In this document: positions 1 through 64,000 of the stretch, piece by piece
How positions within the stretch are numbered: position 1 is the stretch's first letter
Layout: each line of letters opens with the position of its first letter
Assembly: GCF_016464385.1 (NCBI RefSeq)
Contig: NZ_JADMLH010000012.1
Coordinates: forward strand, 1 to 64,000
Source of the DNA: Nucisporomicrobium flavum
GTDB taxonomy: Bacteria; Actinomycetota; Actinomycetes; Mycobacteriales; Micromonosporaceae
DNA length: 64,000 bases
Direction of reading: 5' to 3'
Translations under genes and position numbers: made by a program
Notes under the pieces: generated by a model
Told to the model about the DNA's origin: nothing
The model's input: the letters and a program-made list of their open reading frames with translations, nothing else
Database searches by the model: none

Positions 1-132
1 CCAGGCCATCGGCAACGGCAGGGCGGCCACTCCTCGGAAACCACCCAACGACAAGAAACCATCAGCCACACCCCACCGTCCCCGGGCATCCAGGGCATCA
101 CCCCAGACGATCAACAACCTTATGGAGAGACC
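1..132. other. Left-edge stretch without a recognisable gene
   Basis: No convincing coding frame or structured element is seen here. A GGAGAG Shine-Dalgarno-like sequence at about 124-129 belongs to the gene starting at 133. The region may hold the promoter of that gene or the end of something outside the window. Confidence 0.4.
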
Positions 133-768
133 ATGGTGAGCAACCCGGCACCGGGCCTGAAACACCCCGTTCCGCAGGCGCGCCCCGCTGTGCCCGAGCC
201 TCGGGACGCCGGTTCGGTCCGTGCGGTGCCCGAGCCCCGGAACGCCGGCTCGCCCGGGATGCCCGTGACGTCCGGTGCGGCCGCCGGGCCCGGCCCGCGA
301 ACGTACGGCCTGGCCCACGCTCCCACGGCCGGCACCCAGGCGGCGCCCACGGTCCCCGCCAACCTCCTGCCCAGCCGCACCCCGGCCCAGCTGCTCGCCA
401 TCGCGCGCCAAGGCCTCGCGGAAGCGGCCCGCACCCGCCCCGACGGCCTGCGCTACGCGGCCGCCCACCTCGCGGCCCTCCGAGCGGCCGCCGCCGTGCT
501 CGCCGCCCGTGCCAGACCGGCCGCACCCACCCGCCGCAACCGCGTCACCAGCACCTGGTCCCTCCTGGTCCTGGTGGCCCCCGAGTTCGGCGACTGGGCC
601 AGCTACTTCGCCCTCGGCGCCACCAAACGAGCAGCCGCAGAGGCCGGCATCCCCCGCGTGGTCACGGCCCGCGAGGCGGACGACCTCCTGACGGCGGCGG
701 AGACCTTCGTGTCCCTCGTGCAGGCGGCCCTCGGCCTGGCATACCAACCCAGCCTCGAAGCCGCCTGA
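133..768 (+). CDS. SAV_6107-type HEPN domain protein
   Basis: A 211-residue protein. The first 70 or so residues are a Pro/Ala/Arg-rich tail with a repeated PEPR(D/N)AGS pattern. Residues 75-205 form a compact all-helical domain containing the stretches LLAIARQGLAEAA, YAAAHLAALRAAAA and SWASYF-like DWASYFALGATK, which fits the SAV_6107-like HEPN family. HEPN proteins include RNases and nucleotidyltransferase partners, but I do not see a clear RX4-6H motif, so no activity is claimed. Genes of this family often sit just ahead of the actinobacterial imuA'-imuB-dnaE2 operon, as here, which hints at a DNA-damage link. A start at 133 follows GGAGAG. A later start is possible because the N-terminal tail is low complexity. 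Confidence 0.65.
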   Translation: MVSNPAPGLKHPVPQARPAVPEPRDAGSVRAVPEPRNAGSPGMPVTSGAAAGPGPRTYGLAHAPTAGTQAAPTVPANLLPSRTPAQLLAIARQGLAEAARTRPDGLRYAAAHLAALRAAAAVLAARARPAAPTRRNRVTSTWSLLVLVAPEFGDWASYFALGATKRAAAEAGIPRVVTAREADDLLTAAETFVSLVQAALGLAYQPSLEAA

Positions 769-1152
769 CCACCTGGCGCGAGGCACGGACAGCCGGGAGC
801 CATTGCGTCCGATCGTTCGGCGCTCGTGGCGGTGCATCGGGTGTCCGGTGCGTCGGGGCTCACGGCGTTTGAAGCTGCGGGTGCCGAAGCTTACGGCGTT
901 TGAGGCTGCGGGTGTCTGGGGTCTTCAGCTCTGCTGCTGCTCCTTCGCTCGCGGTTCTTGGCCGTGGCGTCCCGCGCCTCCCTGCCGCACCCGTCGCGCT
1001 GGACGAGGTCCCGGTTTCCGCGACCCCTTGGGTGGTGTGTCGATGCCACGTATGGGCGCGAGCGGGCTGCCGGTGTCGCGTATGGCGTGAGCGGGCTGCC
1101 GGAACCATGCATGGACCCGTCCGACCCGGCGGATCCATAAAGATCAACTTCA
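769..1152. other. Intergenic region with short direct repeats ahead of the mutasome operon
   Basis: 384 bp without a credible gene. It holds a 22-bp direct repeat, ACGGCGTTTGARGCTGCGGG plus TG, at 862-883 and 893-914 (period 31), a second pair containing GAGCGGGCTGCCGG around 1060-1100, and a perfect palindrome CCATGCATGG at 1105-1114. A/T-rich CATAAAGATC at about 1135-1144 could be part of a promoter for imuA'. I found no clear LexA box (GAAC-N4-GTTC type) by eye. Confidence 0.5.
862..914. repeat. Two copies of a 22-bp direct repeat, period 31
   Basis: The two copies differ at one base (A/G). They lie in the non-coding leader of the imuA'-imuB-dnaE2 operon and could be operator half-sites or just local duplication. 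Confidence 0.6.
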
Positions 1153-1176
1153 GTGAGTGCACAGCGGGGCGGGACG

Positions 1177-2439
1177 ATGGCCGGGCGCATGATCAACAGT
1201 GCTGCGGCTCTTGCTGAGCTGGTACGGCCCGCCGGGGAGACCGGCGAGAGCGGGATGCACCGGGTGCTGCCGGTGCATGCCGAACTGGGCGAACTGCTCC
1301 CGGGCCGCGGACTGCGCCGGGGCAGCACGGTCGCGGTCGGCCTCACCTTCGACACCGCCCGGCAGCCGGGAGACCGACGCGGACCGCGAGACCTGCGAGG
1401 TTCGGAAGACCTGCGAGGTCCGGGAGACCTGCGCGGGCCGGGGGAGGGGCGCGGGCCGGGGGAGGGGCGCGGGTCGCGGGCGTCAGGCTTTCCGTTGAAT
1501 CCGCCGGCGAAGAAGGCGCCGGGCCCGGGTCCGGCGGCGGGGGCAGGAGAAACGCCTTCCTTGCCGGAGGATCCGTCGCGGGCCGGTCCCGCGCCAGCCG
1601 GTCCCGCGCCAGCCGGTCCCGCGTCGACCGGTCCTGCGTCGGCCGGGACCGCGCTGGCCGGTCTTGCATCGGCTGGGGCTGCGTCGGCCGGGCTTTCGTC
1701 CGTCCGGCGTTCGTCGGCCGTCTCACCGGTGGCGGGTCCTTCTCTTGTCCGGGGTTCCTCGGTGGGCGACCGGGGCCGGGCCGTCGAACGGATCGGTAAC
1801 GGCGGTACCTCTCTTCTGCTGGCGCTTCTCTCCGCCGCCTCCCATGCCGGGTCCTGGTGCGCTGTCGTCGGCGTACCCGCGCTCGGTGCGCTCGCCGCCG
1901 CGCAGAGTGGGATTGCTCTGGAGCGGTTGGCGTTGGTGCCGAATCCGGGGCCCGAGTGGCCCACCGTGGTGGCCGCGCTGATCGACGGGGTCGATGTGGT
2001 CGTGGTCGCGGTTCCGGGGCCCGTCGCGCCTTCCGTGACCAGCCGGCTCGTGGCCCGGGCCCGGCAGCGGGGGTGTGTGCTCGTGCCGTACGGGCGGTGG
2101 GACGGTGCCGACGTCACGCTGCAGGTCACCCGGGGCCGGTGGGAGGGGCTGGGGGACGGGCGGGGGCGGCTGCGGCGGCGGGAGGTGACCGTTGTCGCTC
2201 GGGGGCGGGGGGCTGCGGCCCGGCCCAAGGAAGTGACCTTCTGGATGCCGGCGATCGCGGCCTCGCCCGTCATTCCCCCGGTTTCCGATCAGGTTGCGGC
2301 GCCCGAGGAAGAACAGGTGGAAGGGCTGCCGCCAGGAAAGGAAGCGGGACCGGCAAGGGAAGCGGAAGAGGGAGAGGGTGAGGGCCGCGGACCCGGCCCG
2401 AGGCGCTGGGGTGCCCTGTCCGTCGTGGAGCCGGCATGA
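1177..2439 (+). CDS. imuA': RecA-fold ImuA'-like mutasome subunit with an expanded repeat loop
   Basis: About 420 residues. The N-terminal part (VHAELGELLPGRGLRRGSTV) and the stretch GGTSLLLALLSAASHAGSWC followed by GVPALGALAAAQSGIALERL match the RecA-like fold of actinobacterial ImuA', the adaptor of the ImuB-DnaE2 translesion complex. Between these parts, about residues 71-173, sits a low-complexity insert. It is encoded by five 18-bp units (1387-1476; R/G/P/E/D/L-rich) and eight 15-bp units (1576-1695; A/S/G/P-rich). The insert falls in the loop that would carry the P-loop, so nucleotide binding is doubtful. The ATG at 1177 gives MAGRMINSAAALAELV; an in-frame GTG at 1153 is possible. The stop overlaps the imuB start (ATGA), so translation is probably coupled. 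Confidence 0.75.
   Translation: MAGRMINSAAALAELVRPAGETGESGMHRVLPVHAELGELLPGRGLRRGSTVAVGLTFDTARQPGDRRGPRDLRGSEDLRGPGDLRGPGEGRGPGEGRGSRASGFPLNPPAKKAPGPGPAAGAGETPSLPEDPSRAGPAPAGPAPAGPASTGPASAGTALAGLASAGAASAGLSSVRRSSAVSPVAGPSLVRGSSVGDRGRAVERIGNGGTSLLLALLSAASHAGSWCAVVGVPALGALAAAQSGIALERLALVPNPGPEWPTVVAALIDGVDVVVVAVPGPVAPSVTSRLVARARQRGCVLVPYGRWDGADVTLQVTRGRWEGLGDGRGRLRRREVTVVARGRGAAARPKEVTFWMPAIAASPVIPPVSDQVAAPEEEQVEGLPPGKEAGPAREAEEGEGEGRGPGPRRWGALSVVEPA
1387..1695. repeat. Two in-frame tandem repeat blocks inside imuA'
   Basis: Positions 1387-1476 hold five imperfect 18-bp units built on GAAGACCTGCGAGGTCCG. Positions 1576-1695 hold eight imperfect 15-bp units built on GCGCCAGCCGGTCCC. Both unit lengths are multiples of three, so the reading frame stays open. 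Confidence 0.8.
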
Positions 2440-4100
2440 GCATTCCCCGGACCCTGCTGCTCTGGTGCCCCGACTGGCCGGTCATCGCCGCGGAGATCGT
2501 GGAGGGGGTGCGCGCCGACGGGCCCGTTGCCGTGCTGCATGCGAATCGGGTGGTGGCTTGTTCCGAGGCGGCTCGGGCCGAGGGCGTGCGGCGGGGGTTG
2601 CGGCGGCGGGAGGCGCAGGGGCGCTGTCCCTCGCTGGTGGTCGTCGAGCATGATCCGGGGCGGGATGCGCGGGCCTTCGAGCCGGTCGTCGCCGCCGTGG
2701 AGGAGGTGGCCGTCGGGGTGGAGGTGGTACGGCCCGGGGCGTGCGCGCTGGCCGCCCGCGGTCCCTCCCGGTATTTCGGGGGCGAGGAGCGGGCCGCCGA
2801 GCGGATCGTCGAGCAGGTCGCGCAGGCATGCGCCGTGGAGGCCCAGGTGGGCGTCGCCGACGGGGTGTTCGCGGCGGGGCTGGCCGCCCGGGCGGGACGG
2901 ATCGTCGCTGCCGGGCGTACCCGGGATTTTCTCGCTTCGATGACCGTCGAGGCGCTGGAGCGGCCCGCCCTGACCGACCTGTTGCGCCGGCTCGGGGTGA
3001 AGACGCTGGGTGACTTCGCCGCGCTGCTCGCGTCCGACGTGCTGAGCCGGTTCGGGTTCGACGGGGCGCTCGCGCACCGGCTCGCCGCCGGGCTGGACCA
3101 TCGGCCGCTCGCCGTCCGGCAGCCGCCGCCCGACCTGGACGTGACCGACACGTACGAGGAGCCGCTCGAGCGGGTCGACGTGGCGGCGTTCGCCGGGCGG
3201 GCGCTGGCCGAGCGGCTGCACGAGCGGCTGGCCGCGTACGGGATGGCCTGCACCCGGCTGGGCATCGAAGCCGTCACCGCCGACGGCCAGGAGTTGCACC
3301 GGGTCTGGCGGCACGACGGTTTGCTGACCGCTGCGGCCATCGCGGAGCGGGTGCGCTGGCAGCTCGACGGCTGGCTGACCGGGGCCTGCCGGGGCGGCCC
3401 GGCGCGGCCCACCGCGGGGCTGGTCCGGCTGCGGCTGGTGCCCGACGGCGTCCTCGTCCACCTGGGACTGCAGCCGGGGCTGTGGGGGGACGCGGGCGCG
3501 GAGAAGGAGCGGGCGCATCGGGCGCTGAGCCGGATCCAGGGTCTGCTGGGGCCGGAGGCGGTGGTGACCGCGGTGGTCGGCGGGGGCCGGTCCGCCGACG
3601 ACCAGGTCCGGTTCGTGCCGTGGGGCGACGAGCGGGAACCGGCCCGGCCGGCCGCGCCCCAGCCCGGCCCGCATCCCGTGGTGATCGCCCGGGGGGAGCC
3701 GGGCCCGGCGGTGGTCGCCGAAGCCGAGCCGGGCCGGCCGACGGACCGGCTGAGGCCCGCGAAACCCGACAAGCGGCCGCCCTGGCCGGGCCGCATTCCC
3801 GGCCCGGCGCCGGCCCTGGTGCTGCCGCAGCCGGCGCCCGCGGTGGTGCTCGACGCCACGGGTACGCCGGTAGGAGTGAGCGCCCGCCTCGAGCTGACCG
3901 GCCACCCCGCGGTGCTGGTGCTGGGCGAGGAGGCCGCCGAGATCACCGGGTGGGCGGGGCCGTGGCCGGTGGACGAGCGCTGGTGGGCCGAGGGCGAGGG
4001 GCGGCGGCGCGCCCGGTTCCAGATGGCCGTGGCCGACGGCCGGGCGTTCCTGCTCAGCCTGGCATCGGGCCACTGGGCCGTCGAAGCGATCTACGACTAG
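2436..4100 (+). CDS. imuB: ImuB, catalytically inactive Y-family polymerase homologue
   Basis: A 554-residue Y-family protein that recruits DnaE2 to the sliding clamp during damage-induced translesion synthesis. The fold is recognisable (LLLWCPDWPVIAA at the N-terminus, palm/thumb region with LGVKTLGDFAALLASDVLSRFG). The acidic residues of active Pol IV are missing: where DinB has DMD and SLDE, this protein has CPDWP and a PGACALAARGPSRYFG stretch. QPGLWG at residues 346-351 resembles the clamp-binding QLPLWG motif known from mycobacterial ImuB. The C-terminal third (about 390-554) has a Pro-rich linker and a conserved WPVDERWW segment. It overlaps imuA' by four bases and is followed 9 bp later by dnaE2. 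Confidence 0.88.
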   Translation: MSIPRTLLLWCPDWPVIAAEIVEGVRADGPVAVLHANRVVACSEAARAEGVRRGLRRREAQGRCPSLVVVEHDPGRDARAFEPVVAAVEEVAVGVEVVRPGACALAARGPSRYFGGEERAAERIVEQVAQACAVEAQVGVADGVFAAGLAARAGRIVAAGRTRDFLASMTVEALERPALTDLLRRLGVKTLGDFAALLASDVLSRFGFDGALAHRLAAGLDHRPLAVRQPPPDLDVTDTYEEPLERVDVAAFAGRALAERLHERLAAYGMACTRLGIEAVTADGQELHRVWRHDGLLTAAAIAERVRWQLDGWLTGACRGGPARPTAGLVRLRLVPDGVLVHLGLQPGLWGDAGAEKERAHRALSRIQGLLGPEAVVTAVVGGGRSADDQVRFVPWGDEREPARPAAPQPGPHPVVIARGEPGPAVVAEAEPGRPTDRLRPAKPDKRPPWPGRIPGPAPALVLPQPAPAVVLDATGTPVGVSARLELTGHPAVLVLGEEAAEITGWAGPWPVDERWWAEGEGRRRARFQMAVADGRAFLLSLASGHWAVEAIYD

Positions 4101-4109
4101 GCGGGGGAG

Positions 4110-7100
4110 ATGGGTTTCCACAATCCACGGATGTCGTGGGGTGAGCTCGAGAAGACCCTGACGGGACAGCGGCACCTGCACGTCGTCGACCCCTTGGCGG
4201 TCGACGGTGACGGCGGTGACTCGCCCGCGTGGAGCCGTAAGCGGCAGCCGTACGAGGCCCCGGCGCTGATCCGCTCGGTCGGCGAGGACCGGTACGCGGA
4301 ACTGCACTGTCACACCAACTTCAGCTTCCTCGACGGCGCGAGCCACCCGGAGGAGCTGGCCGAGGAGGCGGCGAGGCTGGGGCTGACCGGGCTCGCCGTC
4401 ACCGACCACGACGGGTTCTACGGGGTGGTGCGGTTCTCCCAGGCCGCCCGTGAGCTGGGGCTCCCCACGATCTTCGGCGCCGAGCTGTCGCTGGACCTGA
4501 GCGCGCCGCAGAACGGCGAGGCGGACCCCGAGGGCCGGCACCTGCTCGCGCTCGCGCACGGCCCCGAGGGGTACGCGCGCCTGGCCCGGACGATCTCGCG
4601 CGGTCAGCTCGCGGGCAAGGAGAAGGGCAAGCCGGCGTACGGGGACCTGGAGCAGATCGCCGAGGTGCTGCGCGACCACGTGCTCGTGCTCACCGGATGC
4701 CGCAAGAGCAGTGTCCCGCGCGCGCTGGCCGCCGAGGGGCCGGTGGGGGCGGCGCGGGAGCTGGACCGGCTGGTGCGGCTGTTCGGGCGCGGCAACGTCG
4801 CCGTGGAGCTGACCGATCACGGGGACCCGTACGACGACGACCGCAACGAGGTGCTGTACGAGCTGGCGCGCAGCCGGAAGCTCGAGGTGGTCGCCACGAA
4901 CAACGTGCACTACGCGACCCCGGGGCGGCGGCGGCTCGCGACGGCGCTGGCGGCCGTACGGGCCCGGCGCAGCCTCGACGAGCTGGACGGCTGGCTGCCC
5001 GCGGCCGGCACCGCGCACCTGCGCAGCGGCACGGAGATGCGCAAGCGGTTCGCCGCGTACCCGGGCGCGGTGGAGAACGCGGCGATGTTCGGCGAGGACC
5101 TGGCGTTCGACCTGAACCTGGTGGCGCCGCGGCTGCCGGACTTCCCGATCCCGGAGCCGGGGCACACCGAGATGAGCTGGCTGCGGGAGCTGACCATGCG
5201 CGGCGCGCGGGAACGGTACGGGCCGCCGCAGGCGCATCCGAAGGCGTACGCGCAGATCGAGCACGAGCTGCGGATGATCGAGGAGCTGAACTTCCCCGGC
5301 TACTTCCTGGTGGTCTACGACATCGTGCGGTTCTGCCGCGAGAACAACATCTACTGCCAGGGGCGGGGCTCGGCGGCGAACTCGGCGGTCTGTTACGCGC
5401 TGCGCATCACCAACGTGGACGCGGTCGAGTACGACCTGCTGTTCGAGCGGTTCCTCGCGCCGGAGCGGGACGGCCCGCCGGACATCGACGTGGACATCGA
5501 GTCGGACCGGCGCGAGGAGGTGATCCAGCACGTGTACGCCAAGCACGGCCGGGAGCACACCGCGCAGGTCGCCAACGTGATCTCGTACCGGCCGCGGTCC
5601 GCCGTACGCGACATGGCCAAGGCCTTCGGGTTCTCGCCCGGGCAGCAGGACGCGTGGAGCAAGCAGATCGACCGGTGGGGCAGCGTGGCCGCGATCGACG
5701 TGGAGGACATCCCCGAGCAGGTGGTCGCCTTCGCCAACGAGGTCCAGAGTTTTCCGCGGCACCTGGGGATCCACTCCGGCGGCATGGTCATCTGCGACCG
5801 GCCGATCATCGAGGTGTGCCCGGTGGAGTGGGGGCGGATGCCGGGACGCACGGTGCTGCAGTGGGACAAGGACGACTGCGCGGCGATCGAGCTGGTCAAG
5901 TTCGACCTGCTCGGCCTCGGGATGCTGTCGGCGCTGCACTACGCGTACGACATGATCGAGTCCGACCTGGACATCAGCACCATGCGTCTCGACGACGACG
6001 AGGTGTACGCGATGCTGCGCCGAGCCGACTCGGTCGGCGTCTTCCAGGTGGAGAGCCGCGCGCAGATGGCGACGCTGCCCCGGCTGAAGCCGGACACGTT
6101 CTACGACCTGGTGGTCGAGGTGGCCCTGATCCGTCCCGGTCCGATCCAGGGCGGCTCGGTGCATCCCTTCATCCGACGCAAGAACGGGCTCGAGGAGCCG
6201 AGCGTTCCCCATCCGCTGATGGCGAACGCCCTGGCCAAGACACTCGGCGTGCCGCTGTTCCAGGAGCAGCTCATGCAGCTCGCGATCGACGTGGCGGGGT
6301 TCGACCCGGCCGAGGCCGACCAGCTGCGCCGGGCCATGGGCTCGAAGCGGTCGATGGAGAAGATGGAACGGATCAAGCGGCGGCTCTACGAGGGCATGGC
6401 CGAGCGCGGCATCACCGGTGAGCTCGCCGACGACCTGTTCCTGAAGCTCTCCTCGTTCGCCAACTACGGCTTCCCCGAGAGCCACGCTATGAGCTTCGCC
6501 TACCTGGTGTACGCCAGCGCCTGGCTGAAGCGCTACCACCCGGCGGCTTTCTGCGCGGCCCTGCTCAACGCGCAGCCGATGGGCTTCTACTCGCCGCAGT
6601 CGCTGGTGGACGACGCGCGCCGGCACGGCGTGGAGGTACGCCGCCCCGACATCAACCTCAGCGCCGCCGCCGCGACGCTGGAGTCGACGGCCACCACCAA
6701 GTGGGGTTCGGCGCCCGGGGAACCGCCGCACGCGTGGGGGCTCGGCGGGCCGGCCGTACGGATGGGCCTGCAGAGCGTACGCACCCTCGGCGACGAGCTG
6801 GCGAAGGCGATCGAGGACGAACGGACCGCGCACGGGCCGTACCGGGACATGGCCGATCTCGCCCGCCGGACCGGATGCTCGACCGCCCACCTGGAGGCCC
6901 TCGCGACCGCCGACGCCTTCGCCGGTTTCGGCCTGTCGCGCCGCGAGGCGCTGTGGGCGGCGGGTGCCGCGGCGCAGGACCGGCCCGGCCGGCTGCCCGG
7001 CACGGTCACCGGCACCGAGGCGCCCACCCTGCCCGGCATGGGCGACGTCGACAAGCTGGTCGCGGACGTCTGGGCGACGGGCCTGTCGCCGGACGCGCAC

Positions 7101-7451
7101 CCGGCGCAGTTCATCCGGGAGCAGCTCACCCGCCGGGGCGCGCTGCCGATCTCCGGGCTGGGCCGGGTCGAGGCCGGCACCCGGATCCGGGTGGGCGGCA
7201 TCGTCACCCACCGGCAGCGGCCGGCGACCGCGGGCGGGGTCACGTTCATCAACCTGGAGGACGAGACCGGGATGCTCAACGTGACCTGCTCGCCGGGGCT
7301 GTGGCAGCGGTACCGGCGGGTGGCCCGGACCAGCGCGGCGCTGCTGGTACGGGGGCGGCTGGAGAAGACCGAGGGGGTGCTGAACCTGGTCGCCGACCGG
7401 CTCGAGGCCGTCACCCCTCCGGTCACGCCGGCCTCCCGCGACTTCCGCTGA
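4110..7451 (+). CDS. dnaE2: DnaE2, error-prone C-family DNA polymerase
   Basis: A 1113-residue polymerase of the DnaE2 class, the catalytic part of the mutasome. The PHP domain begins near residue 64 with YAELHCHTNFSFLDGASH. The polymerase active site is PDIDVDIESDRREEV with Asp458 and Asp460. LVKFDLLGLGML carries the expected third aspartate. Helix-hairpin-helix sequence and an OB-fold (GGIVTHRQRPATAGGVTFIN) follow, and the end is shorter than in replicative DnaE1. The start at 4110 gives MGFHNPRMSWGELE, typical of DnaE2; the ATG at 4131 is an alternative. It forms an operon with imuA' and imuB. A second, replicative alpha subunit (dnaE1) lies at 57.3 kb. Confidence 0.95.
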   Translation: MGFHNPRMSWGELEKTLTGQRHLHVVDPLAVDGDGGDSPAWSRKRQPYEAPALIRSVGEDRYAELHCHTNFSFLDGASHPEELAEEAARLGLTGLAVTDHDGFYGVVRFSQAARELGLPTIFGAELSLDLSAPQNGEADPEGRHLLALAHGPEGYARLARTISRGQLAGKEKGKPAYGDLEQIAEVLRDHVLVLTGCRKSSVPRALAAEGPVGAARELDRLVRLFGRGNVAVELTDHGDPYDDDRNEVLYELARSRKLEVVATNNVHYATPGRRRLATALAAVRARRSLDELDGWLPAAGTAHLRSGTEMRKRFAAYPGAVENAAMFGEDLAFDLNLVAPRLPDFPIPEPGHTEMSWLRELTMRGARERYGPPQAHPKAYAQIEHELRMIEELNFPGYFLVVYDIVRFCRENNIYCQGRGSAANSAVCYALRITNVDAVEYDLLFERFLAPERDGPPDIDVDIESDRREEVIQHVYAKHGREHTAQVANVISYRPRSAVRDMAKAFGFSPGQQDAWSKQIDRWGSVAAIDVEDIPEQVVAFANEVQSFPRHLGIHSGGMVICDRPIIEVCPVEWGRMPGRTVLQWDKDDCAAIELVKFDLLGLGMLSALHYAYDMIESDLDISTMRLDDDEVYAMLRRADSVGVFQVESRAQMATLPRLKPDTFYDLVVEVALIRPGPIQGGSVHPFIRRKNGLEEPSVPHPLMANALAKTLGVPLFQEQLMQLAIDVAGFDPAEADQLRRAMGSKRSMEKMERIKRRLYEGMAERGITGELADDLFLKLSSFANYGFPESHAMSFAYLVYASAWLKRYHPAAFCAALLNAQPMGFYSPQSLVDDARRHGVEVRRPDINLSAAAATLESTATTKWGSAPGEPPHAWGLGGPAVRMGLQSVRTLGDELAKAIEDERTAHGPYRDMADLARRTGCSTAHLEALATADAFAGFGLSRREALWAAGAAAQDRPGRLPGTVTGTEAPTLPGMGDVDKLVADVWATGLSPDAHPAQFIREQLTRRGALPISGLGRVEAGTRIRVGGIVTHRQRPATAGGVTFINLEDETGMLNVTCSPGLWQRYRRVARTSAALLVRGRLEKTEGVLNLVADRLEAVTPPVTPASRDFR

Positions 7452-7540
7452 GCGGCCGCTATATTTCCGTTCCGCGCGTCTTGCACCTTTTGAGGCGTAG
7501 ACCGGATGCGCACGGAAACGTACGACGGGGGAGTGGCGTC

Positions 7541-7936
7541 ATGATCCGTACCATCGGGCTGTCCGCGGTCTTCGTGCTCGCCCTGGCGAGCCCGGCCGCC
7601 GCAGCGACCTCTGGCGGCGCGGCTGCCGCCGCCGCGAAGCGGAGTGAACTGGTGCTGAGCTACGAGGCCGACGCCGGTTACGCGGCGGCGGTCGTGCTGC
7701 GGTGCGACCCGGCCGGCGGCGCGCACCCGAAGAAGGGCAAGGCCTGCCAGGCGCTGGCGAAGGTGCACGGCCGGCCCGAGCGGCTCAAGCCCGCCAAGGT
7801 CATGTGCACGATGGAGTACGCGCCGGTCACCGCGCGGATCGAGGGCACCTGGCACGGCCGTACGGTCGACTGGACGCACACCTTCGGCAACCGCTGCGAC
7901 CTGGCCCGCACGATGGGCGTGATCATGGCGTTCTGA
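7541..7936 (+). CDS. Subtilisin-inhibitor-like (SSI family) secreted protease inhibitor
   Basis: 131 residues. A signal peptide (MIRTIGLSAVFVLALASPAAAA) is followed by an SSI domain ending GTWHGRTVDWTHTFGNRCDL...MAF, close to the classic Streptomyces subtilisin inhibitor C-terminus. The four conserved cysteines are present (C55, C69, C89, C119) and should form two disulfides. The reactive-site segment reads CTMEYAP with Met91 at P1, the residue used by SSI itself, so the expected target is a subtilisin-type protease; Glu92 at P1' is less usual. The ATG at 7541 sits after GGGGGAG and begins the signal peptide. A subtilase gene lies 460 bp downstream on the same strand, beyond a decayed TetR gene. 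Confidence 0.88.
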   Translation: MIRTIGLSAVFVLALASPAAAATSGGAAAAAAKRSELVLSYEADAGYAAAVVLRCDPAGGAHPKKGKACQALAKVHGRPERLKPAKVMCTMEYAPVTARIEGTWHGRTVDWTHTFGNRCDLARTMGVIMAF

Positions 7937-8257
7937 GCAGGGCGCCGGCCATCGCGCCGGCCTCGCGGACGGACAGGCCCTCGCGCAACCCGAAGCGGGC
8001 GGCGTCGTACACGGCTTTGAGCACTGTGGCCTTGCCGCCGACTGCGGCATGACGGACTGCACCGGAGCGCAGCGGAGGGCCGGGACGGCATGCCCGTCAG
8101 GCGCTGTTGGAGACGGTCTGCGGGCTGACGGCCGCCCGTGGGCGATCGCCTCGACGGTCGTGCCGGTGCAGCCGCGGCGCAGGAACAGGTCGCGGGCGGC
8201 CGCCAGCACCTTCCGGCGGGTCTCCCGGACCTGCTCCGCGCGGGCTGCAGACGTCAT
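7937..8257 (-). pseudogene. Decayed TetR-family regulator
   Basis: Reading leftward from an ATG at 8257, the first 39 residues are a good TetR N-terminus (RAEQVRETRRKVLAAARDLF, then TGTTVEAIA). The frame then breaks near 8143-8148. In the shifted frame the recognition helix continues as VSPQTVSNSA and hits a stop. About 50 bp later the same frame resumes with VGGKATVLKAVYDAARFGLR, the next TetR segment, which runs to the SSI gene end. So the gene has a frameshift, an insert between VSPQTVSNS and VGGK, and no C-terminal ligand domain. Confidence 0.75.
8048..8104. repeat. Small palindromic insert in the TetR remnant
   Basis: The stretch separating the two halves of the TetR helix-turn-helix begins GGCATGACGGACTGCACC and ends GACGGCATGCCCGTCAGGC, imperfect inverted copies sharing TGACGG and TGC blocks. 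The centre is also partly self-complementary (CCGGAGCGCAGCGGAGGGCCGG). It looks like a short palindromic (REP-like) insertion, but I cannot show other copies in this window. Confidence 0.4.
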
Positions 8258-8395
8258 GAGCAACGATCTTGGAAAGGCCGGCCGCATCTCCCCATGACCT
8301 CTGTCGGATGTCCGTCAGTAGCGGGGCAGAACGTCCGAAGAGTGGCGAGCGTCTATGTCCTGCCGGGAGTGACCCGGTTCGTCGGGGGAGGACGC

Positions 8396-11300
8396 ATGCG
8401 ACCACGAAGGCTGCCCACACTGCTACTGGGCCTGATCACCGCTACCGCCGGCGCGGTCGTCGCCACGGGCACGGCCGCGCAGGCCCGCCCCGCGACCGGC
8501 CGTCCCGGACCCGCGCCGGCCGCCGCGGCCGGCGCCACGTCGATCACCCTGATCACCGGCGACCGGGTCACGCTGACGCGTGACGGATCGGTCGCCGTGC
8601 GGCCCGGCCCCGAACGCGCCGGGATGCGGTTCCTCAGCCAGCGCACTACGCACGGCCGGCGCATCATCCCGGTCGACGCCGTGCCGCTGCTGCGCGCCGG
8701 GCGGGTGGACGAGCGCCTGTTCGACGTCACCGCCCTCGCCGCGGCCGGGTACACCGACGAGCGCGCCCCGGAGGTGCCGCTGCTGGTCGCGTACCCGGGG
8801 AACCAGGCCCGGCAGGCACGGACCGCGACCTCCGTGCCGGGCACGCGCGTGACGCGCGACCTGCCGGTCGTCGGTGCGCTCGCGGTCCGTGCGGACCGGC
8901 AGGGCCGGGCCGGGCTCTGGCAGGCGCTGACCCGGGGTACGGGCACCGCGCGCTCGCTGGCCCCCGGCATCGACCGGCTCTGGCTCGACGGCAAACGCAA
9001 GGTCAGCCTGGACCGCAGCGTGCCGCAGATCGGTGCCCCGGCCGCCTGGCAGAAGGGGCTCGACGGCACCGGCGTCAAGGTGGCCGTCCTCGACACCGGC
9101 ATCGACGCCACCCACCCCGACCTCGCCGGTCAGATCGCCGAGGCGCAGAACTTCACCGACACCGCGAGCACCGACGACGAGGTGGGGCACGGCACGCACG
9201 TCGCCTCCACGATCGCCGGTACGGGCGCGGCCTCCGGCGGCCGGTACCGCGGCGTGGCGCCGGGCGCGAAGCTCGTCGTCGGCAAGGTGTGCAGCACGGA
9301 GTACTGCGACGACTCCGCCATCCTGGCCGGCATGGCCTGGGCCGCGACCCGCGCGCCGATCGTCAACATGAGCCTCGGCGGCCCGGACGTCGAGGGCGTC
9401 GACCCGCTCGAGGCCGCCGTCGGCGACCTCACCGCCCGGTACGGCACGCTGTTCGTCGTCGCGGCCGGCAACGACGGTGAGTTCGCCCCCGTCGGCTCCC
9501 CGGCCAGCGCGGACGCGGCGCTGGCCGTCGGCGCGGTGGACCGCGACGACCAGCTGGCCGACTTCTCCAGCCGCGGCCCGCGGACCGGCGACAACGCGAT
9601 CAAGCCCGACATCACCGCGCCCGGCGTCGAGATCGTCGCGGCCCGGGCCGCGCACGACGTGATCGGTGGTCCGGCGCCGGTCGACGGTTACTCCAGCCTG
9701 TCCGGCACGTCGATGGCCACCCCGCACGTCGCGGGCGCCGCGGCCATCCTGACCCAGCAGCACCCCGGGTGGACGCCGCAGCAGCGCAAGACCGTCCTCA
9801 TGGGAGCGGCGAAGCCCACCGCCGGCGTCGACGTCTTCGGGCAGGGCGCCGGCCGGGTCGACGTGGCCCGGGCGATCACCCAGTCCGTCGCCGTCGCCGA
9901 GGGCTCGGTGAGCTTCACCGGCGGGCGCTGGCCGCACGGCGACGACCAGCCCGAGACGAAGACGGTGACCTACCGCAACGACGGCACCGAGGCGGTCACC
10001 CTCACGCTGAAGCTCTCGGCCTCGGCCGAGGTGTTCTCGCTCGCCACCACGACGCTTACCGTTCCCGCCGGCGGCACCGCCACCACGACGCTGACCGCCG
10101 ACACCGGCGCCGACGTGCCCGACGGCTACTACACCGGTTACCTCACGGCCACCGGCGCGGGCGGGCTCAAGGTCGAGACGCCGGTCGCGGTGTTCCGCGA
10201 GCCGGAGAGCTACGACGTGCGCTTCGAGGGGATCGACCGCGACGGGACGCCGTCCGAATCGCTCTTCGGCGTCGCCTTCAACCTCGAGACCGGCCGGGAC
10301 TACACCATCACCGGGCCGACCTCCGTCAAGCGCCTGCCCAAGGGCGAGTACGGCCTCTTCGCGTACCTCGGTGAGGAGGACTCGACGATGCTGGTCCAGC
10401 CTCGCCTGGTCGTCGACGGGCCCCGGACGATCCGTCTCGACGCCCGCCTGGGCAAGCCGCTGGCCATCAGTGTGCCGCGCCGCGCGTCGCAGCTGACGCT
10501 CGTGGCGGCCAACGCGGACTGGCTGATCGACTCCGGCGGGTACAGCGCCGGGCTCGCCGGGATCGAGATGAAGGGCCTCTACACCGCGCAGATCGGCGGG
10601 CGGCAGCCGTACAAGCCCTTCACCGGCTCGGTCAACGCCTCCTTCGCCGAGCCGGGCCCCGACGGGACGCTGCGCAACAGCCGGCACGTGTACGACCTCG
10701 GCTGGTACTCCGAGGGCGTCATGTACACGGGCTTCCGCAAGGCCGTACAGCAGCGTGACCTCGCGACGATCAAGGCCACGTACGCCACCGAGGCGACCGG
10801 GACGCAGGGCGCCAAGGCGAACTCGGCCCGGCGCGGGGACCTGGGGTACTGGGCCGTTTTCGTCCCGTTCGACCTGCCGTTCCAGCGCACCGAACAGGTC
10901 AACACCGACGGCGGCGCGCAGTGGTCCAGCGAGTTCTACCAGCAGCTGCCGCCGGCCTCCGAGGACGACTGGCCGGAGGACGTCAGCGTGACCACGGCCC
11001 CGCCGGCGACCTTCCGCGCCGGGCGCACCTATCACCAGCAGTGGAACAGGGCGGTGTTCGCGCCCTCGGTCGCCGGCCCGCAGTGGCCGTGGGAGCACAT
11101 CACCCGCACCGGCGACACGATCGCCGTGCTGCTGCCCACGTACGGTGAGGGCTCCGGGCACCCCGGCTTCAGCACGCTGGAGTCCGCACGCCTCGCGCTG
11201 TACCGCGGCACGCAGCTGATCAAGGAGGTCGAGGACCCGGTGGCCGAGTTCGAGGTGCCCGCCGCGACGGGCGACTACCGCCTCGAGCTCTCCGCCGCCC

Positions 11301-11692
11301 GCGGCGCCCCGCACACGCTGTCCACCCAGGTCAGCGGCGTCTGGACGTTCCGCTCCGGGCACGTCGCCGGGGAGACCCCGCAGCGGCTCGCCGTCTCCAC
11401 GGTCCGCTTCCACCCGGCGCTCGACGAGCACAACGCGGCCCCGGCGCGGCGGCCGCAGCTCGTCCCGGTCACCGTCGACCAGCAGGTCAGGTCCACGGTC
11501 CGGCGGGTCACGGTGCAGATGTCGGCCGACGACGGCCGCACCTGGAAGGCCGTGCCCGTGGTCGGCTCCGGGGCGCACCGCGCGGCGGTGGTCCGCAACC
11601 CGGCGGGCGGCTTCGTGTCGCTGCGGGCCACGGCCACCACGGACAGCGGCACGGTCACCCAGACGGTGATCCGGGCGTACGCGATCCGATGA
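8396..11692 (+). CDS. Large secreted S8 (subtilisin-family) serine protease
   Basis: About 1098 residues. The start at 8396 follows GGGGGAGG and opens a signal peptide (RRLPTLLLGLITATAGAVVA, cleavage near AAQA). A propeptide-like region begins SITLITGDRVTL. The catalytic domain has Asp233 (VAVLDTGID), His265 (GHGTHVAST) and Ser439 (SGTSMATPHVAG), with the oxyanion Asn in VVAAGNDG. The last 600 residues are beta-rich extracellular modules without a membrane anchor or sortase signal, so the enzyme is probably free outside the cell. This is the architecture of the ~1100-residue streptomycete subtilases. The nearby SSI-type gene encodes a plausible cognate inhibitor. The 5' flank faces the dead TetR gene, which may once have regulated it. 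Confidence 0.92.
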   Translation: MRPRRLPTLLLGLITATAGAVVATGTAAQARPATGRPGPAPAAAAGATSITLITGDRVTLTRDGSVAVRPGPERAGMRFLSQRTTHGRRIIPVDAVPLLRAGRVDERLFDVTALAAAGYTDERAPEVPLLVAYPGNQARQARTATSVPGTRVTRDLPVVGALAVRADRQGRAGLWQALTRGTGTARSLAPGIDRLWLDGKRKVSLDRSVPQIGAPAAWQKGLDGTGVKVAVLDTGIDATHPDLAGQIAEAQNFTDTASTDDEVGHGTHVASTIAGTGAASGGRYRGVAPGAKLVVGKVCSTEYCDDSAILAGMAWAATRAPIVNMSLGGPDVEGVDPLEAAVGDLTARYGTLFVVAAGNDGEFAPVGSPASADAALAVGAVDRDDQLADFSSRGPRTGDNAIKPDITAPGVEIVAARAAHDVIGGPAPVDGYSSLSGTSMATPHVAGAAAILTQQHPGWTPQQRKTVLMGAAKPTAGVDVFGQGAGRVDVARAITQSVAVAEGSVSFTGGRWPHGDDQPETKTVTYRNDGTEAVTLTLKLSASAEVFSLATTTLTVPAGGTATTTLTADTGADVPDGYYTGYLTATGAGGLKVETPVAVFREPESYDVRFEGIDRDGTPSESLFGVAFNLETGRDYTITGPTSVKRLPKGEYGLFAYLGEEDSTMLVQPRLVVDGPRTIRLDARLGKPLAISVPRRASQLTLVAANADWLIDSGGYSAGLAGIEMKGLYTAQIGGRQPYKPFTGSVNASFAEPGPDGTLRNSRHVYDLGWYSEGVMYTGFRKAVQQRDLATIKATYATEATGTQGAKANSARRGDLGYWAVFVPFDLPFQRTEQVNTDGGAQWSSEFYQQLPPASEDDWPEDVSVTTAPPATFRAGRTYHQQWNRAVFAPSVAGPQWPWEHITRTGDTIAVLLPTYGEGSGHPGFSTLESARLALYRGTQLIKEVEDPVAEFEVPAATGDYRLELSAARGAPHTLSTQVSGVWTFRSGHVAGETPQRLAVSTVRFHPALDEHNAAPARRPQLVPVTVDQQVRSTVRRVTVQMSADDGRTWKAVPVVGSGAHRAAVVRNPAGGFVSLRATATTDSGTVTQTVIRAYAIR

Positions 11693-11749
11693 CGCACCGG
11701 CGGGGGTGGCAGGCCACGGCTCGCCGCCCCCGCGCCCGCGGCGGGCCGA

Positions 11750-11755
11750 TACGCT
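11750..11755 (+). promoter_or_regulatory. -10 element for a leaderless methyltransferase mRNA
   Basis: TACGCT ends 6 nt before the GTG at 11762, too close for a 5' leader or Shine-Dalgarno. No clear -35 is seen. Confidence 0.5.
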
Positions 11756-11761
11756 GCGCAG

Positions 11762-12508
11762 GTGGACACCGCATCGACGCGTACCCCCCGCCCGCCCGTC
11801 ACCGTGCGTACGGCCGCCGTCTGGGCCGTGCTGCGCCGCGAACTCGAGCGGCACGCCGGTCGCGAGCTGACCGTGCTCGACGTGGGCGGCGGCACCGGCG
11901 GGTTCGCCGTACCGCTGGCCGAGGCCGGGCACGCGGTCACCGTGGTGGACGCCAGCCCGGACGCGCTCGCCGCGCTCACCCGGCGTGCCGCCGAGGCCGG
12001 CGTCGCCGACCGGGTCCGCGCGGTGCAGGGCGACGGCGACGCGCTGGCCGGCCTGGTCGCGCCCGGCAGCGTCGACCTCATCCTCTGCCACGCGGTGCTC
12101 GAGGTGGTCGACGACCCGGCCCGGGTCGCCGACGCGATCGCCGCCGCGCTGCGGCCCGGGGGAGCGGTCAGCCTGCTGGTCGCCGGCCGCGCCGCCGCGG
12201 TGCTCGGGCGCGCCTTCAACGGCCACCTCGGCGCGGCGTCCGCGCTGCTCACCGACCCCGACGGACGCGCCGGGCAGCGCGACCCGCTGCGCCGGCGCTA
12301 CGACGCGGAGTCCGCCGTCGCCCTGCTCACCACGGCGGGGCTCACGGTCGAGGAGACCCACGGCGTACGCGTGCTCGCCGACCTGCTGCCCGCCGCGGTG
12401 GTCGAGGGCGACCCGCAGGCGATGATCGACCTGGAGCTGGCGCTGTCCGCCCGGCTGCCGTTCCGCGACCTCGCCTCCCAGCTGCACGTCTTCGCCCGGC
12501 GCCCGTGA
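11762..12508 (+). CDS. SAM-dependent class I methyltransferase
   Basis: 248 residues. The SAM-binding motif I is VLDVGGGTGGFAVPLAE (about 38-54), followed by VTVVDASPDALAAL (motif II acidic residue) and DLILCHAVLEVVDDP (motif IV/post-I). This is the SmtA/UbiE-like fold; the substrate is unknown. The GTG at 11762 lies 6 nt behind a -10 hexamer, suggesting a leaderless transcript. Its stop overlaps the GTG of the next gene (GTGA), so the two are probably coupled. The order methyltransferase, phosphodiesterase, dinB recurs in related actinobacteria. Confidence 0.8.
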   Translation: MDTASTRTPRPPVTVRTAAVWAVLRRELERHAGRELTVLDVGGGTGGFAVPLAEAGHAVTVVDASPDALAALTRRAAEAGVADRVRAVQGDGDALAGLVAPGSVDLILCHAVLEVVDDPARVADAIAAALRPGGAVSLLVAGRAAAVLGRAFNGHLGAASALLTDPDGRAGQRDPLRRRYDAESAVALLTTAGLTVEETHGVRVLADLLPAAVVEGDPQAMIDLELALSARLPFRDLASQLHVFARRP

Positions 12509-13725
12509 GCCTCCCCCCGCTGCCGGATCCGTTCCCAGCAGTCCGGCAGGCCGGCCACGCTCTTCTGCCGGCCGGCGACGCCTTTCTGCCGGACCCGCTG
12601 TCGGTGGTCCGGCCGGCCTACGGGCGCGGCAGTCTCGCGGATCTGCTGCCCAGCGTCTCGGCCGTGCTCGGGGTGCCGGGCGCCGCCGACGTGCTGGGGC
12701 TGGGCGAGCAGCTCGGCGGCGTCGACCGGATCGCGGTGCTGCTCGTGGACGGGCTGGGGGCGTACCAGCTTCCGGTCGCCGCGCCGTACGCGCCGGTCCT
12801 CGGCGAGCTGACAGGACGAACGCTCACCGCCGGTTTCCCGTCGACCACCCCGGTCAGCCTCACGACGCTGGGCACGGGCCGGCCGCCGGGGGCGCACGGG
12901 ATCCTCGGGTTCACCGTACGCAGGCCCGACGGCAGCGTGCTCAACCACATCAGATGGGGCAAGGACCCCGACCCGGCGCTGTGGCAGCCGCTGCCCACCC
13001 GCTTCGAGACCGCGGCCGGCGCCGGGGTCGCCACGACCCTCGTGACCCCGCCGCACTTCGAGGGGAGCGGCCTGACCGTCGCGGCGTACCGGGGTGCCGG
13101 GTTCACCGGCGCCACCGACCCGTACGCCCTCTCCACCGCCATGCTCGGCGCCCTGTCCCGCCCCGGCCTCGTGTACGGCTACTACGCCGACCTCGACCAC
13201 CACGGACACGGCTCGGGCGTCGACTCGGAGCCGTGGCGCGCCGCCGCCGTGGAGGTGGGCGAGCTGGTCACCCGCCTCGCCGAGGGGCTGCCGCGCGGGG
13301 CGGCGCTGCTGGTCACGGCCGACCACGGGCAGCTCAACATCCCGCCGGAGAACCGCCTCGACCTGGCCGCCGAGCCCTCGCTGAGCGCCGCGATCACCGG
13401 GGTCTCGGGGGAGCCCCGGGCCCGCTACCTGTACGTCGAACCGGGCGCCCGGGACGACGTGGTGGCCGCGTACCGGGAGGTGCTCGGGTCCTCGGCGTGG
13501 GTGCTGACCCGCGAGGAAGCCGTGGAGCTCGGGCTGTACGGCCCGGTGGCGCCCGGGCATCTCGACCGGATCGGGGACGTGGTGATCGTGTGCCTCGGTC
13601 ACACGGTGGTGCTCGCCGGGGGATGGGAGCCGCCGTCGGTGGGGTCGCTGGTCGCGTACCACGGGTCGGTGACCGCCGCCGAGATGCTGATTCCGCTGCT
13701 CATTTCTGTCGGACCCCCGCTCTAG
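12505..13725 (+). CDS. Alkaline-phosphatase-superfamily phosphodiesterase/nucleotide pyrophosphatase
   Basis: 406 residues from the overlapping GTG at 12505. Metal-binding and nucleophile motifs of the PF01663 family are visible in order: VLLVDGLGAYQL (metal Asp), FPSTTPVSLTTLGTG (nucleophile Thr in STTP), YYADLDHHGHG (metal Asp/His), LLVTADHGQLNIP (Asp-His) and a late VAYHGSVTAAEMLIPLL (His). The likely activity is hydrolysis of a phosphodiester or pyrophosphate bond; the substrate cannot be told from sequence. No signal peptide is seen, so it is probably cytoplasmic. Its stop codon lies inside the -10 hexamer of dinB. Confidence 0.85.
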   Translation: MSLPPLPDPFPAVRQAGHALLPAGDAFLPDPLSVVRPAYGRGSLADLLPSVSAVLGVPGAADVLGLGEQLGGVDRIAVLLVDGLGAYQLPVAAPYAPVLGELTGRTLTAGFPSTTPVSLTTLGTGRPPGAHGILGFTVRRPDGSVLNHIRWGKDPDPALWQPLPTRFETAAGAGVATTLVTPPHFEGSGLTVAAYRGAGFTGATDPYALSTAMLGALSRPGLVYGYYADLDHHGHGSGVDSEPWRAAAVEVGELVTRLAEGLPRGAALLVTADHGQLNIPPENRLDLAAEPSLSAAITGVSGEPRARYLYVEPGARDDVVAAYREVLGSSAWVLTREEAVELGLYGPVAPGHLDRIGDVVIVCLGHTVVLAGGWEPPSVGSLVAYHGSVTAAEMLIPLLISVGPPL

Positions 13726-13728
13726 TCT
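13723..13728 (+). promoter_or_regulatory. -10 element for leaderless dinB
   Basis: TAGTCT, whose TAG is also the stop codon of the upstream gene, ends 7 nt before the GTG start of dinB. Confidence 0.5.
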
Positions 13729-13735
13729 GCTTGCC

Positions 13736-15031
13736 GTGGGACGCAGCCAGGCGATCGGCCGGGGACGGGACCCGCGGTTCGGGCCGGGCGCCGACGACGC
13801 GGGATGCCCGATCCTGCACGTCGACATGGACGCGTTCTTCGCCGCCGTCGAGGTGCGCCGCCGCCCCGAGCTGCGGGGCAAGGCCGTCGTGGTCGGCGGG
13901 GTCGGCCCGCGCGGCGTCGTGAGCTCCGCCAGCTACGAAGCCCGAAGGTACGGCGTCCGCAGCGCGATGCCGTCCGCGCGGGCCCGGGCGCTCTGCCCGC
14001 ACGCGGTGTTCCTGCCACCGGACTTCAGCGAGTATTCGGCCGCCTCCCGGGCCGTCATGCAGATCTTCCGGGACGTGACCCCGCTGGTGGAGCCCCTGTC
14101 CCTGGACGAGGCGTTCCTGGACGTCGCGGGGGCCCGGCGGCTGCTCGGCCGGCCCGCCGCCATCGCCGCCGCCATCCGCCGCCGGGTGGCCGAGGAGCAG
14201 CGGATCACCTGCTCGGTGGGGGTCGCGCCGACCAAGTTCCTGGCCAAGCTCGGCTCCACCCGGGCCAAACCGGACGGCATGCTCGTCGTCCCGGCCGGCC
14301 TGACCCTCGACTTCCTCCACCCGCTGCCCGTCGACGCGCTGTGGGGCGTGGGGGAGAAGGCGGCCGAGCACCTGCGCCGCCTGGGCCTGAGCACGGTCGG
14401 TGACATAGCCCGGGCGCCGGTCGGCATGCTGCGCTCAGCGCTCGGCGAGGCGTCCGCCGCCCACCTGCACGAGCTGTCCTGGGGGCGGGACCCGCGCCGG
14501 GTCACCCCGGAGCACGAGGAGAAGTCGATCGGCGCCGAGCTGACGTACGACACCGACGTCAGCGACCCGGCGGTGCTCCGCCGCAGCCTGCTCGCCCTCT
14601 CCGACAAGGTCGGCGCCCGCCTGCGCGCGGCGGGCACGGTCGGCCGTACGGTCTCGATCAAGGTCCGCCTCGCCGACTTCCGCACGGTCAGCCGCTCCCG
14701 CACGACGCCGGGCGGCACTGACGTCGCCCGTGAAATCTTCGAGACGTCCTGGGCGCTGTTCCGGGCGCTGAGCCCCACCGAACCGATCCGGCTCATCGGC
14801 GTACGGGTCGAGGGCCTCACCCCCGCGGCGACCGCATCGCGGCAGCTCACCCTGGGCGAACCGGAACGCGGCTGGCGCGAGGCGGAGACCGCCGCCGATG
14901 CCGTGGCGGCCCGTTTCGGCCGGACCATCGTCGGTCCGGCCAGTCTTTTGGGACGAACTGATCTGCGCCGGACCGAAAATCACCCCCACTCGACGGTCGT
15001 CCCGCTTTCCGACCCGCCAACCCCCTCGTAG
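13736..15031 (+). CDS. dinB: DNA polymerase IV (DinB)
   Basis: 431-residue Y-family polymerase for translesion synthesis, catalytically intact in contrast to ImuB. The active-site acidic residues are Asp30 and Asp32 (HVDMDAFFAAVE) and Asp124-Glu125 (LSLDEAFLD). The steric-gate region, the CSVGVAPTKFLAKLGSTRAK motif and a helix-hairpin-helix (VGEKAAEHLRRLGLSTVGDI) are all in place. The little-finger domain ends near residue 390. The last 40 residues are unconserved and carry no obvious QxxLF-type clamp motif, though RQLTLGEPE at about residue 362 could serve. The GTG at 13736 lies 7 nt after a -10 hexamer, so the mRNA is probably leaderless. Confidence 0.93.
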   Translation: MGRSQAIGRGRDPRFGPGADDAGCPILHVDMDAFFAAVEVRRRPELRGKAVVVGGVGPRGVVSSASYEARRYGVRSAMPSARARALCPHAVFLPPDFSEYSAASRAVMQIFRDVTPLVEPLSLDEAFLDVAGARRLLGRPAAIAAAIRRRVAEEQRITCSVGVAPTKFLAKLGSTRAKPDGMLVVPAGLTLDFLHPLPVDALWGVGEKAAEHLRRLGLSTVGDIARAPVGMLRSALGEASAAHLHELSWGRDPRRVTPEHEEKSIGAELTYDTDVSDPAVLRRSLLALSDKVGARLRAAGTVGRTVSIKVRLADFRTVSRSRTTPGGTDVAREIFETSWALFRALSPTEPIRLIGVRVEGLTPAATASRQLTLGEPERGWREAETAADAVAARFGRTIVGPASLLGRTDLRRTENHPHSTVVPLSDPPTPS

Positions 15032-15034
15032 ACT
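15029..15034 (+). promoter_or_regulatory. -10 element upstream of the DUF3040 gene
   Basis: TAGACT overlaps the dinB stop codon (TAG). A transcript from here would have a leader of about 80 nt with a proper GGGAGGA ribosome-binding site at 15111-15117. Confidence 0.4.
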
Positions 15035-15122
15035 TGCGGTAAGGCAGCCGGTCGGCTGTCTCGCACCATCGGCCGCCCGCACCACCGCCGGGTGGCCGGA
15101 CATGCGCCCGGGGAGGAATGCC

Positions 15123-15509
15123 GTGCCGCTCTCGGAGCACGAGCAGCGGCTGTTCGATCAGATCGAGCGGTCGCTTGCCGAGGACCCCAAGTTCGCCTCG
15201 GCTGTGCGGAACAGTGACCCACGCTTCCACGCCCGGCGCCGGCTGGTCGTCGCGGCGTTGGTGATCGTCCTGGGTCTCGCACTGGTTGTGTACGGCACGG
15301 TGAGCCGCAATACGCCGCTCGGCGTGGCCGGCTTCGTGGTCATGCTGGCAGCGGCCGCGTTCGCGATGCAGAGCCGCCGGAAGGGGCAGGCACCCGACCT
15401 GCACGCCGTCGGCGGCACCGCGACCCGCCGCACCCGGCAGACCCGCAAGGCGGGCCTGATCGACCGGCTCGAGGACCGCTGGCGTCAGCGCCCCGAAGGT
15501 CACCGCTAG
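15123..15509 (+). CDS. DUF3040 family small membrane protein
   Basis: 128 residues starting at a GTG five bases after GGGAGGA. It begins MPLSEHEQRLFDQIERSLAEDPKF-like, the signature of DUF3040, then a short basic stretch (HARRR) and two adjoining membrane helices (residues about 41-60 and 64-82). The tail is basic and probably cytoplasmic. The family is widespread in actinobacteria beside dinB and has no established function. A hairpin at 15528-15549 follows. Confidence 0.85.
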   Translation: MPLSEHEQRLFDQIERSLAEDPKFASAVRNSDPRFHARRRLVVAALVIVLGLALVVYGTVSRNTPLGVAGFVVMLAAAAFAMQSRRKGQAPDLHAVGGTATRRTRQTRKAGLIDRLEDRWRQRPEGHR

Positions 15510-15527
15510 CCCACGACCGGCGACAAG

Positions 15528-15549
15528 ATGGCGGCCATCCGGCCGCCAT
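15528..15549 (+). terminator. Perfect 9-bp hairpin after the DUF3040 gene
   Basis: ATGGCGGCC (15528-15536) and GGCCGCCAT (15541-15549) are exact complements with a 4-base loop. There is no U-tract, as is common for high-GC actinobacterial terminators. Confidence 0.5.
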
Positions 15550-15555
15550 CGCCGT

Positions 15556-15948
15556 ATGTCCGGGTCGCGGCGCTCGCTCCTGCGCAGCGCCGGCTGCCGG
15601 CGGCGAAATCGGATGCTTCCGTGCGGCTCGAACATGCCGCTCTCCATCCGGGCCACCGACGACGACGGCACGCTCATCGGCGGCGTCACCGGATGGACCT
15701 GGGGTGGCTGCGGCAGCATCCAATCCCTGTGGTTGTCCCCGGAGCATCGGGGCCGGGGCCTCGGCAGCCGGCTCCTGACCGCGGCCGAGAGCGAGATCCG
15801 GCGGCGTGGCTGCGACCGGGTCGTCCTGGCGACCATGTCGTTCCAGGCGCCCGGGTTCTATCTGCGCCACGGGTATGAGCAGGTGGGTCTCACCCCGGGC
15901 ATGCCACACGGCTCCGCCAAGCACCACTTCCACAAGCGGTTGACCTGA
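15556..15948 (+). CDS. GNAT acetyltransferase, apparently N-terminally truncated
   Basis: At most 130 residues. From about residue 31 it is a clear GNAT core: GTLIGGVTGWTWGGCGSIQS (beta strands), LWLSPEHRGRGLGSRLL with the acetyl-CoA loop RGRGLG, and ATMSFQAPGFYLRHGYEQVG. In relatives another 25-30 residues precede the part equivalent to PLSIRATDDDG. Here the preceding residues (MSGSRRSLLRSAGCRRR) do not fit, so the first strand and helix are missing or replaced. The ATG at 15634 is an alternative start giving 104 residues. It may be a decaying gene or a short-form enzyme; the substrate is unknown. Confidence 0.6.
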   Translation: MSGSRRSLLRSAGCRRRNRMLPCGSNMPLSIRATDDDGTLIGGVTGWTWGGCGSIQSLWLSPEHRGRGLGSRLLTAAESEIRRRGCDRVVLATMSFQAPGFYLRHGYEQVGLTPGMPHGSAKHHFHKRLT

Positions 15949-15989
15949 CAAGCTCGCCCTTCCGGGCCGGAACCAACCCCGGACACGCC

Positions 15990-16020
15990 GATGCCGCCCG
16001 CAGCCAACGCGGGCGGCATC
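15990..16020. terminator. Bidirectional hairpin terminator between convergent genes
   Basis: GATGCCGCCCGC (15990-16001) and GCGGGCGGCATC (16009-16020) are perfect 12-bp complements with a 7-base loop, between the GNAT gene and the convergent tgpA-like gene. Confidence 0.8.
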
Positions 16021-16033
16021 ATTCGTCTTCTCG

Positions 16034-18499
16034 TCAGCGGCTGCGGTTGGCCAGGAGCCGGCGCGGGCTGAAGCGGACCAGGACGTCGCGGCCGCGGCTG
16101 AGGGTGCCCATCCAGCGGGCCGAGGCGTCGCCCAGGCCCATTCGCCAGCGGAGGATCACCGACGGGGGCAGGAGGACCGCCGCGAGCCGGGTACCCCGGG
16201 GTGCCGTGTGGGCCAGGCCGCGGCGGACCTGGGTGAGGGCCGAGGCCAGGCCGTCGCCCTGCAGCGGGGTACGGGCGTACCGGGCGCGTTCCTCCGCCTG
16301 GCCGAGAAGGGTCGCCGCGTCGGCCGGGGTGCCCTCCAGTTCGGCCTCGCGGATCAGGCGGCGGGCCGTGTGCCTCGGGGTCTCGGTCGGATCCACGGGT
16401 ACGCGGTAGTCGACCATCGTGTCCACGAGCTCGTCCCAGGCGGCGTGGGCGTCCTCGCGGGCGCGGGCCGACTCCGTCGTGACCGTGACGTCGCGGGCCC
16501 CCGGGGGTGCGGGGCCCGCCGCCGCGGTGACCCTGACCGGGGTGGTGGCCGCGTGCCGGCGCCGGCGGACGAGGATGCGGCGCAGGGCCGGTACCAGCAG
16601 CAGGGCGATGACCAGCGCGGCGCTTCCCGCGACGATCAGGCCCGTGGCGGAGGCGCCGGACGAGGGCGGCGCGCCCGCGTTGTCGAGGGCGCCGGCGCCG
16701 AGGTCACGGTCGGCACGGTCGTTCGAGTCGGGTCCGGACGAGGCGTCGGCGCCGGGCGCCGACGAGGAGCTCGACGTGGCCGTCGGGGTCTCGACGCGGT
16801 CGTTGTCCGGGGCCCACTCGGAGCGGCTCGAGCCGACGACCGCCGCCGCCGGGGTGGCGTCGAACGGGATCCAGCCGTAGCCGTCGAGGTAGACCTCGGT
16901 CCACGCGTGGGCGTTGCGGTTGGTGAGCACGTACGTGTCGCCGTCGCGGGTGCTGCCGCGGGTGAAGCCGAACGCGACCCGGGCGGGGATGCCGGCCTCG
17001 CGGACCATCCAGGCGAGGGCCGCCGCGTACTGCTGGCAGTAGCCGGTCTTGTTCTCCAGGAAGGCGGAGATCGCCGACGCGCCGCCGGTGGGGTCCGCCG
17101 CCTGCAGGCTGTACGAGAACCCGTTCTCCCGGGAGAAGTAGCGGTACAGCGCCATGACCTTGTCGTACTGCGTGTCCTCGCCCTTGATCCGCGCGGCCAC
17201 CAGCGCCTCGACCTTGGGGTCGTCGGGGACGGAGGTGTACTGCGTACGGATCGGGTCGTCCTCGGCGAGCGGCTCGGAGCGGCGCAGCTCGCCGGGGGTG
17301 TACTTGGCGCGGATGTAGTCGAAGGAGTACTTCTGGCCCTTGGTGGTGGTCCGGTTCGAGAACACGACCTGCGAGTTGGGGTCGTACGACCAGGCGCCGT
17401 CGAGGCCGTCGACGTCGACGGGCAGGGAGTAGACCGGCGCGAGGGTCTGACCGAAGTCGTCGGTGACCTCCACCTCGGCGTGGTACTGCTGGTAGCTCCC
17501 GCCGTCGGTACGGTCGTTGCGCCGCGGGTCGTCGATGCCCCGCGACAGCGGCCGGCCGGTCGGGGTGCGGTTGCTGAAACCGTCCGCGCTGAGCACGTCG
17601 GCGACGCCGAACCGCAGGTAGAACGGGTCCCGCTCGGTGGTACGCACCCGGACGAAGTCCGTGGTCTTGCTCTGGTTGAGCTGGCCGGTCAGCGACGCGA
17701 AGAGGTTGATGCGCCCGTTGCCGCCGGTACCCGTACCGTTGCCGCCCACGCCCGTGCCGACCTGGGTGAGCCGGTTGAGCAGGCCGGTGTCGAGGCCCGG
17801 CACGATCAGCGGGAGCAGCACGGCCGCGGCGACGCCGATCATGGCGAGCCGGCGGCCCGCCGCGGCGAGCGGCGACGGCTCCCAGACGTCCACGTCGCGG
17901 CCGTCGCCGGTGAAGCGGCGGCCGAAGCGGCGGACCCGGTCGACGTTGTCGGCGACGAGCAGCCAGAGGAAGCCGACCGCGCCGACGATGAACGGCACCA
18001 CCGGGACGCTGTCGACGTACACGGCGACCGGCACCGAGTAGATCGCCAGCATGGGCAGCCCGGCGAGGGCCGGCCGGCGGGCGATGACCGTGAGCACGTC
18101 GACCGCGATGGCGACCGAGCCGATGCCGAGGGCGGCGAGGAACAGCAGGCCGTCCCGGTCGGGTACGGGCACACCGTACGACCGCGTGTCGTTGCCCGCC
18201 TCGGTGAACAGCTCGCCGAAGTGGTTGAAGGTCGACGGCGTGGGGAGCAGCGCCAGCAGCTCCTCGCCGCTGGGGAACATCCAGGTCAGCGTGAGCAGCA
18301 GCACGAGGATCATGCCCGCGATCTGGGCCCACGTCGGGAACCGCAGCGTCCGGGCCAGCACCGCCGCACCCGCGACCAGGCCGACCGCCAGGATGCACTG
18401 CAGCAGCCACGTCCAGGTGTCGAAGATGGCGGAGAGCGGTGCGGCAGCCAGCAGGGTCGCCGCTGCCGCCACCAGCCCGAGTCGTCGTCGCCCGGTCAC
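16034..18499 (-). CDS. TgpA-type membrane transglutaminase-like protein
   Basis: 821 residues from a GTG at 18499. The first 220 residues hold several membrane helices (DUF3488-like part), then a large extracytoplasmic region. The transglutaminase-like core has Cys488 (TGYCQQYAAALAWMVREAG), His531 (NAHAWTEVYLDGYGW) and Asp547 (PFDATP). One more helix (GLIVAGSAALVIALLLVPAL) precedes a cytoplasmic DUF4129-like tail with RETPRHTARRLI-type sequence. Last gene of the moxR-DUF58-tgpA operon. The family is thought to act on cell-surface peptides or proteins; the substrate is not known. It is separated from DUF58 by 70 bp that carry a 19-bp direct repeat. Confidence 0.88.
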   Translation of the reverse strand: MTGRRRLGLVAAAATLLAAAPLSAIFDTWTWLLQCILAVGLVAGAAVLARTLRFPTWAQIAGMILVLLLTLTWMFPSGEELLALLPTPSTFNHFGELFTEAGNDTRSYGVPVPDRDGLLFLAALGIGSVAIAVDVLTVIARRPALAGLPMLAIYSVPVAVYVDSVPVVPFIVGAVGFLWLLVADNVDRVRRFGRRFTGDGRDVDVWEPSPLAAAGRRLAMIGVAAAVLLPLIVPGLDTGLLNRLTQVGTGVGGNGTGTGGNGRINLFASLTGQLNQSKTTDFVRVRTTERDPFYLRFGVADVLSADGFSNRTPTGRPLSRGIDDPRRNDRTDGGSYQQYHAEVEVTDDFGQTLAPVYSLPVDVDGLDGAWSYDPNSQVVFSNRTTTKGQKYSFDYIRAKYTPGELRRSEPLAEDDPIRTQYTSVPDDPKVEALVAARIKGEDTQYDKVMALYRYFSRENGFSYSLQAADPTGGASAISAFLENKTGYCQQYAAALAWMVREAGIPARVAFGFTRGSTRDGDTYVLTNRNAHAWTEVYLDGYGWIPFDATPAAAVVGSSRSEWAPDNDRVETPTATSSSSSAPGADASSGPDSNDRADRDLGAGALDNAGAPPSSGASATGLIVAGSAALVIALLLVPALRRILVRRRRHAATTPVRVTAAAGPAPPGARDVTVTTESARAREDAHAAWDELVDTMVDYRVPVDPTETPRHTARRLIREAELEGTPADAATLLGQAEERARYARTPLQGDGLASALTQVRRGLAHTAPRGTRLAAVLLPPSVILRWRMGLGDASARWMGTLSRGRDVLVRFSPRRLLANRSR

Positions 18500-18508
18500 A
18501 GCACTGCT

Positions 18509-18581
18509 CCCGTCTTCACATGCCCGCTCGTCGTCTCGTGCCCGCTCGTGCGCACCGGCCTGCCCGTCTTCACATGCCCGC
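18509..18581. repeat. 19-bp direct repeat spanning the DUF58/tgpA junction
   Basis: CCCGTCTTCACATGCCCGC occurs at 18509-18527 and 18563-18581 (period 54). On the coding strand it reads GCGGGCATGTGAAGACGGG. The upstream copy contains the DUF58 stop codon, so the intergenic gap appears to be a partial duplication of the gene end. Confidence 0.75.
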
Positions 18582-19862
18582 CACTGTCTCGGCCATCGCC
18601 GCGCGGTAGGCGAAGCCCTGCGAACCGCGTCCCGCCGCCGGCCAGAGCGCCGCCAGCGAGTCGCCGTGGGTGACCGGCACCGAGCGCCAGCCGCTGCGGA
18701 CCAGCGCCAGCGACGTCGCGGCGTGCTGCCGGTCGGCCTCCTGCCGGTCGGGCGCGGTCATGTTCACCCAGGTGGAGCTGTCGACGGCGAAGCCGATGCA
18801 GGTCGCGCCGTTGCCGCGCAGCCCGCTCAGGACCTCGGCCTCGGCGACGCTGAGCGCGCCGAACAGGCCGATCACCAGCCCGCCGTCGGAGCGGCGCCGG
18901 ACCGCGTCGACCAGCACCGAGATGTCGCCGGTCGGGCTGAGCTTGACGTCGGCGAGGGTGTCGAGGATGGCTCCCTCGCCGCCCGCCTCGGTCGCGTCGA
19001 GGTCGATGCCCGTACCCGTGACCAGGCGCAGCTTGTAGCCGGCCTGGCGGAGGTGGACCGCGATGCTGGCGGTCGCCGACACCGCCCACTCGAAGCTGGA
19101 CGTCGGGCCCTCGCCGCGGTGGGCGTGCTGCCGGGTGTCCAGGACGACGGTGGCCCGCGACTCCCACGGCTGCTCCTCGCGGCGCACCATCAGCTCGCCG
19201 GTCCGGGCCGTCGAGCGCCAGTGCACCCGGCGCAGGTCGTCGCCGCGGCGGTACTCGCGGGTGGCCGCGTCGTCCTCGCCGTGCACGGCCACCGAGCGGG
19301 CGCGGCTGTCGCCGGTGCCCGCGTACTCGCCGGCGAGGCGTACGGACGGCAGCGGGACGACCTGCGGGATGACGGTGAGCCGGTCGACGCTGGGGAACGA
19401 GCGGGTCAGCTCGCACAGGCCGAACGGGTCGGTCAGCCGGATCACCAGCGGCCCGACCGGGTAGCGGCCCCGCACGTCGGCGCGCACCGTGTACGCCACC
19501 GAGCTGGCCGTGTGCGCGCCCAGCCGCTCCAGCACGACGCGGGGACGGCTGCCCAGCGCGTACGGGAGCCGGTCCTCCAGCAGCAACGTGCCGGTGGGCA
19601 GCCGCGACATGTTCTGCAGCCGCAGGATGACGCGCGCGCTGGAACCCACCGGCGCCCGGCCCGGCTCCAGCGAACGCGTGCAGGCCAGCTTGTAGCGGCT
19701 GCGGCCCACGTACGCGGCGGCCAGCAGCGGGAGCGCCGCCAGCAGGATCGCCACGCGCAGCAGGTCGCGCTCGCCGAGGATGACAGCGGAGATCGCCGCG
19801 GCGGCGGCCGCCGCGAGGAAGGAGCGGCCCCGGGTCGTCATGCCCCGCATGGCCTCCCGCAT
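18570..19862 (-). CDS. DUF58 domain protein
   Basis: 430 residues. Two membrane helices near the N-terminus ([16 protein letters not shown] and VAILLAALPLLAAAYVG) are followed by an immunoglobulin-like segment and the DUF58 signature DDLRRVHWRSTARTGELMVRREEQ (about residues 208-232), then a von Willebrand A-like fold. DUF58 proteins are encoded with MoxR ATPases and transglutaminase-like proteins and probably form a complex with them. The start at 19862 lies 1 bp after the moxR stop. MTTRGRSF seven residues later is an alternative start. Confidence 0.88.
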   Translation of the reverse strand: MREAMRGMTTRGRSFLAAAAAAAISAVILGERDLLRVAILLAALPLLAAAYVGRSRYKLACTRSLEPGRAPVGSSARVILRLQNMSRLPTGTLLLEDRLPYALGSRPRVVLERLGAHTASSVAYTVRADVRGRYPVGPLVIRLTDPFGLCELTRSFPSVDRLTVIPQVVPLPSVRLAGEYAGTGDSRARSVAVHGEDDAATREYRRGDDLRRVHWRSTARTGELMVRREEQPWESRATVVLDTRQHAHRGEGPTSSFEWAVSATASIAVHLRQAGYKLRLVTGTGIDLDATEAGGEGAILDTLADVKLSPTGDISVLVDAVRRRSDGGLVIGLFGALSVAEAEVLSGLRGNGATCIGFAVDSSTWVNMTAPDRQEADRQHAATSLALVRSGWRSVPVTHGDSLAALWPAAGRGSQGFAYRAAMAETVAGM

Positions 19863-19863
19863 G

Positions 19864-20913
19864 TCAGAGCCCCCGCGACTCGTACTGTGCCCGGCCGTCG
19901 CCCGTGGCGCGGGTGTCGTACGGGGAGCGGCTCCGGTCGTGCGGCAGCGGCAGCCGGTGCACGATCTCGGCCACGATCGCGTCCGTGGTGCGCCGGTTGA
20001 GCTGCGCGTCGGCCGTCGGGATGATGCGGTGCGCGAGCACCGGGACGGCCAGCGCCTGCAGGTCGTCGGGGAGCACGTAGTCGCGGCCCTCGAGCGCGGC
20101 GACCGCCTTGGCCGTGCGGACGAGCTGCAGCGTCGACCGCGGCGAGGCGCCCAGCCGGATCTCCGGCGCCTCCCGGGTCGCGGTGACCAGCGCGATCGCG
20201 TACTGCTGGACCGCGTCGGCCGCGTGCACGTCCCGGACCGTGGCGATGAGCCGGCGCACCAGCGCGGCGTCGGCCACGGCGCGCAGCTTGTTCAGCGGGT
20301 CGACGGCGCCGTGGCCGCCGAGCATCGCCAGCTCGGCGCGCGGGTCCGGGTAGCCCATAGCGATGCGCGCGGTGAAACGGTCGCGTTGTGCCTCGGGCAG
20401 CGGGTACGTGCCCTCCATCTCGATGGGGTTCTGCGTGGCGATGACCATGAACGGCGCCTGCAGCTCGTACGTGGTGCCGTCGACCGTGACCTGCCGCTCC
20501 TCCATGCACTCGAGCAGCGCGGACTGGGTCTTCGGCGAGGCCCGGTTGATCTCGTCGCCGACCACGAGGTTGGCGAAGACGGCGCCCGGCTTGAACTCGA
20601 AGTCGCGCGTCTCCTGGTTGTAGACGCTGACGCCGGTCACGTCGCTGGGCAGCAGGTCCGGGGTGAACTGGATCCGGCGGACCGAGCAGTCGATCGAGCG
20701 CGCGAGGGCCTTGGCGAGTTTGGTCTTGCCGACGCCGGGCACGTCCTCGATCAGCAGATGGCCTTCGGCCAGCATCACGGCGAGCGCGAGCCGCACGGTG
20801 GCGCTCTTGCCCTCGATGACCTGCTCGATGTTGGCGATGATCGCCTCGCTGGCGGCGCGGAACTCGTCACCCTGCAGCGGGCCGCCGGGCTCATCCCAGG
20901 TGGGGGTTGTCAC
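19864..20913 (-). CDS. MoxR-family AAA+ ATPase
   Basis: 349 residues from the GTG at 20913, chosen because GGAGGAGG precedes it and the family homology starts a few residues later (FRAASEAIIANIEQVIEGK). Walker A is GVGKT at residues 60-64 and Walker B LVVGDEINRASP. The sensor segment PFMVIATQNPIEMEGTYPLPEAQRDRF is typical of MoxR. These ATPases act as chaperones that mature or remodel partner proteins, here presumably the DUF58 and TgpA-type products of the same operon. A TAACCT hexamer on the minus strand near 21030-21035 is a possible -10. Confidence 0.92.
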   Translation of the reverse strand: MTTPTWDEPGGPLQGDEFRAASEAIIANIEQVIEGKSATVRLALAVMLAEGHLLIEDVPGVGKTKLAKALARSIDCSVRRIQFTPDLLPSDVTGVSVYNQETRDFEFKPGAVFANLVVGDEINRASPKTQSALLECMEERQVTVDGTTYELQAPFMVIATQNPIEMEGTYPLPEAQRDRFTARIAMGYPDPRAELAMLGGHGAVDPLNKLRAVADAALVRRLIATVRDVHAADAVQQYAIALVTATREAPEIRLGASPRSTLQLVRTAKAVAALEGRDYVLPDDLQALAVPVLAHRIIPTADAQLNRRTTDAIVAEIVHRLPLPHDRSRSPYDTRATGDGRAQYESRGL

Positions 20914-21118
20914 GGGCCTCCTCCATGTCGTTCTGCCCCTTCCCTGCACTGACGCCGAAAGGGAACCGAAGGTTCGCGGGCGGCCGGGGTGTCCGTGGGC
21001 CTCCGGCGCCGCCGCCCGTTCCTGACAGGTTAGCCCGGTCACAGCAAGTCGCCGAGTAGGGCGTTAAGGCCTATCACGTCGCGTGGTCAACCAGACACGC
21101 ATATCGGATGGGTTACGA

Positions 21119-21210
21119 ATGAACCTTTTCAACGTGGCGAGGTCGGCAGCACCCGCCGCCGGTCCGCGGACCGGGGCTGTCAGGCTCAATGCCAGGTTGA
21201 AAAGGTTCAT
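21119..21210. repeat. 92-bp nested inverted repeat (candidate MITE or structured element)
   Basis: Perfect 15-bp terminal inverted repeats ATGAACCTTTTCAAC (21119-21133) and GTTGAAAAGGTTCAT (21196-21210) flank a 62-bp core centred on the perfect 16-bp palindrome CCGGTCCGCGGACCGG (21159-21174). Further complementary blocks (TGGC/GCCA, GAG/CTC, GGCAGC/GCTGTC) lie between, so the whole element can fold into one long stem. It is bounded on both sides by the trinucleotide CGA (21116-21118 and 21211-21213), like a 3-bp target duplication. Confidence 0.75.
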
Positions 21211-21254
21211 CGAAGGACGGGTGATACCGGTCGCCGCGCCCGGAGCGGGGCGAG

Positions 21255-21260
21255 TACCAT
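21255..21260 (+). promoter_or_regulatory. -10 element for the leuS leader transcript
   Basis: TACCAT ends 6 nt before the ATG of the leader peptide, so that peptide is probably translated from the very 5' end of the mRNA. No strong -35 is seen. Confidence 0.45.
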
Positions 21261-21266
21261 GCCGAT

Positions 21267-21296
21267 ATGGCCCGCGCCTTCCTGCTTCTTATCTAG
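21267..21296 (+). CDS. Leucine-rich leader peptide of leuS (MARAFLLLI)
   Basis: Nine codons ending CTG CTT CTT ATC TAG. Three consecutive leucine codons, two of them CTT, which is rare in such GC-rich DNA, make ribosome speed sensitive to charged tRNA-Leu. The stop is followed directly by an extended stem and then a rho-independent terminator before leuS. That is the arrangement of classical transcription attenuators. Comparative work has predicted such attenuators before leuS in some Streptomyces; I infer the same here. Confidence 0.75.
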
Positions 21297-21361
21297 CCGC
21301 GCCGTCGTCCCCGAGGACGACGACAAGCGCGGCGCCCCCTCCTGCCGAAGGGGGCTTTTTT
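21297..21361 (+). promoter_or_regulatory. leuS attenuator: pause/antiterminator stem and terminator
   Basis: First structure: CCGCGC (21297-21302) pairs with GCGCGG (21327-21332), and CGTCGTCC (21303-21310) pairs with GGACGACG (21315-21322). Second structure: GCCCCCT (21334-21340) pairs with AGGGGGC (21349-21355), followed by six T (21356-21361), a textbook intrinsic terminator and one of the few U-tract terminators in this window. Stalling in the Leu codons would change folding of the first stem and decide termination before leuS. Confidence 0.8.
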
Positions 21362-21406
21362 GTGCCCTCTTATGCCCCAAGGCCCGGCCACGACGACGAG
21401 AACGAG

Positions 21407-24232
21407 ATGGTGACGATGAGCGAGTCCGAGACCAACGCGGACATCCCGCCGTACCGATACACGGCCGCGAAGGCCGCGGAGATCGAGCCCCGCTGGCAGG
21501 CGTACTGGGCCGACAACGGCACCTTCAACGCGCCGAACCCCACCGGCGAGCTGGCCGACCCCACGCACCCCCGCGCGGGCGCGCCCAAGCTGCACGTCCA
21601 GGACATGTTCCCGTACCCGTCGGGCTCGGGCCTGCACGTCGGGCACCCGCTGGGCTACATCGGCACCGACTCGTACACCCGGTACAAGCGCATGGCCGGC
21701 TACAACGTGCTGCACCCGATGGGCTTCGACGCCTTCGGCCTGCCCGCCGAGCAGTACGCGGTGCAGACGGGCACGCACCCGCGCACCACCACCGAGGCCA
21801 ACATCGAGCGCTACCGGGGGCAGCTGCGCCGGCTGGGGCTGGCGTACGACAACCGCCGCAGCTTCGCCACCACGGACCCGGACTACTACCGCTGGACCCA
21901 GTGGATCTTCCTGCAGGTCTTCAACTCGTGGTTCGACCCGGACCTGCGCAAGGCGCGCCCGATCGACGACCTGGTCGCCGAGTTCGAGGCCGGCACCCGG
22001 GAGGTCCCCGGCGGCCGCGCCTGGTCGCAGCTGCCGGCGGTCGAGCGGCGCAAGGTCATCGACGGCTTCCGGCTGGCGTACGTCAGCGAGGCGCCGGTCA
22101 ACTGGTGCCCGGGGCTGGGCACCGTGCTGGCCAACGAGGAGGTCACCCCCGACGGGCGCAGCGAGCGCGGCAACTACCCCGTCTTCCAGCGCTCGCTGAA
22201 GCAGTGGATGATGCGGATCACCGCGTACGGCGACCGCCTGGTCGACGACCTGGACGCGCTGGACTGGCCGGAGCCGGTCAAGCTGATGCAGCGCAACTGG
22301 ATCGGCCGCTCGCGGGGCGCGCACGTCGACTTCCCGACTGATGGCGACGACGTCATCTCCGTGTTCACCACGCGCCCCGACACCCTGTTCGGGGCGACGT
22401 ACATGGTGCTGGCGCCCGAGCACACGCTGGTCGACGCGATCGTGCCGACCACGTGGCCCGCGGGGACGAACCCGGCATGGACCGGCGGTGCGGCCGACCC
22501 GGCGGAGGCGGTCCGGACATATCGAGCAGCGGCCGCGGCAAAGACCGAGGAGGAACGGACCGACGCCAAGGTGAAGACCGGCGTCTTCACCGGTGCGTTC
22601 GCCACCAACCCCGTCAACGGCGCGAAGGTTCCGGTCTTCATCGCGGACTACGTGCTGGCCGGCTACGGCACCGGCGCGATCATGGCGGTGCCCGGCCACG
22701 ACGAGCGGGACTGGGACTTCGCGCAGACGTTCGACCTGCCGATCGTGCGCACCATCGAGACCCCCGAGGACTTCGACGGCGCGTACACCGGCGACGGCGC
22801 CGTGATCAACAGCGAGTTCCTGAACGGCAAGGGCGTGGCCGAGGCGAAGGCCGCGATGATCGCCTGGCTGGAGGAGAAGGGCCACGGTCGCGGCGCGACC
22901 ACCTTCCGGCTGCGTGACTGGCTGTTCAGCCGGCAGCGCTACTGGGGCGAGCCCTTCCCGATCGTGTACGACGAGACGGGCCTGCCCATCGCGCTGCCCG
23001 AGTCGATGCTGCCCGTGGAGCTGCCCGAGGTCGACGACTTCTCCCCGCGGACGTTCGACCCGGACGACGCCGACAGCGAGCCGGAGACGCCGCTGTCGCG
23101 CAAGAAGGACTGGGTTCACGTCGAGCTGGACCTGGGCGACGGGCTGAAGACGTACACCCGCGAGACGAACACGATGCCGCAGTGGGCCGGCTCCTGCTGG
23201 TACGAGCTGCGCTACCTGGACCCGCACAACGAGAAGGTGCTGGTCGACCCGGAGAACGAGGCGTACTGGATGGGCCCGCAGCGTCCGGGCGACCCGGGCG
23301 GCGTGGACCTGTACGTCGGCGGTGTGGAGCACGCCGTGCTGCACCTGCTGTACGCGCGCTTCTGGCACAAGGTCCTGTACGACCTGGGCCACGTCTCGTC
23401 CTTCGAGCCGTTCCGCAAGCTGTTCAACCAGGGCTACATCCAGGCGTACGCCTTCCGCGACGCGCGCGGCGTCATCGTGCCCGCCGAGGAGGTCGTCGAG
23501 CGCGACGGCAAGTACTACTACGGCGACCAGGAGGTGGCCCGCGAGTACGGCAAGATGGGCAAGTCGCTGAAGAACGTCGTCACGCCGGACGAGATGAGCG
23601 AGCAGTACGGCGCCGACACGTTCCGCGTGTACGAGATGGCGATGGGCCCGCTGGACGTGTCCCGCCCGTGGGACACCCGGGCGGTGGTCGGCTCCCAGCG
23701 CTTCCTGCAGCGGGTCTGGCGACTGGTGATCGATGAGGAGACCGGCGCGATCCGGGTCACCGACACCCCGCTGGACCCGAAGACCCGCCGGGCGCTGCAC
23801 CAGACGATCGCCGGTGTCCGCGAGGACATGGACGAGCTGCGGTTCAACACGGCCATCGCCAAGCTGATCCAGCTGACCAACACGCTGACGCCGCTGCAGG
23901 CGACGTCGCGCGAGGCGATCGAGCCGCTGGTGCTGATGATGTCCCCGTTCGCGCCGCACCTGGCCGAGGAGCTGTGGCGCAAGCTGGGCCACGAGGACAC
24001 GTGCGCGTACGCCGACTACCCGGTCGCCGACCCGGCCCAGCTGGTCGCCGAGTCGGTGACCTACCCGGTGCAGGTCAACGGCAAGGTCCGCGGCCGCGTC
24101 GAGGTCGCGCCGGACACGGCCGAGGACGCCGTACGGGCCGCCGCGCTGGCCGAGGTGGCCGACGCGCTGGCGGGCCGCGAGCCGCGCAAGGTGATTGTGG
24201 TGCCGGGCCGGCTGGTCAGCGTCGTCGTCTAG
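21407..24232 (+). CDS. leuS: Leucyl-tRNA synthetase
   Basis: About 941 residues; class I synthetase charging tRNA-Leu. The HIGH-type motif is in [17 protein letters not shown], the CP1 editing domain has [21 protein letters not shown], and the KMSKS loop reads [10 protein letters not shown]. The C-terminal anticodon-binding domain ends at [13 protein letters not shown]. The ATG at 21407 ([10 protein letters not shown]) or the in-frame ATG at 21416 may be the start. Expression is probably controlled by the leader-peptide attenuator just upstream. A GC-rich hairpin at 24250-24281 ends the unit. Confidence 0.96.
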
Positions 24233-24249
24233 ATTTCACCTGCTGGAAC

Positions 24250-24281
24250 GGGGCCCGCCGCGATCACCCGTGGCGGGCCCC
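24250..24281 (+). terminator. Hairpin after leuS
   Basis: GGGGCCCGCC (24250-24259) and GGCGGGCCCC (24272-24281) are perfect 10-bp complements with a 12-base loop and no U-tract. Confidence 0.65.
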
Positions 24282-24288
24282 GCGGCGT

Positions 24289-24294
24289 CAGAAT
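24289..24294 (+). promoter_or_regulatory. -10 element for leaderless aroA
   Basis: CAGAAT ends 6 nt before the GTG start of aroA, just after the leuS terminator. Confidence 0.4.
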
Positions 24295-24300
24295 GACCCC

Positions 24301-25566
24301 GTGCCTGATCTTCCGGATGTGCTGCCCGTCGCCCCGCTGACCGCGCCCCTGGACGCCACGGTGCGCCCGCCCGGCTCCAAGAGCATCACCAACCGGGCGC
24401 TGATCTGCGCCGCGCTCACCCCCGGCACCTCGACGCTGACCGGCGTGCTCTTCGCCGACGACACCCGGGCCATGATGTCCGCCGTCGCCGCACTCGGCGC
24501 GCGGGTCGAGGCCGACGAGGCCACGCGTACGGTCACCGTCACCGGCATCGACGCGCGCGCCGCGGCGACGGCCGGGATGATCGACGCGCGGCAGTCCGGC
24601 ACCACGTCCCGGTTCATCCTGCCCGCGGCGGCGCTGCTGTCCGGCCGTACGGTCGTGGACGGCTCCGCCCAGCTGCGCGCCCGCCCGTTCGGCCCGGTCC
24701 TCGCCGCGCTGCGCGACGCCGGCGCGGTCGTCGAGGAGCTCGACCGGCCCGGTTACCTGCCCGCGGCCGTACGCGGCCCGCTGCGCGGCGGCCCGGTCGA
24801 GGTCAGCGGGCACATCTCCAGCCAGTTCCTCTCCGGGCTGCTCATGGCGGGCCCGCTGATGGCACGGGGGCTGTCCGTGTCGGTGACCTCCCCACTGGTC
24901 TCGGTGCCGTACGTGGAGATGACCAAGGCCGTGATGGCGGCGTTCGGCGTGACCGTCGACGGCCTGGTCGTGCCCCCGGGCGGCTACCGCCCGACCCGCT
25001 ACGCCGTCGAACCGGACGCCAGCGCCGCCTCCTACTTCCTGGGCGCGGCCGCGGTGGCGGGCGGCCGGGTGACGGTCGCCGGGCTGGGCACCGGCAGCCT
25101 GCAGGGCGACGTCCGGTTCGCCGACGTGCTCGAGCAGATGGGCGCCACGGTGTCACGCACGCCGGACTCGGTCACGGTCAGCACGGCCGGCCGGCTGCGC
25201 GGCGTCGACGTCGACATGGCCGACATCTCGGACACGGCCCAGACGCTCGCGGCGGTCGCCGTGTACGCCGACACCCCGACCCGCGTGCGCGGCATCGGCT
25301 TCATCAGGAAGAAAGAGACCGACCGGCTCGCCGCGGTCGTCACCGAGCTGCGCCGGGCCGGCATCGACGCGGTCGAGGACGAGGACGGCTTCACGATCCA
25401 CCCGGGGCAGCCGCGGCCGACCCGGTTCGCCACGTACGAGGACCACCGGATGGCGATGAGCATGGCACTGCTGGGTCTGCGGACGGCCGGGATGGAGATC
25501 GAGGATCCGGGCTGCGTCGCGAAGACCTACCCGGACTACTTCACCGACCTGGCAGCGCTCGCCTGA
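24301..25566 (+). CDS. aroA: 3-phosphoshikimate 1-carboxyvinyltransferase (EPSP synthase)
   Basis: 421 residues. Catalyses transfer of enolpyruvate from PEP to shikimate 3-phosphate in chorismate synthesis. Substrate-binding motifs are all present: PPGSKSITNRALICAAL near the N-terminus, DARQSGTTSRFILPAAALL, SSQFLSGLLMAGPL, IRKKETDRLAAVVTELRR and TYEDHRMAMSMALLGLR. The GTG at 24301 is chosen because the family starts shortly before TAPLDATVRPPGSKS. It is monocistronic to judge from the hairpin upstream and the repeat-rich gap downstream. Confidence 0.95.
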   Translation: MPDLPDVLPVAPLTAPLDATVRPPGSKSITNRALICAALTPGTSTLTGVLFADDTRAMMSAVAALGARVEADEATRTVTVTGIDARAAATAGMIDARQSGTTSRFILPAAALLSGRTVVDGSAQLRARPFGPVLAALRDAGAVVEELDRPGYLPAAVRGPLRGGPVEVSGHISSQFLSGLLMAGPLMARGLSVSVTSPLVSVPYVEMTKAVMAAFGVTVDGLVVPPGGYRPTRYAVEPDASAASYFLGAAAVAGGRVTVAGLGTGSLQGDVRFADVLEQMGATVSRTPDSVTVSTAGRLRGVDVDMADISDTAQTLAAVAVYADTPTRVRGIGFIRKKETDRLAAVVTELRRAGIDAVEDEDGFTIHPGQPRPTRFATYEDHRMAMSMALLGLRTAGMEIEDPGCVAKTYPDYFTDLAALA

Positions 25567-25889
25567 CCTTCGGGGGCGCGGATCGGCCGGGTGCAGGCCG
25601 GCTGGGCGGGTGCCGGCTGGGCGGGTGAGTGCCGGCCGGGCGGTGCCGGCGCCGCCTCGGAGGTGCCGGTTCATACGGGCGGGCCACAAACGGTGGGTCA
25701 TGCGGCCAAAGGCGGTCTCGGCGACGCCCGCCAACCGCTGCCCGGCCAGGTCGTCCCGGTGGCGCGCGGTCTGGCCGCCCGGCGGTGATGCGGTCAGGCG
25801 GCGCCGGGGGCTTGAGGTCAGGCGGTTCCGGTGGCGCGCGGTCTGGCCGCCCGGCGGTGATGCGGTCAGGCGGCGCCGGGGGCTTGAGG
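25567..25889. other. Repeat-rich non-coding gap between convergent aroA and the VTT gene
   Basis: 323 bp of G-rich sequence with no credible gene. It contains two copies of GCCGGCTGGGCGGGT (25597-25611, 25612-25626) with a decayed third copy after them, and the first unit plus most of the second unit of a 72-bp tandem duplication (25756-25899). No clear terminator hairpin was found. Confidence 0.6.
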
Positions 25890-25899
25890 TCAGGCGGTC
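25756..25899. repeat. 72-bp tandem duplication at the 3' end of the VTT-domain gene
   Basis: Unit one (25756-25827) and unit two (25828-25899) are identical except at the last base. Unit two includes the stop codon and last codons of the minus-strand gene (stop at 25890-25892), so unit one is a copy of the gene end placed downstream of it. Confidence 0.85.
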
Positions 25900-26669
25900 G
25901 CGGGGGCCGGGGTCGTGGCGGCGGCGCGGCGGGCGGCGAGGCGCCAGCGGAGGACGATTGTTGTCGTGAGGGCGAAGCCGATCAGGGCCGGTGCCAGCGT
26001 GACCGGGTTCAGGGAGCCGGGGGAGGCCACCGCCGCGCCGATGACCGCGTAGGAGACCGCGGACGGGATGGCGGCGAGCGTGGTGCCCAGCAGGTAGCGC
26101 TTGCGGCAGACCGACGTCGTGCCGTACGCGTAGCCGATGAGGCCGTAGGGGGCGAGCGGGAGGAAGCGGACCAGCAGGACCGCCGCCAGGCCGCGGCGGT
26201 TGAGCCAGCCGTCGAGGCGCTTGAGGCGGCTGCCGTTCTTGGCGCCGAGCGCGCCGCGGCCCGCCCAGCGGCCCGCGTAGTACGTCGCGATGGCCGCGAT
26301 CACGGCGGCGGCTAGCGCGGTGGCCGCGCCGGTGGCCGGGCCGAGCAGGGCGCCGCACGCCAGGGTGATCGCCGTGCGCGGCACCAGCACCGAGAGGAGC
26401 AGGCCGCCCACCACGGCGATCGCGACCGCGGCGGCCGGGCCGAGTGCGAGGACGGAGTCGGCGATCGACTGCAGCGGCAGCAGCGCGGCGGCGCCGCCCA
26501 GGAGGGCGACGACGGAGGTGAGGACACCGAAGCGCAGGGCCCGCCGGCGCCACCCCATCGGGGCGTGCTCGAGCTCGGCGCCCGCCGGCGTGTCCGGGGT
26601 CTGCTGGCTGGCCTGAGGGTCCGCGGGAGAGCTGTGCACGCCCCGCGGGGCGATCAGGGTGTCAGTCAT
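25890..26669 (-). CDS. VTT-domain (TVP38/DedA-like) membrane protein
   Basis: 259 residues from an ATG at 26669. A 40-residue hydrophilic N-terminus precedes five or six membrane helices. The VTT signature region includes a glycine-rich re-entrant part (CGALLGPATGAATALAAA) and NRRGLAAVLLVRFLPLAPYGLIGYAYG, matching the conserved F/L-x-R-x-x-P-x-x-P-x-x-x-x-x-Y-x-x-G pattern. DedA/TVP38 proteins flip or scramble lipids, including undecaprenyl carriers in some bacteria, but the role here is not established. It lies 45 bp downstream of gatD on the same strand, so it may be cotranscribed with the lipid II amidation genes. Confidence 0.85.
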   Translation of the reverse strand: MTDTLIAPRGVHSSPADPQASQQTPDTPAGAELEHAPMGWRRRALRFGVLTSVVALLGGAAALLPLQSIADSVLALGPAAAVAIAVVGGLLLSVLVPRTAITLACGALLGPATGAATALAAAVIAAIATYYAGRWAGRGALGAKNGSRLKRLDGWLNRRGLAAVLLVRFLPLAPYGLIGYAYGTTSVCRKRYLLGTTLAAIPSAVSYAVIGAAVASPGSLNPVTLAPALIGFALTTTIVLRWRLAARRAAATTPAPATA

Positions 26670-26714
26670 GCAGGCGTACCGCCCCTTGGTCTCGTCGGTC
26701 CAGGAAAGTGCAGG

Positions 26715-27440
26715 TCAGGCGCTTGCTGCGGCGAGCCGCTCGCCTCGGAGCCGGTCGGCCCAGGTGTCGTCGAGAGGTGCAAGACTATCCGCGCCGATCG
26801 CCCAGCGCAGGAGCAGATCGGCTATATCTGGGTTGCGGGCGAGCGCCGGCCCGTGCGCGTACGTGCCGAGGATCTTCCCGTGCCACGCGCCTTCGGTGTG
26901 GCCGTCGTTGCCGATGCCGGCGGTGACCCGGGCGAGCGGTGCGACGCCCGGGCCGAGGTGGGTGCGGCCGCCGTGGTTCTCGAAGCCGGTCAACGGCGGG
27001 AGTCCCAGCCGCGGGTCGATGTCGCCGCGCACCTCGCCGACCGCGCGGGTCTCACCGCGGTCCGAGGAGATGTCGAGCAGGTCGAGCCCGGCGCACTGGG
27101 CTCCCTTGGCGTAGAACGAGCGACCGAAGAGTTGGTAACCGGCGCACACCGCGAGCACGGCCGCGCCCTGGGCGACCGCCCGGTGCAGGCCGCCGTCGGC
27201 GATCAGGCGCTGGGCGGCGAGCGCCTGCGGGCCGTCCTCGCCGCCGCCGATGAGGTAGATGTCGGCGGTCGAGGGCATCGCCTGGTCGGAGCGCACCTGG
27301 TAGGTCTCCACCGGGATGCCGCGCAGGGCGGCACGGCGGGCCAGGATCAGCATGTTGCCCCGGTCGCCGTACGTCGACAGCAGGTCCGGGTAGATCCAGA
27401 CGATCCGGAGCACGCTCTCGGTCGACCTCTCAGTTGACAC
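26715..27440 (-). CDS. gatD: GatD, glutamine amidotransferase of lipid II amidation
   Basis: 241 residues. Supplies ammonia from glutamine to MurT, which amidates the D-Glu of the peptidoglycan stem. It is a class I glutamine amidotransferase of the CobB/CobQ type: nucleophile Cys99 in LAVCAGYQLFG, His196 in GTYAHGPALARNP. The start IVWIYPDLLSTYGDRGNMLIL is characteristic of GatD. The GTG at 27440 overlaps the murT end by 11 bases. A second GTG at 27413 starts closer to the conserved part and has GAGAGG upstream, so the true start is uncertain. Confidence 0.92.
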   Translation of the reverse strand: MSTERSTESVLRIVWIYPDLLSTYGDRGNMLILARRAALRGIPVETYQVRSDQAMPSTADIYLIGGGEDGPQALAAQRLIADGGLHRAVAQGAAVLAVCAGYQLFGRSFYAKGAQCAGLDLLDISSDRGETRAVGEVRGDIDPRLGLPPLTGFENHGGRTHLGPGVAPLARVTAGIGNDGHTEGAWHGKILGTYAHGPALARNPDIADLLLRWAIGADSLAPLDDTWADRLRGERLAAASA

Positions 27441-28665
27441 GGTCCAACTCCGCTCGGATGTCCTGGAACGCCGTGTAGTTGGCGATCACCTCGAGCCGTC
27501 CGGGCGGGGTGGCCCGGATCGCCTCGTCGAAGGTATGCACGTGCCGGAACGGCACTTCGTTCACTTCCAGCCGTACGGCGAGGTCGAAGGCCCGGTCGCC
27601 GGTGATCAGCACGGGGCGTCCGCGCAGCGGCGAGAAGTCGACGTCGTAGAGCCAGGAGGTGTCGAAGCCGTCGGGGTCCCGGGCGTTGATCGAGAGCAGC
27701 GTCGGCGCCTCCTCGGCCATGTCGAACGCCTCGAGCCAGCTCGCCGGGTTCTTGGCCAGCAGCAGCCGGATGGTGCGCCCGTCACGCTCGACCTGCGCGT
27801 AGCGGCCGGCCACGGAAGCCACGCTCGCCAGGCGGGGGACGGCCTCTATGGGGCGTACGCCGAATTCCGCGGCGACGGCCAGCGCGGTGGCCGCATTGCC
27901 CAGGTTCACGTGCCCGGGCAGTTGCAGTTTGACCAGGTGCCAGTCGCCCCGGGGGTCGACGACGCCGTCGTCCTCGACGGTCCACTGGGCCTGGGGGCGG
28001 CGCAGGGTGCAGCCGGTGCACCACCAGTCGCCCTGGGCCCGGTTGATGGGGGCCCCGCACTCGGGGCAGACCCACGAGTCGTCGGTCCACCGCTGCCCGG
28101 CGCTGAACCAGGTGACGTGGCCGGCGCCGACCGCCGACCAGACCACCATCGGGTCGTCGGCGTTGGCGACCACGTGCACGTCCGGGTGGGCGGCGAGGGC
28201 GGTGCGCCACAGCTGCGCCATCATCGCCACCTCCTTCGCCCGGTCGAGCTGGTCGCGGGAGAGGTTGAGCAGGGCCACGACGCGCGGGGTCGTCTCGTCG
28301 ATCACGCGGGCCAGGTAGTGCTCGTCGACCTCGAGCACGGCGAACGGGGTCGCGCCCGCCTTCGCCAGGGCGGAGGTGTGCCCGGTGGGCATGTTGGCGC
28401 CGAAGGAGTTGGTGGCGACGGGGCCGAGCACGCCGAGCGCGGCGGCGGCGAACCGGGTCGTCGTCGTCTTGCCGTTGGTGCCCGAGACGAGGGCGATCGC
28501 CCGCCCGGAGGCGAGGTTGCGCAGCAGGTCAGGATCGATCTTCAGGCCGATCCAGCCGCCGATCACCGAGCCGTCGCCGCGACCCGCCGCGCGTGAGAGC
28601 GCAGCGGCCGTACGCGACACCGAAGTCGCGACCTTGGCCCGTAGGGGCATCTTCCCGTCCGTCAC
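27430..28665 (-). CDS. murT: MurT, lipid II isoglutaminyl synthase ligase subunit
   Basis: 411 residues from a GTG at 28665. It has the Mur ligase fold: P-loop GTNGKTTTT at residues 61-69, a VLEVDEHYL segment and a C-terminal DUF1727 domain (AKNPASWLEAFDMA, INARDPDGFDTSWLYDVDF). A four-cysteine zinc ribbon interrupts the central domain (C199, C202, C215, C218), as in the structurally known MurT-GatD complex. With GatD it converts D-isoglutamate to D-isoglutamine in lipid II. Divergent from the NlpC/P60 gene across a 630-bp regulatory gap. Confidence 0.93.
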   Translation of the reverse strand: MTDGKMPLRAKVATSVSRTAAALSRAAGRGDGSVIGGWIGLKIDPDLLRNLASGRAIALVSGTNGKTTTTRFAAAALGVLGPVATNSFGANMPTGHTSALAKAGATPFAVLEVDEHYLARVIDETTPRVVALLNLSRDQLDRAKEVAMMAQLWRTALAAHPDVHVVANADDPMVVWSAVGAGHVTWFSAGQRWTDDSWVCPECGAPINRAQGDWWCTGCTLRRPQAQWTVEDDGVVDPRGDWHLVKLQLPGHVNLGNAATALAVAAEFGVRPIEAVPRLASVASVAGRYAQVERDGRTIRLLLAKNPASWLEAFDMAEEAPTLLSINARDPDGFDTSWLYDVDFSPLRGRPVLITGDRAFDLAVRLEVNEVPFRHVHTFDEAIRATPPGRLEVIANYTAFQDIRAELDRVN

Positions 28666-28875
28666 GGGACACGAGGGTACCGGAAACGGACACTACGTCG
28701 AGTGGTGCCGGGTGGGCTGTGGACAAAGCCCGGCCGTGGGGGAGCCGGTTCCGCCGAAAGGGGGAGCCCGGTCGGTCGTCCGGTGCCGAGTTTGCGCCGG
28801 TGGGGGCGTTTGGGGTGGCATTCGCCCGACCTGACCGACGTCCAGGACTCGCCCGGCCGCGGCTTTTTATGTGTT

Positions 28876-28900
28876 CTGATTCACCCGTAACCTTCGACGT
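28876..28900 (-). promoter_or_regulatory. 25-bp motif shared with the ftsZ upstream region
   Basis: On the minus strand the first 16 bases, ACGTCGAAGGTTACGG, are identical to 44546-44561. The next nine (GTGAATCAG against CTGAGTCGG) keep six matches. Two long matches in non-coding DNA of envelope and division genes suggest a shared regulator site. Confidence 0.6.
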
Positions 28901-29109
28901 TTCGTGATCGTCTGACCGCTTTCCGTATCGGCATTTGTCACGTGGCAGTCACAAAACGGACACGTTCCATCGTGCCAAATACGGAGAGTGACGGACCATG
29001 GGCTCACGGTCGGACGAAAAATCGGGTAGGCAGGGTGGGCCGGTGAGCGCCCGCTCGCCGCTCGCACCAGGCTGGCCACGCCGAGCCCTGCCCCGGCCTG
29101 CCAGGTGCG

Positions 29110-29278
29110 ACCACACAGCACGTGAACAACCACAAAGGCATACGGGGGCAGGGACGGGGGACCCAATTCCGGTCCGCTGCGAGCCACCTCGGCCCGCACG
29201 ACCTTGGGGTGAAGCCGCCACCTGGCGGCCGGGCACACCTTCCCGCCCGAACCCGACAGCTAACCTCGCAGGCGTGCC
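29110..29278 (+). ncRNA. c-di-AMP (ydaO/yuaA) riboswitch
   Basis: The three conserved blocks of the class are present in order: GGGGGACCCAA (29156-29166), TTGGGGTGAA (29204-29213) and the hallmark CCCGAACCCGACAGCTAACC running on to CTCGCAGGCG (29246-29275). The 5' limit is approximate. It lies immediately before the ribosome-binding site of an NlpC/P60 hydrolase. ydaO riboswitches are known to bind cyclic di-AMP and in actinobacteria commonly precede cell-wall hydrolase genes. Confidence 0.88.
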
Positions 29279-29295
29279 GGAGGGATATCTCTACC

Positions 29296-30096
29296 GTGCA
29301 CGAACGCAGTTCGAGCCGTGGCCGCCGCACGTCCGTCGGCACCGGAACCGTCGCACTGTCCCTGGGTCTCTGCCTCTGCGCCGGCCAGCTGGTCGCGACG
29401 CCGGCAGCGTCCGCCGCTCCGGTCACCACGGCGGCAGCGGTCAAGTCCGTCAAGCCCAAGCAGACCGTCAAGTACAACAAGCGGACGGTCACGTGGGGCT
29501 CGGCGGTCAAGGTCACCGTGAAGCTCATCGACCCGAAGTACCCCAAAAAGGTCACCTACGGGTCGGTCCGCCTGCAGTCCAAGGTCAACGGCAAGTGGAA
29601 GACCTGGCAGACGAAGCGGCCGAAGGCCGGGACGGTCAGCTTCACCACCAAGCCGGGCACCTCGGCCTGGTACCGCACGTACTACACCGGCACCACGGGT
29701 CTGAAGCCGGCCGCGACCAAGGCCGTCAAGATCAAGGTCAAGGCCAGCGGTGCGAAGATCCTCGCCGAGGCCAAGAGGCACAAGGGCGCCCCGTACCGCT
29801 TCGGCGCGTCGGGCCCCAACCGCTTCGACTGCTCCGGCTACACGATGTACGTGTACCGCAAGGCCGCGGGCAAGAAGCTGCCGCACAAGGCCAACTCGCA
29901 GCAGCGGTACGGGTCGGCGGTCAGCAAGAGCAAGAAGAAGGCCGGCGACCTGCTCGTCTTCCGATCCGGCTCGTACGGCACCCACGTGGGCATCTACGCG
30001 GGTGGCGGCTACATGTGGGCCGCGCCGCACAGCGGTTCCTCGGTGAAGAAGCAGAAGGTCTACAGCAGCAACTACGTCGTCCGGCGGATGGTCTGA
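29296..30096 (+). CDS. Secreted NlpC/P60 peptidoglycan hydrolase
   Basis: 266 residues from a GTG ten bases after GGAGGGAT. A twin-arginine-like/Sec signal region (RGRRTSVGTGTVALSLGLCL) ends near AASAAP. A lysine-rich, Ig-like repeat domain (about 45-150) may bind the wall. The C-terminal NlpC/P60 domain has Cys179 (RFDCSGYTMYVYRKA), His230 (GTHVGIYAGGG) and His245 (AAPHSGSS), the complete catalytic triad of an endopeptidase that cuts stem peptides. The upstream c-di-AMP riboswitch ties expression to second-messenger level. A strong hairpin at 30138-30174 ends the transcript. Confidence 0.93.
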   Translation: MHERSSSRGRRTSVGTGTVALSLGLCLCAGQLVATPAASAAPVTTAAAVKSVKPKQTVKYNKRTVTWGSAVKVTVKLIDPKYPKKVTYGSVRLQSKVNGKWKTWQTKRPKAGTVSFTTKPGTSAWYRTYYTGTTGLKPAATKAVKIKVKASGAKILAEAKRHKGAPYRFGASGPNRFDCSGYTMYVYRKAAGKKLPHKANSQQRYGSAVSKSKKKAGDLLVFRSGSYGTHVGIYAGGGYMWAAPHSGSSVKKQKVYSSNYVVRRMV

Positions 30097-30137
30097 CGCA
30101 CGTCAGCGCACTGAGGTAGGCAAGCAGTACGACAGTT

Positions 30138-30174
30138 CAGTGGGGCGCGACCCGGTTCGGGTTGCGCCCCACTG
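30138..30174 (+). terminator. Strong hairpin after the NlpC/P60 gene
   Basis: CAGTGGGGCGC (30138-30148) and GCGCCCCACTG (30164-30174) pair perfectly, and ACCCG/CGGGT extend the stem inside. There is no U-tract. Confidence 0.85.
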
Positions 30175-30189
30175 TCATGTCCGCCGAGG

Positions 30190-30293
30190 GGAAGCGCACG
30201 CCCGCGCCGGGGAAGCGCACGCCCGCGCCGGGGAAGCGCACGCCCGCGCCGGGGAAGCGCACGCCCGCGCCGGGGAGAGCATGCCTGCGCCGG
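30190..30293. repeat. Four perfect 21-bp tandem repeats plus a degenerate fifth
   Basis: The 21-base unit (GGAAGCGCACGCCCGCGCCG plus G) is repeated exactly at 30190-30210, 30211-30231, 30232-30252 and 30253-30273, and a decayed copy covers 30274-30293. The copies have no spacers. They lie between the nlpC terminator and the mraZ promoter. Confidence 0.9.
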
Positions 30294-30559
30294 CGGAACT
30301 GGGGGTGTGATCTTCTGCCCGTTCTTCTTGACGGCACTGCCCGGATGCCCTCCACTTCTCGCCCCACGGTCCCTCCACTTCCCTCCCGGAACCCCTTCCG
30401 GCCGCGCGATAGGCCCGATTTGGGCGGAGTTTTCGGCCCGCCTGCGCCCCATGTCGGAAAGTGGACCTTGATCGGGGCGGCTGCGCCCTCCACTCCGGCC
30501 CACCGCCTCTGACGTGCGCATTCATCCGCGAATCCGGTTCGCGGACGGGCCGATTCCGG

Positions 30560-30601
30560 TTGCGGGTGGAGGGAAGTGGAGTAGAGTGGAGCGCAGTGGC
30601 A
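30560..30601 (+). promoter_or_regulatory. mraZ promoter with four 10-bp-phased MraZ boxes
   Basis: GTGGAG at 30566, 30576 and 30586 and GTGGCA at 30596 are spaced exactly 10 bp. MraZ is known to bind direct repeats of TGGG-type boxes on one DNA face upstream of its own operon. A candidate promoter, TTGCGG (30560-30565) and TAGAGT (30582-30587) with a 16-bp spacer, is overlapped by the boxes, which predicts autorepression of the dcw operon. Confidence 0.75.
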
Positions 30602-30673
30602 GGGCCGGAGCGGACCTGCCGGCCCGAGTGAACCGGCGGACCGCGAACCGCCACTGGGCAGGGGGGTTGGCCG

Positions 30674-31105
30674 ATGTTCCTCGGCACGCACACCCCGCGC
30701 CTGGACGACAAGGGCCGGCTGATCCTTCCGGCGAAGTTCCGGGACGAGCTGGCGGGAGGTGTCGTGATCACCAAGGGGCAGGAACGTTGCCTGTACGTGT
30801 TCCCGATGCCGGAGTTCCAGCGCATCGCCGGGCAGCTTCGCGACCAGCCGGTCACCAACAAGGCCGCCCGGGCCTACAGCCGGGTGTTCTTCGCCAGTGC
30901 GCACGACGAGATCCCCGACAAGCAGGGCCGGGTCACCATCCCGGCGCACCTGCGTGAGTACGCGGCGCTCGACCGCGAACTCGTGGTGATCGGTGCGAGC
31001 ACGCGGGTGGAGATCTGGGACAAGCAGTCCTGGGAGCAGTACCTCTCGGCGAGCGAGGACGAGTTCGCCGACATCGAGGAGGGGGTGCTGCCGGGCGGGC
31101 TGTAA
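30674..31105 (+). CDS. mraZ: MraZ, transcriptional regulator of the dcw cluster
   Basis: 143 residues with two AbrB-like DNA-binding halves: [16 protein letters not shown] (about 12-27) and [16 protein letters not shown] (about 83-98). MraZ forms a ring and binds phased repeats upstream of its own gene. The start at 30674 ([15 protein letters not shown]) follows a G-rich ribosome-binding site. It is the first gene of the division and cell-wall cluster; the phased boxes at 30566-30601 are the expected operator. Confidence 0.96.
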
Positions 31106-31196
31106 GCGTCGCTGCATGCCGGCCGCCGTGGTGGTCCGGACGTCGCTGCCGCCGTACTGCGAGATCTCCAGCCGCTCCCGCTCCTGGCGCCTCTTC

Positions 31197-31245
31197 CCCG
31201 GTGCCAGGCGTGAGTCCGAATGCGGCGCGCCCGCTTGGCACCCGG
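31197..31245. repeat. Inverted repeat between mraZ and rsmH
   Basis: CCCGGTGCCA (31197-31206) faces TGGCACCCGGG (31236-31246), complementary apart from one extra C, with a 29-base loop. It lies in the unusually long 231-bp gap after mraZ and may attenuate or uncouple mraZ from the rest of the cluster. Confidence 0.55.
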
Positions 31246-31336
31246 GCACGAGCGGATGGGGATCTGGCGGTACGGAAGACGACCGGACGCCGATCGGGAA
31301 CGAACGGCCGCGTAGCGCGCGGGAAAGAGCGGGGCG

Positions 31337-32407
31337 ATGGGGGTCGACATGGGGGAGCTGCGCGGCACGCACGTGCCGGTGCTGCTCGAGCGCTGTCTCG
31401 AGCTGCTCGCCCCCGCGCTGGATCGCCGGGGGGCGGTCCACGTCGACTTCACGCTCGGGCTCGGCGGGCACGCCGAGGCGGTGCTGGAACGGCACCCCGA
31501 CGCCGTCCTCGTCGGACTCGACCGCGACCCCGAGGCGCTCGCGCACTCGCGGCGGCGGCTCGAGCGGTTCGCCGGCCGCACGCACCTGGTGCACGCGGTG
31601 TACGACGAGCTGCCGGAGGTCCTCGCGGACCTGGGCTATCCCGTGTTCCACAGTGGGCTGTTCGACCTGGGCGTCTCGTCGCTGCAGCTGGACGAGGCGG
31701 ACCGGGGCTTCGCGTACGCGAAGGACGCGCCGCTGGACATGCGGATGGACCAGTCCCGCGGGATCACCGCGGAGGAGGTCGTCAACGGGTACGAGCCCGG
31801 CGAGCTCGTCCGCATCCTGCGGCAGTACGGCGAGGAGAAGTTCGCTCAGCGCATCGTCTCGGCGATCGTCCGGGAGCGGGCGAAGGGGCGGATCGTCTCC
31901 TCGGCGCGGCTCGCCGACCTGGTCCGGGACGCGATCCCGGCCGCCGCGCGGCGAACGGGTGGAAATCCCGCGAAAAGAACGTTTCAGGCGCTACGTATTG
32001 AGGTAAATGCGGAGCTCGCCGCGCTCGAGTCCGCGGTACCGGCTGCTTTGGACTTGTTGGCCCCGAAAGGGCGCCTTGTGGTGATGTCGTATCAATCATT
32101 GGAGGACCGGATCGTCAAGCGCGCCCTGGCCGAGAGGGCGCGCAGCACCGGTCCGATCGATCTGCCGGTCGAGCTGCCCGGGACGGGACCGAGCCTGCGG
32201 CTGCTGACCCGCGGGTCGGAGCCGCCGACGGCGGCGGAGGTCGCGGAGAACCCGCGGGCGGCTTCGGTGAAGCTGCGCGCGGCGGAACGGATCGACGAGC
32301 AGGACCAGGCACGAGGGGCCGCCCGCGAACGGCCCCGGATGTCTGCCACGCACGGGGGACGAGGGCGGCGACGCCCGGGGGAACACCAGGAGGGGGAGGG
32401 GCATTGA
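31337..32407 (+). CDS. rsmH: 16S rRNA (cytosine(1402)-N(4))-methyltransferase
   Basis: 356 residues (MraW). Methylates C1402 of 16S rRNA using SAM. Motifs include [16 protein letters not shown] at the start, the SAM-binding [34 protein letters not shown] and [13 protein letters not shown], with [14 protein letters not shown] near the end. The last 45 residues are a charged, unconserved tail. [10 protein letters not shown] from the ATG at 31349 is an alternative start. The stop overlaps the next gene's start. Confidence 0.95.
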
Positions 32408-33159
32408 GCGAGCGCATGTCGGCTGCGCCGCGGTCGGGGGGCCGGACCGCGGAGCAGTCGCAGAAGGGCCGGCGTACGCCGGTCGGCACGAAGGGGGCGG
32501 CGCGGGGGGCGCGCCAGTTCCCCGTCCAGGGCACCACCGCGCTGAAGCTCGACGCCGAGCAGCAGCGGGACACGGTCGCGACGCCGCGCCTGCGGGTCGC
32601 GCCGCCCGCACCGATCAACGCGCCGCGGGCGCCGTTCATCGCGCTGGTGGTGGCGGTGGTCGTGGCCGGTGTGCTGGGCATCCTGATGATCAACACGAAG
32701 ACGGCAGAGAACTCGTTCCAGCTCGACTCGCTGCAGAAGCGGCAGTCCGATCTGGACGCGCGGCAGCAGGCGCTGGAGAACGAGATCGCCGCCAACAACA
32801 TGCCCGGCAGCCTCGACGCGGCCGCGCGCCGGCTCGGGCTGGTACGGGCGGACTCGCCGGCGTACATCCGGCTCCCCGACGGCAAGGTCTTCGGCGTGCC
32901 GAAGCCGGGCAGCGGTGAGCCGGCGGTGACCGCGCAGGACCCGCAGGAGTCGGCCGCGGCTGTACAGCGGGCGAAGGCCACTCAGGGCGCGACCAACCAG
33001 GGCGCGACCACCCAGGATGCGACCACCCAGGACGTGACCGGGGCGGCGACCCAGCAGGGCTCGACGGCCGGCCAGACGGTGACCGGTCAGACGACGGGTC
33101 AGACGGGGACGGGCCGGACGGCCACGGGGACGGGCACGTCCCCGGTGACAGGGCAGTAG
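32404..33159 (+). CDS. ftsL: FtsL-like divisome protein with a Thr/Gln-rich tail
   Basis: 251 residues from a TTG overlapping the rsmH stop, or 247 from the ATG at 32416. A basic cytoplasmic N-terminus of about 75 residues is followed by one membrane helix ([19 protein letters not shown]) and a short leucine-zipper-like coiled coil ([20 protein letters not shown]), the FtsL/DivIC plan. Position between rsmH and ftsI supports FtsL. Residues after about 180 are low complexity, built from repeated (N/T)[11 protein letters not shown] and TGQT units, and are unusual in length for the family. Confidence 0.8.
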
Positions 33160-33163
33160 CGCG

Positions 33164-35554
33164 GTGCCACCGCGTTCGGACGAGACGCCGCGCCGGGGCC
33201 AGGAGCCCCCGCGCGGCGCGTCTGCACCCGACCAGGCTTCCGGCGCCGATGACGAACGCGGCCGGGGCTTCGGGGGGATCGGCGACGCGCGGGCGTACAC
33301 GCCGCGGGGCCGTACGGTGCGCGAGGGCGACCAGCGCACCCGGTCGCCACGGAGCGGGCGTACGAGTGACCCGTTCCGCCCGTCGCTGCAGGTTCTCGAC
33401 GGCGGCCGCCCGCCCCGGGAGCGACGCCGGGACGCCGAGGAGGAGCCGCCGCCGCGGCGCGCCCGGGACCGTGACGCGCAGGCCGAGCCGCGCGGGGCAC
33501 GCGAGCGCCGGCGTGACGAGGACGCCCGGGAGAGCCGGGCGCGCAAGAGCCGCGAGCAGGCCGGGCGTGACGAGCCGCGCGGACGGGTGCAGGCCGGGCG
33601 TGGTGAGCCGACACGCGTGACCGCGGGTGCCGGGCGTACCCGGTCCACCGCGAACCCACGGCGCGGTGCTGCGCCGCGTACCGAAACCTCCGCGCGGCCC
33701 GGACGCGATCGTCGCGTCGCGGCAGCGCCCGGGCCACGACGCGACCCGGGCGGACGGTCCGGCGCCGCGCGGCCCGGCACCCGGCGTCCCGGGCCGGTCG
33801 TGCCCGCCGAGCCGCCGAAGCTGGCCAACAGCACCAGGCGGCTGCGGCTGGGCACCGTCCTCGCGCTGTCGCTGTTCGTGGCGATCGGGGTGCGCCTGGT
33901 TGTGCTGCAGGTCGGCGACCCACCGGCGGACGCGCAGAACGTGCTGGAGTGGCGGCAGACCCGGGTCGTGCTGCCCGCGCCGCGCGGCAGCATCCTCGAC
34001 CGTTCGGGTGCCGTGCTGGCCCACAGCGTCGAGGCCCGTTACATCTACGCCGACCCCGAGATGGTCAAGGACCCGGTCGCCACCGCCGCGCGCCTGTCGC
34101 CGCTGCTCGGCATCCCGCAGTCCAAACTGGTCCAGCTGATGGCGAAGAAGAAGCGGCCCGGTGGCGGCGCCTCCCAGTTCGAGTACCTGGCCCGGGGCGT
34201 CGACATCGCGGTCGCCGACCGGATCAAGGGCCTGAACCTGCCCGGCATCGGCTCCGGCCGCGACGAGCGCCGGGACGTGCCGGGCGCCGACCTGGCGGCC
34301 AACCTGATCGGCTTCACCGGCGAGGACCACACCGGTCTGGAGGGCATCGAGGCGCGCTACGACGAGCTGCTGCGCGGCACCGACGGCGAGAAGGTCTACG
34401 AGGTGGGCCAGGGCGACCTCGCCAAGGAGATCCCCGGCGGCTACCACCGGGAGACCCCCGCCGCGCCCGGCTCGTCGATCGAGCTCACCATCGACCGGGA
34501 CCTGCAGTACGAGGTGCAGCGCTACCTCACCCAGCAGATGAAGAAGGTGCAGGCCACGGTGGCCGGCGCGATCGTGCTGGACGCCCGTACCGGGGAGGTC
34601 CTGGCGCAGGCCAGCTACCCGACGTACAACGCGCAGAAGCCGTTCGACTTCAAGCCGACCGAGCGGGTGGACGCGGTCTCCAGCGTCATCTCCGACCCGG
34701 GCTCGACGCACAAGGCGTTCACGATCGGGGCGGCGCTGCAGGAAGGCGTCATCGGCAAGAACTCCGAGATCACCGTCGGCCGCGCGCTGATGCTGGGTGG
34801 CACGCCGTTCAAGGACGACCACCCCTTCGCCAACGGTACGAAGCTGAGCATCCCGCAGGTGCTGGCGTACTCGTCGAACGTCGGCACGATCCGGATCGGG
34901 CAGAAGCTCGGCAAGGACAAGCTGTACGAGTACCAGCAGAAGTTCGGGCTGGGCCGGCCCACGAACGAGGGCATGCCCGGCGAGGCGACCGGGCGGCTGC
35001 TGAGCCCGGACGAGTGGAGCGGCTCGGCGTGGGGTTCCGTGCCGATCGGCCACAGCGTCGACGCGACCCTGCTGCAGATGGCGGCCGGGTACGCGGCCAT
35101 CGCCAACGACGGCGTCTACATCCAGCCGCACCTCATCCGGTCCACGATCTCCGGCCGGGACGGCATGGTGACCACGCCCGCCCCGCCGGAGACGCACGAG
35201 GTGCTCAGCCCGCAGACGGCCCGCGACCTGCGCGAGATGATGGAGGCCGTGGTCGACGCGAAGGGCGCCACCGGCACCCGCGCGAAGGTCGAGGGCTACC
35301 GCGTCTCCGGCAAGACCGGCACCGGCAAGATGCTCGTCGACGGCCAGTACACCAGCCACAACGCGGGCTCCTTCATCGGCATGGCGCCGGCCGAGGACCC
35401 GCGGTTCGTCGTCGGGGTCTTCGCCGACGTGCCCGACGGCACCGGCGGTGTCGTGGCCGCGCCGGCGTTCAGCAAGATGATGGGCTCGGCTCTGCTCCAC
35501 TACCGTGTGCCGCCGTCCGGTACCCCGCCGCCGACGTTCGAGTGGAAGGACTGA
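33164..35554 (+). CDS. ftsI: FtsI/PBP3-type septal transpeptidase with a long charged N-terminus
   Basis: 796 residues. The first 220 or so are cytoplasmic, rich in Arg, Pro, Glu and Asp and without predicted fold. A single membrane helix follows (LGTVLALSLFVAIGVRLVVL), then the pedestal domain and the transpeptidase. Active-site motifs are STHK at 514-517 (nucleophile Ser514), SSN at 570-572 and KTG at 717-719. It crosslinks septal peptidoglycan with FtsW. The normal class B PBP is about 550-650 residues, so the N-terminal extension is the odd feature. The GTG at 33164 lies 4 bp after the ftsL stop. Confidence 0.93.
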   Translation: MPPRSDETPRRGQEPPRGASAPDQASGADDERGRGFGGIGDARAYTPRGRTVREGDQRTRSPRSGRTSDPFRPSLQVLDGGRPPRERRRDAEEEPPPRRARDRDAQAEPRGARERRRDEDARESRARKSREQAGRDEPRGRVQAGRGEPTRVTAGAGRTRSTANPRRGAAPRTETSARPGRDRRVAAAPGPRRDPGGRSGAARPGTRRPGPVVPAEPPKLANSTRRLRLGTVLALSLFVAIGVRLVVLQVGDPPADAQNVLEWRQTRVVLPAPRGSILDRSGAVLAHSVEARYIYADPEMVKDPVATAARLSPLLGIPQSKLVQLMAKKKRPGGGASQFEYLARGVDIAVADRIKGLNLPGIGSGRDERRDVPGADLAANLIGFTGEDHTGLEGIEARYDELLRGTDGEKVYEVGQGDLAKEIPGGYHRETPAAPGSSIELTIDRDLQYEVQRYLTQQMKKVQATVAGAIVLDARTGEVLAQASYPTYNAQKPFDFKPTERVDAVSSVISDPGSTHKAFTIGAALQEGVIGKNSEITVGRALMLGGTPFKDDHPFANGTKLSIPQVLAYSSNVGTIRIGQKLGKDKLYEYQQKFGLGRPTNEGMPGEATGRLLSPDEWSGSAWGSVPIGHSVDATLLQMAAGYAAIANDGVYIQPHLIRSTISGRDGMVTTPAPPETHEVLSPQTARDLREMMEAVVDAKGATGTRAKVEGYRVSGKTGTGKMLVDGQYTSHNAGSFIGMAPAEDPRFVVGVFADVPDGTGGVVAAPAFSKMMGSALLHYRVPPSGTPPPTFEWKD

Positions 35555-35595
35555 CGCCGCCGGATGGCGTTCGCAGCACGGGCCGGGTCACCGGG

Positions 35596-35601
35596 TAGGG
35601 T
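35596..35601 (+). promoter_or_regulatory. -10 element for an internal, leaderless murE promoter
   Basis: TAGGGT ends 8 nt before the GTG at 35610, within the 55-bp gap after ftsI. Confidence 0.4.
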
Positions 35602-35609
35602 CTGACGCC

Positions 35610-37124
35610 GTGTCCGGCATTCCTCGTCCCCAGACCGTCCGGCCGTACCGGCTGGCCGACCTCGCGCCGCTCGTCGGCGCGCCGGCCCCCGGCACGGACG
35701 GCGAGGTCACGGGGGTGACCCACGCCAGCGGCGAGGTCCACCCCGGAGACCTGTACGCCGCGCTGCCGGGTGCCCGCCGGCACGGCGCCGAGTTCGTGGC
35801 AGCCGCCGTGGAGGCCGGTGCCGCCGCCGTGCTGACCGACCCGGCCGGCAGGGCCGCCGCGGAGGCCGCGGGGCTGCCGGTGCTCGTCGTCCCGGATCCG
35901 CGCGCGGTGCTCGGCGTGGCCGCCTCGGCGATCTACGGCGACCCCACGGCGTCGCTGACCGTCATCGGGCTCACCGGCACCGCGGGCAAGACCTCGACGG
36001 CGTACCTCGTGGAGTCGGGGCTGCGGGCGGCGGGGCTGACCACCGGGCTGATCGGCACGGTCGAGACCCGGCTGGGCGACCTGGTGGTGGACAGCGTGCG
36101 GACGACGCCGGAGGCCACCGACCTGCACGCCATCCTCGCCGCGGCCGTCGAGCGCGGGGTGCGGGCCGTGGTGATGGAGGTGTCCAGCCACGCCCTGGCC
36201 ATGGGCCGCGTCGGCGGCGTGCGGTTCACGGTCGGCGGCTACACCAACTTCGGTCTGGACCACCTCGACTTCCACGCCGACGCCGACGACTACTTCGCGG
36301 CCAAGGCGAAGCTCTTCGACGGCCGCTGCCGCTTCGAGGTGCTCAACGCCGACGACCCGGCGCTCAAGCCGCTGTACAAGCCGGACACCATCGACTACTC
36401 CGCGGCAGGTGACACCGCGGCCGCCTGGTCGGCCGCCGACGTCGCCGGGGACGCCTTCGGGCAGCGGTTCACCGCTCGCGGGCCGGCCGGTGACGTCCGC
36501 GCCGGGGTGGCGCTGCCCGGCCGGCACAACGTGGCGAACGCGCTGCTCGCCCTCGCCGCGCTGACCGCCGCGGGCATCGACCCGCAGGTGGCCGCGGACG
36601 GCATCGCCGCGTGCCCGGGGGTGCCGGGCCGCCTGGAGCGGGTGGAGTCGCCGGGCGACGTGCTCGGCGTCGTCGACTACGCGCACAAGCCGGACGCGAT
36701 CGTGGCCGCCCTGACGGCGCTGCGTGAGTTGGCCACCGCCCGCGGGGGCCGGCTGGTCTGCGTGATCGGCGCCGGGGGCGACCGGGACAGGGGCAAGCGG
36801 CCGCTGATGGGCGCCGCCGCGGCTCGCGGGGCCGACCTGGTGGTGGTCACCGACGACAACCCGCGTACCGAGGACCCCGCTGCTGTGCGTGCCGCGGTGC
36901 GGCAGGGCGCGGAGCAGGCCGGTGCGCCGGCGAAGATCATCGAGGTGGCGGGCCGCCGGGCCGCCATCGACGAGGCGGTACGGCTGGCCGGCGCCGGCGA
37001 CGTCGTGGCCGTCCTCGGCAAGGGACACGAACGGGGCCAGGAGGTGAACGGCGAGGTGCTGCCGTTCGACGACCGGATCGAGCTCGCCGCCGCGCTGGCC
37101 GTACGCCCGGGCGGTGCCGCTTGA
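35610..37124 (+). CDS. murE: UDP-MurNAc-tripeptide synthetase
   Basis: 504 residues. Adds the third amino acid to the UDP-MurNAc dipeptide. The P-loop is GLTGTAGKTSTAYLVESGL; TTPEATDLHAIL and EVSSHALAMGRV are typical of MurE. The DNPRTEDP motif near the C-terminus is the signature of enzymes that take meso-diaminopimelate rather than lysine. The GTG at 35610 is chosen because family homology begins soon after (VRPYRLADLAPLVG) and a -10 hexamer lies 8 nt upstream. The murF start overlaps its stop. Confidence 0.95.
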   Translation: MSGIPRPQTVRPYRLADLAPLVGAPAPGTDGEVTGVTHASGEVHPGDLYAALPGARRHGAEFVAAAVEAGAAAVLTDPAGRAAAEAAGLPVLVVPDPRAVLGVAASAIYGDPTASLTVIGLTGTAGKTSTAYLVESGLRAAGLTTGLIGTVETRLGDLVVDSVRTTPEATDLHAILAAAVERGVRAVVMEVSSHALAMGRVGGVRFTVGGYTNFGLDHLDFHADADDYFAAKAKLFDGRCRFEVLNADDPALKPLYKPDTIDYSAAGDTAAAWSAADVAGDAFGQRFTARGPAGDVRAGVALPGRHNVANALLALAALTAAGIDPQVAADGIAACPGVPGRLERVESPGDVLGVVDYAHKPDAIVAALTALRELATARGGRLVCVIGAGGDRDRGKRPLMGAAAARGADLVVVTDDNPRTEDPAAVRAAVRQGAEQAGAPAKIIEVAGRRAAIDEAVRLAGAGDVVAVLGKGHERGQEVNGEVLPFDDRIELAAALAVRPGGAA

Positions 37125-38515
37125 TCCGCATGACGCTCGACGAGATCGCCGCGGTCACCGGAGGGCGCCTCGTCAACGCCGGACCCGACGCGACCGTCAC
37201 CGGCCCGGTGGAGTACGACTCCCGCGCGCTGCTGCCCGGCGGCCTCTTCGTCGCCTTCGCGGGCGAGAAGGTGGACGGACACGACTACGCCGCCAAGGCT
37301 GTCGCGGCCGGTGCGGCAGGGGTGCTCGGCAGCCGCGACACCGGCCGGCCCGGCGTGGTCGTCGACGACCCGCTCGCCGCGCTGGCCAAGCTCGCCCACG
37401 TCGTGGTGGGGCGGCTGCCGGAGCTGACCGTCGTGGGGCTCACCGGCTCGTCCGGCAAGACCACGACCAAGGACTACATCGGGCAGGTGCTCGCCCGGCT
37501 CGGCTCGACGGTGGCGCCCGCGGGGTCGCTCAACAACGAGCTCGGGTTCCCGTACACGGTGCTGAAGGCGACGCCGGAGACGCGGTTCCTGGTGCTCGAG
37601 ATGGGCGCCCGGGGCATCGGGCACATCGCGTACCTGGCGGGCATCGCAGCCCCGCGGATCGGCGTGGTGCTCAACGTCGGCGCCGCGCACATCGGCGAGT
37701 TCGGCTCGGTCGAGGGCACCGCGCAGGCGAAGGGCGAGCTGGTCGAGAGCCTGCCGGCCGACGGGCTCGCCGTGCTCAACGCCGACGACGAGCTGGTCTC
37801 CGCGATGGCTTCCCGGACGAAGGCCCGCGTCGTGTTCACCGGTGAGTCCGAGCGGGCGGACGTGCGCGCCACGGACGTCCGGCTCGACGAGCGGGGGCGG
37901 GCGGCGTACACGCTGGTGGCCCCGGACGGCGGCAGTGCGCCCGTGCGGCTCGCCGTCACCGGCCGGCACCAGGTCGCCAACACCCTGGCCGCCGCCGCCG
38001 TCGCGCTCGAGGCGGGGATGCCGGTCGAGGCGGTGGCCGACGCGCTCGGCGAGGTGGGCATCGTCTCCAGCCGCCGCATGGACGTCTTCGACCGCCCCGA
38101 CGGGGTCACGGTCATCGACGACTCGTACAACGCCAACCCGTCGTCGACGGCGGCCGCCCTGCGCGCGCTCGCCGCGATGGGGGAGGGCCGGCGCACCGTC
38201 GCCGTGCTGGGCTACATGGCCGAGCTCGGCGAGTACGAGCAGTCCGGCCACCGCGACGTCGGCCGGCTCGCGGCCGAGCTGGGCGTGGACCGGCTCGTCG
38301 CGGTCGCCGAGGCCGCGCCGGTGCTGGACGGGGCTGCGGGCGTACAGGATTGGAAGGGCGAGCCGATCGCCGCCGCGGACCAGGCGGCCGCCATCGCCGC
38401 CGTGCTGGGCGATCTGCGCCCGGGCGACGTCGTGCTCGTCAAGGGTTCGCGCTACCGCACGTGGGAGGTGGCCGACGCGCTGCGCGCGGGAGCCGCCGAG
38501 GAGGTTGGCCCGTGA
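37121..38515 (+). CDS. murF: UDP-MurNAc-tripeptide--D-Ala-D-Ala ligase
   Basis: 464 residues. Joins D-Ala-D-Ala to the UDP-MurNAc tripeptide. It starts [16 protein letters not shown], has the P-loop [33 protein letters not shown], and the C-terminal [20 protein letters not shown] motif of MurF. The TTG at 37121 overlaps the murE stop (TTGA); the ATG at 37130 is an alternative. The stop overlaps the mraY start. Confidence 0.95.
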
Positions 38516-39609
38516 GGGCAGTCATCGTCGCGGCCGCGGTCGCGTTCATCATCTCGCTGTTCGGCACCCCGGTCGCCATCCGCGTGTTCACCGCCCTGAA
38601 GGCCGGCCAGCCGATCCGCGCGGTCGGACCGGCCAGCCACCAGGGCAAGAAGGGCACGCCCACGATGGGCGGCGTGGCGTTCATCGTCGCGACGGTGCTG
38701 GCGTACGTGGCCGGGCACGTCGCGCTGACCACGCTGCCGTCGCAGCAGATCGCCCAGGTCCAGCCGACGATGACCGCGCTGGTGCTGCTGGGCCTGTTCG
38801 TCTTCTGCGGCGCGGTCGGCTTCCTCGACGACTTCCTCAAGGTGCGCAAGCGGCACTCCGGCGGCCTGAGCGCCAAGGGCAAGCTGCTCGGCCAGTTGCT
38901 GGTCGGCGGCGGCCTGGGCGTGGCGGCGCTGTACGTGCCCAGCACCAACGGGCAGACCGTGGCGAGCGAGCACATCTCGTTCATCCGCGACATCAGCCTG
39001 CTCGACGTCGGCAAGGTCGGCTCGGTCATCGTGTTCGTCTTCGTCATCATGTCGATGTCGAACGGCGTGAACCTCACCGACGGCCTCGACGGGCTGGCGA
39101 CCGGCGCCTCGATCCTGGTGCTGGGGACGTACGCGCTGATCGGTTTCTGGCAGTACCGGCACTGGTGCGGTGACATCAACTACACCGGCGACTACTGCTA
39201 CGAGGTCCGGGACCCGTTGGAGATCGCGCTGATCGCCGCGGCCGCGGCCGGCGCCTGTGTGGGCTTCCTGTGGTGGAATACCTCGCCGGCGCGGATCTTC
39301 ATGGGCGACACCGGCGCGCTGGGGCTGGGCGGGCTCATCGGCGGCCTCGCCATGGCGACCCGCACCACGCTGCTGTCGATCATCATCGGCGGGCTCTTCG
39401 TCATCATCACGATGTCCGTGGTGATCCAGATCATCTCGTTCAAGACCACCGGTAAACGGGTCTTCCGGATGTCGCCGCTGCAGCACCACTTCGAGCTGGC
39501 GGGCTGGAGCGAGGTCAACATCGTGGTGCGGTTCTGGATCGTCGCCGGCATCTGCGTGGCGATCGGCCTGGGGCTGTTCTACAGCGACTTCCTCCGGGTC
39601 ATGGGATAG
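38512..39609 (+). CDS. mraY: Phospho-MurNAc-pentapeptide transferase
   Basis: 365 residues from the GTG overlapping the murF stop. Makes lipid I by moving phospho-MurNAc-pentapeptide to undecaprenyl phosphate. It is a ten-helix membrane enzyme; catalytic and magnesium-binding motifs are [36 protein letters not shown] and [15 protein letters not shown], and [15 protein letters not shown] is the conserved late loop. In most actinobacteria murD follows, but here a 52-bp gap with a hairpin leads straight to ftsW. Confidence 0.96.
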
Positions 39610-39616
39610 ATCTCCC

Positions 39617-39655
39617 GCGACACGCCACGGGAGCAACCGGGGCCTGGCGTGTCGC
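39617..39655. terminator. Hairpin in the mraY-ftsW gap where murD is expected
   Basis: GCGACACGCCA (39617-39627) and TGGCGTGTCGC (39645-39655) pair perfectly over 11 bp with a 17-base loop. It is directly followed by CCACCAT/ATGGTGG (39657-39671), a second tight inverted repeat that includes the ftsW ATG. It may terminate or pause transcription, or be a deletion scar. Confidence 0.55.
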
Positions 39656-39661
39656 GCCACC

Positions 39662-41143
39662 ATGATGGTGGTCATGGTGGAGGAGAAGCCTGAGTCCCGG
39701 ACCACGGTGACGGTGTCACCGGCCGCCACCGTGCAACCCGCGCCGCCGCCCGTACGCCCGAAGACGCTCAGCCAGCAGCTGCTGCCCGCGGTGCACGGCA
39801 TGCTGGCCCGGCCGCTGTCCTCGTACTACCTGCTGATCGCCAGCTCCGGCCTGCTGCTGCTGATCGGGCTGACCATGGTGTTCTCCGCGACCAGCGTCAA
39901 GGCGTACGAGGAATCCGGCAACGCCTTCACCGCCGTGAGCAACCAGCTGGTCTTCGCGGTGATCGGCATGATCGGGTTCTGGGTGTGCCAGCGCCTGCCC
40001 GCCGCCACCCTGCGTTTCTTCGGCGTCTGGATCCTCGGCGTCGCCGTGGTGCTGCTCTGCGTGCTCGACCTGCTGATGGCCATGGGCGCGGTCGGCATCC
40101 TCACCCCGTCGAGTACCGGCGCGGTCAGCCTCGGCCCGGTCACCGCCGACCTGCTCTGGCTGTACATCGGCCCCATCGGCCTGCAGCCGTCCGAGTTCGT
40201 CAAGTTCGGCGTGGTGATCTGGGGCGCCGACATCATCGCGCGCAAGGGCGCCGACCTGGGCTACTGGCGCGAGCTGTCGATGCCGCTGTTCCCGATCGTC
40301 GGCGTGCTCTTCGTGCTGGTCGGCTACAACGACCTCGGCACGATGCTGGTGCTGCTGGCGCTGATCATCGGCCTGCTGTGGGCGGCCGGCGTCCGGACCC
40401 GGGTGTTCGCCGCCCTCGGCGTGCTCGGCCTCGCCGGCGTCGGGCTGCTCATCGCCGCCGCCTCGCGCGGCGCGGGCTCCGGCTCGACCGACGCCCCGAA
40501 CTACCGGCTGCTGCGCATCACCATGTGGCTGGACATGCCGGAGAACTGCAACCTCGGGTACTGCTACCAGATCCTGCAGGCCAAGTCGGCGATCTACGAG
40601 GGCGGCTGGTTCGGGGTGGGCCTCGGCAAGGGCGCGCTCAAATGGAACTGGCTGCCCGCCGCCGACAACGACTTCATCTACGCCGTCGTCGCCGAGGAAC
40701 TGGGCGTGGTCGGCTGCATGGTCATCGCGATCCTGTTCGCCGTGCTCGCGTACACCGGGTTCCGGATCGCGCGCCGCGTCGACGACCCGTTCCGGCGGCT
40801 CGCCGCGACGGGCATCACCACCTGGCTCGTCGCCCAGGCCGTGATCAACATGGGCGGCGTGATCGGCCTGCTGCCGCTGACCGGCGTGCCGCTGCCGCTC
40901 ATCTCCGCAGGTGGCAGCGCCCTCGTCGTGACGATGGCCGGGGTGGGCATCCTGGCCTCGTTCGCCCGCGCGGAGCCCGACGCGGCGCGGGCCCTGCACG
41001 CCCGTCCGCCCGCCCGATGGGTACGGCTACTCTGGGCCCCGCTGCCGCCGCTCCCCCCGCCGCGGCGGCCGGGTCCGTCGCGCCCGCCCGTCCAGAAATC
41101 CGGCCGGGCACCCGAGAGCAAGGGGGGTGTGAGGAGAGGGTGA
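39662..41143 (+). CDS. ftsW: FtsW, septal peptidoglycan polymerase (SEDS family)
   Basis: 493 residues. A 55-residue cytoplasmic head precedes about ten membrane helices. SEDS landmarks: LQPSEFVKFGVVIWGADIIARK, NDLGTMLVLLALIIGLLW, GVGLGKGALKWNWLPAADNDFIYAVVAEELG and LPLTGVPLPLISAGGSALV. It polymerises glycan strands from lipid II together with FtsI. The final 60 residues are cytoplasmic and Pro/Arg-rich. ATG codons at 39662, 39665 and 39674 compete; the first two lie in a small hairpin. The stop overlaps the murG start. Confidence 0.94.
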   Translation: MMVVMVEEKPESRTTVTVSPAATVQPAPPPVRPKTLSQQLLPAVHGMLARPLSSYYLLIASSGLLLLIGLTMVFSATSVKAYEESGNAFTAVSNQLVFAVIGMIGFWVCQRLPAATLRFFGVWILGVAVVLLCVLDLLMAMGAVGILTPSSTGAVSLGPVTADLLWLYIGPIGLQPSEFVKFGVVIWGADIIARKGADLGYWRELSMPLFPIVGVLFVLVGYNDLGTMLVLLALIIGLLWAAGVRTRVFAALGVLGLAGVGLLIAAASRGAGSGSTDAPNYRLLRITMWLDMPENCNLGYCYQILQAKSAIYEGGWFGVGLGKGALKWNWLPAADNDFIYAVVAEELGVVGCMVIAILFAVLAYTGFRIARRVDDPFRRLAATGITTWLVAQAVINMGGVIGLLPLTGVPLPLISAGGSALVVTMAGVGILASFARAEPDAARALHARPPARWVRLLWAPLPPLPPPRRPGPSRPPVQKSGRAPESKGGVRRG

Positions 41144-42252
41144 TGGGTTCGCTCCGGTCGGTGGTGCTCGCCGGAGGAGGTACCGGCGGTCACATCTACC
41201 CGCTGCTGGCCTTCGCCGACGCGCTGCGCCGCCACTTCCCCGAGGTGCGGATCACCACCCTCGGCAGCCCGAAGGGGATGGAGAACGACCTCATCCCGCC
41301 CGCCGGCTACGACCTGCGCGTCATCCCGGCGTTCCAGCTGCCGCGCTCGATCAACCTCAACCTGCTGCGTACCCCGGACCGGATGTACAAGTCCGCGCAC
41401 GCCGCCGGCAAGATCCTCGACGAGGTGCAGGCCGACGTGGTGGTCGGCTTCGGCGGGTACGTGTCGGTGCCGGCGTACCTGGCGGCCTGGCGGCGCGAGC
41501 TGCCGATCGTCATCCACGAGGTCAACGTGCCGCCGGGCGTCGCCAACCGGATGGGCATGAAGTTCACCAAGAACATCGCGGTGGGGTTCCCGAGCCAGCC
41601 GAAGGCCGCCGAGTCGCTGCGCGACGCCCGGGTGGTCGGGGTGCCGCTGCGCACGGCGATCGCCCGGATGGACCGCGCGGCGCTGCGCCCGCAGGCCCTC
41701 CAGCACTTCGGCCTGCGCCCCGACCTGCCGGTGCTGTTCGTCTCCGGCGGCTCCTCCGGCGCGCGCACCATCAACCTGGCGGTCGCCGCGGCGGCCAAGA
41801 AGATCGCCCACGCCGGCATCCAGGTGCTGCACGTGCAGGGCGGGCGCAACGACCCGTTCGAGGTGCCCAGCGACCTGCCGGTGCCGTACGTGGTGGTGCC
41901 GTACCTGTCGGACATGCAGCTCGGCTACGCGGCCGCCGACCTCATGCTGTGCCGCGGCGGCGCGATCACGGTCGCCGAGACCACCGCGATCGGCATGCCG
42001 GCCATCTACGTGCCGTACCCGCACAGCAACCAGGAGCAGAAGCGCAACGCCCTGCCCGTGGTGGAGTCGGGTGGCGGCCTGCTCGTGGACAACGCCGAGC
42101 TCACCCCGGAGTGGATCGAGCGTACGGTGATCCCGCTCGCCCGCGACCCGCAGCGGCTCGCCGCGATGGGGCAGGCGGCGGGCGCGTACGGCCGGCGCGA
42201 CGGCGACGAGGCGCTGCTCGACTTCGTGTGCGAGGCGGTCGGCCGGCGATGA
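41143..42252 (+). CDS. murG: UDP-GlcNAc transferase making lipid II
   Basis: 369 residues. Transfers GlcNAc from UDP-GlcNAc to lipid I at the inner membrane face. VVLAGGGTGGHIYPLLAFADAL is the N-terminal glycine loop, HEVNVPPGVANRMG is the lipid I face, and VSGGSSGARTINLAV and CRGGAITVAETTAIGMPAI with YPHSNQEQKRNA form the nucleotide-sugar site. The ATG at 41143 follows GAGGAGAGGG and overlaps the ftsW stop by one base. Confidence 0.95.
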   Translation: MGSLRSVVLAGGGTGGHIYPLLAFADALRRHFPEVRITTLGSPKGMENDLIPPAGYDLRVIPAFQLPRSINLNLLRTPDRMYKSAHAAGKILDEVQADVVVGFGGYVSVPAYLAAWRRELPIVIHEVNVPPGVANRMGMKFTKNIAVGFPSQPKAAESLRDARVVGVPLRTAIARMDRAALRPQALQHFGLRPDLPVLFVSGGSSGARTINLAVAAAAKKIAHAGIQVLHVQGGRNDPFEVPSDLPVPYVVVPYLSDMQLGYAAADLMLCRGGAITVAETTAIGMPAIYVPYPHSNQEQKRNALPVVESGGGLLVDNAELTPEWIERTVIPLARDPQRLAAMGQAAGAYGRRDGDEALLDFVCEAVGRR

Positions 42253-42258
42253 ACGTAC

Positions 42259-42282
42259 CTGGTAGTAGGGCTGGTAGTAGGG
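42259..42282. repeat. Two tandem copies of CTGGTAGTAGGG before murC
   Basis: Exact 12-bp units at 42259-42270 and 42271-42282, filling most of the 40-bp murG-murC gap. The units contain TAGTAG, -10-like in this genome. Confidence 0.75.
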
Positions 42283-42292
42283 AGAGCGCGGA

Positions 42293-43711
42293 GTGAACAC
42301 GGCGGAGCTGAAGCCGGCCGGCGGGTTGACCGCCGAGGACCTGGGCACCGTCCACCTCATCGGCATCGGTGGTGTCGGCATGGGTGGCCTGGCCCGGCTG
42401 CTGCTCACCCGGGGCGTACCCGTCTCCGGCAGCGAGCTGCGCGAATGGCCGGCGCTCGCGGCCCTGCGCGCGCTGGGTGGCACGGTCCACATGGCGCACG
42501 AGGCGGCCAACCTGGACGGCGTCGACACCGTCGTCTACTCGACCGCGATCCCGCAGGACCACGTCGAGATCGCCGAGGCGCGCCGGCGCGGGCTGCGGGT
42601 GCTGCACCGCTCCGAGGCGCTGGCCGCGGCGATGACCGGGCGCCGCACGATCGCGGTGGCCGGCACCCACGGCAAGACCACCACCACGTCGATCATGACG
42701 GTGATCCTGCAGCACGCCGGCGAGGACCCGTCGTTCGTCATCGGCGGCGAGATCTCCGCGGCCGGCTCCAACGGCCACCACGGCTCCGGCTCGTACTTCG
42801 TGGCCGAGGCCGACGAGAGTGACAAGTCGTTCCTGGTGTACCGCCCGCACGTCGCGATCGTCACCAACATCGAGGGCGACCACCTCAACAACTGGGGCGA
42901 CCTCGACGGGCTCAAGGCTGGCTTCCTCGACTTCGCCCGGCTCACCGACGACGACGGGTTCGTGGTGACCTGCGCCGACGACGACGGCGTGCAGGGACTC
43001 ATCGCGGCGCTGCGCGCCGAGGGCAGGACCGTCTACACGTACGGCGAGAGCGAGGCGGCCGATCTGCGGATCACCGACGTGGTCTCGTCCGTGCAGGGCG
43101 TGCGCTACCAGGCGACGCTCGACGGCAAGCCGCTGGGCGAGATCACGCTCGCGCTGCCCGGGCGACACATGGGGCTCAACAGCGCCGCCGCCGTGCTGAC
43201 CGCGCTGCGGCTGGGCCTGCCGCTCGACAAGATCACCGAGGCGCTCGGCTCGTTCCCGGGCGTACGCCGCCGGTTCGAGCGCAAGGGCACGGTCGCCGGG
43301 GTGCGTGTGTACGACGAGTACGCGTACCACCCGACCTCGGTCAAGGCGGCGCTGCGGACCCTGCGCGAGGTGGCCGGCGACGGGCGGCTCGTGGTGGTGT
43401 TCCAGCCGTACCGCGTCTACCGCACCCGCGACCTGCAGGCCGAGCTGGCCGAGGGGCTGGCGATCGCCGACGAGGTGATCGTCATGGAGGTGTTCGGACC
43501 GGGGGAGACCCGCGGTCCCGGCGAGGGCGGCGCCGCGCTCACCGCGGCGATCGACCTGCCGGCGGAGCGCAAGGTCTTCCTGCCGTCGTGGGAGGACGTG
43601 CCGGCCGAGGTGGTCAAGCGCAGCCGCCCGGGCGACGTGGTGGTCACCATGGGCGCGCCGCCGATCTCGCTGATGGGCGACGAGCTGCTGGCCGCGCTGG
43701 CGGACAGCTGA
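42293..43711 (+). CDS. murC: UDP-N-acetylmuramate--L-alanine ligase
   Basis: 472 residues from a GTG after GGGAGAG. Adds the first stem residue (L-Ala). N-terminal dinucleotide-like loop GIGGVGMGGLARLLL, P-loop AGTHGKTTTTSIMTVIL, EADESDKSFLVYRPHVAIVTNIEGDH and the C-terminal YDEYAYHPTSVKAALRTLR are typical of MurC. It is the only stem-peptide ligase in the window besides MurE and MurF; MurD is not seen. Confidence 0.95.
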   Translation: MNTAELKPAGGLTAEDLGTVHLIGIGGVGMGGLARLLLTRGVPVSGSELREWPALAALRALGGTVHMAHEAANLDGVDTVVYSTAIPQDHVEIAEARRRGLRVLHRSEALAAAMTGRRTIAVAGTHGKTTTTSIMTVILQHAGEDPSFVIGGEISAAGSNGHHGSGSYFVAEADESDKSFLVYRPHVAIVTNIEGDHLNNWGDLDGLKAGFLDFARLTDDDGFVVTCADDDGVQGLIAALRAEGRTVYTYGESEAADLRITDVVSSVQGVRYQATLDGKPLGEITLALPGRHMGLNSAAAVLTALRLGLPLDKITEALGSFPGVRRRFERKGTVAGVRVYDEYAYHPTSVKAALRTLREVAGDGRLVVVFQPYRVYRTRDLQAELAEGLAIADEVIVMEVFGPGETRGPGEGGAALTAAIDLPAERKVFLPSWEDVPAEVVKRSRPGDVVVTMGAPPISLMGDELLAALADS

Positions 43712-43733
43712 CGAACAGCGGCCGGGGGGCGCG

Positions 43734-44501
43734 ATGAGCGACGGGGGCAGGCGCAACTGGCGGCTGGTACGGGCGGACACCGACGCCGTGCCGCCGTCGG
43801 TCCGCCGGTTCATGGCCCGCGCCCGGCAGCGCCGGTTGCGGGCGGCCATGCCGTGGGCGGTCACGCTGGGCGTGCTGCTGGTGGCGGGCGGGCTCGTCTG
43901 GCTGGTGTACGGGACGTCGGTGCTGGGCGTACGCCAGGTGCAGGTGGTGGGCATCGACTCGCTCACCGTCGAACAGGTGGAGCAGGCCGCGGCCGTACCC
44001 ATGGCCGAGCCGCTGGCCCGGGTGGACCTGGACGGGATCCGGGACCGGGTGCAGGCGCTGCCGGCCGTCGAGCGGGCCGTCGTGTCGCGCGGGTGGCCCT
44101 CCACGGTCGAGGTGCAGGTCGTGGAGCGTACGGCCGTGGCCGCCGTACCCGTGGGTGAGGGGTTCTCGCTCCTCGACGCCGAAGGCGTGGCGTTCCGCTC
44201 GGTGGCACGGCGGCCGCCGGGCCTGCCCGTCGCGAAGCTTGCCGCCCCCGGGCCGGCCGACATCAACACCCGGTCGGCGCTGGTGGTCCTCTCGTCGCTC
44301 ACCGCCGAGCTGCGCGAGCAGCTCGTCTCGATCTCCGTGCCCGCCCCGGCGCAGGTCAGCCTGGGGTTGCGCAGGAACAGGACGATCGTGTGGGGCGACG
44401 ACACGGACAGCGAGAAGAAGGCTCAGGTGGCGACCGCGCTGCTGGCCCGCAAGGGCGACACGATCGACGTGAGTGCGCCGACGGTGGTCACCATCCGCTG
44501 A
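43734..44501 (+). CDS. ftsQ: FtsQ, divisome membrane protein
   Basis: 255 residues. Basic cytoplasmic N-terminus, one membrane helix (AVTLGVLLVAGGLVWLVYG), then a POTRA domain (VLGVRQVQVVGIDSLTVEQVEQAA) and an FtsQ domain (VERTAVAAVPVGEGFSLLDAEGVAF). It scaffolds FtsL and FtsI at the septum. It precedes ftsZ across a 298-bp gap that contains its own promoter signals. Confidence 0.92.
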   Translation: MSDGGRRNWRLVRADTDAVPPSVRRFMARARQRRLRAAMPWAVTLGVLLVAGGLVWLVYGTSVLGVRQVQVVGIDSLTVEQVEQAAAVPMAEPLARVDLDGIRDRVQALPAVERAVVSRGWPSTVEVQVVERTAVAAVPVGEGFSLLDAEGVAFRSVARRPPGLPVAKLAAPGPADINTRSALVVLSSLTAELREQLVSISVPAPAQVSLGLRRNRTIVWGDDTDSEKKAQVATALLARKGDTIDVSAPTVVTIR

Positions 44502-44545
44502 GGCGCCCCGCCGCTAACCGGACAAGAGGCGCCAAACGTCTCATT

Positions 44546-44570
44546 ACGTCGAAGGTTACGGCTGAGTCGG
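44546..44570 (+). promoter_or_regulatory. 25-bp motif shared with the murT/nlpC region
   Basis: ACGTCGAAGGTTACGG then CTGAGTCGG. It contains TTACG twice, 12 bp apart (44544-44548 and 44556-44560), i.e. a direct repeat on one face of the helix, as expected for a response-regulator dimer. It ends 90 bp upstream of the -35 of ftsZ. Confidence 0.6.
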
Positions 44571-44580
44571 ATAGTGGGCT

Positions 44581-44639
44581 CGTAAGCGGACGCCGACACG
44601 CCGCGTTGGTCCTTGGATCGGGCGACACGTCCGCTTACG
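44581..44639. repeat. Perfect 12-bp inverted repeat upstream of the ftsZ promoter
   Basis: CGTAAGCGGACG (44581-44592) and CGTCCGCTTACG (44628-44639) with a 35-base loop. It could terminate read-through from ftsQ or be a pair of operator half-sites; it lies 21 bp before the -35. Confidence 0.7.
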
Positions 44640-44660
44640 TTGCCCCGAGAGGCTCAGTGG

Positions 44661-44689
44661 TTGACATAACCCTAAGCCTCTAGTAGAGG
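44661..44689 (+). promoter_or_regulatory. ftsZ promoter
   Basis: TTGACA (44661-44666), 17-bp spacer, TAGAGG (44684-44689). This is the best housekeeping-type -35 in the window. The leader would be about 100 nt. Confidence 0.7.
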
Positions 44690-44799
44690 GTGAGGGTTTC
44701 CTCGCCCTCCCTTGTACGGAGCGGACGTCGATGGCGGTTCTCTGGCCGGACCGCTGGGGCCTCGACGTCCGCCAACCCTGGAAGGGAAGGCTGAGCCCG

Positions 44800-45939
44800 A
44801 TGACACCTCCGCACAACTATCTGGCGGTCATCAAGGTCGTCGGCATCGGTGGCGGCGGCGTGAACGCCGTGAACCGCATGATCGAGGTAGGGCTCAAGGG
44901 AGTCGAGTTCATCGCGATCAACACCGATGCCCAGGCGTTGCTGATGTCCGACGCCGACGTCAAGCTCGACGTCGGCCGGGAACTCACCCGCGGCCTCGGC
45001 GCCGGCGCGCAGCCCGAGGTCGGCAAGAACGCCGCCGAGGACCACCGCGACGAGATCGAGGAGGTCCTCAAGGGCGCCGACATGGTCTTCGTCACCTGCG
45101 GTGAGGGCGGCGGCACCGGTACGGGCGGCGCCCCCGTGGTCGCGAACATCGCCCGCAAGCTCGGCGCGCTGACCATCGGCGTGGTCACCCGGCCGTTCTC
45201 GTTCGAGGGCAAGCGCCGCCAGGTGCAGGCCGAGTCCGGCATCGACGAGCTGCGCAACCAGTGCGACACCCTGATCGTCATCCCGAACGACCGGCTGCTC
45301 GCCCTCGGCGACCGCGGCATCAGCATGATGGACGCGTTCCGCCAGGCCGACCAGGTGCTGCTCTCCGGCGTGCAGGGCATCACCGACCTGATCACCACGC
45401 CGGGCCTGATCAACCTCGACTTCGCCGACGTCAAGAGCGTCATGAGCGGCGCGGGCAGCGCGCTCATGGGCATCGGCAGCGCCCGCGGCGACAACCGCGC
45501 GGTCGAGGCCGCCGAGAAGGCGATCTCCAGCCCGCTGCTGGAGCAGAGCATGGACGGCGCCCGCGGCGTGCTGCTCTCTATCGCCGGCGGCTCGGACCTC
45601 GGCCTTTTCGAGATCAACGACGCGGCCCAGCTGGTCACCGACGCGGCGCACCCGGACGCCAACATCATCTTCGGCGCCGTCATCGACGACGCGCTCGGCG
45701 ACGAGGTCCGGGTCACGGTCATCGCCGCCGGTTTCGACGGGGGTACGCCCTCGTACAAGCCGGTGGAGACGGCCCGCAAGGTGGTCCAGCAGCCGGTGGC
45801 GCCGCCCGCGGTCACGCCCAGCGTGCCCGCGCCGGTGAGCCCCGCGGCCACGACGCCGCCCGCCGCGGCCACCCCGCCGCCGCGCCGGGTGCTCTTCGAC
45901 GACGTCGACGTGCCGGACTTCCTCAAGAACGGTTCCTGA
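44800..45939 (+). CDS. ftsZ: FtsZ, tubulin-like cell division GTPase
   Basis: 379 residues. Forms the Z ring. GTP-binding GGGTGTG is at residues 103-109; the T7 loop reads [18 protein letters not shown] Pro/Ala/Thr-rich linker (about 325-360) leads to the C-terminal peptide [10 protein letters not shown], the docking site for SepF and FtsW. The ATG at 44800 is nine bases after GGAAGGGAAGG. In many actinobacteria pgeF follows; here yggS begins 3 bp after the stop. Confidence 0.97.
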
Positions 45940-45942
45940 CGC

Positions 45943-46671
45943 TTGGCGGACCAGGCGCGCCGCGCCCGGCTGGCGGCCTCGCTCGACGAGGTCCGCGAGC
46001 GGATCGCGCGCGCCTGTGCCGCCGCCGGCCGCGACCCGGGCGAGGTGGCCCTTGTCGCGGTGACGAAGACGTACCCGGCGAGCGACGTGGTGCTGCTCGC
46101 CGGCCTCGGCGTCACGGACGTCGGGGAGAACAAGGATCAGGAGGCAGCCGCCAAGGCCGCCGCGGTTGCCGAGGCGGGGGTCTCGGTGCGGTGGCACTTC
46201 GTGGGGCAGTTGCAGCGCAACAAGGCCAGGTCCGTGGCGCGATACGCGGACATGGTGGAGTCGGTGGACTCGCTGCGGCTGGCGTCGGCTCTCGACGCCG
46301 CCGCGCAGAAGCACCGGGAGACGCCGCTGGACGTGCTCATCCAGGTCAGCATCGACGGGGATCCCGCGCGGGGCGGCGCGGTGGACTCGGCCGAGGATGC
46401 CGATCGGGACCTCTGGCGGCTCGCGGACACCGTCGCCGCGGCCGGCGGGCTGCGACTGCGCGGGCTCATGGCGGTCGCGCCGAAGGAGTGGGACCCCGAT
46501 CGCGCGTTCGAGCTCCTGGCCGGTCTGGCCGCGCGGCTGCGGGATTCGCATCCCGGCGCGACAGTGCTGTCGGCGGGCATGAGCGGGGACCTCGAGCAGG
46601 CCGTCCGGCACGGGGCGACACACGTACGGATCGGCACTTCTTTGCTCGGGATGCGAAACCCGCTGCGGTAG
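45943..46671 (+). CDS. YggS-family PLP-binding protein
   Basis: 242 residues from a TTG. A TIM-barrel protein of the YggS/PROSC family that binds pyridoxal phosphate through Lys42 (LVAVTKTYPA) and helps vitamin B6 and amino-acid homeostasis. GENKDQEAAAKAA, WHFVGQLQRNKAR, and MSGDLEQAVRHGATHVRIGTSLLG are typical of the family. It sits directly between ftsZ and sepF, as in most actinobacteria minus pgeF. A TTG start without a strong ribosome-binding site suggests coupling to ftsZ. Confidence 0.92.
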   Translation: MADQARRARLAASLDEVRERIARACAAAGRDPGEVALVAVTKTYPASDVVLLAGLGVTDVGENKDQEAAAKAAAVAEAGVSVRWHFVGQLQRNKARSVARYADMVESVDSLRLASALDAAAQKHRETPLDVLIQVSIDGDPARGGAVDSAEDADRDLWRLADTVAAAGGLRLRGLMAVAPKEWDPDRAFELLAGLAARLRDSHPGATVLSAGMSGDLEQAVRHGATHVRIGTSLLGMRNPLR

Positions 46672-46854
46672 CCTTGCGGCGGGCAGCAAACTACATACGT
46701 GTTGTTTATACGCGACGTGCTCGGGCCGCCGCGTCCGACGACGCAGCATCGTGACGGGCGCCGGGGTCAGCTAGGTTTCAAGATCACGGAATCCGTGCAA
46801 GGGGGGAAGCGGCACGCCGGGGGAAGCGGGCCGTACACGGACGGAGGTGGGGGC
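46672..46854 (+). promoter_or_regulatory. A/T-rich segment ahead of the sepF leader ORF
   Basis: AACTACATACGTGTTGTTTATACGC around 46688-46714, unusually A/T-rich for this DNA, is a likely promoter region for sepF-yggT-divIVA. Exact hexamers cannot be fixed by eye. Confidence 0.35.
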
Positions 46855-46899
46855 ATGGACGAGCGGTTCGGCGCCGAGCAGGGTCTGGTGATCGCATGA
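46855..46899 (+). CDS. 14-codon leader ORF translationally coupled to sepF
   Basis: ATG GAC GAG ... GCA TGA encodes [14 protein letters not shown]. It has the strong Shine-Dalgarno GGAGGTGG (46843-46850), whereas sepF itself has none. Its stop overlaps the sepF ATG (ATGA at 46896-46899). The arrangement predicts that sepF is translated by termination-reinitiation. Whether the peptide has a role is unknown. Confidence 0.5.
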
Positions 46900-47588
46900 G
46901 CGCACTGCGCAAGGCGGGCGTGTGGCTCGGTCTCGTCGAGGAGGACGACCAGTACGACGACCGTGGCTACCGCGACGGCGGTTACCGCGAGCGGGAGCGC
47001 GACCGGGACTCCGGCTACCGCTACGCCGACGAGTACGCCGACGACGAGGACGATGTCGACGAGGCGCCGTCGCTGCCGCGGGCACGCGCGTCCGAGCGGG
47101 GCAGCGGCCGCCTGGAGCGGGCCGCCGCGGCGCTCGACCGCGAGGAGCACGAGCGTGCCGAGCGCGCGGAGCGGGGCAGCGTACGGTCGATCACCCGGCC
47201 GGCGGCACCGGTCGCCGAGTCCTCCGGGGGCATGAGCTACTCCACCCGCGAGAACCTGGCCCTCGCGCCGCAGCCACAGGTGCAGCAGCGTCCGGTCGAG
47301 GACGAGCAGCGCTACCAGATCACCACGCTGCACCCGACCACGTACCGGGAGGCCCGCACCATCGGCGAGCACTTCCGTGACGGGGTGCCGGTGATCATCA
47401 ACCTCACCGAGATGGACGAGGGCGACGCCCGCCGGCTCGTCGACTTCGCCGCCGGGCTGGCCTTCGGCCTGCGCGGTACGATCGAGCGCGTGACCAACCG
47501 GGTTTTCCTGCTCTCGCCGGCCAATGTCCAGGTCACCGCTGAGGACAAGGCCAAGATCGCTGAGGGCGGCTTCTTCACCCAGAGTTGA
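46896..47588 (+). CDS. sepF: SepF, FtsZ membrane anchor
   Basis: 230 residues. The N-terminal amphipathic helix [18 protein letters not shown] binds membrane. A long Tyr/Arg/Asp-rich linker (residues about 20-130) leads to the SepF core ([64 protein letters not shown]). In actinobacteria, which lack FtsA, SepF tethers FtsZ via its C-terminal tail. The start is fixed by the conserved helix; translation probably depends on the 14-codon ORF that overlaps it. Confidence 0.95.
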
Positions 47589-47612
47589 CCCCTAACGAGG
47601 GACCCGCCTGTC

Positions 47613-47918
47613 GTGCTGTCGATCGTGTTCCAGATCATCTATCTGTTGGTCTATGTGTTCTTCCTGACCCTGCTGGGCCGGTTCGTCCTGGGTGCGGTGC
47701 TGCAGTACGGGCGCCGCTGGCAGCCGGGCCGGGGGGCGTCGGCGGCATTGGAGTCGGTGTGGAGCGTCACTGATCCACCCCTCAAGGCGTTGAGGCGTGT
47801 GATCCCACCGCTTCGAATTGGTACCGTGAGTTTGGACCTGGCGTCCCTGGTCCTGCTGGTTATCCTGTTCGTGCTTTTGAATCTCGTGTTAGCGCCTCTG
47901 ATCCGGACCTTCGCCTGA
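47613..47918 (+). CDS. YggT family membrane protein
   Basis: 101 residues from a GTG. Two hydrophobic segments (IVFQIIYLLVYVFFLTLLGRFVLG and LASLVLLVILFVLLNLVLAPLI) flank a loop with TDPPLKALRRVIPPLRIG, the YggT signature. It sits between sepF and divIVA in most actinobacteria and probably supports septal or polar growth; the biochemical function is unknown. Confidence 0.92.
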   Translation: MLSIVFQIIYLLVYVFFLTLLGRFVLGAVLQYGRRWQPGRGASAALESVWSVTDPPLKALRRVIPPLRIGTVSLDLASLVLLVILFVLLNLVLAPLIRTFA

Positions 47919-47978
47919 CCGCGGAGGACCTGATCGGCTGAGCGCCCCACGCGGCCGCAACTGACCCGAGGAGTTTCG

Positions 47979-48800
47979 ATGCCGCTGACCCCGGCCGACG
48001 TGCACAACGTCGCCTTCAAGAAGCCCCCGATCGGCAAGCGGGGGTACGACGAGGAGGAGGTCGACGCCTTCCTGGACGAGGTCGAGCGTGAACTCGCCCG
48101 TCTGATCGAAGAGAACAACGAGCTGCGTGCCCAGGTGGAGCGCGGCGGTCGGGGTGGCGCGCCAGCCGGTCCGAGTGCCGACCCGCGGATGGCCGCCGAG
48201 CTCAACGACATGAAGGCGCAGCTGGACCGCGTCCAGCGCGACAAGACGGCAGCCGAGCAGGCGGCCCGGCAGATGCAGGCCGAGCTCGAGCAGGTCCGGG
48301 CCCAGGGCCCGGTCGGCGGCGGCCCGTCCTCCTCCGGCGGCGGCGACGGCGAGCAGCAGGCGCTGCGGGTCCTCATGATGGCCCAGCGCACCGCCGACGA
48401 CCACGTGTCCGACGCGCGCCGCGAGGCCGACAAGCTTCTCTCCGACGCCCGCTCCAAGGCGGAGGAGGTCACCCGCGAGGCCCGCGCCAAGGCCGACGCC
48501 CTCGAGCGCGACGCCCGCCAGCGGCACCAGGAGGCCATGGGCGGCCTGGACGCCAAGCGGTCCGCGCTGCAGAAGCACATCGAGGAGCTCAAGCAGTTCG
48601 AGCGCGAGTACCGCACCCGGCTCAAGGCGTACCTCGAGAGCCAGCTGCGCGACCTCGACGGCCGGGGCCAGGGCCTCGAGGCCGAGCTGGGCCGGGCCGA
48701 CGCCAACCGCGCGGTCGGCGGCTCGGGCGGTCTCGCCGCTGCGGGCCTCGCCGGCTCGTACGGCGGCAGCCGCGCCAACTCGATCGAGACGGGCCGCTGA
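47979..48800 (+). CDS. divIVA: DivIVA/Wag31 polar growth coiled-coil protein
   Basis: 273 residues. The N-terminal membrane-curvature domain is [20 protein letters not shown] with [21 protein letters not shown], followed by a Gly/Pro linker and long coiled coils (about 60-100 and 125-225). Marks cell poles and directs tip growth in actinobacteria. The start lies after CGAGGAG. The final Gly/Ala-rich tail is unstructured. Confidence 0.95.
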
Positions 48801-48849
48801 GCGCCTGCATCACCCCTCTCGGACCCAACCACCGCGGCGGGGATGAGCC

Positions 48850-50076
48850 ATGATCGTTGTCAGTCTGCTGCTCATCCTCGTCGCCGTGATCCTGCTCGTC
48901 CTCGGCCTGGCCGGCGGCTCGAGCGGACTCCTGATCAGCTCCATCGTCGCCAGCCTGCTGGCCGCGGTGGCCCTGGTCGTGGGCGCCCGCCAGGCCGCGG
49001 CCGGCCGGCGCGCCGTCGGCGAACCCCTCACCGCCGACCCCGACGACATCCAGCCGGCCGAGCCCTTCGCGGGCCCCGGCCGCCGGCGCCCCGCCGAGCC
49101 CGACCCGGCCGAGGCCTTCCTCGCGGCCCAGTCCCGGACGTCGGCGGCTTCCGGACGGCCCGCCGCGGCCGAACCGGCCGACGGAGACCTGTACGGCGAA
49201 CCGCCGGGCGACGTACGCACGGACGAGGAGCCGTCGGGCGACCGCCTCGACGACGGCTTCGACAACCACCACGACGAAGAGACAAGGACCGCAACCGGCC
49301 GGGACGCCGCCTATGCCGCGGGTCAGCGCGACACCGAGGCGGCCCTCACGGGTACGTCCGGGGCGGCCACCGGCCCGGACGTCACCCAGCGGATCGAACC
49401 GGACACCGAGCCCGCCGGCACCCCCGGCGACGCCGGTGCGGACCACGTCCCGTGCTCGGGTACGGACACGGACCGCACCGCCACCCGGGCCCCCCAAGGC
49501 GCCGACTATGACCAGGCCTCCTCGGTCATCGGCGGCGCCCGCGCCGAGGACGACGACTCCTGGCGCCGGGCCCCCGGGGAAGAAGCGGAGACCGACGGTG
49601 ACCGGGGACGCACCGGTGCGCCGGTCGGCTCGGAGCCGGCCCGGGGCTTCGGCTCGGAGCCGGCGGCTGGCTTCGGCTCGGCGGCGGACTCCGGGTCGGC
49701 AACCGGCAGCTTCGAACCGGCGGCCGGCGGCTTCGGCTCGGAGCCGGCCGAGGGCTTCGGCTCTGCGTCGGATTCCGGGGCGGTGGCCGGCTCCGGTGCG
49801 GCCGCCGGGGAGTTCGGGGAGCCGGATCCGGACGACCCCGACGACGAGCCGCCGCCGCAGCGGGTCCGCCCCGCCGACGCGGTGCGCGTGGCCCGCATGG
49901 ACGCCGAGGTCGTGGTCGTGGACGGCCGCCCGCGCTACCACCTCGCCGACTGCCCGCACCTGCCGGGCCGTTCCACCGAGGCCCTGCCCGTGGCGGAGGC
50001 GGTGGAACTGGGATTCAGCCCCTGCGGGCTGTGCCGGCCGGTCGACCGGCTCGTCGCGGCCGCCACCCGCTCCTGA
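48850..50076 (+). CDS. Membrane protein with repeat-rich linker and a C-terminal His/Cys metal-binding-like motif
   Basis: 408 residues; no family name I am sure of. Two adjacent membrane helices start the protein (MIVVSLLLILVAVILLVLGL and LLISSIVASLLAAVALVVGA). A long acidic, disordered cytoplasmic stretch follows, including repeats of GFGSEPA and GFGSA(A/S)DSG type (about 257-320). The last 65 residues form a small domain: YHLADCPHL with His364 and Cys368, then LGFSPCGLCRP with Cys392 and Cys395. This H-x3-C...C-x2-C spacing resembles the YHxxxC...G(Y/F)xPCxxC zinc-binding module at the ends of some ComEC-like and nuclease proteins. It lies directly after divIVA. Confidence 0.7.
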   Translation: MIVVSLLLILVAVILLVLGLAGGSSGLLISSIVASLLAAVALVVGARQAAAGRRAVGEPLTADPDDIQPAEPFAGPGRRRPAEPDPAEAFLAAQSRTSAASGRPAAAEPADGDLYGEPPGDVRTDEEPSGDRLDDGFDNHHDEETRTATGRDAAYAAGQRDTEAALTGTSGAATGPDVTQRIEPDTEPAGTPGDAGADHVPCSGTDTDRTATRAPQGADYDQASSVIGGARAEDDDSWRRAPGEEAETDGDRGRTGAPVGSEPARGFGSEPAAGFGSAADSGSATGSFEPAAGGFGSEPAEGFGSASDSGAVAGSGAAAGEFGEPDPDDPDDEPPPQRVRPADAVRVARMDAEVVVVDGRPRYHLADCPHLPGRSTEALPVAEAVELGFSPCGLCRPVDRLVAAATRS

Positions 50077-50103
50077 CGCCGGCTCGCCGCGGTCGCGGCC
50101 AGT

Positions 50104-50142
50104 GGGGTCACCAGTGATCACCCTTGGTCATCGGGTGACCCC
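50104..50142. terminator. Inverted repeat after the divIVA-linked membrane protein gene
   Basis: GGGGTCACC (50104-50112) and GGTGACCCC (50134-50142) are exact complements with a 21-base loop that itself contains TGATCA. It may be a terminator or an operator for the following DUF167 gene. Confidence 0.5.
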
Positions 50143-50178
50143 GCTTCGGCGTCCGGACGAAGATCGGCACAATAAGGC

Positions 50179-50589
50179 ATGGCCAAGCCGCGTGCGTCCC
50201 GTCCCGGATCCCGCGGCCGGCCCACGCCCGGCACCGGCGACGACCGGACCGCCCCCTCTGCCCGCGGTGACGACGGCGGCCGGACGGGTCGGTCCGCTGC
50301 CGACGGCGATGACCTGACCGTCGCGGTGCGGGTGCGGCCCGGGGCCGGCCGGACCAGGGTCGGCGGGCGGTACGACGGTCCGCACGGGCCCGCGCTGATC
50401 GTGGCGGTCGGGGCGCCGGCCGTCGACGGCAAGGCGACCGAGGCTGTCCGGCGCGCCCTGGCCGAGGCGCTCGGCGTACGGCCCGCCGCGGTCAGCCTGA
50501 AGCTCGGCGCGACCAGCCGGGACAAGGTGTTCATCGTCGTGGGTGACGTCGGGCGCCGCGTCACGGACCTGCGCGACGGGCCGGGATGA
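50179..50589 (+). CDS. DUF167 (YggU-like) protein
   Basis: 136 residues. A 45-residue disordered head precedes the DUF167 fold: LTVAVRVRPGAGRTRVGG, ALIVAVGAPAVDGKATEAVRRALAEALGVRPAAVSLKLGATSRDKVFIV. The family is conserved and small; no function is established. The stop overlaps the start of the antiporter gene. Confidence 0.88.
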   Translation: MAKPRASRPGSRGRPTPGTGDDRTAPSARGDDGGRTGRSAADGDDLTVAVRVRPGAGRTRVGGRYDGPHGPALIVAVGAPAVDGKATEAVRRALAEALGVRPAAVSLKLGATSRDKVFIVVGDVGRRVTDLRDGPG

Positions 50590-52094
50590 GCGCCGGGCTC
50601 GACCTCGCGCTGCTGCTCGGGGCCGGCGTGCTGCTCGTCGCCGTGGCCGCCGTCCGGCTCTCCACCCGCCTCGGCCTGCCCAGCCTCCTGGTCTACCTGC
50701 TCATCGGGATCGCCATCGGGGAGTCCGGGCTCGGGATCCGGTTCGACGACGCCGAGCTGACCCGTACGCTCGGCTTCTGCGCCCTGATCGTGATCATCGC
50801 GGAGGGCGGGCTGACCGCCCGCTGGACCGCGCTGCGACCCGTGCTCGGGCTGTCCGCGACCCTGGCGACGCTCGGGGTTGCCGTCAGCATCGCCGTCGTC
50901 GGGACGGTCGTGCACTGGGCACTCGGCCTCGACTGGCGGCTCGCCCTGCTCTACGGCGCTGTGCTGTCCTCGACCGACGCCGCGGCCGTGTTCGCCACGC
51001 TGCGGCGGCTGCGACTGCCGCCGCGGATCGTGTCGACGCTCGAGGCCGAGTCCGGCATGAACGACGCGCCGGTCGTGCTGCTCGTGGTGCTGCTCTCCAC
51101 CGCCACCTTCAGTCACCCGTGGTGGTACGAGGTGCTCGTCGTCGGCTACGAGCTGGCCGCCGGCGCCGCCATCGGGATCGCCGTGGGCGCGGTGGGACGG
51201 TGGCTGCTGCGGCACGCCGCGCTGCCGTCCGCCGGGCTGTACCCGATCGCTGCGGTCGGGCTCACCGTGCTGGCGTACGCGGCCGGCGCGGTCGTGCACG
51301 CCTCCGGTTTCCTGGCCGTCTACGTGGCCGGCGTGGTGCTGGGCAACGGCCGGCTGCCGCACCGCCGGGCGGTTCTCGGGTTCGCCGACGGGCTCGCGTG
51401 GCTCGCGCAGATCGGCCTGTTCGTGCTGCTCGGCCTGCTGGTGTCGCCGGACGAGCTGGTGGCGGCGCTCGTACCGGCGCTGGTCGTCGGCGGTGCGCTG
51501 TTGCTGCTGGCCCGTCCCGTGTCGGTCTGGATCTCCGCCCTGGCGGCCCGCAGCGCCCGCCGGCTGGGCTGGCGCGGGCAGGCCTTCCTGTCGTGGGCGG
51601 GGCTGCGTGGCGCGGTGCCGATCGTGCTCGCCACCATCCCGCTGTCCAGCGCGGCTCCCGGCGCGGACGGCCTGTTCAACGCCGTCTTCGTCCTCGTGAT
51701 CATCTTCACGCTGGTCCAGGCCGGGACGCTCGCCCCGGCCGCCCGGCTGCTCGGCGTCACCGCGCCGGCGGAGGCCGCGGAGATCCACGTGGAGACCGCG
51801 CCGCTCGAGCGCATGCACGCCGACCTGCTGCAGATCGACGTGGCGCCGGGGTCGCGGCTGGCCGGGGTGCACATCGACGAGCTGCGGCTGCCGGTGGGCG
51901 CGAGCGTCACGCTGGTCGTCCGGGACGATGCCGGCTTCGTACCGGGCCCGGACACCCGCCTGCGGACCGGGGACAGCCTGCTGATCGTGGCGACCGCGGA
52001 CGTCCGGGACGTCGCGGAGCGCCGCATGCGGGCGGTGAGCCGGCGGGGGCGGCTGGCCCGGTGGTTCGGTGAGGACGGCGTGGACCGGGCGTGA
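50586..52094 (+). CDS. Potassium/proton antiporter, CPA1 family with TrkA-C domain
   Basis: 502 residues with about 12 membrane helices. The ion-binding region LSSTDAAAVFATLR...ESGMNDAPVVLLV and the WAGLRGAVPIVLATIPL segment are typical of NhaP2/CvrA-type exchangers. A cytoplasmic TrkA-C domain (HADLLQIDVAPGSRLAGVHI, GDSLLIVATADVRDV) suggests gating by a nucleotide or ion. The start overlaps the DUF167 stop (ATGA), so they are cotranslated. Confidence 0.88.
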   Translation: MSAGLDLALLLGAGVLLVAVAAVRLSTRLGLPSLLVYLLIGIAIGESGLGIRFDDAELTRTLGFCALIVIIAEGGLTARWTALRPVLGLSATLATLGVAVSIAVVGTVVHWALGLDWRLALLYGAVLSSTDAAAVFATLRRLRLPPRIVSTLEAESGMNDAPVVLLVVLLSTATFSHPWWYEVLVVGYELAAGAAIGIAVGAVGRWLLRHAALPSAGLYPIAAVGLTVLAYAAGAVVHASGFLAVYVAGVVLGNGRLPHRRAVLGFADGLAWLAQIGLFVLLGLLVSPDELVAALVPALVVGGALLLLARPVSVWISALAARSARRLGWRGQAFLSWAGLRGAVPIVLATIPLSSAAPGADGLFNAVFVLVIIFTLVQAGTLAPAARLLGVTAPAEAAEIHVETAPLERMHADLLQIDVAPGSRLAGVHIDELRLPVGASVTLVVRDDAGFVPGPDTRLRTGDSLLIVATADVRDVAERRMRAVSRRGRLARWFGEDGVDRA

Positions 52095-52165
52095 TCGGTC
52101 GGGAATCCGACGGTCGGGATGAGCGGTTTCTGCGGGTAGCGCCATAACCGGGACGGTGTGCCGTG

Positions 52166-52194
52166 TTGTCGGCGTCCTTCACGTTCCGTATCCT
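52166..52194 (+). promoter_or_regulatory. Promoter of the dksA-like/lspA/rluA-type operon
   Basis: TTGTCG (52166-52171), 17-bp spacer, TATCCT (52189-52194). The leader to the next gene would be about 175 nt. Confidence 0.5.
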
Positions 52195-52374
52195 TGCGTG
52201 CCTCAAGGAGTGCGCGGTCCCCATGGGCCGCGCCGTTCGTGCACGTGGGGCCGTGCACGCCGGCCGCGTGGGGGCGCGACCGGACGACTGGACCGGGGAC
52301 GGCGGGCGGCCGTGGCCCGGTGACCGAGACCGCCGATTTCGCCGCGCCTCGCCGCGCGGCCCAGGGGAGCGACG

Positions 52375-52776
52375 ATGGCCAAGGCAAGCGAGAAGGCCGC
52401 GCCCAAGCGGTCGCGCAGCGAGGCGGAGTCCGAGAAGATCCGGGTGGCGCTCGTGGAACGCCGGGACGAGCTGCAGGCGGAGTACGACCAGTCGCTCACC
52501 GAGATCACCGAGCTGCAGCGGGAACGGCTCGCCGACTCCGCCGGGGACGACCAGGCGGACACCGGCACGAAGACGTTCGAACGTGAGCAGGAGATCACTC
52601 TGGCGAACAATCTGCTGGAGCGGATCACACAGGTGGAACGCGCCATCGAGCGGCTCGGCGAGGGCAACTACGGTTGGTGCGAGCGATGCGGCAACGCCAT
52701 CCCGGTCGAGCGGCTGGCGGCGTTCCCGGTCGCGACCCTCTGTGTGTCCTGCAAGCAGTTGGAGGAACGACGCTGA
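52375..52776 (+). CDS. DksA/TraR-type zinc-finger protein
   Basis: 133 residues. An N-terminal coiled coil (RVALVERRDELQAEYDQSLTEI) carries DDQADTGTKTFE at its tip, and the zinc finger is CERCGNAIPVERL...[12 protein letters not shown] (four cysteines). DksA-like proteins enter the RNA polymerase secondary channel; the actinobacterial members are less well studied. The ATG at 52375 follows GGGGAGCGACG. The gene end overlaps the lspA start. Confidence 0.88.
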   Translation: MAKASEKAAPKRSRSEAESEKIRVALVERRDELQAEYDQSLTEITELQRERLADSAGDDQADTGTKTFEREQEITLANNLLERITQVERAIERLGEGNYGWCERCGNAIPVERLAAFPVATLCVSCKQLEERR

Positions 52777-53354
52777 ACGCCGACGAGGCAGCGGCCGGCG
52801 CTCCCGGCGCCGCACGGCCGGGCCGGCCCGGTTTCGCCCGCCGGGCCGTGCTGGTCCTGGGCGGCACCGCGCTGCTCGCCGTCCTGATCGACCAGATCAC
52901 CAAGGAACTCTCGACCAACGGGCTCACCGAGGGAGAGCCGGTCCGCATCCTCGGCGGGCTGGTCTACCTGTCGCTGACCCGCAACAGCGGCGCCGCCTTC
53001 AGCCTGGGCAGCGGGTTCACGTGGGTCTTCCCGCTCGTCACGCTGGCTGTCATCGGCTGGATCGGCTGGATGACCCTGCGGCTGCGATCCGTGCCGTGGG
53101 CCGTGGCGCTCGGCCTCGTCCTGGGCGGCGCCCTCGGCAACCTGGGCGACCGGCTGTTCCGGGCCCCCGGCATGTTCCAGGGCCACGTCGTCGACATGAT
53201 CAGCCTCTTCGGGCCGTACGCGCAGTATTTCGCGATCTTCAACGTCGCCGACAGCTGCCTGAGCGTCGGGGTGGTCCTCGCGGTGCTGCTCGAGCTGACC
53301 GGCCACCAGCGTGACGGGTCACGGGTGACGAAGAAGGAGAAGGCGACCACATGA
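52773..53354 (+). CDS. lspA: Lipoprotein signal peptidase (signal peptidase II), probable CTG start
   Basis: 193 residues if translation begins at the CTG at 52773, which overlaps the preceding stop (CTGA) and lies eight bases after GGAGG. Four membrane helices; conserved [24 protein letters not shown] (first catalytic Asp) and [11 protein letters not shown] (second catalytic Asp). It removes signal peptides from prolipoproteins. In-frame TTG, GTG and ATG codons at 52674, 52677 and 52686 exist but would overlap the previous gene by about 90-100 bases. A GTG at 52847 lacks a ribosome-binding site. The stop overlaps the next start. Confidence 0.92.
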
Positions 53355-54277
53355 CGGCCCGTTCGCTTCCCGTACCGGACGGGTTGGACGGCATGCGTCT
53401 CGACCAGGCCGTGTCGCGGCTGTTCGGGCTGTCCCGCACGGCCGCCGCGTCGCTCGTCGAGAACGGCGACGCGCTCGTCGACGGGGTGCCGCGGCCCAAG
53501 TCCGACAAGGTGGCCGCGGGCGCCTGGCTCGAGGTCACGCTGCCCGCGCCGGTCACCGCGCCCGCGATCGTGGCCGAGCCGGTGCATGGGATGGCCATCG
53601 TCTACAGCGACGACGACATCGTCGTGGTGGACAAGCCGGTGGGCGTCGCCGCGCACCCGAGCCCCGGCTGGACCGGGCCCACGGTCATCGGCGGGCTCGC
53701 CGCGATGGGCCAGAACGTGGCCACCAGCGGCGCCGCCGAGCGGCAGGGCGTCGTGCACCGCCTCGACGTCGGCACCACCGGGCTGATGGTGGTGGCGAAG
53801 AGCGAGATCGCGTACAGCGTGCTGAAGCGGGCCTTCAAGGAGCGCGAGGTGGACAAGCGCTACCACGCGGTGGTGCAGGGCCACCTCGACCCGCTGCGCG
53901 GCACGATCGACGCGCCGATCGACCGGCACCCCACGGCCGACTACCGGTACGCGGTCATGTCGGACGGCAAGCCCAGCGTCACCCACTACGACACGCTCGA
54001 GGCGTTCCGGTCCGCGAGCCTGATCGACGTGAAGCTCGAGACGGGGCGTACGCACCAGATCCGGGTGCACTTCTCGGCGCTGCGGCACCCCTGCGTGGGC
54101 GACCTCACGTACGGCGCGGACCCCACGCTCGCCGCCCGCCTGCAGCTGGGCCGGCAGTGGCTGCACGCCCGGGAACTCGCCTTCCTGCACCCGCGCACGC
54201 AGGACGAGGTCAGGTTCGTCAGCGACTACCCTGACGACCTGGGGTACGCGCTGGACGTGCTCCGCGACGCGAGCTGA
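53351..54277 (+). CDS. RluA-family 23S rRNA pseudouridine synthase
   Basis: 308 residues. An S4-like RNA-binding domain ([31 protein letters not shown]) precedes the synthase domain with catalytic Asp139 in [39 protein letters not shown] is the conserved RluA motif. The RluC/RluD subgroup is likely, modifying 23S rRNA. It forms an operon with lspA (ATGA overlap). Confidence 0.93.
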
Positions 54278-54301
54278 CGACCGCCGCCGGAGGGAAGTCC
54301 C

Positions 54302-55315
54302 ATGAGGCCCGGTGACCGGATGATGCCGTGGGCGGCCCGCGGGCTGTCCCGCGGCGGCGCCGGCGCGTTCCGGCAGCGGCTCCTCACCGGCCTCGCCCTG
54401 GCGGGGGCCGCCGCGATGCTGATCACGGTCGTGACGATCACCGACCGCGGCCCCGGCGTCGACAATCCGCCCGGCGACGTCGTCCGGGTGGGCGTCGTGG
54501 AGGGCCAGCCGGTCCCGGCGTACCTGCGGTCCAGCCGTGGGGAGCTGGCCGCGCTGCTGCCCTCGTCCGGCTCGCCGGTCGCGGGGGAGACGTGGGCGCT
54601 GGTGAGCCTGGCCGCGTACTACCCGCCCGACCGGCTGCCCGGCGTGCTGGACGGGGCGGCGGTGGCCCAGGTCTACGCGCGGGCGCCGCTGCCCGACGTA
54701 CGGACGCAGGTGGTGAAGATCTCCGTCTACCGGATGCCGCAGGACGTGGTCTCCGGGATGCTCGACGCCGCGCTGGCCCGGGACCAGGAGCAGGCCGATT
54801 ACCGCAAGCTCGGCGGGGAGCTCAAGGGTGACGGCGTGAACGAGGTGCGGCTGCGGCGGGCGTACGACACGGCCGCGCGTACGGCCGCCGCGGAGGCCGC
54901 CGCCTACCGGTCGCAGTGCGCGTGCGTCTTCGCCGCGGTGGTCCGGGCCGCCCCGGTGGCGTTGAACCGGCTGGCGGAACGCCCCGAGGTGCGCGTGGTC
55001 GACCCGGCCCCCGAGGTGCGGCGCCTGGACCGTACGGAATTCCGGCCCGTCCTGCCGGAGACACCCGACCACCCCGGTCCGGTGCCGCGGTCGTCGCCGG
55101 GCCGCCCTGTTGCCCCGGAAACCCTGACACCACTACCCTCATCGACCGGGGCGAGTGTGACATCGGCCTCATCGCACGGCCCCATTCCGGGGCCTGCACC
55201 GTCCGCCACGGCGCCGGAGGAGAGCGCTGCCGTACCGTCCGTCCCGCCCGCCGGCCCGGGTCCCCATGTGCCGGCCTCGGCTCCGGGAGCATCCCGGAGC
55301 GGGTCCAGGCGTTAA
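54302..55315 (+). CDS. Unknown membrane-anchored exported protein
   Basis: 337 residues, family not recognised. One N-terminal membrane helix (LLTGLALAGAAAMLITVVTI) suggests an anchored extracytoplasmic protein. Residues 60-230 look folded (ALVSLAAYYPPDRLPGVLDG, VVKISVYRMPQDVVSGMLDA) and include CAC in YRSQCACVFAAVVRAA. The last 90 residues are Pro/Ser/Ala-rich and probably wall-spanning. It follows the RluA-type gene by 24 bp with GGAGGGAAG as ribosome-binding site. Confidence 0.6.
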   Translation: MRPGDRMMPWAARGLSRGGAGAFRQRLLTGLALAGAAAMLITVVTITDRGPGVDNPPGDVVRVGVVEGQPVPAYLRSSRGELAALLPSSGSPVAGETWALVSLAAYYPPDRLPGVLDGAAVAQVYARAPLPDVRTQVVKISVYRMPQDVVSGMLDAALARDQEQADYRKLGGELKGDGVNEVRLRRAYDTAARTAAAEAAAYRSQCACVFAAVVRAAPVALNRLAERPEVRVVDPAPEVRRLDRTEFRPVLPETPDHPGPVPRSSPGRPVAPETLTPLPSSTGASVTSASSHGPIPGPAPSATAPEESAAVPSVPPAGPGPHVPASAPGASRSGSRR

Positions 55316-55517
55316 TTTCTCCGTCGGCGTCGACCCGGAGGGCCGCCGCAACCGTACGGACGGATGCACGTGCGCGTGTGTTGTGTCGCTGGGTGATCAA
55401 CGGATCGCGCATTTGCGGCTGTCAGGTGTGGCCCGAATAGGGTGGGCGTCCGTAGCCTGTTGCGAGGCGACGACGCCGTCGAGGACCGAGTTCGAGTAGG
55501 CGCTGGGAGGACGAGCC

Positions 55518-57248
55518 GTGGACGGGACCGAGACCGGCTGGGGCCGGCCTGCGGAACCAGCCCCGCGTTGGCGGGCGCTGCTCGACCGCGCCCGGCACGG
55601 AGCCCGGACGGCCGAGGAGTCCGAGGCCGAGCAGGACGATCCGGAGGCCGTCGCCCGCCGCCAGGCGAGCGCGCCGCCGCTGCCCAGCCGCCCGGTGGGC
55701 CGCCCGTTCAACCCTCTCGACCCCCGCCAGCGCGAGCAGGCTCCGCACAACGGGTACGCCCCCGTGCCGGCCCCGGCACCCCTGCCGCCGGTCAACCCGC
55801 TCGAGCGGCGCGCCGGCCGGGCCAGCCTCGGCGAGCGCCTCGGCGCCTCCGAGCCGCTCCAGCCGGAGCGCCCCGCCGACATGCGCGGCCAGGACCCCCG
55901 CGGCCTCGACCCGCGGGGCCCGGAGCCGCGCGGCCTTGATCCGCGGGGCCCGGAGCCGCGCGGCCTTGATCCGCGGGGCCCGGAGCCGCGGGGTCTTGAT
56001 CCGCGGGGCCCGGAGCCGCGGGGTCTTGAGCCGCGCGGTCTTGATTCGCGGGGCCCGGAGCCCCGGCCGGGCAACCGGCTCGAGGCCCGCCGGCAGTCCC
56101 GCATCGGCGAGGGGTTCCAGGCGCGCCCGGACGCCGAGCCGCACAGCTTCTTCAACCCCGCGACCCGGTCGGTGCCGCCCCCCATCGGCAGGGTCGCCCC
56201 CGAGCAGGCTCCGCCCAGCCGCGGAGCCGCCTCGGTCGGGTCCGCGTCCGTGCTCCCGCCGCCGCCCGTCGCGCCGCCCCCGCTCACCGCGCCCGGCGGG
56301 CCGTCGCCGCTGACAGCGCCCGGCGGGCCGTCGCCGCTCACCGCGCCCGCCGCCGTCCCGCCGATGACCGGGCCGCCGCGCAGCGCCGCCGCCCCCACGT
56401 CGCCCGCGGCCCGCATCGAGTGGCGCCAGACCCGTCCCGAGCCGGAGGACCGCGCCGCCTCGGTGCTGCGGCGCAAGCTCGGCAAGCCGCGCGTGCTCGC
56501 CTTCGCCAACCCCAAGGGCGGCGTACACAAGACGACCGCCACCGTGCTGGCCGCCGCCACCATCGGCAGCGTCCGCGGGCGCGGGGTGCTCGCGTGGGAC
56601 GACAACGAGCTGCGCGGCACGCTCGGGCTGCGCGCCGGCAGCGCCCGGCACGCGCGCACGATCCGGCACCTGGTCAGCGACCTGCTGCAGATCGAGAACA
56701 TGCACGGCAACGAGCTGATGCAGTTCTTCGACGGTTACCTGCGGCACGCCTCGGACGGGTCGTACGACGTGCTCGCCGGCGAGGAGAACCCGCGGTTCGC
56801 CCAGCGGCTGGACCAGGGCACCGTGCGGCGGGTGATGGACCTGCTGCGGCGTACCCATGACGTGGTCTGCGTGGACACCGGCAACAACGTCGAGAGCGTC
56901 AACTGGCAGACCGTCATGCGCAGCGCCGACCAGCTGGTCGTGACGACGGTGCCGCGTGAGGACGCCGCCTTCACCGCCGACTGGATGCTCGACGTGCTCA
57001 ACGAGACCGGCATGGAGGACCTGGTCGCCAACGCGGTGACGCTGATCTCCTGCCCCTCGCCGGGCAAGCTGCCGCTGCTGGACGACCTCGCCAAGCACTT
57101 CGCCACGCGCACCCGGGCGGTCGCGGTGGTGCCGTACGACCCGGCGCTGGAGGTCGGCTCCTCGATCGAGTACGGCGTGCTCCAGCCGGAGACCAAGCAG
57201 GCGTGGCTGCGCGCCGCCGCTGTGATGATCGAGCCATTCGCCGAATAG
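55518..57248 (+). CDS. ParA/MinD-type ATPase with a repetitive N-terminal half
   Basis: 576 residues from a GTG after GGGAGGACG. Residues 1-310 are Pro/Arg-rich and disordered, with a tandem RGLDPRGPEP decapeptide (about 127-180). The C-terminal domain is a MinD/ParA-like ATPase: deviant Walker A KGGVHKTT at 333-340, a WDDNELRGTLGLR switch region and VVCVDTGNNVESVNW. The lysines of KGGxxK are both present, so it is probably active and membrane- or DNA-associated. The partner is unknown. It lies just upstream of dnaE1. Confidence 0.75.
   Translation: MDGTETGWGRPAEPAPRWRALLDRARHGARTAEESEAEQDDPEAVARRQASAPPLPSRPVGRPFNPLDPRQREQAPHNGYAPVPAPAPLPPVNPLERRAGRASLGERLGASEPLQPERPADMRGQDPRGLDPRGPEPRGLDPRGPEPRGLDPRGPEPRGLDPRGPEPRGLEPRGLDSRGPEPRPGNRLEARRQSRIGEGFQARPDAEPHSFFNPATRSVPPPIGRVAPEQAPPSRGAASVGSASVLPPPPVAPPPLTAPGGPSPLTAPGGPSPLTAPAAVPPMTGPPRSAAAPTSPAARIEWRQTRPEPEDRAASVLRRKLGKPRVLAFANPKGGVHKTTATVLAAATIGSVRGRGVLAWDDNELRGTLGLRAGSARHARTIRHLVSDLLQIENMHGNELMQFFDGYLRHASDGSYDVLAGEENPRFAQRLDQGTVRRVMDLLRRTHDVVCVDTGNNVESVNWQTVMRSADQLVVTTVPREDAAFTADWMLDVLNETGMEDLVANAVTLISCPSPGKLPLLDDLAKHFATRTRAVAVVPYDPALEVGSSIEYGVLQPETKQAWLRAAAVMIEPFAE
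55897..56060. repeat. 30-bp tandem repeats encoding RGLDPRGPEP
   Basis: About five imperfect 30-bp units built on CCGCGGGGCCCGGAGCCGCG plus CGGCCTTGAT, in frame inside the ParA/MinD-like gene. Confidence 0.8.
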
Positions 57249-57330
57249 GCGGGTGTCACCGGTGCCGTCCGCCGCGGGCCGGGACTAGGCTCGCAACGCC
57301 ACAACCGCCGCGGGAGTAAGGGGGCCCTGG

Positions 57331-60300
57331 GTGTCTGACTCGTTCGTGCACCTCCACGTGCACACCGAGTATTCGATGCTCGACGGCGCCGCCCGGCTGA
57401 AGGATCTGTTCACCGAGGCCAGTCGTCTCGGCATGCCCGCCGTGGCGATCACCGACCACGGCAACATGCACGGGGCGTACGACTTCTACACGCAGGCGAC
57501 CGCGGCGGGCGTCACGCCGGTCATCGGCATCGAGGCGTACGTGGCCCCCGAGTCACGCCTGCACAAGGCGCGCGTGAAGTGGGGCCGCCCGGAGCAGAAG
57601 TCCGACGACATCTCGGGTAACGGCGCGATCACCCACAAGACCATGTGGGCGCGCAACGCGCAGGGCCTCAAGAACCTGTTCCGCCTCAGCAGCCGGGCGT
57701 CCATGGAGGGCCACTACGTCAAGTGGCCGCGGATGGACATGGACATCATCGCCGAGCACGCCGAGGGCATCATGGCCACGACCGGCTGCCCCTCCGGCGC
57801 GGTGCAGACCCGGTTGCGCCTGGGCCAGGACGAGGAAGCCTTCAAGGTCGCCGCGCAGTACCAGGAGATCTTCGGCAAGGACAACTACTTCCTCGAGATC
57901 ATGGACCACGGCCTCGAGATCGAGAACCGGGTCCGCGACGGCCTGCTCGACATCAGCCGCCGGCTCGGCATCCCGCCGCTGGTCACCAATGACTCGCACT
58001 ACACCCACGAGTCGCAGGCCGAGGCGCACGACGTGCTGCTGTGCGTGCAGACCGGCAGCAACATCGCCGACCCCAACCGGTTCCGCTTCGACGGCGGCGG
58101 CTACTTCATCAAGTCCGCCGACCAGATGCGCGCGGTGGACTCCTCCGACGCCTGGCTGGAGGGCTGCCGCAACACGCTGCTGGTGGCCGAGAAGGTCGAC
58201 ACCGAGGGCATGTTCACCTTCAAGAACCTCATGCCGCGGTTCCCGGTGCCCGAGGGGCACACCGAGGAGTCCTGGTTCCGGCACGAGGCGTTCGAGGGGC
58301 TCAAGCGGCGGTTCCCGGACGGCATCCCGGAGACCCACATCAAGCAGGCGGAGTACGAGCTCGGCGTCATCAGCCAGATGGGCTTCCCGTCGTACTTCCT
58401 CGTGGTCGCCGACTTCATCCAGTGGTCCAAGCGCAACGGCATCGCGGTCGGCCCGGGCCGTGGCTCGGCGGCCGGCTCGCTGATCGCGTACGCGATGGGC
58501 ATCACCGACCTGGACCCGCTGCCGCACGGCCTGATCTTCGAGCGGTTCCTCAACCCCGAGCGCGTCTCGATGCCCGACGTCGACATCGACTTCGACGAGC
58601 GCCGGCGCGGCGAGGTCATCCGCTACGTCACCGAGCGGTGGGGCGAGGACAAGGTCGCGCAGATCGCCACGTTCGGCACGATCAAGGCCAAGGCCGCGAT
58701 CAAGGACTCGGCCCGGGTGCTCGGCTACCCGTTCGCGGTGGGCGACCGGATCACCAAGGCGCTGCCGCCGGACGTGATGGGCAAGGGCATCCCGCTCTCC
58801 GGCATCTTCGACAAGGAGCACAAGCGCTACGGCGAGGCCGGCGAGGTCCGCGCGCTGTACGAGCAGGACCCGGACGTCAAGAAGGTCATCGACACCGCGC
58901 GCGGCATCGAGGGTCTGATCCGGCAGACCGGCGTGCACGCCGCCGGCGTCATCATGAGCGCCGAGCCGATCATCGACCACATCCCGCTGATGCGCCGCGC
59001 CACCGACGGCGTGATCATCACGCAGTTCGACTACCCGACCTGCGAGACGCTCGGGCTGCTGAAGATGGACTTCCTCGGCCTGCGCAACCTGACGATCCTC
59101 GACGACGCCGTGAAGAACATCCAGCTCAACCACGGCAAGGAGCTGGACCTGCTGGCCCTGCCGCTGGACGACAAGCCGTCGTACGAGCTGCTCGCCCGCG
59201 GTGACACGCTCGGCGTCTTCCAGCTCGACGGCGGGCCGATGCGCTCGCTGCTGCGGCTGATGAAGCCCGACAACTTCGAGGACATCTCCGCCGTCCTGGC
59301 GCTGTACCGCCCCGGCCCGATGGGCGTCGAGTCGCACACCAACTACGCGCTGCGCAAGAACAAGCTGCAGGACATCACGCCGATCCATCCCGAGCTGGAG
59401 GAACCGCTCCGGGAGATCCTCGAGCCGACGTACGGCCTGATCGTCTACCAGGAGCAGGTGCAGCGCGCCGCGCAGATCCTCGCCGGTTACAGCCTCGGCC
59501 AGGCCGACCTGCTGCGCCGCGCGATGGGTAAGAAGAAGAAGGAGATTCTCGACAAGGAGTTCATCCCCTTCCGCGACGGCTGCCGCGAGCACGGCTACAG
59601 CGACGAGGCCATCCAGGCGGTGTGGGACGTGCTGGTCCCGTTCGCCGGGTACGCGTTCAACAAGGCCCACTCGGCGGCGTACGGCCTGGTGTCGTACTGG
59701 ACGGCGTACCTCAAGGCGCACTACCCGGCGGAGTACATGGCCGGGCTGCTGACCAGCGTCGGCGACGACAAGGACAAGATGGCGATGTACCTGGCCGAGT
59801 GCCGGCGCATGGGCATCCAGGTCCTGCCGCCCGACGTCAACGAGTCCGCCGGCCCGTTCACCCCGGTCGGCAAGGACATCCGGTTCGGCCTCGCCGCGAT
59901 CCGCAACGTCGGGCACAACGTGGTGGAGGCGATCGCCCGCTGCCGCGAGGAGAAGGGCAAGTACCAGGACTTCTACGACTTCCTGTCCAAGGTGGACGCG
60001 ATCGCCTGCAACAAGAAGACGATCGAATCGCTGATCAAGGCCGGCGCCTTCGACTCGATGAAGCATGCCCGCAAGGGCCTGCTGGCGGTGCACGCCGAGG
60101 CGATCGACGCGTACGCCGACGTCAAGCGCAACGAGGCCGCGGGCCAGTTCGACCTCTTCGGCGCGTTCGGCGACGAGGCCGGCGGCAGCTCCGCGACGGT
60201 CGCGATGCCGCCCATCACCGACGGCGAGTGGGACAAGCGCGACAAGCTCGCCTTCGAGCGCGAGATGCTCGGTCTGTACGTCTCCGACCACCCGCTCGCG

Positions 60301-60864
60301 GGCCTCGAGCAGGTGCTGGCGAACGCCGCCGACACCACGATCGCGGCGCTCAACGAGGAGGGCTCGGTCCCGGACGGCCAGGTCGTCACGCTGGCCGGCA
60401 TCCTCACCGGCGTCCAGCGGCGCATCACCAAGCAGGGCCGCGCCTGGGCCTCGGCCACCCTGGAGGACCTCGCCGGCGGGGTGGAGACGCTGTTCTTCCC
60501 CAACACGTACGAGGTCATCGGCCAGTACATCGCCGAGGACGCGATCGTCGTCGTGAAGGGCCGGGTCGACCGCCGCGACGACACGCCCCGGATCATGGCG
60601 ATGGACATGTCGATGCCGGACGTGACCCACAACCCGGACACCAAGCCGATCACGCTGACCATGCCGATCACCCGGTGCACGCCGCCGCTGGTGTCCGAGC
60701 TCAAGGAGATCCTGGTCAGCCACCCGGGCGACAGCGAGGTGCACGTCCACCTGCTCAACGGCAGCCGCAAGACGGTCATGCGCCTCGGCGGGTTCAAGGT
60801 CGCGGCGACGCCCGCCCTGCGCGCCGACCTGAAGATGATCCTCGGCCCGTCGGCGGTCGCCTGA
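57331..60864 (+). CDS. dnaE1: DNA polymerase III alpha subunit (DnaE1)
   Basis: 1177 residues, the replicative polymerase. PHP domain [13 protein letters not shown] at residues 7-19; catalytic [12 protein letters not shown] with Asp416 and Asp418 and third Asp580 in [12 protein letters not shown]; tandem helix-hairpin-helix; OB fold [20 protein letters not shown]; and C-terminal tau-binding region. The GTG at 57331 follows GGGAGTAAGGGGG. A TAGGCT hexamer at 57286-57291 may be its -10. Unlike DnaE2, the length and PHP motifs are those of the essential replicase. Confidence 0.96.
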
Positions 60865-60895
60865 TGGTCCGCGGCGCGCGCCCGGCGGGACCTGG

Positions 60896-60901
60896 CAGGA
60901 T
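60896..60901 (+). promoter_or_regulatory. -10 element for the leaderless membrane protein gene at 60908
   Basis: CAGGAT ends 6 nt before the GTG. Confidence 0.35.
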
Positions 60902-60907
60902 CGGGGC

Positions 60908-61681
60908 GTGAATCCCGGTCAGGAGCAGGGCCCGCCCCTCCACGAGCAGGACCCGTCGTACCCGTACGGGCCGCCGCCGCAGGAGTTCGGGTTCGAGGCG
61001 CCGGCCCCGGCGCGCAGCCGGAGCCGGGCGGTCGCCGTCACGGCCCTGATCACGCTCGCGATGGCCGTCGCGGGCGGCCCGCTCGGACTGCTCTGGTCGT
61101 GGCTGGCGCCGTCGGTGCCGGTGGTCAACGCGGGGCAGAACGGCATCGTCGTCAACGACCCGTCGCCGGAGGAGTACATCGCGGCCGACGGCTGGTTCAC
61201 CATCATCGGCTTCGGGTTCGGCCTGGTCGCCGCGATCGTCATCTGGCTGGTGCTGCGCCGCGACCGGGGGCCCGCGGTGCTGCTCGGCGTGGTGTTCGGC
61301 GGGCTGGCCTCGTCGGCCACGATGTGGGGGACCGGGCGGGTCATCGGTCTGAGCGCCTGGCACGACTGGCAGCGGCACTCCGCCGTGGGGGACTCGTACC
61401 AGCGGCCGCCGGACCTGCACGCGCACGGGGCGCTGCTGGTGGCCGCCTTCGCCGCGGTGATCGTCACCACGCTGCTGGCCGGCTGGTCCAACGACCCGGA
61501 CCTCGACCGCCCGGGCGCGAAGCCCGGCTACGGCAACGACCTGGCGGACGACAACCTGGACGGCCGCGGGCCGGCCGGGGCGCCGGGCGGCCCGCTCAGT
61601 TCGGGCTCACCGGACGCGCCAGATCCGACAGCGGCACCGGCACCGCCCGCACCCTGGCGAGCAGACCCGCCTCGCGGTTGA
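60908..61681 (+). CDS. Membrane protein, DUF2567-like
   Basis: 257 residues with a Pro-rich N-terminus and four membrane helices (ALITLAMAVAGGPLGLLWSW, GFGFGLVAAIVIWLVL, LLGVVFGGLASSATMWGTG, ALLVAAFAAVIVTTLLAGW). The helix spacing and RDRGPAVLLGVVFGGL fit DUF2567, but I hold this lightly. The last 30 residues are Pro/Ala-rich and are encoded in an 86-bp overlap with the convergent LON-domain gene. Function unknown. Confidence 0.65.
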   Translation: MNPGQEQGPPLHEQDPSYPYGPPPQEFGFEAPAPARSRSRAVAVTALITLAMAVAGGPLGLLWSWLAPSVPVVNAGQNGIVVNDPSPEEYIAADGWFTIIGFGFGLVAAIVIWLVLRRDRGPAVLLGVVFGGLASSATMWGTGRVIGLSAWHDWQRHSAVGDSYQRPPDLHAHGALLVAAFAAVIVTTLLAGWSNDPDLDRPGAKPGYGNDLADDNLDGRGPAGAPGGPLSSGSPDAPDPTAAPAPPAPWRADPPRG

Positions 61682-62303
61682 GCAGCCGCAGCTCGGCGCG
61701 CAGCCGGGCGGCGGTGTCCGGCGCGGCCAGCAGCTCCTGCCGTTCGTCGGTGGTCAGCTGGGCGGTCGCCGCGACCAGGTGCGAGAGCACCGTCGGGTCG
61801 TCCGGCACCTGGTCGAGCACCTCCGAGTCGGGGCGCAGCAGGTCCAGATAGGTCCGGAAGGCGGCCAGCACCCGCGGCGCCAGCAGCTCCGCCGTCCCGC
61901 CGGTCGTCTCCTCCTCGGGCAGCCACTCCACCTCGGCCGTCAGGTACGGGTGCGTCGCCGCCGCGAGGGTGACCACCCGGAACCGCCGCCGCCCGACCGT
62001 CACGATGTCGAAGCGGCCGTCGGGCAGCTCGGTGACCTGCCGCAGCTCGGCGGTGCACCCCACGTCGTAGAGCTCGCCCGTGGTGATCGCCGCTCCCGGG
62101 GGCGCCTCGCCGTCGCTGTCGGCGGGGAGCGCCTCGGAGCCGTGCCGCAATGTCACGACGCCGAACTCATGCGGTTCGGCGTCGGTCGTGGCGACCAGGT
62201 CGCGCACGAGCGTGCGATACCGCTCCTCGAAGATGTGCAGGGGCAGGACCAGGCCGGGGAAGAGCACCGTGCCCAGCGGGAAGACCGGGAGAATCGCGCC
62301 CAC
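61596..62303 (-). CDS. LON substrate-binding-domain protein
   Basis: 235 residues from a GTG. It has the N-terminal LON domain only ([30 protein letters not shown], then [12 protein letters not shown]) without the AAA+ or protease parts of Lon. Such free-standing proteins are common in actinobacteria; some resemble cereblon-type binding domains. It ends DLARPVSPN, conserved in relatives, so the overlap with the convergent neighbour is real. On the minus strand TACGCT ends 6 nt before the GTG, suggesting a leaderless transcript. Confidence 0.85.
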
Positions 62304-62309
62304 GGCACG

Positions 62310-62315
62310 AGCGTA
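62310..62315 (-). promoter_or_regulatory. -10 element for the leaderless LON-domain gene
   Basis: TACGCT on the minus strand, 6 nt before the GTG at 62303. Confidence 0.45.
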
Positions 62316-62439
62316 TCGGCATGGTCGCTTTCCGCGCGCGTCCCGGAGCGGTGATCTTTGCCCCGGGCTTCGGCAAAAGCCGCATAGTCGCTCTTCTCAC
62401 TGCCTGGAACCGCGGCGGGAGCCCGCGGGCGTCCCGGCC

Positions 62440-64000
<1,561 letters not shown>

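Follow-up and report, generated by a model that had tools for sequence, protein, structure and literature searches.

The intergenic region between moxR and leuS in Nucisporomicrobium flavum raises the question of what a 92-bp nested inverted repeat is doing upstream of leuS. The first-pass annotation left three options side by side, a miniature transposable element, a structured RNA or a large operator. We addressed them starting from the first 64,000 nucleotides of contig NZ_JADMLH010000012.1 (assembly GCF_016464385.1), referred to below as the window.

The palindromic element occupies positions 21119–21210 on the minus strand and was delimited by its inverted repeats, by a covariance-model match and by its absence at the orthologous site of relatives. 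It is bounded, as annotated, by perfect 15-bp inverted repeats: the left arm ATGAACCTTTTCAAC at 21119–21133 (plus strand) and the same 15 bases on the minus strand at 21196–21210, the arms reaching 20 nt at 95% when extended. With up to three mismatches allowed, the arm pattern matched only these two sites in the 64-kb window, while 0.08 matches were expected by chance. The element core TGAACC...GGTTCA (21120–21209, family orientation on the minus strand) matched the covariance model with 87.7 bits. The annotated 16-bp inner palindrome CCGGTCCGCGGACCGG (21159–21174, no strand) is present as well, but it did not recur in the 11 other own-genome copies aligned and is unique to the window copy among them; in the alignments the centre is the variable part of the repeat family. 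The 111-nt stretch around the element folded with −62.2 kcal/mol (z = −7.0; none of 200 shuffles reached this value), and the opposite strand of the same stretch with −53.1 kcal/mol (z = −5.6). The palindrome in the window is real and not a matter of local chance.

When the own genome (9.02 Mb, 50 contigs) was searched by BLAST with the 111-bp region, the check that the first-pass annotation had proposed, ten other long matches with 75–84% identity were returned. A covariance model built from 12 own copies gave 25 matches in this genome at 14 distinct places, 11 of the matches being opposite-strand duplicates of others. Within the genus, the model matched in 30 of 67 genomes (E ≤ 0.001), with some places counted on both strands in the per-genome numbers; the element is therefore not the single copy with no conservation that would have spoken for a chance structure. 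An even draw of 250 genomes of the bacterial family yielded matches in 31 (E ≤ 1e-5), of which 27 belong to the own genus, and the matches were confined to 3 of the 44 genera. A pattern scan of named genomes found 38 stretches in Mangrovihabitans, Pseudosporangium, Actinoplanes and Paractinoplanes species plus one Pseudonocardia, whose displayed sequence runs from the first arm just into the centre.

For comparison of individual copies we used 91 sequences, 14 from the own genome and 77 from ten relatives, the latter among the matches listed. Three short or diverged copies (L014, L097 and L098) were excluded from the pairing and frame counts. The remaining 88 full-length copies measured 90–93 nt, with arms of about 15–20 bp and no gene inside. 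The 20 copies read from genome G019 have a median identity of about 95%, medians being computed from at most 60 pairs per genome. Most copies of the G051 and G017 set (L168–L185), which forms a subfamily, have TGAGC...GGCTCA, a joint change of the two ends, and at locus L280 (G019:C1:1020500-1023500, about 1455–1695) two shortened copies lie about 80 bp apart in opposite orientation.

The moxR-side comparison comprised 30 loci including the own one, drawn from a larger number of matches. In an arm-motif search, 29 of 29 relatives lacked the element's pair of arms; one of these loci (L105) contained one small unrelated palindrome. Where the gap was displayed, for nine relatives, eight of them with leuS adjoining, the element was present in none. 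Genome G010, the closest of these with 98.8% identity to the window on the moxR side, is cleanly empty here and reads TTACGAATGGTGGACGGG where the window has TTACGAATGAACC...GGTTCATCGAAGGACGGG, and the window copy is therefore an insertion.

Empty sites were likewise found for three other copies of the own genome, as given here with the element in brackets. Between recO and uppS (30 loci from a larger match set), all 29 relatives read lack an element end in the 30 bases preceding uppS, and G010 has CAGTGACACG compared with CAG[TGAACC...GTTCA]GTGACACG in the own genome. The sites at the 3′ end of an ABC-permease gene and between deoR and galT (12 loci each, from larger sets) were each empty in 11 of 11 relatives read; here G010 has GGACCTACTTGACC compared with GGACTAC[TGAACC...GTTCA]CTTGACC, and CTCAGTGATC compared with CTCAG[TGAACC...GTTCA]GTGATTG. 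Two own copies, L003 and L008, do recur in G010 at the corresponding gene junctions (as L146 and L147), so that the family turns over, yet not every copy is new. Dispersed copies, empty sites and a recurrent target support the transposable option of the first-pass annotation, and the window palindrome is very probably one copy of a non-autonomous, palindromic, MITE-like insertion element of about 92 bp.

The element is preferentially flanked by CA before and TG after it, which indicates a CANTG-like target. The bases on either side of the element were identical in 60 of 91 copies compared with 26.5 expected, and 10,000 permutations reached a maximum of 42. This one-base duplication was seen in 10 of 14 own copies and in G019 (20/20), G021 (9/12), G051 (9/11), G017 (4/7) and G005 (4/6), and was low in G059 (2/12), G031 (0/3), G034 (0/2), G010 (1/2) and G022 (1/2). 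The 31 copies without an equal flank base comprised 15 with an A/G difference, 9 with apparently no duplication and 7 others. The window copy and seven copies of G059 are among these nine. As in the window copy, the right flank begins with T in 7 of 12 copies of the G059 set (L186–L197) and a duplicated base is lacking; these copies are perhaps a subfamily with a different cut. As the TG and CA on the element side are near-invariant while the bases on the flank side vary, the duplicated unit is one base and not three or five. A 5-bp CANTG or a 3-bp ANT duplication was rejected: the flank-side positions deviate in 20, 12, 25 and 38 of 91 copies and the corresponding element-side positions in 2, 5, 0 and 0, and at copy L002 the empty site TACTT gave flanks of TAC and CTT.

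The window copy itself has no visible one-base duplication. It does carry CGA at both flanks, as had been annotated, but the reading of this triplet as a 3-bp target duplication was not supported. Among the eight relatives with the conserved left block, six read ACGAATC at the insertion point (G010, with AATG, is an exception to AATC), so that CGAA|TCGAA is probably an old target split in two. From the relatives' sequences, this old target would have been CGAATCGAA, split without duplication.

The position of the copies relative to genes was inspected by eye in the own genome. The TGA of the element ends the flanking frame in 6 of 14 copies (L002, L003, L008, L009, L011 and L097), and in 7 of 14 (L003, L004, L005, L008, L009, L010 and L011) the base directly following the element can be the first of a downstream gene. 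Either a stop or a start was found at the junction in 9 of 14 copies, and neither in the window copy (L001), L006, L007, L014 and L098. An automatic count gave an exact stop or start in 28 of 91 copies, which is a low estimate since it missed L002–L004, which visual inspection puts at a stop or start. Several copies are not at stop/start junctions at all.

The empty sites show how such junctions are entered. At recO-uppS, deoR-galT and the ABC-permease 3′ end, the TGA of the element is the neighbour's stop codon; on the strand of the permease gene, the stop TAG is replaced by the element's TGA. The start codon of the next gene was kept after insertion at both recO-uppS and deoR-galT. With a stop/start overlap such as CAGTGA as target, the first TGA of the element becomes the upstream stop and the downstream start codon is kept. 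According to Pfam, the neighbours include NmrA-like, FcoT, zinc alcohol dehydrogenase, histidine kinase plus response regulator (with L008 located between the two), DeoR plus GalT, and RecO plus prenyltransferase proteins; an amidohydrolase before L003 fell below the Pfam cut-off. Selection for an open frame through the element was rejected, as the frame was open in 78 of 88 copies compared with 75.2 expected from composition, i.e., without excess.

Among known systems, bacterial MITEs share with the present family the short, gene-free body, the terminal inverted repeats, the dispersal and the empty sites in relatives. The family differs from them in having one duplicated base or none, a CANTG-like target and no parent insertion sequence seen at the places viewed; target duplications of MITEs usually measure 2–10 bp. 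The mycobacterial MIRUs, the original paper on which reportedly dates from 1997, resemble the family in their sites. As far as the available text of the source goes, MIRUs insert at start codons, their internal frame being coupled to the gene by a −4 nt overlap, which probably limits harm (PMC12548453). In the accessible part of another report, 77-bp and 53-bp MIRUs lie between the sensor kinase and regulator genes senX3 and regX3, three in a row in one strain (PMC4213456). MIRUs are described in these portions as short repeats placed at start codons, and between a sensor kinase and its regulator; part of the copies here lie in such sites, with L008 as a close parallel. The present family differs by its near-perfect terminal palindrome, its TGA...TCA ends and the several copies off stop/start junctions; the window copy, unlike MIRU-style sites, neither abuts a start codon nor supplies a stop.

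The best reading is that the MITE-like element works like mycobacterial MIRUs. Shared descent with them, beyond a shared way of working, would be suggested by the same style of site, an NTGA stop/start overlap with a small frame that crosses the element and abuts the following start, and by L008 lying between histidine kinase and response regulator as the MIRUs are described to do in the excerpted account of senX3-regX3. We nevertheless regard true homology as very unlikely; the share of copies with an open frame across the element does not exceed that predicted from composition (see the counts above).

Under the MITE-like reading, an enzyme encoded elsewhere would recognise the terminal arms, cut the target at its central base or one base apart around it, and then insert the element. 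Insertions into gene junctions would survive because the ends are codon-compatible, and not because the element serves the host. It is possible, though we hold it only tentatively, that the family represents an undescribed class of mobile DNA, whose enzyme cuts CA-N-TG with a stagger of one base or zero and whose codon-safe TGA...TCA ends colonise coupled gene junctions, replacing the stop and sparing the start. A search by title or abstract start, mostly outside subscription literature, found no prior description of the family, and searching the arm sequences as literature text found no paper. The family is not mentioned in the accessible portions of a MITE review (PMC10969869), of the Actinoplanes SE50/110 genome paper (PMC3364876) and of PMC4255298.

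An autonomous partner, in which such ends would enclose a transposase gene, was sought at 14 end-like places of G019 and G051 (about 200 bases each) and not seen; these places were complete, short or truncated copies, or chance matches. A different mobiliser would be a RAYT (Y1, HUH) transposase moving a REP/BIME-type palindrome as single-stranded DNA. The short, imperfect, dispersed palindrome with a conserved C-C mismatch at columns 16/77 resembles such repeats, and several carriers do have Y1 transposases (G047, 8 matches; G031, 6; G022, 4; G059, 2; the own genome, a partial one). Y1_Tnp was found in 21 of 67 genus genomes, yet five of the carriers with many element matches (G019, G021, G051, G017 and G018) had no Y1_Tnp match, while G037 had five without any element match. 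As Y1 transposases do not track the copies across the 67 genomes, which also sets the family apart from REP/BIME and RAYT systems, this explanation was rejected and is highly improbable.

The remaining option was a transcribed hairpin acting either as a structured RNA or as the cis-regulatory leader of a gene such as leuS. The very stable fold on both strands, the position upstream of the leuS attenuator, and some coordinated changes in the arms (e.g., at column pair 4-89, where AT has become GC in 18 of 88 copies), which would also fit a role of the folded strand, speak for it. Two copies common to G031 and G022, which are 91/92 and 89/92 identical and thus conserved as well as their flanks or better, count against the insertion-element reading. 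Across copies, pairing of the terminal arms is good. In the covariance analysis that had been proposed as a check, however, pairing in the consensus fold was 0.826 compared with 0.8225 after within-genome reshuffling, a value reached by 18 of 500 reshufflings, and RNAalifold on the 12 own copies found a double change in 1 of 26 pairs. The copies adjoin unrelated genes, and the element is missing from all 29 of the relatives' moxR-side loci compared. The two copies common to the own genome and G010 (L003/L146 and L008/L147) are 85/92 and 76/92 identical, with 278–286 of 300 identical bases in the 300-base flanks, and thus diverge about as fast as, or faster than, their surroundings. There was no Rfam match at gathering score at the element, the window's sole match lying elsewhere.

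With variable centres, pairing barely above the reshuffled level and G010-shared copies diverging like their flanks or faster, an RNA function is not supported, and neither is a large operator, given the same pairing values and the empty loci in all 29 relatives. We rejected a regulatory RNA on the pairing counts, the turnover and the absence at orthologous sites, and the chance of such a role is slight. The fold of the element gave no sign of a host function. Elsewhere in the window, Rfam identified a c-di-AMP (ydaO/yuaA) riboswitch at 29121–29289 (plus strand, 61.7 bits), upstream of a frame for a secreted protein whose C-terminus we take to be NlpC/P60-like.

At its own locus, the element lies between the likely start of moxR (about 20913, minus strand) and that of leuS (about 21407 or 21416). 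On the plus strand, a conserved block GTCAACCAGACACGCATATCGGATGGGTTACGAA at 21086–21119, a possible promoter region found in 9 of 30 moxR-side loci including the own one, ends at the insertion point. A second block, TGATACCGGTCGC at 21222–21234 (plus strand), follows on the far side and recurs with small changes in 8 of the 9 relatives displayed, the exception being L109. The insertion thus falls between the block ending TTACGAAT and the block TGATACCGG. Further downstream, the sequence and the relatives' loci point to a leuS leader peptide, MARAFLLLI*, at 21267–21296 (plus strand), kept as MARAFLLL or MARSFLLL in the eight relatives that retain the left block; the leader motif was found in 12 of 30 moxR-side loci. 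A terminator-like hairpin followed by a T run, the putative leuS attenuator, is predicted at 21334–21355 (plus strand). Over 21267–21355 (plus strand), the leader with its three leucines is followed by a large hairpin and then by the terminator-like hairpin, an arrangement conserved in the nearest relatives. Attenuators of leuS with leader peptides have been predicted in Streptomyces, according to the accessible part of the source (PMC1262725).

The first-pass annotation had correctly placed the element upstream of the leuS leader. As judged from these sequence comparisons, the insertion separates two conserved blocks upstream of an apparently intact leuS leader-peptide attenuator. Depending on the location of the promoter, the window copy would either ride along in the leuS transcript as a passenger hairpin at its 5′ end or act as a spacer separating parts of the promoter.

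For leuS regulation in this strain, the big hairpin is to be read as an insertion outside the conserved attenuator. More generally, the empty sites show that a small mobile element can enter operon junctions and leave both neighbour genes intact, which would give the strategy proposed for MIRUs a second actinobacterial example. Given the missing enzyme and the unusual duplication of one base, the mobiliser is a concrete target.
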